A stretch of 49,828 nucleotides of DNA from Candidatus Gastranaerophilales bacterium (GTDB lineage Bacteria; Cyanobacteriota; Vampirovibrionia; Gastranaerophilales; Gastranaerophilaceae), in the NCBI GenBank assembly GCA_944326615.1, contig CALVEO010000009.1, forward strand, positions 1 to 49,828, given 5' to 3'. Below, in pieces: positions 1 to 49,828 of the stretch. Numbering within the stretch: position 1 is the stretch's first letter; the number at the start of each line of letters is the position of its first letter. Made by a program: the position numbers and the translations under genes. The notes beneath the pieces were generated by a model. It was not told where the DNA came from, ran no database searches, and saw nothing but the letters and a program-made list of their open reading frames with translations.

Positions 1-76
1 GTGGAGGTTAGGAGATTCGAACTCCTGACCCCCTGCGTGCAAAGCAGGTGCTCTACCAGCTGAGCTAAACCCCCAC
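1..76 (-). tRNA. tRNA-Ala (anticodon TGC)
   Basis: On the minus strand this folds as a complete tRNA. It has a 7-bp acceptor stem (GTGGGGG with CCTCCAC, one G-T pair), a D arm with AGCTCAG...GGTAGAGC, and an anticodon loop TTTGCAC flanked by a CCTGC/GCAGG stem. The T arm carries GTTCGAATC. The anticodon is TGC, which reads alanine codons. CCA is not encoded. The gene lies at the very edge of the window. Confidence 0.97.
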
Positions 77-150
77 AGGTTTTATTCAATTGTTACAATA
101 TTTATTGTACATGCTAATTTTTTTTTGTAAAGTCTTTTTTTATTTTAATA

Positions 151-179
151 TTGAATAATTTATGTATATATGATATAAT
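151..179 (+). promoter_or_regulatory. Sigma70-type promoter of the poly-C pilin gene
   Basis: A -35 TTGAAT at 151-156 and a -10 TATAAT at 174-179 are separated by exactly 17 bases. The -10 is extended (TG at 171-172). The predicted transcription start is near 186, followed by an AGGAGG ribosome site at 190-195 and ATG at 201. Expression signals therefore sit correctly in front of the frameshifted pilin gene. Confidence 0.6.
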
Positions 180-200
180 GAACAAAAAAGGAGGTTCAAA

Positions 201-958
201 ATGATAAATATTAAAGCGTTTCAGATTGCCCCCCCCCCGCAAAGTGCGCTCTAATCAAGGGGTTTAATGCATTCACACTGGCTGAGGTTTTAATTACACT
301 CGGCATTATCGGAGTTGTTGCCGCACTTACAATTCCAACACTTGTTGCGAATCATAGAAAAACAGTTGTAGAAACCAGACTCGCAAAATTCTACAGCACT
401 ATTAATCAGGCAATACTTATGGCTGAAAATGATTACGGGGACCGCTCAACCTGGGAGGAAGTTGGACAGGGAACTAATAAAGATGAAAACGGCAACATTT
501 TATCATCAAAAGCAGAAGATTGGTTCAATAAATATTTAAAACCGTATTTAAACTACAGCAAAGCTGAATATGACGGGAATTCAGAAGGTAAAATAGTTGT
601 ATACTTTACAGACGGAAGCCTGGCAATGATAAGTAATTCAAGTTTTCTATTCTATCCGCAGGCCAAAGACTATGAAAAAATAGAACAAGATGACAGCATT
701 AATAGAAATCGTGATTTGTGTGGAACTAAGTATTTTACATTTATGTTTAACCCTTTCGACAATACAGCTGCCAACAAATATCATTACAAAAAAGGAGTAG
801 AACCATACAAATATAATTGGAATGGTACAGAAGATATGCTTTGGAATAACAATACTATAGGATGTAAAAAAGAAGTCAGCAACGAAAGAGCTTATTGTAC
901 AGCTTTAATTCAAATGAACGGCTGGAAAATCCCGAAAAATTACCCGCTCAGGTTTTAA
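201..958 (+). CDS. Type IV pilin-like protein, out of frame at a C10 tract (phase-off state?)
   Basis: The ATG at 201 has an AGGAGG site six bases upstream. The frame reads into a run of ten C (229-238) and stops at 252-254. The pilin body lies in another frame and runs on to the TAA at 956-958. Eleven or eight C would join them, giving a start MINIKAF..., a proline stretch, then NAFTLAEVLITLG, the prepilin cleavage site with Glu5 and a hydrophobic N-terminal helix. The C-terminal half has a spaced cysteine pair and a GWKIPKNYP end shared with the other pilin-like proteins in this window. These proteins are processed by prepilin peptidase and assembled into type IV pili or pseudopili. An internal ATG at 419 would give a 179-residue product lacking the assembly helix. 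The stop overlaps the convergent lipA stop. Whether the frame break is real or a homopolymer error cannot be told from one sequence. Confidence 0.8.
229..238 (+). repeat. C10 homopolymer at the 5' end of a pilin gene
   Basis: Ten consecutive C in a very AT-rich region, 28 bases after a start codon with strong promoter and ribosome-site signals. Slipped-strand changes of +1 or -2 would restore the pilin frame. This is the classic architecture of a phase-variable contingency locus. Confidence 0.75.
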
Positions 959-1797
959 ACAAGTTCTGATGCTCTGTATGAACTTCTGACAAGCGGCCCG
1001 ATTTGATAATGTTTAATTCCAACTTTATCTGCGATAGATTTTAAGATTTCATACTCATCAGGTGTGTAATATTTTGAAACTTCAAGATGAGTCTTGGAAG
1101 GCTGAATATACTGCCCTATTGTTACAATATCACAGCCTGCGGATTTTAAATCGACAAGCGTTTCTTCTATATCTTCAAAAGTTTCGCCCAAGCCTATCAT
1201 CAAACCTGATTTGGTTATAATAGCGCTGTTGTCTCTCAAATATTGCAATACCCTGAGCGAACAGTCGTAATTTCCCTGCGGGCGTGCCGTTTTAAATATT
1301 TTTCTTACCGTTTCAATATTGTGGTTAAAAACATCAGGATGGGCTTCGATTATTGTATCAAGAGAATTTTTATTTCCTTTAAAATCCGGAGTTAAAATCT
1401 CTATTTTGATGTCAGGCGAAATTTTTCTTATTTCATAAATACATTTTGCAAAATGTTCAGCCCCGCCGTCAGTCAGATCATCACGTGTAACAGATGTAAT
1501 CACTGCATATTTAAGTCCTAGATCTTTAACAGCTTGTGCGATATGTAAAGGTTCATTCTCATCAAGTGGTTCCGGCTTTGAACAGGTAATATTGCAATAA
1601 CGGCAGTTACGTGTGCAGTTATTTCCCATAATTAAAAAAGTTGCGGTATTTTTTGTATAACACTCGTTTTTATTCGGACAGCGTGCGTTTTCACAAACCG
1701 TATTCAAACACTTTGTTTTTAAAATTCTCCTGACTGTTCGTGTTTTATCTGTATCAATAATGGGTCTTTTTAAATAATCCGGAAGTCTTTTGTGCAT
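955..1797 (-). CDS. lipA: Lipoyl synthase LipA
   Basis: Radical SAM enzyme that inserts two sulfur atoms into octanoyl groups on lipoyl carrier domains. The auxiliary-cluster cysteines C-x4-C-x5-C are at residues 35, 40 and 46. The radical-SAM CxxxCxxC motif CTRNCRYC is at 61-68. The RSSY motif that supplies the serine ligand of the auxiliary cluster is at 271-274. At 280 residues the protein is full length. It lies near lpd, so both halves of lipoate metabolism (cofactor synthesis and the E3 subunit) are close together. A TATAAT box sits seven bases before the ATG, with no room for a ribosome site, which suggests a leaderless message. The 3' end overlaps the convergent pilin stop. Confidence 0.97.
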   Translation of the reverse strand: MHKRLPDYLKRPIIDTDKTRTVRRILKTKCLNTVCENARCPNKNECYTKNTATFLIMGNNCTRNCRYCNITCSKPEPLDENEPLHIAQAVKDLGLKYAVITSVTRDDLTDGGAEHFAKCIYEIRKISPDIKIEILTPDFKGNKNSLDTIIEAHPDVFNHNIETVRKIFKTARPQGNYDCSLRVLQYLRDNSAIITKSGLMIGLGETFEDIEETLVDLKSAGCDIVTIGQYIQPSKTHLEVSKYYTPDEYEILKSIADKVGIKHYQIGPLVRSSYRASELV

Positions 1798-1804
1798 ATT
1801 TTAA

Positions 1805-1810
1805 ATTATA
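1805..1810 (-). promoter_or_regulatory. -10 box of lipA, probable leaderless start
   Basis: The minus strand reads TATAAT, seven bases before the lipA ATG. The corresponding -35 is poor (CATGAA). Initiation would fall at or next to the start codon. Confidence 0.4.
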
Positions 1811-1821
1811 TAGCAAAAATA

Positions 1822-1850
1822 TTGATTTTCATGACTTATAACGTTATAAT
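1822..1850 (+). promoter_or_regulatory. Promoter with overlapping 14-bp palindrome
   Basis: TTGATT at 1822-1827, a 17-base spacer and TATAAT at 1845-1850 precede the small exported protein gene. The perfect palindrome TTATAACGTTATAA (1836-1849) covers the spacer and -10, and its edge also reaches the region upstream of lipA. It could be an operator; no regulator is identified. Confidence 0.45.
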
Positions 1851-1883
1851 ATAATTAAGGAAGTACAAGCAGGAGTAATTTGT

Positions 1884-2129
1884 ATGAAAAATTTGATAAC
1901 TTTATTTTGTTTATTATGTTTTGCCGGCTGCGCTTACGCAGAAGTTTATGAGGTTCCCGGCTCACAGGTAACAACAGAAGAAGAAGTTCAGGTTCAGCCT
2001 GATGAAAACGACAAAGAACAAACCGAAACAAAAGTTGAACGTAAAAAAATCTGGCGCCATAAAGACCTAAACCCGACAAATTCATATTGGAATTTCGGTA
2101 AAGTTCCGTTCTGGACAGGAACAATTTAG
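1884..2129 (+). CDS. Small exported protein, possible lipoprotein (81 aa)
   Basis: I do not recognise a family. Residues 1-20 form a signal sequence: a Lys near the start, then a hydrophobic core. It is ambiguous between a signal peptidase I site after AYA (residue 19) and a lipobox ending FAGC at Cys16. The mature part is short, Glu/Gln-rich and probably disordered, and ends with an aromatic segment around NSYWNFGKVPFWTG. An AGGAG ribosome site is correctly spaced before ATG 1884, and a good promoter lies upstream. It is transcribed divergently from lipA. Confidence 0.65.
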   Translation: MKNLITLFCLLCFAGCAYAEVYEVPGSQVTTEEEVQVQPDENDKEQTETKVERKKIWRHKDLNPTNSYWNFGKVPFWTGTI

Positions 2130-2234
2130 CGCGAAACGACAGAGAGCGGAGTACATTTGCAAAGTGCTAAATGCACGAATGCAAATTACAGAGACTCGTT
2201 AATGCCGCCGAGTAAGAAGCGCGAGGCAGTTAAA

Positions 2235-3557
2235 CTACTTAAATAAACATTCAAAAATTCCCTCGGAATAAGTCGGATGCGCGAAACATACTCGTTTCAA
2301 ATCTTCTATGCTTAAATTGTTCTGCATAGCAATTGTTATTTGTTGAATTAAGGCTGAAGCTTCTTTGGAAACAATGTGTGCGCCGACGATTTTTCCATTC
2401 TGTGACAGAATTTTTATAAATCCTTCTGTGCAGTTATCACAGTGCGATTTTCCCAGGGCCGAAATCAAGAGATTTGCTTTTTCGTATGTACCTTCTGCCA
2501 AATCCTGCTCGCGTTTTCCAATCCATGCAATTTCGGGACAACCGTAAACCACAGACGGTACAAGTTCTTCATTAAATTCAATACCTGAAACTTCTGCAAC
2601 AGCCTGTTTTATTGCAAAATGTGCAAGCTGGATCTTTCCGCAAGCATCACCTATACAGGTTACATTGTCTGAAATCTTTTGAGGAACACGTCCGGCAGCT
2701 AAAAGAACAAGTTCAGGTTCAAGCACATCACCTGACGTTAAATAAACTTTTTTATTTTCAATTTTCTCTACACTGTTTGAAAGATAAGTTTTTATTTTTT
2801 TAGCTTTGAAAATACGCTCAACCCGTTTTGAAACCTCAATGTCTGCAAGAGGTAAAAGATGTTCAGCCATTTCAACAATTGTTACGTCAACATCAAATGC
2901 TGAAAAAATCCTTGCCCACTCAATACCTATTGCACCTGAGCCGATTATGACAATACTTTCAGGGAGTTTTTTTAAATTCAAAATATCATCAGAACTCAAT
3001 ACGAATTCATGATCAAACCTCAAATTTTCAAAATCTCTGGGCGCAGAACCAGATGCCGTAATAACTTTTTCGCATTCATAAACTTCTCCGTTTGTAATAA
3101 TAGAGTTGCACACTTGTTTTTCTATAATGTCATCCCGAACTTGTTTCGGGATCTCACAATCATTTTCATCATAGTTAGATTGCAGCTCAAGTCCGCAATG
3201 ATGCTTATTGCCATAAATAACTGCTTCCGCATTAACAATAACAACACCTGCATTTTTCAGTGCAAGTTCAAGAGAACGTCTTAATTTTTCAACAATTTTG
3301 TCCTTACGTTCAACAACTTTGGCATAATCAACAGAAATGTCAGAACAATTTATTCCAGAATCCGCAGAACACTTCATCTCCTCGTAAAGTTCCGCCGAAT
3401 GTAAAATTGCTTTTGTCGGAATACAGCCTTTATTAAGACAAACCCCGCCTATTTTATCTTTTTCAAAAAGCACGACAGATAACCCTTTTGCTCGTGCCTG
3501 AAATGCTGCAGTGTAACCTGCAGGGCCTGCTCCGATTATTCCTAAATCAAATCTCAT
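2235..3557 (-). CDS. lpdA: Dihydrolipoamide dehydrogenase (E3)
   Basis: FAD-dependent disulfide oxidoreductase that reoxidises dihydrolipoyl groups of 2-oxoacid dehydrogenase or glycine cleavage complexes with NAD+. The N-terminal GxGPAG FAD motif, the redox pair GGVCLNKGCIPTK, a second nucleotide-binding GSGAIGIE motif and the C-terminal HPTYSE active-site segment are all present. I place the start at ATG 3557, because GGAGGG lies seven bases upstream; a GTG 15 bases earlier overlaps that site. About 440 residues is slightly short for the family. The region between the FAD and NAD domains contains a 9-residue insertion (EIPKQVRDD) encoded by a palindromic repeat (3129-3155), next to Asn/Asp-rich sequence. 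Confidence 0.95.
   Translation of the reverse strand: MRFDLGIIGAGPAGYTAAFQARAKGLSVVLFEKDKIGGVCLNKGCIPTKAILHSAELYEEMKCSADSGINCSDISVDYAKVVERKDKIVEKLRRSLELALKNAGVVIVNAEAVIYGNKHHCGLELQSNYDENDCEIPKQVRDDIIEKQVCNSIITNGEVYECEKVITASGSAPRDFENLRFDHEFVLSSDDILNLKKLPESIVIIGSGAIGIEWARIFSAFDVDVTIVEMAEHLLPLADIEVSKRVERIFKAKKIKTYLSNSVEKIENKKVYLTSGDVLEPELVLLAAGRVPQKISDNVTCIGDACGKIQLAHFAIKQAVAEVSGIEFNEELVPSVVYGCPEIAWIGKREQDLAEGTYEKANLLISALGKSHCDNCTEGFIKILSQNGKIVGAHIVSKEASALIQQITIAMQNNLSIEDLKRVCFAHPTYSEGIFECLFK
3129..3155 (-). repeat. In-frame palindromic element inside lpd
   Basis: Palindrome with a perfect 8-bp stem (ATCCCGAA / TTCGGGAT) and a 5-base loop. It is read through in frame and adds EIPKQVRDD to the enzyme. 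It is related to the intergenic copy at 17814-17863. Protein-coding insertion of palindromes is known from Rickettsia palindromic elements; the likeness here is in behaviour, not demonstrated homology. Confidence 0.7.
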
Positions 3558-3614
3558 AGAAAATCCCTCCACCGCTTACGCGGTCTCACCCACCTTTACA
3601 AAAGAGAGTACAAT

Positions 3615-4739
3615 TTATCTTGTGTAAACTCTGGGCAATCGTACTTTCAAACGGCAGGTTAATTCGTAATTTATTGTACCTAAAATTTTTGCCCACTCAT
3701 CAATTGAATGTTTTTCATCTAATAACGTTATAATGTCACCGGGTTTTGCATCCACACCTGTGATATCAAACATCATTTGATCCATCGTAATATTGCCTAC
3801 CTGCAAAACATCTTTGCCGTTCAAATTTCCCGAAATCTTATTTGAAAGACCACGCGGAACCCCGTCAGCATAGCCAAGAGGAACTGTTGCAATTTTCCTG
3901 CTGCCATGTGCTGTGAATGTATGACCATAACTTATACCTTCACCGTCATGAGCTTCATGGATATTTACAATACGTGCTTTCAACGACATAACAGGCTTTA
4001 AGTCAGGTTTCCTGATTAAGCCGTCATCGGGCAAATCAGGATAAAGTCCGTAAATTCCGATACCGGCTCTATACATATTTGAATTTGGCACATCATAACA
4101 CATAGCACCTGCTGTATTCAATATGTGAAGGAGCAAACCTGTAGTATCAATTTGAGAAATTACGTTGTTCCACCTGTCAATCTGGATTTGAGTTTTTTCT
4201 CTGTTTTCAGCATTGGCAAGATGTGTAAATACACCGCCAAAGTCAATATAGTCAGCTTTTCTTACTTCATTTATAAATTCAACAGCATCATCAACCGAAA
4301 CACCTATTCTATTCATGCCTGTATCAAGTTTTACATGAACTTTAGGTCTTTTTCCGGTTCTTTCAAAAGCTTGCTTACAGGCTGCTAAGTGCTCCTTTGA
4401 AAAAATAGCTGTAATCAAATCAGCATTAACTGCACTTTCAACAGCCCATACAGGAACTGCTCCCAAAACAAGAATATCGCAATTTACCTTTGCCTGTCGT
4501 AAATCCACGCCTTCATCAATAGAAGCTACGCCTAACATATCAGCTCCTGATGCCAGAAGAGTAGGAGCAATCATAACAGATCCATGCCCGTAAGCATCAG
4601 CCTTTACGACCGCTAAAAGTTTTTTGTCTTTCGGCGTGTTTTTTCTGATTGAGCGCATATTATATGCGATATTTTCAAGATTAATCTCAACCCAGCTGTC
4701 TCTGTGAATATTTATGTTTGTTTGTCTTACGTTTTTCAT
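3615..4739 (-). CDS. alr: Alanine racemase
   Basis: PLP-dependent fold-type III racemase producing D-alanine for peptidoglycan. The PLP lysine is in AVVKADAYGHG (Lys46), and the catalytic tyrosine of the second half is Tyr271 in ISYGHTF. The barrel and C-terminal beta domain are complete at 374 residues. A near-consensus promoter (TTGCAC, 17 bases, TATACT) ends nine bases before the ATG, so the message would have almost no leader. It lies between priA and lpd on the same strand, but with its own promoter. Confidence 0.97.
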   Translation of the reverse strand: MKNVRQTNINIHRDSWVEINLENIAYNMRSIRKNTPKDKKLLAVVKADAYGHGSVMIAPTLLASGADMLGVASIDEGVDLRQAKVNCDILVLGAVPVWAVESAVNADLITAIFSKEHLAACKQAFERTGKRPKVHVKLDTGMNRIGVSVDDAVEFINEVRKADYIDFGGVFTHLANAENREKTQIQIDRWNNVISQIDTTGLLLHILNTAGAMCYDVPNSNMYRAGIGIYGLYPDLPDDGLIRKPDLKPVMSLKARIVNIHEAHDGEGISYGHTFTAHGSRKIATVPLGYADGVPRGLSNKISGNLNGKDVLQVGNITMDQMMFDITGVDAKPGDIITLLDEKHSIDEWAKILGTINYELTCRLKVRLPRVYTR

Positions 4740-4748
4740 AATAACTTT

Positions 4749-4777
4749 AGTATATAACCAAATTTATATTGGTGCAA
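4749..4777 (-). promoter_or_regulatory. alr promoter, near-leaderless
   Basis: On the minus strand, TTGCAC (4772-4777), a 17-base spacer and TATACT (4749-4754). The ATG begins at 4739, so the predicted 5' leader is only about 3 bases. Confidence 0.55.
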
Positions 4778-4825
4778 TTATATTTTCAAAATCTCATTAA
4801 AAAAATTTACTGATATAAATCCTGT

Positions 4826-7471
4826 TTACAAAATATCAAGCGGATCTACATCCACAACCATTTTAATATCTTTGGGCAGGGTAATTTTATTTAAAAAATT
4901 TGAAATAAATTTGTGTCCTTTTTCGTCAAGTTTATTTTTTATAAGAATTTGAAAACGATACTGGCTGTTAATTCTTTCAATAACGCATGGACTTGGACCG
5001 AGAACCTCAAGGCGCTCTGATATCCCGAATTTTTCAATCATTGTACAAAGCCGCAGGGCAATTTCCTGTGCGGATTTTTCAGCGCGAAAATTATTTTCAG
5101 AGCTTAAAACAAGTCTTATTATCTGGCTGAACGGCGGGTAATCAAATTCCTCGCGCGCCGCAATTTCTGTATCGTAAAATTCTCTGTAATTCTGAGATTT
5201 AGCACTTTCAAGCGCATAAAAATCAGGATTATAAGTTTGAAAAAACACTTTTCCAGAAAACTCGCCTCTGCCGGCACGCCCTGCAACCTGTGTCAAAAGT
5301 TGAAACCCCCTTTCAGATGCTCTGAAATCAGGCAGGTTAAAACTTGCATCAGCAGAAATTACCCCGACAAGGGTAACATTCGGGTTATCCAAACCTTTCG
5401 CAATCATCTGGGTACCGACTAAGATATCAATATCTCCGCGTTGAAATTTTTCGAGAAGCCTTATATGTTCACCTTTACGCACAAGAATATCGCTATCAAT
5501 ACGTTCAACATTATTTTCCGGAAAAAGTTCTTTTACATACTGCTCGATTTTCTGTGTTCCCGTACCACTGTTTTTAAAGGCATCCGAGCCGCATTCGGGG
5601 CAGACATCAGGAAAATATTCCATGTGATTGCAGTAGTGGCATTTAAGCATTTGGTCTTTTGAATGCCATATCATAGGAATTGCGCAATTAGGGCATTGGA
5701 TTACATGACCGCAGGCCTGACACTGTGTGAATGTTGAAAATCCGCGTCTGTTTATCAGCAAAATTACCTGCTGTCCTTTTGACAATGTTTCTTTAATTTC
5801 CGTCTGCAAAGGAACGGAAATGACATTTCTGTAAGCTGCTCTGCCATGTTCCTGCATGTTTATAACCGTTACAGGAGGAACTTTTGCATCGTTATAGCGT
5901 TTTTTCAGTTCAAAAAGATTTCCTGAATTTACTGCCCTGTAATATGTTGAAATATCAGGAGTTGCAGAGCCTAAAAGAAGCGGGCAGTTATGAAATTGGG
6001 CAAGTTTTCTTGCCACAACACGCGCATCATAACGCGGTGATGGCGTTGTCTGTTTATATGCACTTTCATGTTCTTCATCAATTATTATTAAACCGATATT
6101 TTTTAGCGGAGCAAATACGGCAGAACGCGCTCCGGCAAGAATTTTTATTTCATTTTTGTAAAGTTTCTGCCATACATCGTACCTTTCGCCGTCTGATATA
6201 CTGCTGTGCCATATTGCAACATCTTTTGTGCCGAATTTTTTTGCAAGACGTTTGGTAAGCTGAGATGCAAGCGCAATTTCAGGAGCAAGAAATAGCACAT
6301 TTTTACCGGCTTTTATTGTATCGTCAATAAGTTTGAAATAAACTTCCGTCTTTCCTGACGCTGTTACGCCATGTAGAAGAAGTTCGGCGGCTTCACCCCT
6401 CACCCCATCCCTCTCCCGCAGGGGGAGAGGGTGATATTGTAAGTTTTCCAATATACTATTCAATACTCCTTCTAAATTTTCATTTACTTCGTTATTCCAA
6501 AATCTTAAAACTTTAAATCCCTTATCTTCCAAATATTTTTGACGATTCAGGTCTTTTTTTATATTTTCATCTTCATTATGTTGTCCGCCATCAAGTTCAA
6601 TAATAAGTTTTTTTTCATAACATACAAAATCAGCTATATAATTATCAATAGCTTCCTGTCGTCTAAATTTACAGTCATTTAGCTGTCTGTCGCGAAGATA
6701 ATACCATAACAAATTTTCAGTATCTGTCATATTTTTACGAAGCTCTTTTGAATAGGCCAGAGACTCTTTTGTATAGTAATGAGAAGCTTTCAAAGCTCCC
6801 TCTCCCCCTGCGGGAGAGGGATGGGGTGAGGGGTTTAATCCTATCTTATTTTTGATGCCTTCATAAACAGCTTTTTGATCGCCTGACAATTCAAACAAAG
6901 GCTCGCGCTCAGTTATATTTAGAATATCAAGAGGATTTCTATACAATTCTTCTTGAATAAATTTTACACACCCTGCCTGTTCCAGTTTTTTTATTGTTGC
7001 ACGTGTTGTTTTTGCGTATTTTTCAAACAAAATAAGCGGCATTTTGCCTGATTTTTCAAGCAGTTCAAGCACCTGTATCTGCCGTTTTGTCGCCCCGTCA
7101 AATTTCACAAATTCCACAAGCTGCTCTGTTTTGGAAGCCTTTTCAATGAGTTTCATCGGAATTGCAGCGTTCAATACAGTAACTAAATCACAGCAATAGT
7201 AATTGGCGACCCATTCAAGAAGTTTTAAATAATCTAATGAAAAAAGCGGGGTTTCATCAAGAATTTTGTTAATCTTTTTAACCTTAAAATCCCCGGGTAA
7301 ATAATCGGAAAACCCGACACAAAAAGCATTAATCAGCCCCTGTCTGCCAAAAGGGACAAGCAGAGCCTGTCCGATTTGAATTTTATCTTTCATATCATCG
7401 GGGATAAGATAGCTGAATGTCTTAACCCCGAGAGCTTTTATATTAACAAGAGCTGATGCGTATTTACTCAA
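4826..7471 (-). CDS. priA: Primosomal helicase PriA with an inserted DUF559 nuclease-like domain
   Basis: Replication-restart 3'-5' helicase. Order: N-terminal DNA-binding region, Walker A GVTASGKTE (Lys374), DEEH box, GSATP motif, a zinc-binding region with four CxxC pairs, then the C-terminal helicase half (VGTQMIAKG, QVAGRAGR). Normal PriA proteins are about 730 residues; this one is 881. The excess is a 146-codon block (about residues 213-359) placed before Walker A, where the family has only a short linker. The block is a DUF559 domain with ENLLWYYLRDRQL, ADFV, IELDGGQH and LRFWN motifs, flanked by peptides encoded by 36-bp inverted repeats. The frame is open throughout and the flanking PriA sequence looks intact. 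The start is TTG with AAGGAG upstream. Whether the fusion acts as one protein is unknown. Confidence 0.95.
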   Translation of the reverse strand: MSKYASALVNIKALGVKTFSYLIPDDMKDKIQIGQALLVPFGRQGLINAFCVGFSDYLPGDFKVKKINKILDETPLFSLDYLKLLEWVANYYCCDLVTVLNAAIPMKLIEKASKTEQLVEFVKFDGATKRQIQVLELLEKSGKMPLILFEKYAKTTRATIKKLEQAGCVKFIQEELYRNPLDILNITEREPLFELSGDQKAVYEGIKNKIGLNPSPHPSPAGGEGALKASHYYTKESLAYSKELRKNMTDTENLLWYYLRDRQLNDCKFRRQEAIDNYIADFVCYEKKLIIELDGGQHNEDENIKKDLNRQKYLEDKGFKVLRFWNNEVNENLEGVLNSILENLQYHPLPLRERDGVRGEAAELLLHGVTASGKTEVYFKLIDDTIKAGKNVLFLAPEIALASQLTKRLAKKFGTKDVAIWHSSISDGERYDVWQKLYKNEIKILAGARSAVFAPLKNIGLIIIDEEHESAYKQTTPSPRYDARVVARKLAQFHNCPLLLGSATPDISTYYRAVNSGNLFELKKRYNDAKVPPVTVINMQEHGRAAYRNVISVPLQTEIKETLSKGQQVILLINRRGFSTFTQCQACGHVIQCPNCAIPMIWHSKDQMLKCHYCNHMEYFPDVCPECGSDAFKNSGTGTQKIEQYVKELFPENNVERIDSDILVRKGEHIRLLEKFQRGDIDILVGTQMIAKGLDNPNVTLVGVISADASFNLPDFRASERGFQLLTQVAGRAGRGEFSGKVFFQTYNPDFYALESAKSQNYREFYDTEIAAREEFDYPPFSQIIRLVLSSENNFRAEKSAQEIALRLCTMIEKFGISERLEVLGPSPCVIERINSQYRFQILIKNKLDEKGHKFISNFLNKITLPKDIKMVVDVDPLDIL
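6396..6833 (-). mobile_element. 438-bp inverted-repeat element carrying a DUF559 domain, in frame in priA
   Basis: Perfect 36-bp inverted repeats (6396-6431 and 6798-6833) bound exactly 438 bp, which is 146 codons. Each repeat is itself partly palindromic (CCCTCTCCC...GGGAGAGGG). On the coding strand the first is read as PSPHPSPAGGEG and the second, in another phase, as HPLPLRERDGVRG, so both avoid stops. The interior encodes a complete DUF559 domain with PD-(D/E)XK-like residues. No target-site duplication is obvious. I infer a mobile or once-mobile cassette. Confidence 0.8.
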
Positions 7472-7510
7472 ACAATCTCCTTTAAAATAACTGGTCAGTC
7501 CAAGTGGAAA

Positions 7511-7527
7511 AGTAGGCTTCGCCTACT
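7511..7527. repeat. Small palindrome at the end of the PC4-like gene
   Basis: AGTAGGC TTC GCCTACT forms a perfect 7-bp stem, and the PC4-like stop codon lies beside or inside it. The core GGCGAAGCC is shared with the tandem repeats in the lpxA leader. It may also act as a weak 3' hairpin. Confidence 0.5.
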
Positions 7528-7753
7528 CGGCCATAAATTCCTTACGTGCTTCCTGTATTGCTTCTTCCAATAAATCAAGCTGATCGGGAGTGAACGTTAC
7601 ACCTTTTTTAGTCGGAAGCCATGTTGCACCATCATCTGTTGTATAAAATATTCTCATATTAAGATAGCTCTTGCCTTTGTATTCACTAATGGAAATTTGT
7701 AACTGTTCTGTGTCGCTTCTTTCAATAGCTGCTAAAAGTTTTGCATCTGACAT
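7523..7753 (-). CDS. PC4/YdbC-like ssDNA-binding protein
   Basis: A 76-residue protein matching the bacterial transcriptional coactivator p15 (PC4) family. The family core is visible as a beta-rich KGKSYLNMRIFYTTDDG segment, then LPTKKGVTFTPDQLDLLEEAI leading into the C-terminal helix. PC4-like proteins bind single-stranded DNA as dimers; bacterial roles in transcription or repair are poorly defined. A good AAGGAGAG site precedes the ATG. It is upstream of priA on the same strand, 51 bases apart, so the two may be cotranscribed, both acting on ssDNA or forks. Confidence 0.85.
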   Translation of the reverse strand: MSDAKLLAAIERSDTEQLQISISEYKGKSYLNMRIFYTTDDGATWLPTKKGVTFTPDQLDLLEEAIQEARKEFMAE

Positions 7754-7776
7754 AATTTTCTCTCCTTATTTGTTAT

Positions 7777-7846
7777 GTGAAGAGTGAAAAAGTGAGAAGT
7801 GAAGCGCAAAAGTAATACTTTTCACTCTTCACGTTTCACGCTTCAC
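7777..7846. repeat. Inverted GTGAAG-type repeat cluster
   Basis: GTGAAGAGTGAAAA (7777-7790) is perfectly inverted at 7819-7832. GTGAAGCG (7799-7806) is inverted at 7839-7846. The arms are interleaved and built from related GTGAA units. It lies between the PC4-like gene start and dapB. Another short palindrome, CTACCCC...GGGGTAG, follows at 7914-7938. Confidence 0.6.
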
Positions 7847-7997
7847 TTTTTATTCTAGCACAGAAAAATTTTTTTATGATAGAGTTAAGAATATATCTAT
7901 AATTTTTAAACAGCTACCCCAATCCCTTAAAGGGGTAGGGGGTGAAAAATAAATTCAGGATGACAGGAAACAAAAAATTAAACTAAGGAGAAAAATT

Positions 7998-8744
7998 ATG
8001 ATAAAAATTGCGGTTTGCGGTGCTTTGGGGAAAATGGGAAAAGAAGTCGTCGAGGCGGTAACACAATGTCCAGACACAGAACTTACGGCAAAAATTGACA
8101 TTGCAGGCGGAGAGTTCAAAACTATTGAAGAAGCGCATAAATCCTGTAAAATTGATATTCTGGTCGATTTTACCCAGCCGAAATCAATTTTTGAAAATGC
8201 TAAATACTGCTTAAATAACGGAATAAAAATCGTAATCGGCACAACAGGGTTATCAGATGAACAAATCGCTGAATTAAAAACATTATCAAAAGAAAAAAAT
8301 ACAGGCTGTCTGATTGCCCCGAATTTTTCAACAGGTGCTGTTTTGATGATGATGTTTGCACGTCAGGCCGCTAAATACTTTGATAATGCAGAAATCATAG
8401 AACTTCATCACAACCAGAAGAAAGATGCTCCCTCAGGCACTTCCATAAAAACTGCCGCTATGATGGCAGAGGTTAAAGAAGACTTTACAAAAGGCAATTG
8501 CCCTGAAACAGAAACAATAGAAGGGGCAAGAGGCGGAACTTCTTATTCAAATATTCATATACATTCTGTCAGAATGCCAGGTTACATCGCATCACAGGAA
8601 GTTATTTTCGGCTCATCAGGACAGATTATGACAATAAGACACGATTCAATGGACAGAAAATGCTATATGCAGGGCGTTATGTTAGCGGTTAAACATGTTT
8701 ACGAAAATAATGATTTTGTTTACGGATTAGATAATATTTTATAG
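7998..8744 (+). CDS. dapB: 4-hydroxy-tetrahydrodipicolinate reductase
   Basis: NAD(P)H-dependent reductase of the diaminopimelate/lysine pathway. The nucleotide-binding CGALGKMG (residues 7-14) is the family's GAxGRMG with Lys for Arg. The catalytic segment ELHHNQKKDAPSGT (His137, His138, Lys142) is intact. At 248 residues it is of normal length. AAGGAG lies upstream of ATG 7998. asd follows about 550 bp downstream, so two aspartate-family genes are neighbours but separated by repeats and a pilin remnant. Confidence 0.97.
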   Translation: MIKIAVCGALGKMGKEVVEAVTQCPDTELTAKIDIAGGEFKTIEEAHKSCKIDILVDFTQPKSIFENAKYCLNNGIKIVIGTTGLSDEQIAELKTLSKEKNTGCLIAPNFSTGAVLMMMFARQAAKYFDNAEIIELHHNQKKDAPSGTSIKTAAMMAEVKEDFTKGNCPETETIEGARGGTSYSNIHIHSVRMPGYIASQEVIFGSSGQIMTIRHDSMDRKCYMQGVMLAVKHVYENNDFVYGLDNIL

Positions 8745-8775
8745 CAGGTTGCATCTTTAGCCAAACATTTATGAT

Positions 8776-8798
8776 GTTGGGCTGAAAGCCCAACCTAC
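8776..8798. repeat. TTGGGCT palindromic repeat, copy 1
   Basis: The hairpin TTGGGCT GAA AGCCCAA is followed by CCTAC. The same unit recurs at 9247-9268 and, inverted and diverged, at 9213-9236. This copy lies at the broken 5' edge of a pilin remnant. Confidence 0.65.
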
Positions 8799-8800
8799 AA

Positions 8801-9103
8801 ACTATTGATGGCTATGCAGTTAGTGTAGATGCATATAGTGACAATGGAGATTTTTGGGGAGTTAATGTTGAGAACAAAAATTATGTTGCAGTCTACGTAG
8901 ACATAAACGGGAAAAAACGGCCAAATGTTATAGGTAAAGACACTTTTATATTCGTGTTCTCAGAACGAGGATTTATACCTGCAGGACGTGATTTGACAGA
9001 TGAAGAGGTAAATTCTGATTGCAGCAAAAACGGACGCGGCTATTACTGTTTTGAAAAAATAATGCGCAAGGGCTGGGAAATTGATAAAGAAAATTTGTGG
9101 TAG
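8801..9103 (+). pseudogene. C-terminal remnant of a type IV pilin-like gene
   Basis: An open frame of about 100 codons with no start codon in a suitable place, ending at TAG 9101-9103. It encodes VDINGKKRPNVIGKD followed by a spaced cysteine pair and GWEIDKENLW. These match the C-terminal half of the pilin at 22755-23540, which has VDINGYKRPNVLGKDLFTF and ends GWQISEDYPW. The N-terminal prepilin helix is absent. Homology begins a few bases after the repeat at 8776-8798, so the gene was probably truncated at that repeat. I expect no function. Confidence 0.75.
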
Positions 9104-9212
9104 TTAAATTTCTTTACATAAACTTAACGCCTTATTGTATTTATGGTTTAATCTAAAAAAATAATGACGTTAGGGTTTACAGCCCCGAATATTGTTAATT
9201 ACAAATTAATGA

Positions 9213-9268
9213 GTAGGCTGGGGTTTCTACCCCAACAATCACGACATTGGGCTGAAAACCCAACCTAC
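9213..9268. repeat. TTGGGCT palindromic repeats, copies 2 and 3 in inverted orientation
   Basis: 9213-9236 (GTAGGCTGGGG...CCCCAAC) and 9247-9268 (TTGGGCTGAAAACCCAACC...) are inverted relatives, separated by about 10 bases, just upstream of asd. The rest of the dapB-asd gap (9104-9212) shows no gene. Confidence 0.6.
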
Positions 9269-9291
9269 AGCTAAATTTGAAAGGCAGGAGA

Positions 9292-10308
9292 ATGACAAAA
9301 CCAAACATTGCAATATTAGGCGCAACAGGAGTTGTTGGCAGAGAAATTACTAAAATAGTTGACGAATTGAAAATCGAATTCAACGAAATTAAATTTCTTT
9401 CAAGCGCACGCTCTGCCGGTACAAAGCTTGAATTTCAAGGAAAAACATACACAGTTGAAGAAGCAAAACCTGAAAGTTTTAACGGCGTTAATATAGTTCT
9501 TGCATCGGCAGGCGCATCTACTTCTAAACTTTTTGCTCCGGAAATTGTGAAAAGGGGCGCGGTTTTAGTCGATAATTCTTCAGCTTTCAGAATGAAATCT
9601 GATGTTCCGCTTGTTATAGCTTATGTTAACGATGAGGATTTAAGGCGGCATAAAGGAATTATTGCAAACCCTAACTGCTCAACATCTCAACTAATGCTTG
9701 TTTTAAAACCCTTAATTGACAAAAATCCGATGAAAAGACTGATTGTTTCAACTTATCAGGCAGTTTCAGGTGCGGGACTCGCTGCAATTAACGAATTAAC
9801 AGAAAACACAAAAGCCAAACTTGAAGGAAGAAGTTTTGAAAACAAATGCTTTAAAAAACCGATTGCCTTCAATGTAATTCCGCAGATTGATGTTTTTTGT
9901 GAAAACGGCTACACAAAAGAAGAGATGAAAGTAGTTAACGAAACAAAAAAAATTCTTCATCTGCCAGAAGATTTACCGATTTCGTGTACTGCTGCAAGGG
10001 TTCCTGTCTACAACGGCCACTCCGAAGCTGTTGATATTGAATTTGAAAATGAAATTACCCCGGATGAGGTGCGGGAGATTTTGAAAAATTCATTCGGTGT
10101 AAAAGTTATTGATAACCCAGGTAACTTTGAATATCCTACAACTTATGACGCGTCAGGCGTTGACCCTGTATTTGCAGGCAGAATCAGAAAAAATCTCGCG
10201 TTCAAAAACGGGATTTCATTATGGTGCGTTGCTGACAATTTAAGAATAGGCGCCGCACTTAATACAGTCAGAATATGTAAAAAACTTATAGAAATGGAGT
10301 TATACTAA
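9292..10308 (+). CDS. asd: Aspartate-semialdehyde dehydrogenase
   Basis: NADP-dependent reduction of aspartyl phosphate to the semialdehyde, the branch point to lysine/DAP, threonine and methionine. N-terminal ILGATGVVG nucleotide-binding motif, catalytic Cys129 in IANPNCSTSQL, the AVSGAG loop and RVPVYNGHSEAV with the active-site histidine are present. I chose ATG 9292 because it gives the usual family N-terminus; AGGAG is only one base away, so TTG 9277 remains possible. The stop is immediately followed by the ATG of a 76-residue gene. Confidence 0.95.
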   Translation: MTKPNIAILGATGVVGREITKIVDELKIEFNEIKFLSSARSAGTKLEFQGKTYTVEEAKPESFNGVNIVLASAGASTSKLFAPEIVKRGAVLVDNSSAFRMKSDVPLVIAYVNDEDLRRHKGIIANPNCSTSQLMLVLKPLIDKNPMKRLIVSTYQAVSGAGLAAINELTENTKAKLEGRSFENKCFKKPIAFNVIPQIDVFCENGYTKEEMKVVNETKKILHLPEDLPISCTAARVPVYNGHSEAVDIEFENEITPDEVREILKNSFGVKVIDNPGNFEYPTTYDASGVDPVFAGRIRKNLAFKNGISLWCVADNLRIGAALNTVRICKKLIEMELY

Positions 10309-10309
10309 T

Positions 10310-10540
10310 ATGAAAATAGCAAAATTAACAATTACCCCGATTTTAAAGGGATTACCCTCTGTAGTGATAGATTCCCCAGATGCCGAAAGAGCCGGCCGTC
10401 TTATTAATGATAGATTAAATTCAGGATTTAAAGATTACAACAGGCTGCCAAGAGCATACAGAAAAATCCCGAAATTTTTAAAAGGGTTTGTAAACCCGGC
10501 AACAAAAACAGGCGAAAGAAAATTTTCTGCGGATATTTAA
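10310..10540 (+). CDS. Small basic protein of unknown function (76 aa)
   Basis: I do not recognise it. The ATG lies one base after the asd stop, so it is almost certainly cotranscribed and translationally coupled. The sequence is basic and lacks a signal peptide or membrane segment. Its middle (SPDAERAGRLINDRLNSGF) could be helical, and the C-terminal half is Lys/Arg/Pro-rich. Confidence 0.6.
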   Translation: MKIAKLTITPILKGLPSVVIDSPDAERAGRLINDRLNSGFKDYNRLPRAYRKIPKFLKGFVNPATKTGERKFSADI

Positions 10541-10625
10541 CATTTCTTAATAAAATAAATTTTTCACGCAATTTTTTCATGTATAAATTTTTTATATATA
10601 CAGGGAAAAATTGGGGGATATTGTT

Positions 10626-10766
10626 ATGAAAGAAGCAGAAACTAAAAAATGCAGCGAGACCAAAAAAGATGTTATTAAGAAATCAAAACAACTTTCAAAA
10701 GAAAATGAAATTGATATTCCGAGATTAACATCAGACTATCTGGATCAAACATTACAAATTGCATAA
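10626..10766 (+). CDS. Microprotein A with C-terminal PR...LDQTLQIA motif (46 aa)
   Basis: ATG 10626 follows a GGGGGA ribosome site. The product is Lys/Glu-rich in its first half and ends IPRLTSDYLDQTLQIA. A rho-independent terminator follows directly (10773-10796), marking a real short transcription unit. The neighbour at 11045-11194 ends with the same pattern, PR(x)nL(D/E)QTxQIA, immediately before its stop, so the two are paralogues. Function unknown; the conserved C-terminus suggests a recognition tag or binding peptide. Confidence 0.6.
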   Translation: MKEAETKKCSETKKDVIKKSKQLSKENEIDIPRLTSDYLDQTLQIA

Positions 10767-10772
10767 AAAAAA

Positions 10773-10796
10773 GCCGCTAAAGCGGCCTTTTTTATG
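10773..10796 (+). terminator. Rho-independent terminator after microprotein A
   Basis: GCCGCT AA AGCGGC hairpin followed by seven T. Confidence 0.85.
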
Positions 10797-11044
10797 CAAA
10801 TATTAATTTATTTTAAAATATTAGCCAACAAGGTTGTTTTAAAAAATTTTTTTTAATGTATAATATATATACTTAAGATATCTTGTTAAGAAGAATAAAT
10901 TGTATAAAGATTTTTACCTCAAATTACAACTACTCTAAAAATCTGACAAATATACACCCCGCTTATTAACAGATATGAAAAATAAAAACAGTTATCAGAA
11001 TGGGAAGGAATTTAACACTGCCGGACTGAAGAAAGGGAAATTTT

Positions 11045-11194
11045 ATGAACAGCCAAAAAACAAAAGCTGAAAAAATATCAAAAGATATCAGAAACGAATC
11101 CGCAGAACTAAACGGAGTTAAAGTAAATCATCAGGATTTTGAACTTCCGAGATCAACATTTGAAATGCTGGAACAAACCTGCCAGATTGCATAG
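11045..11194 (+). CDS. Microprotein B, paralogue of microprotein A (49 aa)
   Basis: ATG 11045 has GAAAGGGAAA upstream. The product has a charged N-terminal half and ends LPRSTFEMLEQTCQIA. It shares the PR...L(D/E)QTxQIA ending with microprotein A 280 bp upstream, although the N-terminal halves differ. An ACACTAT/ATAGTGT hairpin follows at 11226-11244. The intergenic stretch 10797-11044 holds only AT-rich sequence, presumably its promoter. No function can be assigned. Confidence 0.6.
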   Translation: MNSQKTKAEKISKDIRNESAELNGVKVNHQDFELPRSTFEMLEQTCQIA

Positions 11195-11225
11195 TCCAAC
11201 AGTAAAAAAAACTGCCATTACTAAA

Positions 11226-11244
11226 ACACTATTATAGATAGTGT
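11226..11244 (+). terminator. Hairpin after microprotein B, weak terminator
   Basis: ACACTAT TATAG ATAGTGT, a 7-bp stem followed by CTTT only. Confidence 0.4.
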
Positions 11245-11323
11245 CTTTGTATAAAAAACTTAACATTCAGGCAATTTTATTTATGTTTTTTCTTTCTTAA
11301 TACAACAAGGAGAAAATTAAAAT

Positions 11324-11506
11324 ATGAAACTTGCTAAAGATTTTGACAGAATACCAACGCGCTATGATGACATACAAAAAGAAATCAGAGAAGCAAGATT
11401 AAAACAATATTTTGAACAAAAAATACCAAAAGTAAAAGAAGGTACATATAAGCTCGGTGATGTTTTCAGCGATGCGCTCGGAAAAATTCTGGATAAAACA
11501 GTTTAA
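11324..11506 (+). CDS. Small charged protein of unknown function (60 aa)
   Basis: ATG 11324 has AAGGAG eleven bases upstream. The product is helical and charged in its first half (residues 8-35, with DDIQKEIREARLKQYFEQK) and ends GDVFSDALGKILDKTV. No homologue is recognised. It differs from microproteins A and B, but continues the run of tiny genes between asd and the lipid A cluster. Confidence 0.5.
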   Translation: MKLAKDFDRIPTRYDDIQKEIREARLKQYFEQKIPKVKEGTYKLGDVFSDALGKILDKTV

Positions 11507-11578
11507 TATTACTTTTTGTTAAAACAGTGCGACTTTCTACCCTGTTTCTGGTAAAATAAATTTTAAGGAAACAGGGAT

Positions 11579-12043
11579 ATGTTAGTTAAAAGAGAAGATG
11601 TCAGAGCCTTAATAGATGTAATTCATCACTCGGGCAAAACAGTCGTAACCACAAACGGATGCTTTGATATTCTGCATGCAGGTCATGTCAGATATCTTGA
11701 AAAAACAAAGTCATTTGCTGACTATCTTATAGTTTTATTAAATTCCGACAAATCAATAAAGAGCATTAAAGGCCCTTCAAGACCCATAAATTCTGAAAAT
11801 GACAGGGCTGAAATATTAAGCGCTTTGAGATGTGTGGATTATGTGGTATTATTTGATGAAAATAGTCCTCGTGATCTCTTGGATGAAATAAAGCCTGATG
11901 TTTATACAAAAGGCGCTGATTATACCATGGAGACACTTCCGGAAGCAGACATTATGAAAAAAAACGGAACGAGAGTAGAATTCATTGAGTTTTTAGAAGG
12001 CAGATCCACAACAAAAACAATTGAAAAAATGCAGAAAGCATAA
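11579..12043 (+). CDS. rfaE2: D-glycero-beta-D-manno-heptose 1-phosphate adenylyltransferase
   Basis: Single-domain nucleotidyltransferase equivalent to the C-terminal half of HldE; it makes ADP-heptose for the LPS core. TTNGCFDILHAGHVRYLE carries the HxGH-type nucleotide-binding motif, and SRPINSENDRAEIL and the C-terminal EGRSTTKTIEK are typical. The 154-residue length fits the stand-alone form. AAGGAAACAGG precedes ATG 11579. It begins the run rfaE2, GIY-YIG-like, lpxD, lpxC, fabZ, which points to surface glycolipid assembly. Confidence 0.92.
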   Translation: MLVKREDVRALIDVIHHSGKTVVTTNGCFDILHAGHVRYLEKTKSFADYLIVLLNSDKSIKSIKGPSRPINSENDRAEILSALRCVDYVVLFDENSPRDLLDEIKPDVYTKGADYTMETLPEADIMKKNGTRVEFIEFLEGRSTTKTIEKMQKA

Positions 12044-12064
12044 ATTTCCATAAAGGAGTAAGTT

Positions 12065-12418
12065 ATGAGCGCGTATGTATACATATTATTTGATAAACCT
12101 GATAAAAATTTAATAATAGGCCTAACTTCAAACCTTTTAATGCACATGCATGAAATAAAAAACAAAATTAACAATCTTTACGAGAATGAATTTTCAACAA
12201 ACAAACTGGGTTATTATGAAAAATATGATGATTTGACAGACGCAATTATCAGAAAAAAAGAGTTGGATAACTTTACACAAGAAGAATTAAAATCAATGAT
12301 AATTCAAGATAATCCGAACTGGAAAGATATGCACGATGATATTTTAAAAATCTGGAATGATGCGGCAAATCTTCATGAAAAGAATAAAATTAGGCAACAC
12401 AAAGGAGAAGATATATGA
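12065..12418 (+). CDS. GIY-YIG-fold protein with degraded catalytic residues
   Basis: The architecture matches the YhbQ/UPF0213 GIY-YIG family: YVYIL at the start, a GLTSNL segment, [20 protein letters not shown], and the [11 protein letters not shown] ending. The key positions are changed. The YIG tyrosine is Ile (NLIIG), the Arg of the SNLxxR helix is replaced around MHMHEIK, and the REK glutamate is Lys (RKK). I infer loss of nuclease activity with the fold retained, perhaps for nucleic-acid binding. AAAGGAG precedes the ATG. The stop overlaps the lpxD start (ATGA), so it is coupled to lipid A synthesis genes. Confidence 0.75.
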
Positions 12419-13518
12419 AAACCTTTACATTGGAAGAAATTACACAAATCACAGGCGGCATGCTGACCAAAGCAGAAGATGCTAAAATCACTCATATTGC
12501 GCCTCCGCTTTTGGCTGATGAAAACACCCTTGCACTCGCTCTCGGTGAAGAAGAAATTGCAAATCTTGCAAAATCCAAAGCTAAATGTGCACTTGTTCCA
12601 CTGGGAGTACAGATTGACGGATTTACGACTATTGAAGTCGAACGTCCGAGACTTGCAATGATGAAATTATTAAACCTTTTCTATGTAGCTCCAAGAGTTT
12701 ATAAAGGAGTTCACCCGAGCGCTGTCGTTGATGAAACCGCAAAATTAGGAGAAAATGTAGAAATAGGCCCTAATGTTGTTATCTCACATGACGCCGTAAT
12801 CGGCGATAACACAAAAATTGCGGCTAATTCATACATCGGCGGAGGTGTAAAAGTCGGGAAAAACTGTTTCTTTCATGCCGGCGTTAATATAGGCGACAGA
12901 GTTCAGGTTGGAGATGATGTAATATTACATCATGGAGTATCTTTGGGTGCTGACGGTTTCAGCTTTGTAACAGAAAATCCTGACAATATCGAACAAGCAA
13001 GAAAAGACGGAGAAATTAAAGAAGCAAACAAAAAACAGGTTATATTTAAAATTCCGTCAATCGGTGCCGTTGTTATCGGTAATAATGTTGAAATAGGAGC
13101 CAACACTACAATAGATAGAGGAACAATTGAAAATACAACAATCGGTGACAATACAAAAATTGATGATCAGGTTATGATTGGTCACAATTGTAAAATCGGT
13201 GAAGGCTGTTTGATTGTATCTCAGGTAGGAATTGCAGGAAGCTGTGTAATCGGGGACAGAGTAGTTATTGCAGGTCAGGCTGGCCTTGCAGATCACATTG
13301 AAATAGGGTCTGACACAATTATCACTGCAAAAGCAGGCGTTACAAAATCATTCCCGGAAAAATCAATTGTCGTCGGAATTCCTGCTATGCCGAGAAAAGA
13401 TTTCATAAAACAGCTTAAAACAATGAAAGATGCGCAGGAAATTTTTGCAAAATTCAGAAAATACGAACCGCTATTAAAGGAATTTGAGGACAACATAAAT
13501 CATGACCACAATTCTTAA
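12415..13518 (+). CDS. lpxD: UDP-3-O-(3-hydroxyacyl)glucosamine N-acyltransferase
   Basis: Third step of lipid A synthesis. An N-terminal uridine-binding domain (about residues 1-100) is followed by a left-handed beta helix of hexapeptide repeats (about 100-320, for example IGPNVVI, IGDNTKI) and a C-terminal helix. The catalytic histidine region MIGHNCKIG is present. At 367 residues it is slightly longer than the E. coli enzyme. It overlaps the upstream gene by 4 bases and lpxC by 17 bases, indicating a tight operon. Confidence 0.96.
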
Positions 13519-14320
13519 AGAGACATCAATTTCCGGCAACGGCTTGATGAAAAATAAACCATGTACGGTTAATTTTTTCCCTTCTAAAACAGGTAAAATC
13601 AGATATTTTATAAAAGGTGCAGAACCGTTTGAGGCATGTGTTGAAAATGTTTTGTCAACTGATCACTGCGTTGTTTTAGGCAATAGCAAAACAAAAGCAA
13701 TGTTAACTGAACATTTGACATCCGCTCTTGCCTTCTGCGGTATAGACAGTATTGATATCTGTATGGATGAAATGGAAGTTCCTGCATTAGACGGAAGTTC
13801 AAAAAAATGGGTAGAGCTTTTTGAAAAAGCCGGCGTTGAAAAACATATTTTTCAAAAACCTAAACACTATACAGTATCTGAACCTGTTTATTACCTGAAC
13901 GGAAAAACAAGCCTTGTAATTCTGCCATCAGATGAGCTTTATATATCTTATGCGGTAAATTACGACCATCCTGATTTAACAAGACGCTGGTGCGCATACA
14001 ACCCGAAAAACAAACAGGAAATTATTGAAGCAAGGACTTTTGGATTTTACAGAGATTTGAAAAAATTCCAGATGCTCGGGTTTGCTCAGGGAGTAACAAT
14101 AGAAAACACTCTCGGACTTCAAGACAGCGGTTACACATCAGAACTGCGTTCGGAAAATGAACCTGTAAAGCATAAAATCCTTGATCTTATCGGCGATTTA
14201 TACTTAACAGGTGTAAACCCTCTTGATCTAAAATGCCAGATTTTAGTAAAAGAAGCAGGTCATGCTGTTCATATTAAAACTGCAAAAATATTAAAAGAAA
14301 AATTGATAGAATGTAAATAA
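13502..14320 (+). CDS. lpxC: UDP-3-O-acyl-N-acetylglucosamine deacetylase
   Basis: Zinc amidase for the committed step of lipid A synthesis. Glu70-His71 in TEHLTSAL and His224/Asp228 in [11 protein letters not shown] match the metal-binding and catalytic set, and His254 in AGHAVH matches the general acid. The stand-alone 272-residue form shows that lpxC and fabZ are separate genes here, not fused as in some Bacteroidetes and Chlorobi. The start lies within the lpxD end; fabZ begins 10 bases after the stop with AAGGAG in between. Confidence 0.96.
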
Positions 14321-14330
14321 GGAGACAAAA

Positions 14331-14783
14331 ATGACAGAAGAAACTAAACAAGAAGTTTTACAATTTGACACAATGCAGATTATGGAAATGATTCCGCATC
14401 GTTATCCGTTTTTGCTTGTAGACAGAATCACAGAATGCGTTCCGGGCAAATACGCCAAAGGCTACAAAAATATGACAATGAATGAACAGTTCTTTCAGGG
14501 ACATTTTCCAAATAACCCGATTATGCCTGGTGTTTTGCAGCTTGAAGCAATGGCTCAATGCTCTGCTCCCGTATTGATGACAATGCCTGAATTTAAAGGA
14601 AAATTAACACTTTACGCAGGAGTAGACGGTGTTAGATTTAAAAATATCGTAAGACCAGGCGACAGATTTGATATGGAAATTGAACTGACAAAAGTAAAAG
14701 GCCCCATCTGCAAGGCACATGGTATTGGTAAAGTTGACGGAAAAGTATGTGTTGAAGCAGATATGACTTTCGCTTTGAAATAA
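14331..14783 (+). CDS. fabZ: 3-hydroxyacyl-ACP dehydratase FabZ
   Basis: Hot-dog-fold dehydratase of fatty acid elongation. The catalytic His58 in QGHFPNNPIMPG and Glu72 in LQLEAMAQ are intact, with MIPHRYPFLLVDR at 20-32. 150 residues is normal. Grouping with lpxC and lpxD is common, because both pathways compete for 3-hydroxyacyl-ACP. A strong terminator follows, so the rfaE2-fabZ operon ends here. Confidence 0.97.
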   Translation: MTEETKQEVLQFDTMQIMEMIPHRYPFLLVDRITECVPGKYAKGYKNMTMNEQFFQGHFPNNPIMPGVLQLEAMAQCSAPVLMTMPEFKGKLTLYAGVDGVRFKNIVRPGDRFDMEIELTKVKGPICKAHGIGKVDGKVCVEADMTFALK

Positions 14784-14800
14784 AAATTATACAAAAATCA

Positions 14801-14829
14801 AAAAAGCAGGTTTAAAAACCTGCTTTTTT
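14801..14829 (+). terminator. Rho-independent terminator after fabZ
   Basis: AAAGCAGGTTT AA AAACCTGC stem followed by seven T. Confidence 0.85.
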
Positions 14830-14879
14830 TATAGCAAAAAAAATTTTTTACAGTTTTTTAATTTTTCAGGAGAAAAAAT

Positions 14880-16475
14880 ATGCAAATAACAAAAATTACC
14901 CCGTATAATATACAAACCCTGCACAATAATAAAAAACAACATCAAAAATTGAATAATAGTTATAACAGTTTGCCGCAGACACAACAAAATCTGCCTGCAG
15001 CTTTTCAATACCTGGCCTTTACCGGAGGATACAGCCTTAATCTTGAAAAAACAATTGAAAGACTTGATATCCTCGCACAGAAAAAATCAAATCTTTACCC
15101 GCCAAACATAAGAGAATGGGCAGGAATGATTTTGGAAGAAGGCAACAAAAATGGCGAAACGCTAATTGATATTCATAAAAAATTTTATTCAAGTTTGAAG
15201 GATTGTTTTTCGTTAAAAGAGGTTAAAGAAAAATTTCATGAATTTAAAGATGTTCTTTCTGACAGTGAAGTAAAATTCAGTAAAGATTCCCTATTTGAAA
15301 GCATTAAAAAAGGTGAAACAGAATTTTTTGATTCTGAAGAAGATTTGTCGCTCCAAATTCTAAAACTATACTGGGGTGAAGGTTTTTCTCTGAATGATTT
15401 GAAAAAATATACAGGCGGAAAAGATTTATACCATACTATAAAAAAACTGAATATTCCGACAGTAGACAGAGATTACGGGCACATATTGAAATTTTCAGAC
15501 CCGCAATATAATGAACGCTTAACACGTGAAATGACAGAAAAACGCATGGCTTCTCTTGACAGAAAAGCTCAAATGGAACAGGGTGAACCTGTTTATATTA
15601 AACGCGGACCTTTATCCAAGGAACATAAACAAAAAATATCCGAAGGACTAAAAAAATATTATCAGGAAAATCCTGAACGAATTTACAACATGTCCGAAAG
15701 GCAAAAAGAATTTTACCGCGAAAATCCTGAAAAAGCTGACGAATTAAAACGTGTATTACATAAAGCCTGGAACATTTTCGGTGCAGATAAGATAAAAGCT
15801 GCACTGTCAAGCTTTATGAAAAAACATGGAGAAAAAGATTTTAAACCTGATATAAATCCGGTTAATCTATCCAAAAAACAAGCAGATATTATGCAGCAAT
15901 TCTGGGGTACAAATGAATGGGCAAGAAAATCATTCTCCAAAAATATGAAATATGCCTGGAAAAAAGTTAAAGAAGAAAATGAAACATTCTTCACACTCAA
16001 AACAGCTCCGACACAGCTTACAAGATTTGTTGAAAAAAAAGCCGGAATGAAACCCGGAAGTCTTAATATAGACACGACTTTCAATCCTTATACATTCCAG
16101 AGTTCAATTGACGAAAAAGCCAATGAAATATGCAAAAAATATACAGATATTAAAGACCTTAACAATGTAATGGCTGATACATACCAGATTGCGGTGCTTA
16201 ATATTGTGGGAGAATTAAAAGATATAAAACATCCACCCGATAAAGCCTATAAAGAATTATTGAACCTTGCAGTTTATACTGTTCAAAACAATATGGAACA
16301 AGGCGGTAAAAAATATAAAGTACAATTTACAGAAGAAGCCCAGCAGGACTTCATTATACTTGCGTCATACGCTGCAAAGAGCAGAAATCAGGGACTAGTT
16401 AATATCGTTAATAAAGCTCTTGATGATGCATTTGACCTTGCCTGTGCTGTTCATCCAGACTTTATATTAAAATAA
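14880..16475 (+). CDS. Uncharacterised protein with N-terminal FTG motif and a NUMOD3-like segment (531 aa)
   Basis: No whole-length family is recognised. Residues 1-45 are Asn/Gln-rich and apparently disordered, ending in AFTGGYS (46-52). A similar short lead-in with SFTG starts the unrelated protein at 31920-32588. The central part is helical and charged. Residues 243-260 (GPLSKEHKQKISEGLKKYY) resemble a NUMOD3-type DNA-binding helix found in homing endonucleases and some regulators, and two YxENPE-like segments follow. No nuclease catalytic motif, signal peptide or membrane segment is visible. It lies between the fabZ terminator and the lpxA promoter, with AGGAG before the ATG. Confidence 0.7.
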   Translation: MQITKITPYNIQTLHNNKKQHQKLNNSYNSLPQTQQNLPAAFQYLAFTGGYSLNLEKTIERLDILAQKKSNLYPPNIREWAGMILEEGNKNGETLIDIHKKFYSSLKDCFSLKEVKEKFHEFKDVLSDSEVKFSKDSLFESIKKGETEFFDSEEDLSLQILKLYWGEGFSLNDLKKYTGGKDLYHTIKKLNIPTVDRDYGHILKFSDPQYNERLTREMTEKRMASLDRKAQMEQGEPVYIKRGPLSKEHKQKISEGLKKYYQENPERIYNMSERQKEFYRENPEKADELKRVLHKAWNIFGADKIKAALSSFMKKHGEKDFKPDINPVNLSKKQADIMQQFWGTNEWARKSFSKNMKYAWKKVKEENETFFTLKTAPTQLTRFVEKKAGMKPGSLNIDTTFNPYTFQSSIDEKANEICKKYTDIKDLNNVMADTYQIAVLNIVGELKDIKHPPDKAYKELLNLAVYTVQNNMEQGGKKYKVQFTEEAQQDFIILASYAAKSRNQGLVNIVNKALDDAFDLACAVHPDFILK

Positions 16476-16486
16476 TATAAAAAATA

Positions 16487-16515
16487 TTGTTCTAACCACT
16501 GATTTGTACTATAAT
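16487..16515 (+). promoter_or_regulatory. Predicted lpxA promoter upstream of the tandem repeats
   Basis: TTGTTC (16487-16492), a 17-base spacer and TATAAT (16510-16515). Transcription from here would put the 63-bp repeats inside a leader of about 350 bases before lpxA. Confidence 0.5.
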
Positions 16516-16601
16516 TGATTTTATAGAAAAAGAGGGTAAAACGGGAGCGAACTTATGTGAGCGACTGACCAAAACTCGGGAAATCGAACAAAAATTGACG
16601 A

Positions 16602-16866
16602 AGAGGGTAAAAAACGGAGGCGAAGCCTCTGGCAAAGGAATAATAAGCAACACAAAAATCGACAAAGAGGGTAAAAACGGAGGCGAAGCCTCTGGCATAG
16701 AAATAATAAGCAACACAAAAATCGACAAAGAGGGTAAAAACGGAGGCGAAGCCTCTGGCAAAGGAATAATAAGCAACACAAAAATCGACAAAGAGGGTAA
16801 AAACGGAGGCGAAGCCTCTGGCATAGAAATAATAAGCAACACAAAAATCGACAAAGAGGGTAAAAA
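16602..16866 (+). repeat. Four 63-bp tandem repeats in the lpxA leader
   Basis: The period is exactly 63 bp: the landmark CGGAGGCGAAGCCTCTGGC starts at 16615, 16678, 16741 and 16804. Units alternate between two variants (GGCAAAGGAAT and GGCATAGAAAT), so the array looks like a duplicated 126-bp dimer. Each unit contains a GAGGC GAA GCCTC hairpin and ends with CAAAGAGGGTAAAAA, the same sequence that serves as the ribosome site just before the lpxA ATG. A diverged partial unit precedes it (16531-16601). The unit is a multiple of three, so several frames are open on both strands without being genes. Confidence 0.9.
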
Positions 16867-16868
16867 GA

Positions 16869-17672
16869 ATGATAGACAAAACCGCAATTATACATCCGTC
16901 TGCAAAGATTGCAGATGACGCAATAATAGGACCTTACGTTGTTATAGGTGAAAATGTTACAATAGGCCATAGAACAAGAGTAATCTCAAATGCTCATATT
17001 GAATTTGCCGAAATCGGCGATGATTGTACAATTTCTCCGTTTGCGACAATAGGCTCCGAGCCTCAGGATCTTGGCTACAAAGGCGAACCTACAAAAGTTG
17101 TTATAGGCGACGGTACAATTATTAAAGAAAATGTAACAGTCCATAGAGGCGCTGCCTGCGGGGATTTCACAACAAGAATAGGCAAAAAATGCCTGCTTAT
17201 GGTAGGCTCACATGTAGCTCATAACTGTGTTCTTGCAGATGAAGTAATTTTAGCAAATCTCGTAACTTTAGGCGGACATGTTCATGTAGGTTTCGGGGCT
17301 TTTGTAGGCGGGATGAGCGTATTCCACCAGAATATAAGAATAGGCGATATGGCTATTATAAGCGGATTTTCAGCATCGCGTCAGGATATTCTTCCGTATT
17401 CAAAAGGCGAAGGCAGACCTCCTGTACCGCGCGGTTTGAATGTAATTGCGATGAAACGCAGAGGAGTGTCTCAGGAAATCAGAACAGCCACAAATGAAGC
17501 TTTCAAACTGTTGATTTCCGAAGAATACAATACTTCTCAGGCAATCGAAAAGATTAAAGCTGAAATTCCGATGAATGAATATATTGAAAAAATGATTGAA
17601 TTTATTCAAACATCAAAACGCGGGGTGCTTTTAAAAACCCACAAGTCAGGCCACGAATCTCTAGAAGCGTAG
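16869..17672 (+). CDS. lpxA: UDP-N-acetylglucosamine acyltransferase
   Basis: First step of lipid A synthesis. Left-handed beta-helix hexapeptide repeats fill residues 1-190, with IGSEPQDLGYKGE (62-73) and HVAHNC, including the presumed catalytic His118. The C-terminal helical domain completes 267 residues. Unlike E. coli, it is separated from lpxD-fabZ by an unknown gene and has its own promoter with a tandem-repeat leader. The ribosome site GAGGGTAAAAAGA is the end of the last repeat unit, so repeat structure could affect translation. Confidence 0.96.
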   Translation: MIDKTAIIHPSAKIADDAIIGPYVVIGENVTIGHRTRVISNAHIEFAEIGDDCTISPFATIGSEPQDLGYKGEPTKVVIGDGTIIKENVTVHRGAACGDFTTRIGKKCLLMVGSHVAHNCVLADEVILANLVTLGGHVHVGFGAFVGGMSVFHQNIRIGDMAIISGFSASRQDILPYSKGEGRPPVPRGLNVIAMKRRGVSQEIRTATNEAFKLLISEEYNTSQAIEKIKAEIPMNEYIEKMIEFIQTSKRGVLLKTHKSGHESLEA

Positions 17673-17890
17673 CCGCTTCACCCGCTACACAGGTGTTGAT
17701 AAAACTTGTACAGTCCAAGCTAAAGAAGGAGCGCGACGCTTCACCCATAACAGGGCTATGCATAAGCCTACCGGTATCAAATACCGCTTTATTCTGGCAA
17801 CACACTCAGGGATGTCATCCCCGAAATAAATTCGGGGCAGGCTCTGAACTTGTTTCAGGATCTAAAAACTTATCCCCCTGTTTTGCTTGA
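17665..17890. repeat. Intergenic palindromic repeats between lpxA and the aminopeptidase
   Basis: AAGCG TAGC CGCTT lies at the end of lpxA. 17814-17863 holds two hairpins, CCCCGAA...TTCGGGG and a CTGAACTTGTTTCAG palindrome, related to the in-frame insertion in lpd (3129-3155). I see no gene in this 254-base gap; a short open frame across it is a repeat by-product. Confidence 0.65.
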
Positions 17891-17926
17891 TATATCATTA
17901 TAAAAATTTATTTACAGGAGTGAACC

Positions 17927-19048
17927 ATGCAAAAAACAATCTGGGAAAAATATGCCGAAGTTCTTGTCGATTATTCGACAAACGTTCAAAAAGGCGACCT
18001 TGTACAGATCAGGGCAACAAGCATTTATGCAAAAGAGCTTGTTAAAGCTGTTTATAAAAGAGTAATTCAAAAAGGTGCACATCCTATTTTGAGAACATCT
18101 TTTGAAGATATGTCGGATATTTTTATCAAATATGCATCTGATGAACAGTTAGACTATATTGATCCGATTATAAAACTGGAATACGAAACCGTTAATAAAT
18201 TTATTTCAATCGGTGCGCCAATGAACACTAAAAATATGGCGCGGGCTGATATGAAAAAGCTTGCACGCCGTTCAAAAGCTTCTCAAGGTTTGTCAAAACT
18301 TCTTATGGATAGAGCCGCCAAAGGCGAAGCCTCTTGGGTTGTCGCAGATGTTCCGACACATGCGCTTGCACAGGAAGCCAAAATGTCTTTTGATGAATAC
18401 TCGGAATTCCTTTTCAAATCCTGCTACCTTGATCTGGATAATCCTGTTGCAAAATTGAAAGAACTGGATGAAAAACAGACTAAATGGGCAAATTACTTAA
18501 ACGGGGTAAAAAAATTACGCATTACAGGCGAAAAAACTGATATAACCTTTGGTGTTGAAGAAAGAAAATGGATTAGCTGTTCAGGACTTAACAACTATCC
18601 TGACGGTGAAGTTTTCACATCTCCTGTTGAAGATGATATTAACGGTGAAATCTACTTTGACTTTCCGCAAAACTACCGCGGGAATTCTGCAACAGGCGTT
18701 CATCTGTGGATTGAAAACGGGCAGATAGTAAAATTTGATGCAGATACAGGTCGTGATTTTCTTGAAGCAATGCTGAATACTGATGAAGGTTCAAAAGGCA
18801 TCGGAGAAATTGCAATCGGAACAAATGATGAAATTCAGGAAATTACCGGAAATATTCTCTTTGATGAAAAAATCGGCGGAGCAATCCACATGGCAGTCGG
18901 CGCATCCTACCCAGAAACAGGCGGGAAAAATGTTTCAGGAGTTCACTGGGATATGATTAAAAACATGAAACCATCCAATGATAATGCCGGCGGAAAAATT
19001 TACGCTGATGACAAACTTATTTATGAAAACGGGAAATTTCTGATATGA
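17927..19048 (+). CDS. M29-family metallo-aminopeptidase (AmpS/AmpT type)
   Basis: Cytoplasmic metal-dependent aminopeptidase. The C-terminal half carries the family signatures: NNYPDGEVFTSPVEDD, a GIGEIAIGTN segment with the second glutamate, and IHMAVGASYPETGGKN followed by SGVHWDMI with metal-binding His and Asp. 373 residues is close to the usual 370-410. AGGAG precedes ATG 17927. The stop overlaps the next gene (ATGA), a GNAT acetyltransferase. Confidence 0.9.
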   Translation: MQKTIWEKYAEVLVDYSTNVQKGDLVQIRATSIYAKELVKAVYKRVIQKGAHPILRTSFEDMSDIFIKYASDEQLDYIDPIIKLEYETVNKFISIGAPMNTKNMARADMKKLARRSKASQGLSKLLMDRAAKGEASWVVADVPTHALAQEAKMSFDEYSEFLFKSCYLDLDNPVAKLKELDEKQTKWANYLNGVKKLRITGEKTDITFGVEERKWISCSGLNNYPDGEVFTSPVEDDINGEIYFDFPQNYRGNSATGVHLWIENGQIVKFDADTGRDFLEAMLNTDEGSKGIGEIAIGTNDEIQEITGNILFDEKIGGAIHMAVGASYPETGGKNVSGVHWDMIKNMKPSNDNAGGKIYADDKLIYENGKFLI

Positions 19049-19629
19049 TAGTAAGAAATTTTACAGACAGCGATATTAATGAAGCCTCGAAAATTGCCAA
19101 TCTTGTATGGGGTGATTTGTATGTAAATGAGAGTAAAGAACTCCAAAAAATTATATATGACTTTACACTCAAATACTATTATTTAAATAAGGCATTTTCT
19201 TTTGCATTAGATGATGGCGGTGTAAAAGGACTTGTTTTTGCATCTTCAAAAACTGATAAAAATAACAGCGTTGAAAATTTTAAAACTGAAATACAACTCC
19301 TGTCAAATAATGATAAAATGACAGCTTTTAATCTTCTGGATTACGTTGAAAATACAGGTAAAGAAGTTAAAGCAGCAATGAATGAAAATGATTTGATGAT
19401 GGGGCTTTTTATCAGCATACAAAAAGGCGGCGGCAAAATGCTTCTTTCAAAACTTGTTGAAACAGCAAAAGAAAACGGCATAAAAAATATTTACCTCTGG
19501 ACAGATACAACATGCGATTATGACTACTATCAAAAAAATAAATTCACGCTTGTTAAAGAAATTGAAAATCAAGTGAATAACAAAAAAATAAATACACTAA
19601 TTTTCAAAAAAGAAATTCAGAAGGAGTAA
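19045..19629 (+). CDS. GNAT-family N-acetyltransferase
   Basis: Acyl-CoA-dependent acetyltransferase fold of unknown substrate. It has an N-terminal MIVRNFTDSDINEASKIAN start and a long central excursion. The acetyl-CoA loop is at about residues 127-133 (QKGGGKMLL), followed by LVETAKENGIKNIYLWTDT and a YYQKNKF motif typical of the C-terminal half. It overlaps the aminopeptidase by four bases and is followed two bases later by a small gene, so the three form an operon. Confidence 0.82.
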   Translation: MIVRNFTDSDINEASKIANLVWGDLYVNESKELQKIIYDFTLKYYYLNKAFSFALDDGGVKGLVFASSKTDKNNSVENFKTEIQLLSNNDKMTAFNLLDYVENTGKEVKAAMNENDLMMGLFISIQKGGGKMLLSKLVETAKENGIKNIYLWTDTTCDYDYYQKNKFTLVKEIENQVNNKKINTLIFKKEIQKE

Positions 19630-19631
19630 TA

Positions 19632-19964
19632 ATGATAAAAATTTCACCGGATCTTACATCACCCGTTGCAAAAAGGATTGCTAAATTAAAATCTGATATG
19701 GTATTTTCTGCCGCTGCAGGCAATTATAAAATTTTTAAAAATGCAATGAAAGAACACGCAAAATTAGCTGTGGATAATTTTGAACTGTCAAAAAATATAT
19801 CAGCACCGTCAGTAAAAGCTCCTTTATTTTCTAAAGCTGGTTTGAGAATGGCAAAAGTCTGGTTTTTAAATATGTTCAGAATAAAAACACCTGAAGAAAA
19901 ACTTCTCAAAAAAATGGCAAAACAGGAAAAGTTAAAACAGGAAGCTCAAAAGTATATATACTAA
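19632..19964 (+). CDS. Basic protein of unknown function (110 aa)
   Basis: Not recognised. It begins two bases after the GNAT stop with AAGGAG inside that gene's end, so it is translationally coupled. The product is Lys/Ala-rich and mostly helical; the last 30 residues (PEEKLLKKMAKQEKLKQEAQ) could form a short coiled coil. There is no clear signal peptide or membrane segment. Confidence 0.6.
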   Translation: MIKISPDLTSPVAKRIAKLKSDMVFSAAAGNYKIFKNAMKEHAKLAVDNFELSKNISAPSVKAPLFSKAGLRMAKVWFLNMFRIKTPEEKLLKKMAKQEKLKQEAQKYIY

Positions 19965-20111
19965 ATTAATAATATTTCCACTATACAGATGATTAAGATT
20001 TTACAGTTTCTGTTAATATATGATTGAGGGTAAGCCCTAATTATCATATCCATACTTCTGCGGCACAAACTACAAATTTGTTAAACCGGTAGAGGAAAGG
20101 AGGTGGTAAAA

Positions 20112-20183
20112 GTGATATTCAGCATAACTGAAAAAGAACTAGTAATATTATTCTTAATACTACTAGTTCTAAAATCACTATAG
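20112..20183 (+). CDS. 23-residue hydrophobic membrane peptide
   Basis: GTG 20112 lies eight bases after a perfect AGGAGG. The product begins MIFSITEKEL, then has an unbroken Leu/Ile/Val/Phe segment of about 11 residues and ends KSL. A strong hairpin with a T-rich tail follows at once, so this is a compact transcription unit. The size and character resemble type I toxin peptides or small membrane-protein regulators, but no antisense RNA is evident by eye and the family is unknown to me. The leader (19965-20100) contains an AGGG TA AGCCCT-like hairpin. Confidence 0.55.
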   Translation: MIFSITEKELVILFLILLVLKSL

Positions 20184-20228
20184 AGGGCTTTTAAAGGGGC
20201 AAGCGGTAACTTGTCCCGCCCTTTTCTT
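20184..20228 (+). terminator. Terminator after the 23-residue peptide
   Basis: The inner stem GGGGCAAG/CTTGTCCC is nested in an outer AGGGC/GCCCT stem, followed by TTTTCTTT. Confidence 0.75.
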
Positions 20229-20266
20229 TATTATAAATCATGTTTTTATAAATTTCAAGTGTATTT

Positions 20267-20494
20267 TTAATTTTCATCAGGCACATATCTGAACAGGTCA
20301 TTCGGGGTACAGTCCAATGCAAAGCAGAGTTTGTTAAGCGTTTCAAACTCAATACCTTTTGATTTGTCATGATAAATATTATATAAAGTTTTTCTGTTAA
20401 TTCCGGTTAGCTTCGCAACTTCACCTCTGTCCATTCTTTTTATACCTAAAATAATTGAAAATCTATTTTTTATCATGGTATTTATAATAACCAT
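20267..20494 (-). CDS. Small XRE/Cro-type helix-turn-helix regulator
   Basis: A 75-residue DNA-binding domain of the HTH_26/YozG type: MDRGEVAKLTGINRKTLYNIYHDKSKGIEFETLNKLCFALDCTPNDLF. The helix-turn-helix spans about residues 24-45, and the DCTPNDLF ending is the typical last helix. A second ATG at 20476 is possible; neither start has a strong ribosome site. It is divergent from a 72-residue gene about 95 bp away, which may be a regulatory target. Confidence 0.8.
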   Translation of the reverse strand: MVIINTMIKNRFSIILGIKRMDRGEVAKLTGINRKTLYNIYHDKSKGIEFETLNKLCFALDCTPNDLFRYVPDEN

Positions 20495-20588
20495 TTGGTA
20501 AATAAATTACTTTATTGAGGTGAATATTAGACATGTAGGTAATATACACCCCATATTTTTTAATATATATTAATACCGGAGGTAAGAA

Positions 20589-20807
20589 ATGGATAAAAAA
20601 GAAAAATTAAAAACTGTTGGAATTATTGAAAGCGCTGCTGTTGAGCTTAAGAGTTTACTTGAGACGGCACAAAAATTTACTGACGGGAAAGCTAATAATA
20701 GAGACCTGAAAGAAATCGATTTCTGCCTGTCGAAAATGGAAGAACACGTGTATAAATTGAATAATTTGTTTTCTGAAAATAAAATTGAAGAACTTCTTAA
20801 ATCATAA
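20589..20807 (+). CDS. Small helical protein of unknown function (72 aa)
   Basis: GGAGGTAAGAA precedes ATG 20589. The product is charged and predominantly helical with heptad-like leucines, suggesting a two-helix or coiled-coil protein, with no known motif. It is divergent from the XRE gene; the stop is one base from the convergent holB stop. Confidence 0.6.
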   Translation: MDKKEKLKTVGIIESAAVELKSLLETAQKFTDGKANNRDLKEIDFCLSKMEEHVYKLNNLFSENKIEELLKS

Positions 20808-20808
20808 T

Positions 20809-21666
20809 TTATAATATCAATTTAAAACTCAAAGTTTCAATAATAGTCTGAATATTAATATTCAGACGGTATTCTTTTTTTGCTGTTTCAATTGCTTTTA
20901 TATCAGAAATAAGCTTTACTTTCAGCGATAAATTATCAAGATTTATTTTTAAAAGAGCATCAATATAATTCTGCATCTGTGTAAAAACTTCTAACGGATC
21001 AACCATTTTTGCAATATCAAGAATTTTGTCATTGAAATCAAGAACTTCATTCCTTTCAAGCTCCAGATACCCGTCCATTGCATCTTTAACTAACGAATAA
21101 TCTCTATTTTCATCCTTCATTGAAGGAACATAAAAACACTGAGCACGCGAAACAACTGTTGTTATCATATCTGATTTATCTTTTGTCAGAAATATAAATG
21201 TCGTATTTGAAGGCGGTTCTTCAAATGTTTTCAATAAAGCGTTGGCGGCGTCTGCCTGAAAATTCAACTGGTTTAGCCCCTGAATATTTCCATCTTTATC
21301 TCTGTCGCAAAAGATTAAAACCCTGTGGTAATCAGATGTTACAAGAAGGTCATTTTTAATCATTCTGGCCTGATCAATTGAGATTACTGTTTTGGAAGTA
21401 TCATCAGAAGGTTTGTTATCAACTTTAGAAATTGTTAAAACAGCGGGATGATTGTTTTCTCTAATCCATTTACAATTGAGACACTGACAATTTTGAGTAT
21501 GGTCGCCTGAACAATTTAGCATTCTTGCAATCTCAAGCGCAAGTTCATACTGCGATTGAACATCCGAGCCGTAAAACAGAATACAATGCGCTATTTGACG
21601 GTTTTGCGACGATATACCGTTATCAAAATATTTCATTAAAAATGGATATTGTTCTCTTACATTCAT
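20809..21666 (-). CDS. holB: DNA polymerase III delta-prime subunit (HolB-like)
   Basis: Clamp-loader AAA+ subunit. The N-terminal region has QIAHCILFYGS, where a Walker A would be, with no GKT, as expected for delta-prime. A four-cysteine zinc module (C-x8-C-x-C-x2-C, about residues 52-65) and ANALLKTFEEPPSNTTFIFLT then VVSRAQCF are diagnostic. 285 residues is a little short; the C-terminal collar domain is diverged. holA lies 91 bases upstream on the same strand, so two clamp-loader genes sit together. Confidence 0.9.
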   Translation of the reverse strand: MNVREQYPFLMKYFDNGISSQNRQIAHCILFYGSDVQSQYELALEIARMLNCSGDHTQNCQCLNCKWIRENNHPAVLTISKVDNKPSDDTSKTVISIDQARMIKNDLLVTSDYHRVLIFCDRDKDGNIQGLNQLNFQADAANALLKTFEEPPSNTTFIFLTKDKSDMITTVVSRAQCFYVPSMKDENRDYSLVKDAMDGYLELERNEVLDFNDKILDIAKMVDPLEVFTQMQNYIDALLKINLDNLSLKVKLISDIKAIETAKKEYRLNINIQTIIETLSFKLIL

Positions 21667-21757
21667 ATATTTATCCTTGTTATTATTGAAGGCAGGCTTT
21701 TTACATAAGTCTCATGCGCAGCACCGATAACAGTTTGACCTCCGGCCTTCTCAGCTT

Positions 21758-22717
21758 CTAACATCTAAACAACGCATTTTCCACCTCTTTTTCAACGTCA
21801 AGCGCAAGTCCTGATTTAATCCTGTATTCCGCATCTGTCAGGCTTTCTTTAAGTTTGACTAAATCACGCAGGTTATTTTTTTTAAGTTTTTGCAGAGTTA
21901 ATTTTACAACATACTCATGCATTCCTGTCATTCTGGAAAGCTCCATAGACGATGCGCTTTGTGCTTTTGCCTTAAGAATTATCCAGCGTCTGAGCATTGT
22001 CTGCAAGGTTGACAAAATTTCAAGCGGATATCTTGTGTCAAGCAGTTTTCTGTATTCAAGAAGAGCTTTATCCTTTTCGTTTTCCATTAAAAAATCTGAA
22101 AATGCAAACAAATCCTCATTGGAAATACAAATTTCCCTGACCATATCGGCTGTTATAACGTCTTTCGGATATGCAAAAAGCTTCAATTTATCAAGTTCAC
22201 TGTCTATCTGGCGAAGATTATTCCCTATTTGTGAAATTATAGCAGTCAGTGCATTTTTATCAAGTTTTATCCCCTTTGATTTTCCCTGCTTAATAATCCA
22301 GCCTTCAAGTTCTGAGGTTTTGTATGTTGGAATTACGTTGCATTCAACTGCGTTATACTTTTTCAAAATTTTAAATAACTTTTTACGGCTGTCGAGTTTT
22401 TTACCCTCATTTCTCGGAAGCTGCGCAACAAAAACTATGTCAAGATTTTCGTTATTGCCTTCCAGTGCACTTTCTATCTCTTTAATCTCTTTATCTTCAA
22501 AAGTTTTTGAAAAATAATCAAGGCAATTAATTACAATGAGCATTTTCCCAAACATCATGGGCTGTGAACGCAGGATTGAAATTAAATCAGGGAATTTCGG
22601 ATTATCATAAGTTTTGAAAGACATTTCAAGAAAATTTTTATCAAGCCCTTTTTTAAGTTTGCCGATTTCCTGTTCAATATTGTAATCTTCTTCGCCGTAA
22701 AAAAAGTATATTGCCAT
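21758..22717 (-). CDS. holA: DNA polymerase III delta subunit
   Basis: Clamp-loader wrench that opens the beta clamp. It starts with MAIYFFYGEEDYNIEQEI, which is typical, followed by a LRSQPMMFGKMLIVI segment. The C-terminal third has the SDFLMENEKDKAL and LARMTGMHEYVVKL-type pattern (here LSRMTGMHEYVVKLTLQKL). 319 residues is normal. No strong ribosome site is visible; an AT-rich TAATAA lies six bases before the ATG. Confidence 0.92.
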   Translation of the reverse strand: MAIYFFYGEEDYNIEQEIGKLKKGLDKNFLEMSFKTYDNPKFPDLISILRSQPMMFGKMLIVINCLDYFSKTFEDKEIKEIESALEGNNENLDIVFVAQLPRNEGKKLDSRKKLFKILKKYNAVECNVIPTYKTSELEGWIIKQGKSKGIKLDKNALTAIISQIGNNLRQIDSELDKLKLFAYPKDVITADMVREICISNEDLFAFSDFLMENEKDKALLEYRKLLDTRYPLEILSTLQTMLRRWIILKAKAQSASSMELSRMTGMHEYVVKLTLQKLKKNNLRDLVKLKESLTDAEYRIKSGLALDVEKEVENALFRC

Positions 22718-22754
22718 ACTAAATTATTAGCAAAAACAAATTTAATATTCAAAC

Positions 22755-23540
22755 TTACCAGGGATAATCTTCACTTATCTGCCATCCGTCTTGAACAATA
22801 ACCTTTGCACAGGCATACCCCCCTTTATCCGCATCTTTATTACACATATGTTCAGTCGGTTCCAGACATTCATCTCCCGTACAAGAACCGGAAGGAGATA
22901 AATCGCTTGTGTTCTTATTAATCCAGAATGTAAATAAATCTTTACCTAACACATTTGGTCTTTTATAACCGTTAATATCAACCATAATAGTTCTATAACT
23001 CCCGTCATCAGGTGCCCAGGAATCAACAAATATTATTGTTCCGTCTGCTAATTTTCTTACAGAAGTGTCCGAAGCATTTCCAATATATTCTGTAATAGTC
23101 TGGCCGTTGAGATATTTATAATTAAGAAGTGTGTTTAAATCCCCGGCTGATGTTTTGCCTATACTTTTTAGAAAAGGAACTATATATTTTTCCATAAAAA
23201 CATCTGAGTCTAAAGTTAAATCCCAGTATTCTATTTCACCGTTTTCAATCTCTGAAAGTTTTACGGCCTGAGCAAGCTGTGAATAGCTCTTTTTAAGACT
23301 GGTTACTGTTACCTGTTTTTGATAGTTTGCTATTAAAGCAGGCATTGTTAAAGCTGCAACCACGCCTATAATTCCTAAGGTTATCAAAACTTCAGCCAGA
23401 GTGAACGCAGCGCGACGAATGTTGTCAAAGTGGGCTACGTGCGTAGCACATTTCACCAAATTAAACGCGGCTTGACGAATGTCGTCAAAGTGGACTACGT
23501 GCGTAGCACCTTCGGCCAAAGTAAATGCAGAATTTTTCAT
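22755..23540 (-). CDS. Type IV pilin-like protein with tandemly repeated prepilin leader
   Basis: The prepilin motif occurs three times: AFTLAE (5-10), AFNLVK (25-30) and AFTLAE (45-50). Only the last leads into the hydrophobic helix VLITLGIIGVVAALTMP. The 20-residue spacing reflects two 60-bp DNA repeats. The globular part contains VDINGYKRPNVLGKDLFTF, several cysteines and the GWQISEDYPW ending shared with the other pilin-like sequences here. I chose ATG 23540 because the predicted promoter leaves only about 3 bases before ATG 23564; neither has a ribosome site. The product should be a pilus or pseudopilus subunit if processed at the third site. It is divergent from an XRE regulator. Confidence 0.85.
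   Translation of the reverse strand: MKNSAFTLAEGATHVVHFDDIRQAAFNLVKCATHVAHFDNIRRAAFTLAEVLITLGIIGVVAALTMPALIANYQKQVTVTSLKKSYSQLAQAVKLSEIENGEIEYWDLTLDSDVFMEKYIVPFLKSIGKTSAGDLNTLLNYKYLNGQTITEYIGNASDTSVRKLADGTIIFVDSWAPDDGSYRTIMVDINGYKRPNVLGKDLFTFWINKNTSDLSPSGSCTGDECLEPTEHMCNKDADKGGYACAKVIVQDGWQISEDYPW
23401..23520. repeat. Two 60-bp tandem repeats in a pilin leader
   Basis: The units 23401-23460 and 23461-23520 are largely alike and each carries the palindrome GCTACG TG CGTAGC. A third, partial unit follows (GTAAATGCAG). Each unit duplicates the AFTLAE-coding segment in frame. Confidence 0.85.
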
Positions 23541-23573
23541 ATTTTTATAATCAATCTGATACATTATATCATT

Positions 23574-23602
23574 ATTTTACATTATTATATCACTTTTGTC
23601 AA
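23574..23602 (-). promoter_or_regulatory. Promoter of the repeated-leader pilin gene
   Basis: On the minus strand: consensus -35 TTGACA (23597-23602), a 17-base spacer and TAAAAT (23574-23579). The predicted start is near 23567. Confidence 0.55.
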
Positions 23603-23635
23603 TATAAACTGATATAAAAAATCATCACACAATAT

Positions 23636-23654
23636 ATTTATACATTGTATAAAT
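23636..23654. promoter_or_regulatory. Operator-like dyad upstream of the XRE gene
   Basis: ATTTATAC ATT GTATAAAT is a perfect 8+8 dyad. Its right arm contains a TATAAA box eight bases before the XRE ATG. This fits an autoregulatory operator, close enough to the divergent pilin promoter to affect both. Confidence 0.5.
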
Positions 23655-23661
23655 TATTATT

Positions 23662-23967
23662 ATGGAAAGCATAAAAAATTTATTCGGGAAAAGGATTAAA
23701 GAATTAAGGAAAGAACGCTCACTTACTCAGGAGAGACTTGCCGAACTTATTGGGATTGATACAAGAAATTTGATAAAAATTGAAAACGGTGAGACTTTTC
23801 CGCGTGTAAATACACTGGACAAACTCATTGAAGTTTTTGATATTACACCGGATGAAATCTTAAGAACGGAACACTTGAAAGATACAGAGATTTTGAAAAA
23901 CAAAATAATAGACAAGCTTAACAGCGATGAAAAGCTTGTCCGTATGATTTATAAAATGCTTTTTTAG
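23662..23967 (+). CDS. XRE-family transcriptional regulator (101 aa)
   Basis: A canonical HTH_3 domain spans residues 9-66: RIKELRKERSLTQERLAELIGIDTRNLIKIENGETFPRVNTLDKLIEVFDI. A short helical tail follows (about 70-101), perhaps for dimerisation. No ribosome site is seen. A perfect dyad lies directly upstream. It is divergent from the pilin gene and could regulate it; this is inferred from position only. Confidence 0.88.
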   Translation: MESIKNLFGKRIKELRKERSLTQERLAELIGIDTRNLIKIENGETFPRVNTLDKLIEVFDITPDEILRTEHLKDTEILKNKIIDKLNSDEKLVRMIYKMLF

Positions 23968-24077
23968 GTCAATAAAATTATTTTTTTTGCCATCATGAAT
24001 TTATTTCAATAGCCCACACAGATTCTGAAACAATTTCACAATAACATGTCAGTCAATAATCTAAAAATCTTTCCTTT

Positions 24078-25025
24078 CTAACTTTCAATCAATAAGCTTG
24101 CGCCTATGACACCTGCTGTGTTTCCGAGTTCTGCAGGAACTACTTCCACAACAGAACCTGCAACTTTCATTGCACGTTTCAAAAGAGTTTCTTTCAAGGG
24201 TTTAAGCAAGAAATCGCCCGCTTCTGCAACTCCGCCGCCGACAATAATTTTTTCAGGGTTAAGCAAGTTTACAACGCTTGCCATACCTATTCCTATATAT
24301 TCACCCATAATCGTAAAAATTCTTTGTGCAACAGGATCACCGGCTTTTGCAGCTTCGCAGACAATGTACGGAGTAATAGGGCCGCCTTCTGCCATTTCGC
24401 GGAATTTAGCGGATTTGCCGCCTTTTATATAATCGTTTGCCATTGCAACTATTGAAGGGCCTGATGCAAAAGCTTCCAAACATCCTGTATCACCGCAGCC
24501 GCATAAAGGTCCGTCATTCATCTGGAGTTTGATATGACCTATTTCGCCCGCCGCATTTGAAGCACCTCTGACAAGTTTTCCGTTAACAATCAAACCCGAA
24601 CCGATACCTGTGCCGACGGTAATACAAATTAGATTTTCACATCCTCTGCCTGCGCCGTAATTGAGTTCACCGAGTGCCGCACATCTTACATCGTTGTCAA
24701 CACGTGTCGGGACATGGAATTCGTCTTCAATAAGTTTTGCAATAGGAACTTCTACCCACCCGGGAATATTCGGGGCATTTCTGACTATCCCTGCTTTATA
24801 GTCAACCTGACCGGGAAAACCAAAGCCTATTCCTTCAATATCTTTTGTTGAAAGTTTTGTTTCCTTAAGCAGGTCATATATTGCCTGTTTAATATTTTCA
24901 ACTGTATATTCATAACCCATTTCCGCACGTGTCGGAACAGAATTTGAATACTTAATTTCTCCTCTGTCATTTACAAGTGCTATTTTAACGTTTGTTCCGC
25001 CTACATCTATACCAATTCTATTCAT
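24078..25025 (-). CDS. glk: ROK-family glucokinase
   Basis: ATP-dependent glucose phosphorylation at the start of glycolysis. GIDVGGTNVKIAL is the phosphate-binding motif. VDNDVRCAALGE carries the catalytic Asp, and CGCGDTGCLEAFASG is the ROK zinc signature. GGGVAEAGD occurs near the C-terminus. I set the start at ATG 25025, with GGGAG upstream; a start seven codons earlier overlaps that site. With the PPi-type phosphofructokinase gene at 40747 it suggests a sugar-fermenting metabolism. Some ROK proteins act on other sugars, so the substrate is inferred. Confidence 0.88.
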   Translation of the reverse strand: MNRIGIDVGGTNVKIALVNDRGEIKYSNSVPTRAEMGYEYTVENIKQAIYDLLKETKLSTKDIEGIGFGFPGQVDYKAGIVRNAPNIPGWVEVPIAKLIEDEFHVPTRVDNDVRCAALGELNYGAGRGCENLICITVGTGIGSGLIVNGKLVRGASNAAGEIGHIKLQMNDGPLCGCGDTGCLEAFASGPSIVAMANDYIKGGKSAKFREMAEGGPITPYIVCEAAKAGDPVAQRIFTIMGEYIGIGMASVVNLLNPEKIIVGGGVAEAGDFLLKPLKETLLKRAMKVAGSVVEVVPAELGNTAGVIGASLLIES

Positions 25026-25076
25026 AATTAATTTCTCCCTTTTCATCCGGCTGTTATTATTATATTACAAATAATT

Positions 25077-25526
25077 TTATTTACGCAAAGAATTCATAAA
25101 ATCCAGAACATAGAATGTTAAAAATCCTGTAAATGCATTAATAGTAGCGCTCAGCACACCCATAAAAACAGAAATCACAACAAGAATAAAAAAACTTGCA
25201 TTACCGAGCATCAGACCGACACCATAATTGGCAGCAAGATGAAAAAACTTCATCAAAATAACCGAAACCGGTACATATACAATTGAAAATCCCAGATAAG
25301 AAATAAACCCTGCTAAAGCCCCTACAATCACACTGTCTTTAATAGAAGAAAGCGACAAACACCCGTACTTAACCAAAATCCATATTACAAGAGGCGCCAC
25401 AAAACATAACAAAAATACAAAAGAAATTGCACCTGCATAAGGTATTAAAGTTACAACCCCGAGCAAAAGCCCGAAAAATATACTCAAAATAGCAATCTGT
25501 CTTAAAAGTATATAATTTATGTTCAT
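25077..25526 (-). CDS. Integral membrane protein, about four TM segments (149 aa)
   Basis: No family is recognised. Hydrophobic segments lie around residues 8-30, 34-52, 64-92 and 105-140, with few charges; Gly and Ala are frequent. No conserved catalytic residue stands out. It sits between glucokinase and a matrixin-like protease on the same strand with short gaps. Confidence 0.65.
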   Translation of the reverse strand: MNINYILLRQIAILSIFFGLLLGVVTLIPYAGAISFVFLLCFVAPLVIWILVKYGCLSLSSIKDSVIVGALAGFISYLGFSIVYVPVSVILMKFFHLAANYGVGLMLGNASFFILVVISVFMGVLSATINAFTGFLTFYVLDFMNSLRK

Positions 25527-25557
25527 ATAATATATTATATCACAAATAAGTCAAAAT

Positions 25558-26952
25558 TTATTTATACGTAAGAGTAATAGGCGGGTTTTCAGGGAAATAT
25601 TGTTTTGCTTTTTGTGCAAGAAATTTTAACTCATTATAATTTTTTTCATGCACATAAATGTTTCCAAGTATTGAATACATATTATAAGTTTTCGGGTAAC
25701 GTCTTAAAATTGACTGAGCGAAATTTTTTGCTTTTTCATAATTTCCTGTGTCATAATAAATTTGGGCAGCCAAAGGCGCCATATCAGGATCATTAGTTAA
25801 ATTATAAGCCTTTAATGCATAATTCAATGCATCATTATATTTATCCATGTTCTTATAAGAAAGTGCAATCTTATAATAAATTGAAGCTTTTGCTTTTGTA
25901 TTATATACCTGAGGAATTAATTTTTTATAACTTTTTATGGCTGCTTCATAGTTTTTTTGTGCATAATAAAGTTCAGCAATGGCTCCGACCCTATCTTTTG
26001 ACTCTTTTGAAAGTTCTATATCTTGTTTTGTATAATTCAATTCTCTTGCTAACCTGCTGTCATAATCACCCAAAATTTCATCAGCCTGCACTAATTTTGT
26101 CTTTGCTTCTTTAGAAAATTCTTTGTTAGATATATCCGGAACTATTGAATATAAAAGCCTGAGAGTATTAATATCACCTCTGCTGATATCTCCTTTAAAA
26201 TTTCTTGAAACAGGATACATTATATCGGCGGGATTTATACTATGCCCTCTTATTCCAAGAGAGTGCCCTATTTCATGCTTTGCATTATAACGCATTATTT
26301 TAGGTTTAATATATTTATTATTTGTACCATAGACTGCAAATACTATTTCAGAATATTTTAGTTGATTATTGACAATTTTAATAGCGCTGTGTCCGCCTGT
26401 CATTAAACCGTTTTTTATATCTCTGTCATAACTTTTATCAAATTTACATCTTATATCAGCATAATCTTCAGACTCTGTATATATAAATCTAAAATAATTT
26501 CCGCTTGCTTTTTTCCATGCATCAAAAGCTTTGTTCACTTCTTTATAAAAATAATCAGGCAGTCCAGGGTCTTTTTCAATATAAACCCTGAGCGGGAAAG
26601 TCTCCGGATTCCAGCGTATAAGCTGTCCAATGGTAACTGCTCTCTCGATATAATTTCCCGGATAATTTATGTCTATACTTTCAATATCCGGTTTGATATC
26701 CGAAGTAAAATCAATACTTTCCTTATTATCGATGTCTTGTTTTGTTTCTAAATGAATATTTTTATTTTCCGAAACATTTTTCTTTATATCAGAATCTTTA
26801 TTTGTAATTTTTTGTTCAACAGCAGATTTTGGCGAACCTAATGTGCCTGTAGAAATTGTTGATATGTCCCATTTATTGTCATAAAAATTACATAATGACA
26901 AAATTATATGCAAAATTAAAATAATAGCAGCTAATCTTATTAAATATTTCAC
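25558..26952 (-). CDS. Membrane-anchored matrixin-like metalloprotease with C-terminal TPRs
   Basis: Residues 4-20 form a membrane anchor or uncleaved signal. A Lys/Asp-rich linker follows, then a metzincin domain (about 105-265) with HEIGHSLGIRGHS (226-238) and the Met-turn DIMYP (243-247). The zinc motif reads HExxHxxGxxGH, with one residue more than the classical HExxHxxGxxH; bacterial matrixin-like proteins with this GHS variant are known to me. Residues 275-450 are TPR-like helix pairs (YYAQKNYEAAIKSYKKLI, YYDTGNYEKAKNFAQ). An extracytoplasmic protease docked through TPRs is a reasonable inference. The end overlaps the ruvC start by four bases... in transcription order ruvC lies upstream and ends 3' into this gene's start. 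Confidence 0.82.
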   Translation of the reverse strand: MKYLIRLAAIILILHIILSLCNFYDNKWDISTISTGTLGSPKSAVEQKITNKDSDIKKNVSENKNIHLETKQDIDNKESIDFTSDIKPDIESIDINYPGNYIERAVTIGQLIRWNPETFPLRVYIEKDPGLPDYFYKEVNKAFDAWKKASGNYFRFIYTESEDYADIRCKFDKSYDRDIKNGLMTGGHSAIKIVNNQLKYSEIVFAVYGTNNKYIKPKIMRYNAKHEIGHSLGIRGHSINPADIMYPVSRNFKGDISRGDINTLRLLYSIVPDISNKEFSKEAKTKLVQADEILGDYDSRLARELNYTKQDIELSKESKDRVGAIAELYYAQKNYEAAIKSYKKLIPQVYNTKAKASIYYKIALSYKNMDKYNDALNYALKAYNLTNDPDMAPLAAQIYYDTGNYEKAKNFAQSILRRYPKTYNMYSILGNIYVHEKNYNELKFLAQKAKQYFPENPPITLTYK

Positions 26953-27419
26953 AGTTTTGACCTCGTATGACAGATTGCAATCGCTATGGAATCCACAGTA
27001 TCATCAAGTTTTGGCAGATTTTCAACACCGAGAGAAATTTTTACCATCTGCTCAACTTCCTTTTTATCCGCGCGTCCGTAACCCGTTAAAACCTGCTTAA
27101 CCTCCATTGGTGTATATTCAAAAATAGGTATTTTATGTTGTTCAAGAACAGTTAAAATCACTCCTCGTGCATGCGCAACCGGCATTACAGTCGTTCTGTT
27201 TCTAAAGAAAAAAAGTTTTTCAATAGCCGCACAGTCAGGTTCGTATTTTTCGACAATTGTTGTCATATCTTCAAAAATTTCCACAAGCCTTGAAGACTCT
27301 CTTGCCCCCTTTTCGGTTTGGATTGACCCTGAATGCAAAAGAAAAGATTTTTCACCGTCATAATCCACGATTGAATAACCAACAATACCAAGGCCAGGAT
27401 CTATACCTAAAATCTTCAT
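26949..27419 (-). CDS. ruvC: Crossover junction endodeoxyribonuclease RuvC
   Basis: Holliday-junction resolvase. The acidic tetrad is intact: Asp7 in ILGIDPGL, Glu67 in AAIEKLFFFRN, and Asp140/Asp143 in DDTVDSIAIAICH. 156 residues is standard. The C-terminus overlaps the start of the matrixin gene by four bases, so the two are coupled. A TATAAT box with extended TGC lies six bases before the ATG, suggesting a leaderless transcript. Confidence 0.96.
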   Translation of the reverse strand: MKILGIDPGLGIVGYSIVDYDGEKSFLLHSGSIQTEKGARESSRLVEIFEDMTTIVEKYEPDCAAIEKLFFFRNRTTVMPVAHARGVILTVLEQHKIPIFEYTPMEVKQVLTGYGRADKKEVEQMVKISLGVENLPKLDDTVDSIAIAICHTRSKL

Positions 27420-27425
27420 AAAATT

Positions 27426-27431
27426 ATTATA
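27426..27431 (-). promoter_or_regulatory. Extended -10 of ruvC, leaderless candidate
   Basis: The minus strand reads TGC TATAAT, six bases before the ATG at 27419; no matching -35. Confidence 0.45.
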
Positions 27432-27439
27432 GCACAGTT

Positions 27440-27658
27440 TTATTGTGCAGCCATATTATTAAGTTTTTCCTGAATATAATGAATATCTTTTTCAATATCA
27501 AGAATTATTATTTTGAGAGAATTCATAACAGAAGACATATCGTCAGATGTTATAGAGTCAAAATCTGCATTAGCAATAAGAACAATGAGACATTTAAAAT
27601 CATATATTTTACAAATCAGATTTTCAATTTTTTCCTCAATAGTTTTTTCCTTAGGCAT
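27440..27658 (-). CDS. Small helical protein of unknown function (72 aa)
   Basis: Not recognised. An acidic, helix-rich sequence with SDDMSSVMNSLKIIILDIEKD and a Cys at residue 16. AAGGAT precedes the ATG. It has its own promoter at 27708-27736, divergent from a small HTH-like gene. It ends 20 bases before the ruvC start. Confidence 0.6.
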   Translation of the reverse strand: MPKEKTIEEKIENLICKIYDFKCLIVLIANADFDSITSDDMSSVMNSLKIIILDIEKDIHYIQEKLNNMAAQ

Positions 27659-27707
27659 AATAAAATCCTTAACATTTATTTAGTTATATTAAACAATATT
27701 TGATATA

Positions 27708-27736
27708 AATATAGTATATATAATAATAATTGTCAA
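27708..27736 (-). promoter_or_regulatory. Promoter of the 72-residue gene at 27440
   Basis: On the minus strand, TTGACA (27731-27736), a 17-base spacer and TATATT (27708-27713). The leader is about 43 bases. Confidence 0.55.
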
Positions 27737-27755
27737 CATTTAGATATACTGTACA

Positions 27756-27974
27756 ATGTTGATTATGTTGGATATACGAGCTGAAATAAAATCATACATT
27801 GCGCGAAGTGGTACATCGTTAAATAAAGTAATTAAAATATTAAATGCAGAGCAGACTTTAAAAACCGGGGTCAGCAATATCTCATTGAAAATGAAAAAAG
27901 GCACAATTACGTTTAATGAAGCTCAATATATCCTTGACCACCTCGGCTACAAATTCACTATCGAAAGAAAATAG
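27756..27974 (+). CDS. Small HTH-like DNA-binding protein
   Basis: A 72-residue protein (69 if it starts at ATG 27765). LDIRAEIKSYIARSGTSLNKV, then VSNISLKMKKGTITFNEAQYILDHLGY, matches a small lambda-repressor-like HTH family common in gut Firmicutes, often misnamed in databases. Probable DNA binder; target unknown. No ribosome site. It is divergent from the 72-residue gene at 27440 and may control that promoter. Confidence 0.6.
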   Translation: MLIMLDIRAEIKSYIARSGTSLNKVIKILNAEQTLKTGVSNISLKMKKGTITFNEAQYILDHLGYKFTIERK

Positions 27975-28002
27975 TTTTAATTTGCATATATATATTATTT
28001 TT

Positions 28003-28575
28003 TCAACCCTTTAGCTTCCTTGCAAGCGACAAGCCTGCAGGTAAAGGCAATATAACATTTTCATAATTCGAATTTAAATTTATTGCATCAATAAAGGGCT
28101 TACATTTTGTTTCGTGAGACAAAACATTATCACAAGCAATTATCCCGCCTTTTTTTAAATGCTTGTCTATAAATTCAAAATACTTTATATATTCTGATTT
28201 GTTGGCATCAACAAATGCAAAATCAATTTCAAAATCATCACTCAAGTATTCAAGATGCATTAAGGCAGAACCCTTCAGTGTTGTTATAACATCTGAAACA
28301 TCACAAGTTTTAAAATTCTCTTTAGCTACATCAAGGCGTTTATCGTAAAATTCTATAGTTGTCAGATGCCCGCCGTTTTCTTTAACGGCTTTGCCAAGCC
28401 AAATGCCTGAATAGCCGTTTGATGTGCCAATTTCCAAAACATTTTTTGAACCTTCAGCCTTTATTAATGTATACAAAAATTCACCTGTAACACGTGCGAT
28501 ATTCCAAAACTGTTTCTGTGTCGATTCAAGTGAATGAAGGACATCTTCGGTTTTATCATCAAAATATTTTATCAT
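28003..28575 (-). CDS. SAM-dependent O-methyltransferase (COMT/family 3 type)
   Basis: Class I methyltransferase. VLEIGTSNGYSGIWLG (about residues 46-61) is the SAM-binding motif I, FAFVDANKSEY is the metal-binding acidic region, and GGIIACDNVLSHE follows. At 190 residues it matches small caffeoyl-CoA/catechol-like O-methyltransferases. The natural substrate cannot be deduced. AAAGG lies upstream. It follows the secreted beta-propeller gene on the same strand 20 bases away. Confidence 0.88.
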   Translation of the reverse strand: MIKYFDDKTEDVLHSLESTQKQFWNIARVTGEFLYTLIKAEGSKNVLEIGTSNGYSGIWLGKAVKENGGHLTTIEFYDKRLDVAKENFKTCDVSDVITTLKGSALMHLEYLSDDFEIDFAFVDANKSEYIKYFEFIDKHLKKGGIIACDNVLSHETKCKPFIDAINLNSNYENVILPLPAGLSLARKLKG

Positions 28576-28595
28576 TATTTCTGCCTTTAAAAAAT

Positions 28596-30059
28596 TTATT
28601 TATTAATCTTTTTAACTTTTTCTGTTACAACAATTGCATTTGCCGGAATATCAATTGGAATTGTTTTAATAACCTTATTTGTTCCAAGATCAAATACTGT
28701 ATATAAAGAAGCTTTTGTATCTGTTATGAGAGCAATATTTGTGTTATCAATCTGGTTAATCTTTGTTGAAAACCCGTTTGTATTAAGGTAAATTGTATCT
28801 GTTAACAAATCTTTTTTTGCATCAATCACCTGAATTGAATTATCGCCTGCACCAAGAACATAAACTCTGTCATGGAAAACAAGCATATCAATAGGTTTTT
28901 CACAGATTTCAACTTCCGCCATAAGCCCGATAGTTTCATAATCTATAATTGCTATTCTGTTTTTTGTTCTGCTTGTTATATAAATTTTGTCATTTGTATA
29001 AACAATTTTCGAAACATTCGGAAATTTGCCTATTTCTTTCAAAAGATAGTTATTATCAAGTTCAATTGCCCAGATATCACGTGTTTTTTTATCGTAATAA
29101 AACAGCTTGTTCCCGTCTTCGGACAAATAAAGTTTTTCGCACATGCCTGTAATCTTAATCTGTTTTGAAAGCGTCATAGTCTCAAGGTTTATGACATATA
29201 TACTTGAATCTACAGGGCTTGAAACGTATGCAATATTTTTTACTTTATCAATAACAATTTCATCAGGCTGTGTTTTTGTATAAATTTGTTTAATTATCTG
29301 ATCATCAGCAAGCGATATAACATCAACAGAAGGTTTGTCATAAGCTGTTACAAGCAAAAACTGATCATTATATGCTTTCATATCAATCGGAACATTTGTC
29401 TGTGCAAGAGAATATTCAGGAGTCTTTGCACCTAAATTTAATACCTGAATATTTTTTGAATAAGGGGATGAAACATAAAAACTCTTGTTCTTTAACTGCG
29501 GAATCTGCGAAAGAGTTTTCAAAGTAGAGCCTGAAAGCTGCGTTACAACAGGTTTTGAATTTTCAACCCTGATACCGGGATCATTTACTGTTTTTATCTC
29601 AAGATTACCGACAATTGCCTTTAAATTCTCAGGAATTACAAGCCCTCTGGGGACAAGCATATCCTGAGGCAAAAGCCCCGTTCTCAATTCCTGCGGCGGA
29701 TTTGCCATTTTAAAAATTGTTTTATTTCCGTTTGTATCTGTCAAAACTTTTAATAGAACAAAGTCGTTATTTAAAATTACAATATTAGGCTTTTCAGCAA
29801 GAGTTTTTCCTGACGGAAAAGTCTGTTTCACCGCAAGTTTTTCAGGGGTTAAAATTTTTGCAGGAAACAGAGGCAGATAAATCGTATTGTCAGGCAGAAT
29901 AATCACCCCGTCAAATCTGAAAGTAGTCTTAGGGAAATCATTGCTTATAAAATCCTGCACATTATCAGGAATTTTAGCCGCAAATACAGGAGCCGCAAAT
30001 ACAAGTATTAGTGATACTGTTAAAAGTAATTTAACTGTCCTGTTTTTAATACTTTTCAT
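28596..30059 (-). CDS. Secreted YVTN-type beta-propeller protein
   Basis: A signal peptide occupies residues 1-28 (LLLTVSLILVFAAPVFA, cleavage after AFA/VFA). From about residue 190 the sequence consists of blade-like repeats such as VDVISLADDQIIKQI, IYVINLETMTLSKQI, IAIIDYETIGLMAEV and IQVIDAKKDLLTDTI, typical of YVTN/NHL-like propellers. The N-terminal 160 residues are a separate domain rich in Pro and Leu. It probably acts as an extracytoplasmic binding platform. The ATG overlaps the dnaJ stop (TAATG), so it is coupled to the chaperone operon. Confidence 0.8.
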   Translation of the reverse strand: MKSIKNRTVKLLLTVSLILVFAAPVFAAKIPDNVQDFISNDFPKTTFRFDGVIILPDNTIYLPLFPAKILTPEKLAVKQTFPSGKTLAEKPNIVILNNDFVLLKVLTDTNGNKTIFKMANPPQELRTGLLPQDMLVPRGLVIPENLKAIVGNLEIKTVNDPGIRVENSKPVVTQLSGSTLKTLSQIPQLKNKSFYVSSPYSKNIQVLNLGAKTPEYSLAQTNVPIDMKAYNDQFLLVTAYDKPSVDVISLADDQIIKQIYTKTQPDEIVIDKVKNIAYVSSPVDSSIYVINLETMTLSKQIKITGMCEKLYLSEDGNKLFYYDKKTRDIWAIELDNNYLLKEIGKFPNVSKIVYTNDKIYITSRTKNRIAIIDYETIGLMAEVEICEKPIDMLVFHDRVYVLGAGDNSIQVIDAKKDLLTDTIYLNTNGFSTKINQIDNTNIALITDTKASLYTVFDLGTNKVIKTIPIDIPANAIVVTEKVKKINK

Positions 30060-31189
30060 TACTGAAATACTCCCTTTACCTTATCCATTATGGAAGACTG
30101 CTGTACGGGCTTTTTATTTTTTTGGATTTCATATAACCTTCTGTATAAATTTCTTTCTTCATCAGAAAGCTTAAGAGGAGTTTTAACAGCGACTATTACA
30201 ATATGGTCTCCTCTTTGTGAAGGTCTTGCAATATATGGGACACCTGCACCTTTTATTTTTATTGAATTACCGCTTTGAACACCTGCCTGCACTGTAATTT
30301 TCTGTTCTCCGTCAAGAGTTTTAACAATAACTTCATCGCCAAGAGCTGCCTGTGCCTGAGTAACATCAAGTCTGGAGTATACGTCATTTCCTTCGCGTTT
30401 AAAATAATCAGAAGATTTTACATGCAAAACCACATACAAATCTCCTGCAGGTCCGCCGTTTGTACCTGCATCACCCTCATGTGATACGCGGATTTTAGAC
30501 ATATTGTCAACACCAGCAGGAATTTTTATATTAATTTTCTTTTCTTTTTGAATTTTTCCCTGACCTTTGCAAGCTTTGCAGGGATTTGTAATTTTTTTGC
30601 CCGCCCCATGACAGTCAGGACAAGTTACAATTTGTGCAATTGAACCAAGCGGAGTTCTCATAACCTGTTTTACCTGTCCTGAACCATGACATGTAGGACA
30701 GGTTACCGGTTTAGAACCCTTTTCTGCACCAGTTCCGTTACATGACGGACAAAGTTCAAGATGGTCAAATTTAATTTCCCGCTCACAACCAAAAACAGCC
30801 TGCTCAAATTCTATTTCAATATCAAGCCTTAAATCATCCCCTTCAACAGGAGCATTAGGATCAGGCCGTCCGCCAAAACCGAAACCTCCCATTCCGCCGA
30901 AAAATGAATTGAATATATCGTTCAAATCACCAAAACCGCCGGCAAATGGTCCGCCTGTATCAAATCCTGCATTTTTCAGCCCGTCTTCGCCATATCTGTC
31001 ATAAGTCGCACGCTTATTATCATCCATCAATGTTTCATAAGCCTTGCCCAGTTCCTTAAATTTTTCCTCCGCATCCGGAGCCTTATTTACATCGGGGTGT
31101 AAAGTCCTTGCCTTCTTTCTGAAAGCTGATTTTATCTCATCCTTGGTTGCATTCTTTGATACACCGAGTATTTCATAGTAATCTGCCAT
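30059..31189 (-). CDS. dnaJ: Chaperone DnaJ
   Basis: Type I Hsp40 cochaperone of DnaK. J domain at 1-70 with the HPD motif (LHPDVNKAP), a Gly/Phe-rich segment (about 75-110), four CxxCxGxG zinc repeats ([32 protein letters not shown]) and a C-terminal substrate-binding domain. 376 residues is normal. It lies downstream of grpE by 72 bases; dnaK is not in this window. Confidence 0.97.
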
Positions 31190-31261
31190 TTATTTTAAAT
31201 TCTTCCCTATTCTGTATCTTTAATCTTATTTTATCATGTAAATCCTCAAGGACAAAAATTT

Positions 31262-31837
31262 TTAACCCTCTGCAGTTGCTACATTAACAAGCGCGGGTCT
31301 TAAAACTTTATCGCCCATTTTATAGCCTTTTTGGAGTTCATTTATTATTGTATGTTCAGGGTGTTCGGATGTGGGAGTCTGCATAACCGCATCATGAAAA
31401 TTAGGGTCAAAAGGCTTGCCCTCTGTTTCAATAACTTCAAGCCCGAGTTTTGCCAGAGCATCAAACACCTGCTTATGAACAAGATCAAAACTTTCTTTTA
31501 CTTTAGCGCAGTCTTCAACATTTTCAAGAGCTTTTTTGCCGCGTTCAAAATTATCAAGAACTTCAATCATCTTTTTCAATGCGTTTTCAGTACCGAATTT
31601 TAAAAGGTCTTCCCTTTCCTGAGCCTGTCTTTTGCGGTAATTGTCAAAATCAGCTGCAAGACGCAGGTACTGTTGGTTTAGTGTGTCATATTTCTGCTGT
31701 AAATCAGCAAGTCCGGAATTTGTTTCTTCTGTTGCTTCGTTTTTATTCTCAGCGGTCTGTGCAGTTTCTTCCTTAATCTCTTCGTCCAGATTTTCTGTAT
31801 TTTTGAACGGATTGTTATTATGATGTTTATGTGCCAT
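31262..31837 (-). CDS. grpE: Nucleotide exchange factor GrpE
   Basis: Exchange factor for DnaK. An acidic, disordered N-terminus (about 1-50) is followed by a long coiled coil (LQQKYDTLNQQYLRLAADFDNYRKRQ) and the C-terminal beta domain with GKPFDPNFHDAVMQ and LQKGYKMGDKVLRPALVNVA. 191 residues. GAGGTAGAGAA lies before the ATG. The order grpE-dnaJ is a common heat-shock arrangement; no CIRCE-type inverted repeat is seen upstream. Confidence 0.96.
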   Translation of the reverse strand: MAHKHHNNNPFKNTENLDEEIKEETAQTAENKNEATEETNSGLADLQQKYDTLNQQYLRLAADFDNYRKRQAQEREDLLKFGTENALKKMIEVLDNFERGKKALENVEDCAKVKESFDLVHKQVFDALAKLGLEVIETEGKPFDPNFHDAVMQTPTSEHPEHTIINELQKGYKMGDKVLRPALVNVATAEG

Positions 31838-31919
31838 TTCTCTACCTCTTAATTTTCATATAAATATATTATAATTTATCAAGATTAATTAACAACAAAA
31901 ATTTATTATTTTTTAATAA

Positions 31920-32588
31920 TTAAGAGAAATGCTTATCATTAACTAAATCGGAATACCCTTTTAACAGTGCACCGAGATAAACTGAACCGTTATGTACATA
32001 CTGGGGATTATGTAGAACTTCAGCGACAGCTTCCGTCGTTTCTACAAGATGTTTTTTGTCAAAATCGCCTTCTTTTTCAAAATAATCCTCAAAACTTTCA
32101 TAGATACCGGAGTTTTTTAAAATATCCAATTCGCCCGACATACCGGTAATATAATCAGACAAATTTTCTTCGTAAATCAAGCCATTATATGTTTCCGGCG
32201 AATAATAATGCCAGGGGTCGGTCTTAAAATCCTTCCCTTTAAATTTTGAAACTCTGTCAACCAGTCCCCGCATAAAATTAAGCACAGGCAGTGTCTGTTC
32301 AGATGCTGGAACTGATTGTCCGTTAAGCCGCGGAATAAATGTCATATCAGCATGATTATAAGTAACAGTGGTCAATTCAATATTTACAAATTTATCATCA
32401 AAATCATTTTTAAGTACAGGAAATTCCTTTACAATTTTTCTGAATTCAGACAAATCTTTATTTTCATCATCATCTGTCAGCTCCATATTCATTATATTTC
32501 GTGAAACATGAATACCTGGAGCTTCATTTGAAATTTTTGCATATCCTACATTTTTTATTCCGGTAAAGCTTAATGGGTTTATTCTCAT
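31920..32588 (-). CDS. Uncharacterised protein with N-terminal SFTG motif (222 aa)
   Basis: Not recognised. The start is at ATG 32588, because AAGGAG lies nine bases upstream; an in-frame codon 36 bases earlier is less likely. The protein begins MRINPLSFTGIKN, similar in style to the N-terminal region of the 531-residue protein at 14880. The rest is acidic and soluble-looking, with several Tyr/Asp-rich stretches (FKTDPWHYYSPETYNG) and no membrane segment. Divergent from murA. Confidence 0.6.
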   Translation of the reverse strand: MRINPLSFTGIKNVGYAKISNEAPGIHVSRNIMNMELTDDDENKDLSEFRKIVKEFPVLKNDFDDKFVNIELTTVTYNHADMTFIPRLNGQSVPASEQTLPVLNFMRGLVDRVSKFKGKDFKTDPWHYYSPETYNGLIYEENLSDYITGMSGELDILKNSGIYESFEDYFEKEGDFDKKHLVETTEAVAEVLHNPQYVHNGSVYLGALLKGYSDLVNDKHFS

Positions 32589-32759
32589 AAAAAAATATTC
32601 TCCTTTGATATGTTCATAAAACAACAGAAAAAATTTTTTAAACAGTATTTTGAAAAATTAAATTATTTTCTTTACATAATTTAACTTATTTACATCAATC
32701 AAATCTAATTGTATTATTATAAAAAGAGAAGATAATTATTTAAACAAAAGGTAAAAAAA

Positions 32760-34085
32760 TTGACTCAAAAATATTATATAAAGGGCGGTACCCCGTTAAG
32801 AGGTGAGGTTTCAATAGGCGGAGCAAAAAATTCAGTATTAAAACTGATGGCTGCAGCACTATTAACAAAAGGTGAAACTAAAATTTATAATGTTCCGGAT
32901 CTCACAGATGTTGAAATTATGCTAAAAGTAATAAGAGATCTAGGGGCAAAAACAACTTATGACAAAACAGAAAAATCAGTAACAATTGATGCAACTGATT
33001 TGACAAGTATTACTGCAAAGTATGAATTAGTAAGCAAAATGAGAGCTTCATTCATTGTTCTGGGGGCTTTAGTATCACGCTGCAGAGAAGCTATTGTAGC
33101 ACTTCCCGGCGGATGTGCAATAGGTGAAAGACGTGTAGATTTCCATATCAGAGGCTTAGAGGCTCTGGGGGCTAAAATAAAAATTGAAAACGGTTATGTT
33201 CATGCAAAAGCCCCAAAACTTACAGGCACTGATATTTATCTTGATATTCCGTCAGTCGGGGCAACAGAAAATATTATGCTTGCATCAATTCTTGCAGAAG
33301 GCTCAACAAGAATTCAAAATGCTGCTCAGGAACCTGAAATTGTAGATCTTGCAAACTTTTTAAATTCAATGGGTGCTGATGTTAACGGTGCAGGAACCTC
33401 TGAAATTGTAATAAACGGAGTTAAACAGGATGACCTTCATCCTATTGAATACACAACAATTCCGGATAGAATTGAAGCAGGAACATTTATGTCCGCAATT
33501 ATTGCAACAAAAGGTAAAGCGATTATAAAAAATGTATTCCCTGCTCATTTGACATTTTTTACGGATAAACTTCTTAAAATGGGTGCAAACATAAAACTTA
33601 TAGAACCAAATTCATTGGAAGTTTCATGCAAAAACAGATTGAATTCAATAAATTTTGTAACCCAGCCTTATCCCGGTTTCCCGACAGACTTGCAGTCAAT
33701 GGCAATGACACTATTGACAACGGCAAACGGGGTTGGAATTATCACAGAAAGCCTTTATGAAAACAGATTTATGCAGGTGCCTGAATTGAGACGAATGGGA
33801 GCAGACATTCATCAGGACAGAAATCATGCAATCATAAAAGGGGTTAAAAAATTGACAGGCGCAACCCTTGCAGCAAGTGACCTTCGTGCCGGTGCTTCCC
33901 TTGTTGTCGCAGCACTTATGGCAGAAGGAAATTCTACTATTGAAAACCTACATCATATAGATAGAGGATACGAAAATTTTGAAAATAAGCTAAGATTATT
34001 AGGTGGTAAAATAGAAAGAAGAGATGATGAAATAATTTCTTCTCCTGTTGAGCCGAAAGTTAATATAACGGAGGGCTTGTTGTAA
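32760..34085 (+). CDS. murA: UDP-N-acetylglucosamine 1-carboxyvinyltransferase
   Basis: First committed step of peptidoglycan synthesis. Lys23-Asn24 in GGAKNSVLKLM and the catalytic Cys119 in LPGGCAIGERRVD are intact, and RAGASLVVAAL occurs near the end. Cys rather than Asp at the active site is the form inhibited by fosfomycin. The start codon is TTG after AAAAGG; no nearby ATG gives the family N-terminus. The stop overlaps the ATG of the next gene. Confidence 0.96.
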   Translation: MTQKYYIKGGTPLRGEVSIGGAKNSVLKLMAAALLTKGETKIYNVPDLTDVEIMLKVIRDLGAKTTYDKTEKSVTIDATDLTSITAKYELVSKMRASFIVLGALVSRCREAIVALPGGCAIGERRVDFHIRGLEALGAKIKIENGYVHAKAPKLTGTDIYLDIPSVGATENIMLASILAEGSTRIQNAAQEPEIVDLANFLNSMGADVNGAGTSEIVINGVKQDDLHPIEYTTIPDRIEAGTFMSAIIATKGKAIIKNVFPAHLTFFTDKLLKMGANIKLIEPNSLEVSCKNRLNSINFVTQPYPGFPTDLQSMAMTLLTTANGVGIITESLYENRFMQVPELRRMGADIHQDRNHAIIKGVKKLTGATLAASDLRAGASLVVAALMAEGNSTIENLHHIDRGYENFENKLRLLGGKIERRDDEIISSPVEPKVNITEGLL

Positions 34086-34429
34086 TGGCACCTGCTTACA
34101 AACGCTGGTATGATCATGATCCATTGTTACTTGAAGTTATTGAGCTTTTAAAAAATTATCAGACAGAATTAAGAGCTCAGGCTGAAATTTTTCTGCAAAA
34201 AATTGAAGAAAAAGTTTCAAAAGAAACAATCGATAAATTTTATGCAATGGTCAAACCGGTAAATGCAAACAATCGCTGGTATGATAAAGATCCTGTTATT
34301 TCAAAAACAGTCGAAATCTTAAGATTTGTACCGCCGGAAGCCCAGAAAATTTGCGCCCAGAACTTTATTAGAACACTTAAAGAAATGGGCATTGAATACG
34401 AAAGCCCAAATAAAACAGATGTTAAATAA
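34085..34429 (+). CDS. Duplicated RWYD-motif protein (114 aa)
   Basis: No named family is known to me. The protein consists of two related halves: RWYDHDPLLLEVIELLKNY (from residue 7) and RWYDKDPVISKTVEILRFV (from residue 63), each followed by a helix ending AEIFLQKI or AQNFIRTL. The start overlaps the murA stop (TAATG), indicating translational coupling, and a terminator closes the operon. The association with murA suggests an envelope-related or housekeeping role, but nothing in the sequence shows a catalytic site. Confidence 0.7.
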   Translation: MAPAYKRWYDHDPLLLEVIELLKNYQTELRAQAEIFLQKIEEKVSKETIDKFYAMVKPVNANNRWYDKDPVISKTVEILRFVPPEAQKICAQNFIRTLKEMGIEYESPNKTDVK

Positions 34430-34454
34430 AAAGCTCCGAAAATGGAGCTTTTTT
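34428..34454 (+). terminator. Terminator after the murA operon
   Basis: AAAAGCTCC GAAAAT GGAGCTTTTTT hairpin, immediately before mfd. Confidence 0.8.
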
Positions 34455-34474
34455 ATTTATGTTAAAATTATATT

Positions 34475-37400
34475 ATGTTTAAAATTAATGTGCCTGAAAA
34501 TAATGAAAATTATGCCTTGTTTGAGAGATTTCTTGCAAGGTCATTTTCGTTTGCAGTTACAGGTCTTACTACGCTTTTAAGGCTTTTGCTTATTACAAAG
34601 ATAAAAAAAATTACCGATAAAAAAATTCTTGTAATAACTTCAACCGAACAAAATGCATTAAAGTATCAAAATGACCTTTTAAAAGCATTTGGTGAAAAAT
34701 CAGAGCTTATGCCGTTTCAAAATGTTTCAATGTATGAGACCGTATCACCAAACAGGTACGATTACGCAGAGCAGATACGCATTTTATCCGAACAGCCGGA
34801 TATTGTTATAGCTCCTGTTAAAGCTATGCTTGAAAAATTCCCTGATAAAACTTTTTTTGAGAAAAATTCAATTACAATAAAAATCGGGGATGAAATTGAT
34901 ACAAAAAATCTTGCGCAAACATTCATTGATTTAGGCTACAAACGCGCCACTATGGTTTCTGATATCGGAGAATTCAGTATACGCGGAGATATTATAGATT
35001 ATTATTCTCTTGACAGACATCCTGTAAGAATTGAGCTGTGGGGAGATGAAATTGTTGATATCAGATACTTTAACAATGAAACACAAAAATCTGTTGGAAA
35101 ACTTCAGTCTGCAAAAATTATGCCGGTGTATAAATTTACGATTAAAAATGGAATTCCTGCTGAAATCAAGCCTGAAGATGATGAGGGATATTTCGAAGGC
35201 ATAGAGGTTTATCAAAATTATTTTAATGATAATCTTGTGAATATTCTTGATTATTTTAAAGATTATATTCTTGTTTTTGACGAAACTTCGGAAATTTATA
35301 CAAAGTATGAAAATTTAGACAAAAATTTTGAAGAACAGCTTCAGGAAAATTTAAAACTAGGTTTAAACACTGATTTAAAAGGCCGTAACCATATTCCTTT
35401 TGAAGAATTTATACAAAAGTGTGCAGGTTTTGTAAAAATAGGGCTGAATAATTTTCTCGACAGCGAGATGGATGAGATAATTGAATTTAACACTCAAACA
35501 GTTCAGAATTTTGGTGCAAAACTTGATGATATTGCAAATTTTATAATCTCAAAAAATAATTACAAAATCATAATTGCAACAGATTACCCTGAGCGTGTAA
35601 AAGAAATTCTTGCAGATTACAACATTTTCGACATTGAATACAACGAAAGCATATCATCCCATGGCTGTGTACTTGATGATTTTCATACAGTAATAATTAC
35701 AGACAGAGAACTTTTTAACAAACGCACAAAAGAAATTACAGCTTCCAAACGCTCCTATTACAAAGAAAAACCTGAATATATCGAAAATATTAACGATATA
35801 AAAGAAGGAGAATACGTTGTCCACAGCATCCATGGTGTCGGAATATATAAAGGCCTCTCACAACAGGAAATAGACGGGCAGCTTAAAGATTATCTTACAA
35901 TTGAATACGCAAATAAAGATAAACTCCACATCCCGGCAGAACAAATTAATCTTCTGGTACGTTATAGAGGCTCCGGTGCTCTAAAACCGAAACTTTCAAG
36001 AATGGGCGGAAAAGATTGGGAAAATACGAAAACCCGCGTCAAAAAAGAAGTAGAACAGGTCGCTTATGATTTGTTACGGCTTTATGCTAAACGAAAAATG
36101 CAAAAAGGTATTCAATTCCTCCCCGACACCGCATGGCAGGTTGAAATGGAAGAAGCCTTTGAATACACTGAAACTCCGGATCAAATGAAAGCCATCAATG
36201 ATGTAAAAACAGATATGGAAAGCGATTGCCCGATGGACAGATTAGTATGCGGGGATGTAGGGTTCGGGAAAACTGAAGTTGCAATGCGCGGAATTTTCAA
36301 GGCCATAACCTCAGGCAAGCAGGCTGCAGTTGTTGTTCCGACAACAATTCTCGCATTTCAACATTTCCAGACAATCAGTGAAAGATTTAAACCCTTCGGA
36401 GTTAATGTAGAACTTCTATCCCGCTTCCGCTCGCAAAAAGAACAAAAAGAAACAATAAAACATCTTGCAACAGGGCAATGTGATGTAGTTGTCGGCACAC
36501 ACAGATTATTACAAGACGGCATAATTTTCAAAGACCTTGGACTTCTTGTAATTGATGAAGAGCACCGGTTCGGAGTCCGCCATAAAGAAAAATTAAAACA
36601 ATTCCGCGAAAATATTGATATTATAACAATGTCCGCAACACCAATTCCCAGAACACTTTATATGTCGCTTTCAGGTATTAAAGATATGTCAATAATTAAC
36701 ACTCCGCCTAAAAACAGACTACCCATAAAAACTTATGTCGGCGAGTGGAACGAAAATCTTGTTAAAAATGCCATAATTCATGAACTTGACAGGGAAGGAC
36801 AGGTATTTTACCTTTACAACCGCGTGGAAACAATTGACGAATTCAGAATGCAGCTTCAAAAACTTGTTCCAAACGCCCGTATCGCAATCGGACATGGGCA
36901 GATGGATGAAAAAACTCTGGAAAAAGTTATTATTGATTTTGCTAACCGGGAATATGATATTCTGCTTGCAACTACAATTATTGAAAACGGGATTGATATT
37001 CCAAATGCCAATACAATGATTATTCATAATGCCGATAAATTCGGACTTGCACAGCTTTACCAGCTCAGAGGACGTGTAGGACGCTCTCAAAGACAGGCAT
37101 ACTGCTATTGTCTGTACACAAAATCGAAACAAATCACCTCAGATGCAGTTCAACGATTAAAAGCAATAAAAGAATTCACAAACCTCGGAAGCGGTTACCA
37201 GATAGCCATGCGTGATGTTGAAATCCGCGGAGTCGGAAATATTTTAGGCACCAAGCAGCATGGACACATGGTAAATGTCGGTTTTGACACATACTGCCAG
37301 CTTCTTGAAGAAACAGTGCAGGAACTTCAAGGACAGTCTGTTGATAAAACAGATCCTACCATTGTTGATATAAATGTAACAGCTTTTATACCTGATGAAT

Positions 37401-37840
37401 GGGTCGGCTCAAAAGAACAAAAAATGATTGAATATAAACGTCTGGCGGATGTAAAATCAGATGCTGAACTCGATTATATAACAGAAGAGTGGAAAGACCG
37501 TTTTGCAAAGCCGCCTGAAAGCGTTGAAAACTTAATAAAACTTATCAAAATAAGGCTTTCAGCAACCGATGTAAAAATTTCACTTATACGGGAAACTCAG
37601 GACAATATAAGGATTTACACACCATATACACAGCCGGAGTGGAAAATTATTCAAAAAAGCCTTCCATCCGAAATTTTGAAGCGTATAAAATTTACAATTG
37701 CTCCAAAGTCTTGCACAGAGGGTAATTCCATACTTCTTTTCAATAATTCTTATATGAATTTTAATGAAATATTTAACATTTTAACAGATTTGTTTTATTA
37801 TATACATAAGATAAGTAATGAATTTGTTTACAACAAGTAA
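34475..37840 (+). CDS. mfd: Transcription-repair coupling factor Mfd
   Basis: SF2 translocase that removes stalled RNA polymerase and recruits UvrA. An N-terminal UvrB-like region (1-330), an RNA-polymerase-interaction/KOW domain (EGEYVVHSIHGVGIYKGL), RecG-like helicase motifs (GDVGFGKTEVAMRG, VIDEEHRFGV, SATPIPRTL, QLRGRVGRS) and the C-terminal TRCF domain are all present. 1121 residues is close to E. coli. The ATG has no ribosome site and lies 20 bases after the upstream terminator, with a TAAAAT box six bases before it, so a leaderless start is possible. Confidence 0.96.
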   Translation: MFKINVPENNENYALFERFLARSFSFAVTGLTTLLRLLLITKIKKITDKKILVITSTEQNALKYQNDLLKAFGEKSELMPFQNVSMYETVSPNRYDYAEQIRILSEQPDIVIAPVKAMLEKFPDKTFFEKNSITIKIGDEIDTKNLAQTFIDLGYKRATMVSDIGEFSIRGDIIDYYSLDRHPVRIELWGDEIVDIRYFNNETQKSVGKLQSAKIMPVYKFTIKNGIPAEIKPEDDEGYFEGIEVYQNYFNDNLVNILDYFKDYILVFDETSEIYTKYENLDKNFEEQLQENLKLGLNTDLKGRNHIPFEEFIQKCAGFVKIGLNNFLDSEMDEIIEFNTQTVQNFGAKLDDIANFIISKNNYKIIIATDYPERVKEILADYNIFDIEYNESISSHGCVLDDFHTVIITDRELFNKRTKEITASKRSYYKEKPEYIENINDIKEGEYVVHSIHGVGIYKGLSQQEIDGQLKDYLTIEYANKDKLHIPAEQINLLVRYRGSGALKPKLSRMGGKDWENTKTRVKKEVEQVAYDLLRLYAKRKMQKGIQFLPDTAWQVEMEEAFEYTETPDQMKAINDVKTDMESDCPMDRLVCGDVGFGKTEVAMRGIFKAITSGKQAAVVVPTTILAFQHFQTISERFKPFGVNVELLSRFRSQKEQKETIKHLATGQCDVVVGTHRLLQDGIIFKDLGLLVIDEEHRFGVRHKEKLKQFRENIDIITMSATPIPRTLYMSLSGIKDMSIINTPPKNRLPIKTYVGEWNENLVKNAIIHELDREGQVFYLYNRVETIDEFRMQLQKLVPNARIAIGHGQMDEKTLEKVIIDFANREYDILLATTIIENGIDIPNANTMIIHNADKFGLAQLYQLRGRVGRSQRQAYCYCLYTKSKQITSDAVQRLKAIKEFTNLGSGYQIAMRDVEIRGVGNILGTKQHGHMVNVGFDTYCQLLEETVQELQGQSVDKTDPTIVDINVTAFIPDEWVGSKEQKMIEYKRLADVKSDAELDYITEEWKDRFAKPPESVENLIKLIKIRLSATDVKISLIRETQDNIRIYTPYTQPEWKIIQKSLPSEILKRIKFTIAPKSCTEGNSILLFNNSYMNFNEIFNILTDLFYYIHKISNEFVYNK

Positions 37841-37860
37841 GATAGTAAAAAGGAGACATT

Positions 37861-39012
37861 ATGAGAGGGAAAAAAATACTGGCAACACTTGCTCTTTCTG
37901 CAGTGCTATTTACCGGCTGCAGTTTGAAATCAGGCGAAGCTATTATCAAAGTTAATGACCAGGTAATTACACAAGGTCAGTTTGACAAAGAATTTGACAA
38001 GCAAGCAGGAAACGGTATTGCAAAAGCTTTAGGAATTGATGTTAAAGATGATAAAAACAGCTTTTTATACCTGTTGATAAAAGATCGTGTAATCAACGAA
38101 TTAGTCGTAAAATCACTTCTTGATCAGGAAATACAAAAACGCGGTATTAAAGTTACAAACAAAGATGTTGACGATGCATTAAAAGAAATAGTTGACAAAC
38201 TGGGTTCTAAAGAACAGCTTAATGCACTGTTAAAACAACATGGCCTGACAAATGCCGAATTTAAAAGCGATTTAAAAGAAGAAGTAAAGATGAAAAAACT
38301 TGCCAGAGAATTAGGTTCTTCAAAAGTTTCAGATGCTGAAGCAAAAAAATTCTATGACACAAATACGGATAAATTTCAACATCCAGACAGAGTAAGAGCA
38401 TCCCATATTCTTATCTCAGTAAATCCGCAGGAAATAACCGAAGTAATTAAATCAGATCCAAATAATAAAAACCTTGATGAAGCTGCTATAAAAGCTAAAG
38501 TAGAAGAAGAAATTAAAGCTAAAGAAGCTAAGGCAAACCAGCTACTTGCTGAAGCTAAAAAAGATATGACACAGTTTGCAAAACTTGCTAAAGAAAATTC
38601 TGAAGACACTGCAACTGCTTCAAAAGGCGGAGATTTAGGCTTCTTTGCGGCAAAAGAAATGGTGCCGGAATTTTCAAAAGCTGCATTTTCAATGAAACCT
38701 AATACAATTTCTGATAAACCGGTTAAAACACAGTTCGGCTACCACATTATAATGGTTACTGATAGAGCTGCCGCAAGCACTGAACCATTTGAAAAAGTAA
38801 AAAATAACATTAAAGCTTATCTGGAAAATCAAAAACAGCTTAAACTAATCGATGATTTAACAGAATCTTTAAAGAAAAAAGCAAAAATTGAATATGTAAA
38901 TCCTGATTATGATCCTGCTAATGTTCAAAAAGGTGTTCAGGAATCAATTAAAAACAGCGGTGAAACAGCGAAAAAAGCTAAAGAAGCTGCTAAAGCAAAA
39001 AACAAAAAATAA
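37861..39012 (+). CDS. PrsA/SurA-like peptidyl-prolyl isomerase lipoprotein
   Basis: A foldase attached to the membrane outside the cytoplasm. The signal peptide ends in the lipobox LFTGC (Cys20). A SurA-type N-terminal helical domain follows (about 30-170). The parvulin domain begins RASHILISV and continues FAKLAKENSEDTATASKGGDLGFF, ending FGYHIIMV. Between its first strand and first helix lies an unusual Lys/Ala/Glu-rich insertion of about 35 residues, and the C-terminus is again Lys/Ala-rich. AAAGGAGA precedes the ATG. A strong terminator follows. Confidence 0.88.
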   Translation: MRGKKILATLALSAVLFTGCSLKSGEAIIKVNDQVITQGQFDKEFDKQAGNGIAKALGIDVKDDKNSFLYLLIKDRVINELVVKSLLDQEIQKRGIKVTNKDVDDALKEIVDKLGSKEQLNALLKQHGLTNAEFKSDLKEEVKMKKLARELGSSKVSDAEAKKFYDTNTDKFQHPDRVRASHILISVNPQEITEVIKSDPNNKNLDEAAIKAKVEEEIKAKEAKANQLLAEAKKDMTQFAKLAKENSEDTATASKGGDLGFFAAKEMVPEFSKAAFSMKPNTISDKPVKTQFGYHIIMVTDRAAASTEPFEKVKNNIKAYLENQKQLKLIDDLTESLKKKAKIEYVNPDYDPANVQKGVQESIKNSGETAKKAKEAAKAKNKK

Positions 39013-39022
39013 ATTAAAATAA

Positions 39023-39056
39023 AAAATAGTACCTCTCGTATGAGAGGTACTATTTT
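39023..39056 (+). terminator. Strong terminator after the parvulin gene
   Basis: A long perfect stem (AGTACCTCTC/GAGAGGTACT, extended by an A-T tract) around GTAT, ending in ATTTT. Confidence 0.85.
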
Positions 39057-39086
39057 ACACTAAAAAACAATAAATGAAATAAATCT

Positions 39087-40676
39087 ATGATTTTAAATCT
39101 AAACAAAAAAAAGTTAATAACAATCTGCACTATCGCAATTTTTCTTTTAGCGTTTTTTATCAGGGTATTTTATATTTCACAAAAAGCCGGTATTCATATA
39201 GATGAAGGGTATACGCATGTAATATCTACTTTTAATGAATATCAGATTAAAAAACCTTTTGAAAAAGGAAGAGTTTATACAGGCAAAGAACTTAAAAATT
39301 TAATTTTCGAAAACAACACAAATCTTAAAGAAGCATTACATGATGTAATAAAACTGCGCAAAAATAACAACAATGATACTTCGCATTCAACATTGTACCA
39401 CTCGGTTTATCTTCTATGGATGCAGGGCGAAAGTCCAATATCCATGCAAAATTTTATTTACAAAGGATGCGGGTTAAATCTTTTATTTTTTATATTCTCA
39501 TTTTTTATGATGTATAAAATTCTGCAAAAATTATTCCCGGATAATTACATCATAATTTTGGGTCTTGCTTTTGCATATTTGAATACAGGAAGTATTTCAA
39601 ACACACTGCTGATGCGGCCGTACCAGCTGCAGGAGCTGGCTTTTGTTGTGTTAACATATGTATTTATTGATACTTTCAAAAAATTAAAATCAAACGAAAA
39701 TATAATTAGTGTAAAAAACAGTTTAATTATAGCATTCAGTATAGCTTTTACAGCACTTACAGGATTTTTTGCATTAGTATACATATTACTTCTGGGTTCA
39801 ATCTTGCTATTTTTATGTTTGAAAAATAAACATTACAAGAACTTTTTATTTTTATCCGGCTGTGCTGCTCTGGGATTTATTCTTGTATTTGCATTTTACC
39901 CAGGGTATTTAAACGGTCTTACAAGTGTCAGAGGAAATGACGTCAAGGCTAATATAACAAATATTTTTTCACAATACGCAATATACAATTTCATTCACAG
40001 CACGATATTTTATATTAACATCATAAACAGTTATTTAATATATACACCTTTAATATTTTTGTTAATACTTGCAGTTTACAGGAAGCAAGATAAATACAAC
40101 AGTTTAGCTGTATTGTTAATATTTGTAAGTATAATATACTCTGCCATTGTTATGTATATTGCTCCTTACAAAGTTTTGCGTTATATAGTTCCCGTATTCC
40201 CTGTAATAAGCCTTATTTTTACAACTGCCATAGCCGGGGCCAGGGACTATGCAAAAAATATATTATTTATTATGAGTATTTTATTACTTATAATTTATTC
40301 GCTATTTCCATATTCTGCTGTCGAATATACAATTGCCTGCCCATATCATTACTTTAGATCAAAGATTGAGAACGTTAATGATACTGAATACGAAGAATTT
40401 AAATTTATTCAAAAACCTGAGCTGCCTGTGATTATAGTAAATAATCCAGAATATTCCTGCTGCTTAAATTTGATATTTAATATGCCTGACAATCAAAAAT
40501 ATGAATTTATAGATTCTACTGATAAAATTCCGGATAAATATGATCATTATTTTCTGCTGTTTGAAAGAAAATATTCAAATTCCAAAATAGAAAATATTAA
40601 TCTGCCAAAAAACTATGTAATTGCTGACAGATTTAATCCTGCAAGATTTGAAGGATATGAATTAATCAGAAAATAA
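39087..40676 (+). CDS. GT-C type membrane glycosyltransferase (ArnT/PMT-like)
   Basis: Polytopic membrane protein of 529 residues with about ten hydrophobic segments. After the first TM helix comes the acidic loop motif GIHIDEGYTH, and later SHSTLYHSVYLLWMQG; these are the loop positions where GT-C enzymes bind metal and the polyprenyl-phosphate sugar. A soluble tail (about 430-529) follows the last TM. It probably transfers sugars from a lipid carrier to an envelope glycan or lipid. No ribosome site is evident. The gene is bounded by the upstream terminator and by pfp. Confidence 0.75.
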   Translation: MILNLNKKKLITICTIAIFLLAFFIRVFYISQKAGIHIDEGYTHVISTFNEYQIKKPFEKGRVYTGKELKNLIFENNTNLKEALHDVIKLRKNNNNDTSHSTLYHSVYLLWMQGESPISMQNFIYKGCGLNLLFFIFSFFMMYKILQKLFPDNYIIILGLAFAYLNTGSISNTLLMRPYQLQELAFVVLTYVFIDTFKKLKSNENIISVKNSLIIAFSIAFTALTGFFALVYILLLGSILLFLCLKNKHYKNFLFLSGCAALGFILVFAFYPGYLNGLTSVRGNDVKANITNIFSQYAIYNFIHSTIFYINIINSYLIYTPLIFLLILAVYRKQDKYNSLAVLLIFVSIIYSAIVMYIAPYKVLRYIVPVFPVISLIFTTAIAGARDYAKNILFIMSILLLIIYSLFPYSAVEYTIACPYHYFRSKIENVNDTEYEEFKFIQKPELPVIIVNNPEYSCCLNLIFNMPDNQKYEFIDSTDKIPDKYDHYFLLFERKYSNSKIENINLPKNYVIADRFNPARFEGYELIRK

Positions 40677-40746
40677 TTAAATTTATCATTTTTTTGTGTT
40701 AGCATGTCAGTGTAAAATAGTATTACTCAAGAAAAGGAAGAGAAAT

Positions 40747-42429
40747 ATGGAAAAACTTTCACCGTTACAAATCGAAAGATTAAAGTATCAGCCGAAACTT
40801 CCGTCAAGCCTTGCAGACGGTATTAACAATCTGGAAATGGCTGAAGGTTCCGCAACTCAATCAGTCAGAGATCAGGAACAAATTCAAAATTTATTCAAAA
40901 ATACATACGGCAAACCCGTTGTAACTTTTAAAACATCATCTTCTGCAAAATCTTCAGAAGTAAGAAATGTCGGCGTAATCCTTTCAGGCGGACAGGCTCC
41001 CGGAGGACACAACGTAATCGCAGGTTTGTATGACGCTTTAAAACAGGCTAATCCTTTAAACAAACTTTACGGTTTTTTAGGCGGTCCTTCTGGTATCATT
41101 GACGGCAAATACGTTGAATTTGACGACAAATTTATTGATGCCTACAGAAATACAGGCGGATTTGATATCATAGGTTCAGGCAGAACAAAACTTGAAACAG
41201 AAGAACAATTCCAAAAATCTTGGGAAGTCTGCAAAAAACTTAATATTTCAGCTGTAGTAATTATCGGCGGAGATGATTCAAATACTAACGCAGCGCTTCT
41301 TGCTGAATGGTTTGTAAAAAATAATGCAGGCATTCAGGTTATCGGCTGCCCCAAAACAATTGACGGCGATTTGAAAAACGAGCAGATTGAAATTTCCTTC
41401 GGATTTGATACTGCAACAAAAACTTATGCAGAACTTATCGGAAATATTCAAAGAGATGCAAATTCCGCTAAAAAATACTGGCACTTTATAAAAATTATGG
41501 GCAGAAGCGCGTCTCACGTTGCACTGGAAGCTGCTTTGCAGACTCAGCCCAATATTACTTTGATTTCAGAAGAAGTTGAAGAAAAGAAAATGTCTTTAGA
41601 AAGCATTATTAATTATATGTGCGATATTATTGTTAAACGTGCTGATATGGGTAAAAACTTTGGTATTGCAATAGTTCCGGAAGGCTTAATCGAATTTATC
41701 CCTGAAATGAAATCTATGATTTCAAACCTTAACGATATTATGGCATCTCTGGAAAACGATCCTGATTTTGTAAATGCTACAACAATACGTGATAAATTTG
41801 ACATTGTCGAAAACAGACTTGATCCTGCAAATGCAAAAGTTTACAATTCACTCCCTGCACTTATCAAAGGTCAGTTATTAGCAGACCGCGACCCGCATGG
41901 AAATGTTCAGGTGTCAAAAATCGAAACCGAAAAATTGTTAATCGAAATGATTTCAACAAGACTTGATGAATTAAAATCTCAGGGAGATTATATCGGTAAA
42001 TTCAATCCGCAGTCTCACTTCTTCGGATATGAAGGCAGATGTGCATTCCCGTCAAACTTTGATGCAGATTACTGCTATTCTTTAGGATTTAACGCATTTG
42101 CTTTAATCAATTTTGGTTTGACCGGATACTTATCATCGGTCAGAAACTTGACTGCACCTGCCGAGCAATGGATTGCAGGCGGTATTCCTTTGACTATGAT
42201 GATGAATATGGAAAAACGCCATGGAGAAATGAAACCTGTAATTCAAAAAGCACTTGTAAAACTTGACGGTCCTGTTTTCAAACAATTGGAAGAAAACAGA
42301 GAAGACTGGGCTATGAATGACAGATACTTATTCCCCGGAGCAATCCAATACTTTGGTCCGTCATGCGTTTGCGATGTTACAACCTGTACGCTTCAGCTTG
42401 AAAGAGCTAAAGAACTTGCAGGTGTGTAA
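40747..42429 (+). CDS. pfp: Pyrophosphate-dependent 6-phosphofructokinase
   Basis: PFK-family enzyme of the long PPi-using clade. [19 protein letters not shown] starts the fold, [14 protein letters not shown] has the Asp typical of PPi specificity in place of the ATP-type Gly, [10 protein letters not shown] includes the PPi-linked Lys, and [11 protein letters not shown] is the substrate loop. 560 residues fits the long form. The start at ATG 40747 has AAGGAAGAG upstream. Use of PPi saves ATP in anaerobic glycolysis. A terminator follows. Confidence 0.92.
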
Positions 42430-42442
42430 GTTTAAAACTATG

Positions 42443-42835
42443 TCCCCTCCCTTGAGGGAAATAAAGGGATGGGTAAAAAAAGCAGTCTTTTGAGGCTGCT
42501 TTTTTATTCTTTCTATATTCTAAATCAACCCTCTCCCTTAATCCCTCTCCCGAGAAAGGGAAAAGTTTCTTTTCCCCTCCCTAATCAGGGAGGGGCGGGT
42601 AACAACCAGATGATGGTTTTAGACGATATTCATCCAAACCTTCCCTAAACAGGGAAGGCTTTAATATTTAGATTTCATTACATTTTACATTGATAAATGT
42701 TTATGCAAAACCAAGGTATCGGGTACAGCGGGCTACTATACAAATGAATTAAAAAATTTATGCAAAACCTAATATGATGGGTGGAGCGGCACGCTTCCCC
42801 CTCCCTGATTAGGGAGGAAGATTTTTAACATTAAC
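42443..42835. repeat. Cluster of GC-rich palindromic repeats
   Basis: Several short palindromes punctuate this gene-free stretch: a CCCTCCCTTGAGGG-type unit near 42445, a CCCTCTCCC-rich unit at 42529-42566 that resembles the ends of the priA element, CCCCTCCC TAATCA GGGAGGGG near 42575, CTTCCCT AAAC AGGGAAG near 42640 and CCCTCCC TGATTA GGGAGG near 42799. TTTATGCAAAACC occurs twice as a direct repeat. Apart from the pfp terminator I see nothing else. Confidence 0.7.
42475..42505 (+). terminator. Terminator after pfp
   Basis: AGCAGTC TTTTGA GGCTGCT stem followed by TTTTT; A-run upstream. Confidence 0.75.
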
Positions 42836-42838
42836 CTG

Positions 42839-43047
42839 CTATTCAAAATTCAAAAGTTCCGGCAGATCTATATCAAGTGCTCTTGCGATTTTCTGCAGTG
42901 TCCACATCTGGTAAATCACCTGACCATTTTCAATTTCTTCAAGCCTTGCGGTGTCATAAAAGTTCTCTTTGCAAGCATTTGCTGTGATAAACCGCGTTTT
43001 TCTCTGTAATATTTTATCTTTTCTCTAATTTTTTTAAATCCGTACAT
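42839..43047 (-). pseudogene. Frameshifted XRE-family regulator
   Basis: ATG 43047, with GGGAGG upstream, starts MYGFKKIREKIKYYREKRGLSQQMLAKR, the first half of an HTH_3 domain. The frame then stops early. A shift near 42958-42967 continues in the other frame as YDTARLEEIENGQVIYQ and LQKIARALDIDLPELLNFE, a normal HTH ending. One base, plausibly an A, seems to be missing. It could be a real inactivation or a sequencing error. It is divergent from the histidine kinase. Confidence 0.75.
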
Positions 43048-43086
43048 AAAAACCTCCCGACAATATAATGATATATTTTAAATAAA

Positions 43087-43115
43087 TTGCCCACTTTCTA
43101 TGGTTGAAATATAAT
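43087..43115 (+). promoter_or_regulatory. Histidine kinase promoter, leaderless
   Basis: TTGCCC (43087-43092), exactly 17 bases, TATAAT (43110-43115), then six bases to ATG 43122. The predicted transcription start coincides with the ATG. Confidence 0.6.
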
Positions 43116-43121
43116 ATATTT

Positions 43122-44780
43122 ATGAAAAAGTTTGATATTTTCAGGCAGTTCAGGGATGCTGTTATCATTTTGAACAAAAAACACGAAGTTGTTTACAGAA
43201 ACCACACTTTTAAAAGGTGGTTTAAAGATTTTACCAATATAAAAAAACTTTCTCATCATTCAAGCTTTGATATCTGCCCGCTGAATTCTGAAAATATCGA
43301 AATCTATTCACCAGTCTACCATGCGCTAATTTCAAGAGAAAATTTTTTTGCAAGAATTTCTTACCAGTCGGAGTTAAATCGAATTTTTTATTACGATCTT
43401 CAGGCAGTAAAAAAAGGAAATTACACAATAATATTTTTTACTGATGTAAGCGCTCAAAATGAACTTACCGATATTTATAAAGAAAACGAAAGACTCAAAA
43501 AAGAAATAAAAAGACTTACAGAAGAAAATTCAGATCTTCAAAAAATTAAACGAAAAGCTCAGAGTCAGGCAATCCGAATTGCCCTCATAAACAAGGTTTC
43601 AAACATTATAAGAGAAAGCATTGATATCTCACAAATTCTACAATCTACTCTCAAAGAACTTTCAATAATGTTTGGAGCTTATAAAGCATATTACGCAAAA
43701 GCTGAAAAAAACGGATTTGAGATAGAAGAAGTTTACGGGCTGAAAAAATCAAAAATGCCCAAAGTTATAAACTTTGACGAAAAAACTACTGAAACTATTG
43801 AAGCAAAAGAGATTTCAGTCTTCAATTCTTTAATAGAATACACTGATGCCAAACCATTCAAACAACCTGTTTTAAGAATTATTGTTCCTGTCCATCACAT
43901 GCAAAACCTTACAGGTATAATAGTTTTGCTCTGTTATCAAAAACGCGGGCTTAATGAAGAAATCGAAATTCTTGAAGCAATTTCATCACAATTATCCAAC
44001 GCAATTACAAGAGCAGAACTTTACCAGAAAAATATTCAGACTGTAAAAGAATTGCAAAATACTCTTAAAGAATTAAAAGAAACTCAAATTCAATTAATAA
44101 ATTCGGAAAAAATGGCATCATTAGGCCAGCTTGTAGCAGGGGTAGCTCATGAAATTAATACTCCCGTTGCCTCTATAAAATCGAATAACGGAATAGTCGC
44201 AAAGCTGCTCAATTCAATACAGGATACTGAATTAAAAGAGATGCTCACAGACATAAATGAAATAGATAAAGAAGCAGTAAATCGTATTTCGAATATAGTA
44301 ACTTCTCTGAAAAAATTTGTCCGTCTTGATGAAGCTGAATTGCAGGAAGCGGATATAAATAAAGAACTCGATCTTACACTGGAATTAATCAGACACGAGA
44401 CAAAAAACAGAATAGAAATCATAAAAAATTACGGTGAAATCCCCGCAGTAAAATGCTTTCCGAACATGCTTAACCAAGTATTTACAAACATTTTAATCAA
44501 TGCCTGCCAGGCAATAGAAGGCAGAGGAACAATTACCATTACCACTGAATACAAAGATAAAAAGCTCATTGTAAAAATAAAAGACACCGGTAAAGGAATA
44601 CCCCGAAATCAGCTCAATAAGATATTTACAGCAGGTTTTACAACCAAAAGTTCAGGGATAGGAACAGGACTCGGTTTAGCCATTTGTACAAAGATAATAG
44701 AAAAACATAAAGGTGAAATTATTGTAAATAGTGAGGAAGGCAAGGGCAGCGAGTTCGTTATTACTATCTGTGGTGAGTAA
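43122..44780 (+). CDS. PAS-GAF sensor histidine kinase, cytoplasmic
   Basis: Order: PAS-like domain (about 5-110), coiled coil (112-150), GAF-like domain (155-300), second coiled coil (300-330), HisKA with phospho-acceptor His343 in GVAHEINTPVAS, and HATPase with N box NILINACQAIEG, DTGKGIP and GTGLGLAIC. No membrane segment, so it senses an internal signal. No response regulator lies beside it (orphan kinase). A TTG six codons upstream is in frame, but the -10 box lies between it and ATG 43122, so the ATG is the start. The next gene begins about 310 bases on. Confidence 0.9.
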   Translation: MKKFDIFRQFRDAVIILNKKHEVVYRNHTFKRWFKDFTNIKKLSHHSSFDICPLNSENIEIYSPVYHALISRENFFARISYQSELNRIFYYDLQAVKKGNYTIIFFTDVSAQNELTDIYKENERLKKEIKRLTEENSDLQKIKRKAQSQAIRIALINKVSNIIRESIDISQILQSTLKELSIMFGAYKAYYAKAEKNGFEIEEVYGLKKSKMPKVINFDEKTTETIEAKEISVFNSLIEYTDAKPFKQPVLRIIVPVHHMQNLTGIIVLLCYQKRGLNEEIEILEAISSQLSNAITRAELYQKNIQTVKELQNTLKELKETQIQLINSEKMASLGQLVAGVAHEINTPVASIKSNNGIVAKLLNSIQDTELKEMLTDINEIDKEAVNRISNIVTSLKKFVRLDEAELQEADINKELDLTLELIRHETKNRIEIIKNYGEIPAVKCFPNMLNQVFTNILINACQAIEGRGTITITTEYKDKKLIVKIKDTGKGIPRNQLNKIFTAGFTTKSSGIGTGLGLAICTKIIEKHKGEIIVNSEEGKGSEFVITICGE

Positions 44781-45093
44781 TAATTTATGAATTTTTTTTA
44801 ACTATTTTTGCCAAATATTATTGAAAGACATTAATTATTTAAAAAACAAAAAGACTATTTTTTCAAAAAAAATATGCATGTTTAACACAAATGATAAAAA
44901 ATATGTTATATTAATATTATAAAGTGTCAGTTTTACCCTTAAAGTAATTTAACCCGCAACTGCACTGAAATAAATATTTTGTTAATAAAAATTAATATAA
45001 GTAGGTAAAAAAGGCAATATTTTATTCTAAATATTTTTTATAAAAATATAAAGTGTAGTAGATTTAAAATATTGTGTGTCGGAGGAAAACTTA
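44781..45093. other. AT-rich intergenic region before the HEAT-repeat gene
   Basis: 313 bases with no credible open frame or RNA gene. It presumably contains the promoter of the HEAT-repeat gene; several TATAAT-like sequences exist, but none has a convincing -35. Confidence 0.4.
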
Positions 45094-45954
45094 ATGACAA
45101 TTAGTGTGAACAGCAAGAAAAAACAAGTAAAAAAATCTTTTGAAGAATTATTGACAGATCTTAAAACAAGCAATTCAGAAAAAGTCAGATATAATGCTGC
45201 GCGCGTTCTCGGTGAAATGGGTGATTCAAAAGCCGTAGAACCGTTAATTGATGTTTTAAAACACGACAAAAACGGCTCCGTTAGACTTTATGCAGCCCGC
45301 GCTCTCGGTGAACTCGGAGATTCAAAAGCTACAGTACATTTGATTGAATCTTTGCGCGAAGACAGAAATGTTGATGTAAGAGTTCGTGCAGCACGTGCAT
45401 TGGGACGTTTAGGCGGTGAAATTGTTGTTGAACCTCTTGTAGAAGCTCTTAATGATGAAAACCCGCAGGTTTGTATAACTGCAACTGATGCATTGATTGA
45501 AATCGGTGATGTCGCAACAGACGCGTTGATTGCTTCTTTAGACCACGAAAAAGTTAACGTAAGATGTGATGCAACAAGAGCATTAGGTGAAATCGGAAAT
45601 AAAAAAGCCGTTGATAAAGTAATTAATATGCTTTATGACGAATGGGTCAATGTCAGAATTTATGCAGTAACATCACTCGGCAAACTTAATGATACAAAAG
45701 CAGTTCCGGCATTGATTGATGTTATGAAAAACCGTAATGAAAATGAACTTGTAAGAGCAGGTGCTGCAGCAGCTCTCGGTGTATTGCGAGATCAAAGAGC
45801 ACTGCTTCCTTTAAGAGAATTGATTATGGAAGCTGAAGAACTCGGTGAACTTGAAGATACAGCATTAAAATCATTCAAGAAAATTATGGCAGCTAACTGG
45901 CAGTCAATTCCGGGTGCTACAGCTCAAAAGAAACCTGCAAATACTTTTGCATAA
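45094..45954 (+). CDS. HEAT-repeat protein (PBS-lyase-like repeats)
   Basis: 286 residues, almost entirely of 31-residue HEAT units with the pattern VR..AA.ALGE.GD.KAV.PLI..L (for example VRYNAARVLGEMGDSKAVEPLIDVL). About eight units form a right-handed solenoid for protein binding. Similar repeats occur in phycobilin lyases of cyanobacteria, but no bilin gene is here, so a scaffold role is likelier. GGAGG lies before ATG 45094; a GTG 18 bases earlier overlaps that site. A strong bidirectional terminator follows. Confidence 0.9.
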   Translation: MTISVNSKKKQVKKSFEELLTDLKTSNSEKVRYNAARVLGEMGDSKAVEPLIDVLKHDKNGSVRLYAARALGELGDSKATVHLIESLREDRNVDVRVRAARALGRLGGEIVVEPLVEALNDENPQVCITATDALIEIGDVATDALIASLDHEKVNVRCDATRALGEIGNKKAVDKVINMLYDEWVNVRIYAVTSLGKLNDTKAVPALIDVMKNRNENELVRAGAAAALGVLRDQRALLPLRELIMEAEELGELEDTALKSFKKIMAANWQSIPGATAQKKPANTFA

Positions 45955-45975
45955 ACTTTTCACTGAACAAAAAGG

Positions 45976-46018
45976 AAAAAACAAAACGGCTTTTAAATAT
46001 AAAAAGCCGTTTTGTTTT
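45976..46018. terminator. Bidirectional terminator after the HEAT-repeat gene
   Basis: A long stem AAAACAAAACGGCTTTT / AAAAGCCGTTTTGTTTT. Confidence 0.85.
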
Positions 46019-46094
46019 ACAATTTTTTTGCAAGCAACACATTAATTTTAAATGCATTATTTTATTTTTACAAAATTTATGCTAAACTTGTTTC

Positions 46095-47264
46095 ATGACT
46101 GAGCGACTCAAAAAACTTACAGGTAAAAATAAAAATGATTATGAAGCAATTGCAAAAGATTTAGTCAACAAGCCTGACATTGAACTTTTCAAAGAACTTG
46201 TTGAAAATGACGATTTTTTGTTTGATTTTATAAAAAACAATGTTGCAGATAGAATTGCGAATCAGATTAATGAGTCAAATTATTTGAACCTCATAGAGTT
46301 TTTGAAATATTATTCGCCTTCTTATGAAGATGTTATTGTTTCAGCTTTTATAAAATACGCTGATGACGATTTGACGGATATCCTGCTTGACAAATTTGAA
46401 AACGGAACAACAGAAGAAAAAATTTATGCCGCAAAATATTTTGCCAAAATTCAGGATCCTCTGGCTCATGACTTGTTAAGAGAAAATGCATATGCAGACA
46501 ATGATTATCTTGCACAAAACTGTGCCTCTGCCCTTGCAAACTGGCATGATATTGAAGCTTACAACCTAGCTATCACAAAACTGCACAGCGGAGATGATTT
46601 TGATGAACTTGCTGCTGTAAAATTTCTCTGTGCATATGGAAATAAAAATGCTGTTCCGGCAATTATTGATTCGATGAAACATTCCGCAATGCCTGAAAAT
46701 ATAGCAGGAGAAATTCCTTATCTTGAAAATCTGTTTGATTTACTTGATAATTCACGCGATGATGCACTACTTGTTATAAATTATATAATTAACGGACTGG
46801 GAGAAATTCTTCCATTATCCATTGTGTTTGACTTTGAACTGTTTGAAGTTTTTGAAAAATTAATTAACAATGACAATGACAGCAAATACGCTGTTACGAT
46901 TTTAAATGCTAAAGAGAAATTTGATATTCTTACAGAAAATGATGAATACCTTTTTGATGAAGACAAAGACACAAAAAACGAAATTCTTGATATAAAAAAA
47001 TTATTGAAAAGCGTTAATAAAAAAGATTTGGAAATATATGTTAATGAAGAATTAAAAGAGGACAGCCCCCTTGTATTTACAGCACTTGACTTTGCGACAG
47101 ACATATTTGCAATCCGCGAACTTTTAAAATCAAATAATCAAACACTCATTTTGAAAACAGCCGAGGTTTTAAAAAGTTTAGGCAGTTTTGATGAGACAGC
47201 AAGAACCGTTGCTCTTTTAAAAGTTACCGATTTAAATATTAAAAATATAATCAGGGCGCTGTAG
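46095..47264 (+). CDS. Acidic HEAT-like helical repeat protein (389 aa)
   Basis: No named family. It is strongly acidic and all-helical. Degenerate HEAT-like units are visible around residues 80-230 (EEKIYAAKYFAKIQDPLAHDLL, ELAAVKFLCAYGNKNAVPAII) and again near the C-terminus (LILKTAEVLKSLGSFDETA). No signal or membrane segment. Following another HEAT protein, it may belong to the same process, although a terminator lies between them. No ribosome site is apparent. Confidence 0.7.
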   Translation: MTERLKKLTGKNKNDYEAIAKDLVNKPDIELFKELVENDDFLFDFIKNNVADRIANQINESNYLNLIEFLKYYSPSYEDVIVSAFIKYADDDLTDILLDKFENGTTEEKIYAAKYFAKIQDPLAHDLLRENAYADNDYLAQNCASALANWHDIEAYNLAITKLHSGDDFDELAAVKFLCAYGNKNAVPAIIDSMKHSAMPENIAGEIPYLENLFDLLDNSRDDALLVINYIINGLGEILPLSIVFDFELFEVFEKLINNDNDSKYAVTILNAKEKFDILTENDEYLFDEDKDTKNEILDIKKLLKSVNKKDLEIYVNEELKEDSPLVFTALDFATDIFAIRELLKSNNQTLILKTAEVLKSLGSFDETARTVALLKVTDLNIKNIIRAL

Positions 47265-47273
47265 TATAATACT

Positions 47274-47567
47274 TTAAATTACAATATAATTTTTCAAAAT
47301 ATTCTCCTGAAACGATTTCGGAAGTTTATCAAATTCGTGAATATCAATCATAAACGGAATGTTACTTTCTGACAACAAATGTTTAAGCTCATAAAGATTT
47401 GCAATTTCCGAATTAAAATTTTTGACGACTAAATCCAAATCGCTTCCTTCATGGGCATCGCCTGTGAGCCTGCTTCCGTAAGCCCAGATTTCTGCCTTTG
47501 GGCAATATGATGCAAAAATATCTTTTAACATTTTAAGATGTTCGGGTTTTATAAAAAGTTTACTCAT
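47274..47567 (-). CDS. MNT-type minimal nucleotidyltransferase (antitoxin)
   Basis: 97-residue nucleotidyltransferase. GSRLTGDAHEGSDLDLVV (near residues 30-47) carries the GSx10DxD active-site motif. In HEPN-MNT systems this protein modifies and neutralises the HEPN toxin. The start is ATG 47567, which overlaps the HEPN gene stop by 8 bases (ATGAGTAA); a TTG two codons earlier is less likely. Convergent with the HEAT-like gene. Confidence 0.85.
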   Translation of the reverse strand: MSKLFIKPEHLKMLKDIFASYCPKAEIWAYGSRLTGDAHEGSDLDLVVKNFNSEIANLYELKHLLSESNIPFMIDIHEFDKLPKSFQENILKNYIVI

Positions 47568-47970
47568 TTTCAATAACTTCTTTCAAATGCTTAACATCTT
47601 TCAAAAAATCATCAATCAAAAACAAAGTTTCTTCAGCAAAGGCTTTCCCGTAATCGTGAGCCGTATTATTTCTGTTATCTCTGTATTTAAACCATTGATT
47701 TACTTCATCTTCGGTTAATAATGAATGTTTCAAAGCTTCTCTGAATAAATCTTTGAATGTCAGCATATCAACAGATTTTTTGCTTGCAAAATAAGGAGTT
47801 AATTTTTTTCTTAACAATTTTCCGCTTTGTTCAAGCGTCATCTCAAAACTTTTTACAAGAGAATTCCTGTACATTTCATAGTCAATGGAACCTTCTTCTG
47901 CCGATTTTATACAGGAGTAAGATTTTTCAAGCGTTGCTATGCATTTTTCAAGATATTCGATGTTAAGCAT
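47560..47970 (-). CDS. HEPN-fold partner (HI0074-like) of the nucleotidyltransferase
   Basis: A 136-residue four-helix protein. The sequence RDNRNNTAHDYG (about residues 97-108) fits the HEPN RNase signature Rx4-6H, but HI0074-type proteins were first described as nucleotidyltransferase substrate-binding subunits. The order HEPN then MNT with overlapping genes is the classical two-gene toxin-antitoxin module. TAGGAGGGG precedes the ATG. A toxin activity is inferred, not shown. Confidence 0.8.
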   Translation of the reverse strand: MLNIEYLEKCIATLEKSYSCIKSAEEGSIDYEMYRNSLVKSFEMTLEQSGKLLRKKLTPYFASKKSVDMLTFKDLFREALKHSLLTEDEVNQWFKYRDNRNNTAHDYGKAFAEETLFLIDDFLKDVKHLKEVIENE

Positions 47971-48035
47971 AAACCCCTCCTAGAAATCTGCATGTTACAC
48001 CTGCATTAATATATTTAGGACTTATGCAGATTTCG

Positions 48036-48056
48036 GTCCTCCCTCAAGGGGAGGAC
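48036..48056. repeat. GTCCTCCC palindrome downstream of gatA
   Basis: GTCCTCCC / GGGAGGAC, an 8-bp perfect stem with a short loop, between the gatA stop and the HEPN gene. There is no T-run on the gatA strand, so it looks more like the GC-rich repeat family than a terminator. Confidence 0.5.
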
Positions 48057-48066
48057 ATTAAGTATT

Positions 48067-49530
48067 TTATATTTTTGCCAACTTTAAGTAATAATCATTT
48101 GCTCTTTCAAACTTATGAGCAGCATTAAATAATCTGCTTTCCTGTAACTGTGGAGCAAGAATTTGCAAGCCTATTGGCATACCGTCTTTGTCAAATCCCG
48201 CAGGCACGCTCAATCCCGGAATTCCTGCAAGGTTAGCCGAAATTGTTGCAATATCTGTCAAATACATTGCTAAAGGATCAGATGCCTTTGCCCCCAGATC
48301 AAATGCAGTATTCGGACAAGTTGGCGAAATTAAAATATCAACTTTTTTGAAAGCTTCTTCAAAATCCTGTGTTACTAAAGCCCTCATCTGCTGCGCTTTT
48401 TTGTAATAAGCATCATAATAGCCGGATGATAAAGCATAAGTTCCAAGCATTATACGACGTTTAACTTCAGGTCCGAAACCTTCTGCACGTGTTTTTGTAT
48501 ACATTTCAAGAAGATTTTTAGCATCAGGAGTTCTATAACCGTATTTTACACCATCAAATCTTGCTAAATTTGAAGAGCATTCGGCCGTTGCTAATATATA
48601 ATAAATCCCGATTGAATATTTCAATCTTGGCAGAGAAATTTCAACAATTTCACAACCGAGTTTTTTGTAATCTTCAATAGCTTTTTCAATGGCTTTTTGA
48701 ACATCTTCAGACAAACCATCTGACATAAGTTCTTTTATAACCCCGATTTTCATACCCTTGATGTCATCATTAAGGTGAGCGGAATAATGTTCTACGGGCA
48801 GATTTAATGAAGTAGAATCTTTTGGATCATGCCCTGAAATAACTTCTAATAAATTTGCAGCATCTTCAACAGTTCTTGCAAAAGGTCCAATCTGATCTAA
48901 AGATGAAGCAAAAGCAATTAAACCGTATCTGGAAACACGTCCGTAAGTAGGTTTCATCCCTACAATACCGCAGAAAGATGCCGGAAGTCTGATAGAACCG
49001 CCTGTATCAGAGCCTAATGCCAATGTTGCTTCACAAGCTGCAACAGAAGCGGCAGATCCGCCTGATGAACCTCCGGGAACTTTGTTTAAATTCCAAGGGT
49101 TATGAACCTTTTTGAAAGCAGAGTTTTCGTTTGATGATCCCATTGCAAATTCGTCAAGGTTTGCTTTTCCTACAATCGGAACAAGATTATTTAATAATTT
49201 TTCGCTGATAGTTGCATTAAAAGGAGAAACAAAGTTTTCCAAAATTTTTGAAGAAGCCGTTGTCTTAGAGCCTTTCAAATTCATATTGTCTTTCAAAGCA
49301 AGCGGAATACCTGCAAGCAGCGGCAATTCTTCACCTTTTGCTATTTTTTCATCGGCTTTTTTTGCTGTCGCAAGCGCAATTTCTTTTGTTAGAGAGTTAA
49401 ATGCACCTAATTTGCCGTCAACTTCTTCAATTCGTTCAAACGCCGCATTTGTTAATTCTACTGCTGAAATTTCTTTATTTTTTAAAGCTTTACTCTGTTC
49501 CGCTGCTGATTTTTTTAAAAGCTCGTTCAT
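48067..49530 (-). CDS. gatA: Glutamyl-tRNA(Gln)/aspartyl-tRNA(Asn) amidotransferase subunit A
   Basis: Amidase subunit of GatCAB, which converts Glu-tRNA(Gln) to Gln-tRNA(Gln). The Ser-cisSer-Lys triad is intact: Lys80 in PLALKDN, Ser155 in GGSSGGSAA and nucleophile Ser179 in SDTGGSIRLPAS. 487 residues is normal. AAGGAGAAA precedes the ATG. gatB and gatC are not in the window. The upstream region (49531-49828) carries only a small AACCGA/TCGGTT hairpin and a promoter for a gene beyond the right edge. Confidence 0.97.
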   Translation of the reverse strand: MNELLKKSAAEQSKALKNKEISAVELTNAAFERIEEVDGKLGAFNSLTKEIALATAKKADEKIAKGEELPLLAGIPLALKDNMNLKGSKTTASSKILENFVSPFNATISEKLLNNLVPIVGKANLDEFAMGSSNENSAFKKVHNPWNLNKVPGGSSGGSAASVAACEATLALGSDTGGSIRLPASFCGIVGMKPTYGRVSRYGLIAFASSLDQIGPFARTVEDAANLLEVISGHDPKDSTSLNLPVEHYSAHLNDDIKGMKIGVIKELMSDGLSEDVQKAIEKAIEDYKKLGCEIVEISLPRLKYSIGIYYILATAECSSNLARFDGVKYGYRTPDAKNLLEMYTKTRAEGFGPEVKRRIMLGTYALSSGYYDAYYKKAQQMRALVTQDFEEAFKKVDILISPTCPNTAFDLGAKASDPLAMYLTDIATISANLAGIPGLSVPAGFDKDGMPIGLQILAPQLQESRLFNAAHKFERANDYYLKLAKI

Positions 49531-49770
49531 ATTTTCTCCTTAAAGCTATTCATTTTTTTATAAAACCTTGGTCATTAGTGTTATTCCGGGACTCTAACCG
49601 AAAAATCTTAAAATCGGTTCAAAATAACAATAAACTTACAAAAAAAATTTTATGACAAAAATACCAGTTTAGCAAGTAAATAACATGATAATTCATAATT
49701 TCAAAATTATTTAGAACTTTTCAATGTCAATTTAGCATAATTTCGCAAAACTATATTTTCCATATCCCTA

Positions 49771-49799
49771 TTCCCAAAATCAAATTTTTGTGATATAAT
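49771..49799 (+). promoter_or_regulatory. Promoter facing the right edge of the window
   Basis: TTCCCA (49771-49776), 17 bases, then TATAAT (49794-49799) with an extended TG. It probably drives a gene outside the window, divergent from gatA. Confidence 0.45.
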
Positions 49800-49828
49800 C
49801 AGCATAAACTAAAAAACAATCAATTGCA

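Follow-up and report, generated by a model that had tools for sequence, protein, structure and literature searches.

Why does the priA gene of a member of the Gastranaerophilales encode, within a replication restart helicase, a nuclease-like domain framed by perfect inverted repeats, and does this domain serve PriA or reside in it as a guest? The window, that is, the whole 49,828-nucleotide stretch analysed here, is contig C9 of a 1.96 Mb genome in 78 contigs. A preliminary description had proposed that a DUF559 cassette bounded by perfect 36-bp inverted repeats is inserted in frame into priA, and the repeats were borne out: an inverted-repeat search of the window returned arms of 37 nt each, 100% complementary and 366 nt apart, one pair beyond the length claimed, and the 438 bp (146 codons) delimited earlier at 6396-6833 form the core of the inserted span (Table 1). 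As had been described, the reading frame is stop-free across both arms and open throughout.

Anatomy of the cassette in priA

Table 1. Positions in the window of priA and of the parts of the cassette that it carries
Feature	Positions	Strand	Details
priA ORF, replication restart helicase, 881 aa with insert	4826..7471	-	TIGR00595, 615 bits
Whole inserted element	6395..6834	-	440 bp between outer ends; linker preceding Walker A
Arm, gene-upstream end	6798..6834	-	outer tail ACCCCTCACCCCAT (6821-6834) and 9-bp hairpin (6798-6820)
Arm, gene-downstream end	6395..6431	-	outer tail (6395-6408) and 9-bp hairpin (6409-6431)
DUF559 nuclease domain (YcjD/Vsr-like PD-(D/E)XK)	6437..6760	-	family-invariant residues all kept

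Pfam placed DUF559 (PF04480, E=2.2e-40) at residues 238-345 of the 881-aa protein, between the PriA domains (PF17764 at 16-105, DEAD at 363-509, Zn_ribbon at 593-616, and PriA_C at 780-877); PriA of relatives measures about 722-765 aa outside the linker. The order within the arm is ACCCCTCACCCCAT-CCCTCTCCC-GCAGG-GGGAGAGGG, which single-strand folding resolved into a 14-nt tail and a 9-bp hairpin. A 22-base arm probe (≤3 mismatches) had two matches in the window, both of them the arms, with 0 expected by chance, and the inverted repeat scored 37, while shuffled flanks never exceeded 10. DUF559 is the sole gene between the arms, where Pfam detected no DDE, Y1 or serine transposase. A second DUF559 gene of the same genome stands alone upstream of an apparent threonine synthase gene, likewise inside inverted palindromes, with the outer tail CCCTCACCCGAATTTC.

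Chance or an assembly artefact, the latter already considered in the preliminary description, was ruled out by the shuffles, by the occupation of the same linker in 14 other genomes, and by finished chromosomes, given that cyanobacterial chromosomes assembled as single contigs (4.7-5.8 Mb) also carry in-frame relatives of the cassette. An intein or intron was rejected as well, with no splicing domain (Pfam, NCBIfam) and no intron RNA family detected at the cassette.

Other repeats were observed nearby. An intergenic palindromic repeat (GTGAAAAAGTGAGAAGTGAAGCG...CGTTTCACGCTTCACTTTTT) lies upstream of priA at 7784-7861, and a solo C/G-rich palindrome, CTACCCCAATCCCTTAAAGGGGTAGGGGGTG, resembling a degenerate arm, lies at about 7914-7945, close to where the next gene begins. 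On other contigs of this genome (L219-L238), the intergenic sequence is a patchwork of repeats from several families, among them the ATTGCGAGCGACAGAATGGAGCGTCGCAATCTC, GGCAGGAAGGCAAGC and AAGGTAGGAAGATAG types, frequently adjacent to CCCTC palindromes.

The priA linker among relatives and the spread of the insert

Fifteen priA genes carry the cassette at the same linker, the window's and those of 14 other genomes. Among the 29 PriA proteins of the window's genus, DUF559 is present in four, many have short linkers of 9-11 residues, some of which may themselves be old scars, and about twelve hold other in-frame repeats; eleven further occupied alleles are distributed over five other genera. In-frame repeats of the GGCAAGAGGGCA...TGCCTTCCTGCC type were seen in the PriA linker of G005, G006, G008, G009, G015, G016, G018, G020, G028, and G031 (L052-L073). 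Since unrelated in-frame repeats share this linker, it is a place where translated repeats land in general.

Comparison of priA among relatives, which had been proposed as the way to find empty sites, yielded near-identical relatives that either lack the cassette or bear its scars. The priA flanks of the occupied G168 are 97-98% identical to those of the unoccupied G178, G072, and G282, and the same holds for the occupied G128 and for G068, whose scar has lost the core by internal deletion and kept both outer tails and flanks. In G075, exactly one arm is left, as if both arms had recombined, and G053, G179, G078, and G012 have other cassette remnants in the linker. Given these unoccupied relatives, an ancient architecture in which all related PriA proteins carry the domain without repeats does not describe the locus. 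No target-site duplication, whether a fixed TA or another, was recognised by eye in the occupied priA alleles, the comparisons being between species; the cassette boundaries in priA are likewise read between species rather than within one.

The distribution of the 15 occupied alleles over the PriA tree forces at least 11 changes, of unassigned direction, on strongly supported branches. The occupied alleles of the window's genus sit on four separate branches, and their DUF559 domains form one clade (100/96). Between G000 and G029, the inserts are 96.0% identical in DNA versus 86.0% and 81.6% for flanking priA, with the shift at the insert borders, and dS is 0.139 for the insert versus 0.81 and 1.12 for the flanks. 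Similar contrasts were found for G089-G057 in genus 9 (0.197 versus 0.99 and 2.08) and for pairs in genus 3 (0.035 versus 0.32 and 0.42; 0.051 versus 0.29 and 0.31; 0.090 versus 0.47 and 0.50). An insert dS 5-10 times below that of priA on both sides, as in several species pairs, is a homing-like pattern, and a homing-like process would fit such sharp-edged, recurrent transfer at one site better than the transfer of priA blocks. The earlier suggestion of homing-endonuclease-like copying of the element has gained support from this contrast and from the relationship of its nuclease to I-Bth0305I, described below.

The contrast is absent for G168-G123 (insert 1.01 versus 0.87 and 0.78), and at most DUF559 loci of the genus divergence is similar to that of the flanks, indicating that long vertical residence is common. 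Same-clade DUF559 copies were also found at unrelated loci (L026/L043 and L032/L093). Judging from sequence comparison, the cassette is mobile and appears to move independently of priA, which, together with the unoccupied relatives, agrees with the original view of a mobile cassette that sits in the PriA linker and is translated through without splicing motifs.

The DUF559 family, its palindromes and its hosts

The fold comparison used a model of the DUF559 domain (pLDDT 90.6); alignment-free AlphaFold prediction of the 881-aa fusion gave a pLDDT of 36. The domain model matched Neisseria NGO0050 (Z 16.6, rmsd 0.8), the catalytic domain of the homing endonuclease I-Bth0305I (Z 11.8, rmsd 2.9), and the mismatch endonuclease Vsr (Z 10.3, rmsd 2.3), which are the predicted nearest solved relatives of the cassette nuclease, in agreement with sequence profiles (E 1.3e-5 for DUF559 against I-Bth0305I, PDB 3r3p). 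Residues E15, D44, E55, D57, and H61 are invariant across the DUF559 alignment, and not all of them face identical residues in 3r3p. Although its fold is related, the domain scored 17.6 bits with the Vsr profile TIGR00632 (NCBIfam), below the cut-off of 97.85, and PHROGs and PADLOC gave weak homing-endonuclease or unknown matches. PDB sequence matches to unrelated toxin B chains were weak and short, and were set aside as chance. The DUF559 domain is under purifying selection, with dN/dS mostly 0.07-0.15. A passage in PMC1189080 assigns E. coli YcjD to the PD-(D/E)XK superfamily, one in PMC12907096 describes Caulobacter VsrA (DUF559) as needed for DNA-damage/SOS signalling when the methyltransferase ScmA is absent, and one in PMC9403480 has applied the label EDxHD to a DUF559 gene.

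Twenty of the 33 genomes of the window's genus have DUF559, in one to eight copies each, and 41 of the 47 copies have flanking inverted repeats scoring above all 60 shuffles, with perfect arms of up to 78 bp at L082. A search of 84,980 species genomes using the DUF559 alignment gave 80 loci, the best-scoring relatives of the query, in Gastranaerophilales, several proteobacterial classes, Omnitrophota, Nitrospirae, Chloroflexi, Patescibacteria, and others. Of these, 68 have flanking inverted repeats above all 50 shuffles (69 less L117, an N-run), a result that describes this subfamily rather than every PF04480 protein, given that the loci are the query's best-scoring relatives. The mention, in the preliminary description, of stand-alone DUF559 proteins with similar flanks and thus of a wider family proved sound, as most of the DUF559 genes sampled lie between the same repeats. 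At the DUF559 genes of Neisseria and E. coli, the flanking repeats do not form simple inverted pairs.

The commonest arm is a CCCTCTCCC-n-GGGAGAGGG hairpin followed by YNRGGGTGAGGGG, a GGGTGAGGGG-type tail. This canonical motif flanks 77 of 127 loci versus 0 of 127 when shuffled, and where both sides match, the tails point inwards at 31 loci, outwards at 13, and in mixed directions at 12, unlike the expectation for a simple transposon end. Hairpins lie within the arms of 97 of 133 elements (3 of 133 when shuffled); given that the stems vary, with 41 distinct cores, and yet stay complementary, it is the hairpin that is kept rather than an exact sequence. The span of the DUF559 interval is fairly constant across phyla. 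The canonical motif was rare in 80 non-Gastranaerophilales genomes, probably because their arms differ, which makes that set uninformative. Four G3 runs separated by 3-nt loops make the G-rich strand, GGGAGAGGGYNRGGGTGAGGG, a motif of the G-quadruplex type, and such a motif is present in 39 of 133 arms. At L092 compared with L002, and at L080 compared with L045, the DUF559 element is reversed relative to the same flanking genes, which suggests inversion between the arms, with a possible misassembly at L092, near a contig end.

The DUF559 frame crosses both arms without a stop in 68 of the 133 elements, and remains open for at least 50 codons past both arms in 47 of the 133 clear-armed elements, a set partly selected for long frames in which GC-rich members may be open by chance. 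Pfam confirmed open-frame hosts in Mfd (L142), a UvrD-family helicase (L106), HsdM (L116, L119), HsdS (L112), MmeI (L145), PrmA (L159), and IspE (L103), as well as a C-terminal DUF559 fusion of RuvC (L130) and an alphaproteobacterial PriA (L166) with DUF559 at a second site, whose usual pre-Walker-A linker is also translated through palindrome-like sequence. In the window's genus, fused frames comprise PriA in four species, a group adjacent or fused to IspE, and an M14-type peptidase; the finished cyanobacterial chromosomes, read from sequence, add a HydF-like GTPase, a HydE-like protein, and large methylase-like proteins. A role of the PriA fusion in recognising forks, as had been suggested, found no support, given that the same cassette lies in hosts as unrelated as IspE, PrmA, HydF, MmeI, and the M14 peptidase; PriA thus looks like one tolerated landing site among many. 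As side observations, the RuvC C-terminal DUF559 of Roseomonas and Azospirillum (L130, L148) is surrounded by 47-bp perfect inverted repeats, and the distant proteobacteria Mariprofundus (L116) and Methylomonas (L119) apparently share the same insertion position in HsdM.

Solo palindromes were counted in 286 genomes of the order as matches to GGGAGAGGGYNRGGGTGAGGG with ≤2 mismatches, a single consensus by which lineages with other stems are missed. The 109 genomes with DUF559 had 1,549 matches and the 177 without it had 260 (reversed-pattern controls: 26 and 4, respectively). With two ends subtracted for each DUF559 copy, genomes with and without the gene averaged 10.7 and 1.5 solo repeats, respectively, a difference that within-genus permutation reached in 0 of 10,000 trials; in the window's genus, the mean repeats were 18.8 with DUF559 versus 0.2 without. 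At the genome level, solo repeats correlated with DUF559 (z 4.33), with RAYT presence (PF01797, z 2.44), and with an unrelated repeat (z 2.84). Given that the latter two are also associated, more weakly, general richness in repeats accounts for part of the signal. With genus fixed effects, the coefficient for DUF559 was 0.78 versus 0.29 for RAYT, and in genomes without RAYT the mean was 9.55 repeats with DUF559 versus 0.98 without. Genus 4 has DUF559 and lacks canonical solo repeats.

In E. coli, the DUF559 gene ycjD is present in about 61% of 5,426 genomes, with matching palindromes immediately downstream of it; the associated palindrome is found at 16 sites per genome (median) and may be the known BoxC family, of which 22-32 copies have been reported (PMC2267715). 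As with the cassette, a DUF559 gene here stands beside matching, genome-recurrent palindromes; unlike the cassette, ycjD does not lie between a simple pair of inverted repeats, and the alternative allele at its locus is the eefRABCD efflux operon (PMC12817139) rather than an empty site, for which reason ycjD was discarded as a clean empty-site test.

Nature of the element

RAYTs are Y1 HUH transposases, and their REP tags are GTAG or CGTC. The cassette family resembles REP/RAYT systems and REPINs in its hairpin with a conserved tail, its inverted pairs, its solo copies in the same genome, and, as in REP/RAYT, its single associated nuclease gene flanked by repeats. It differs in that this gene is PF04480, of the PD-(D/E)XK/Vsr fold, rather than a Y1 transposase (PF01797, HUH), and in that the tail is ACCCCTCACCCCAT / ATGGGGTGAGGGGT, GGGTGAGGGG-like, rather than GTAG or CGTC. 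REPs have been reported inside genes as well (PMC3733652). With the EDxHD homing endonuclease I-Bth0305I, the cassette shares related fold and sequence, site-specific persistence, and spread independent of the host gene; unlike EDxHD elements, it is not associated with an intron, an intein or a fractured gene, lies between inverted palindromes, has copies at unrelated loci, and encodes a domain of about 108 aa without an extra DNA-binding domain. Nor does it have the splicing domain of an intein. Terminal inverted repeats are common to the cassette and to classical insertion sequences or MITEs, a known transposase being found in the classical elements only. Rickettsia palindromic elements (RPE) are palindromic repeats that lie in frame in protein-coding genes and are translated, and we know of none that carries a gene. 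The cassette is likewise a palindromic, in-frame, translated insertion, and differs in that its translated insert includes a conserved nuclease; RPE-1 has been described inside a Rickettsia gene (PMC3733652). Since the cassette misses a defining feature of the REP/RAYT, homing, and RPE classes, we class it as a type of element that is apparently undescribed and that by analogy would work like a homing element with REP-like ends. No description of a link between DUF559 and inverted repeats was found in the open-access literature searched (including COG2852), although one may exist elsewhere.

In our reading, the cassette is probably a small autonomous mobile element, a DUF559 nuclease gene between inverted REP-like palindromes, each a 9-bp hairpin with a GGGTGAGGGG-type tail. 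Given that the DUF559 frame is stop-free through both palindromes, the element can sit in frame in the linker and be translated as an extra domain, so that splicing is unneeded. We infer that the nuclease would nick or cut DNA at unoccupied alleles or at related palindromes, whereupon host recombination or replication repair would copy the element, or a palindrome alone, into the break; the nuclease could in this way drive the mobility of both element and solo repeats. Deletion within or between the arms would amount to loss, leaving solo palindromes and in-frame scars.

It is rather unlikely that DUF559 is a passenger, with the palindromes moved by another enzyme such as a RAYT and the gene carried as in a composite transposon. 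The tail-in, tail-out, and mixed arm arrangements favour such a role, as do the solo repeats of some DUF559-free genomes (up to 75 copies, in G157) and the weaker association of RAYT with solo repeats. However, one gene family fills the interval across many phyla at a fairly constant span, the association of solo repeats with DUF559 is stronger than that with RAYT and persists where RAYT is absent, and the domain is under purifying selection. That low dN/dS would also be expected of a domesticated nuclease domain, useful to PriA, restriction, repair, and other host proteins, with the repeats as leftovers of ancient insertion, and many hosts do act on DNA (PriA, Mfd, UvrD-type, RuvC, HsdM, HsdS, MmeI). 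We consider domestication very improbable, as most relatives have a priA linker that is empty, bears scars, or holds unrelated repeats, IspE, PrmA, and HydF are hosts without a DNA role, and the histories of insert and host differ in dS. Hardly credible, finally, is an inert relic shuffled by ordinary between-species recombination of priA segments and retained by chance: many copies are indeed old and locus-specific and losses are frequent, but the dS drop is confined to the insert, excludes neighbouring priA, and recurs in three genera, catalytic-type residues are conserved at low dN/dS, and same-clade copies occupy unrelated loci.

Bacterial genomes commonly contain short palindromic repeats, and to our knowledge REP/RAYT is the sole branch with an assigned enzyme. 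For us it is an evenly balanced question whether the autonomous element described here extends further, with DUF559/YcjD proteins as the mobilising enzymes of a major, so far ownerless palindromic-repeat superfamily (CCCTCTCCC/GGGTGAGGG type), a second REP-like system with a Vsr-fold nuclease that spreads in part by tolerated in-frame insertion into essential proteins. If a Vsr-like nuclease does move a second branch of repeats, the annotation gap of DUF559, including E. coli YcjD, would be filled by an enzyme of mobile elements, and laboratory E. coli would allow tests of where a widespread repeat comes from. The family would also offer many examples of a third lifestyle of selfish DNA in essential genes besides introns and inteins, that of the translated, tolerated domain, and many proteins annotated as 'PriA-DUF559', 'Mfd-DUF559', or 'HsdM-DUF559' fusions would be insertions rather than designed enzymes.
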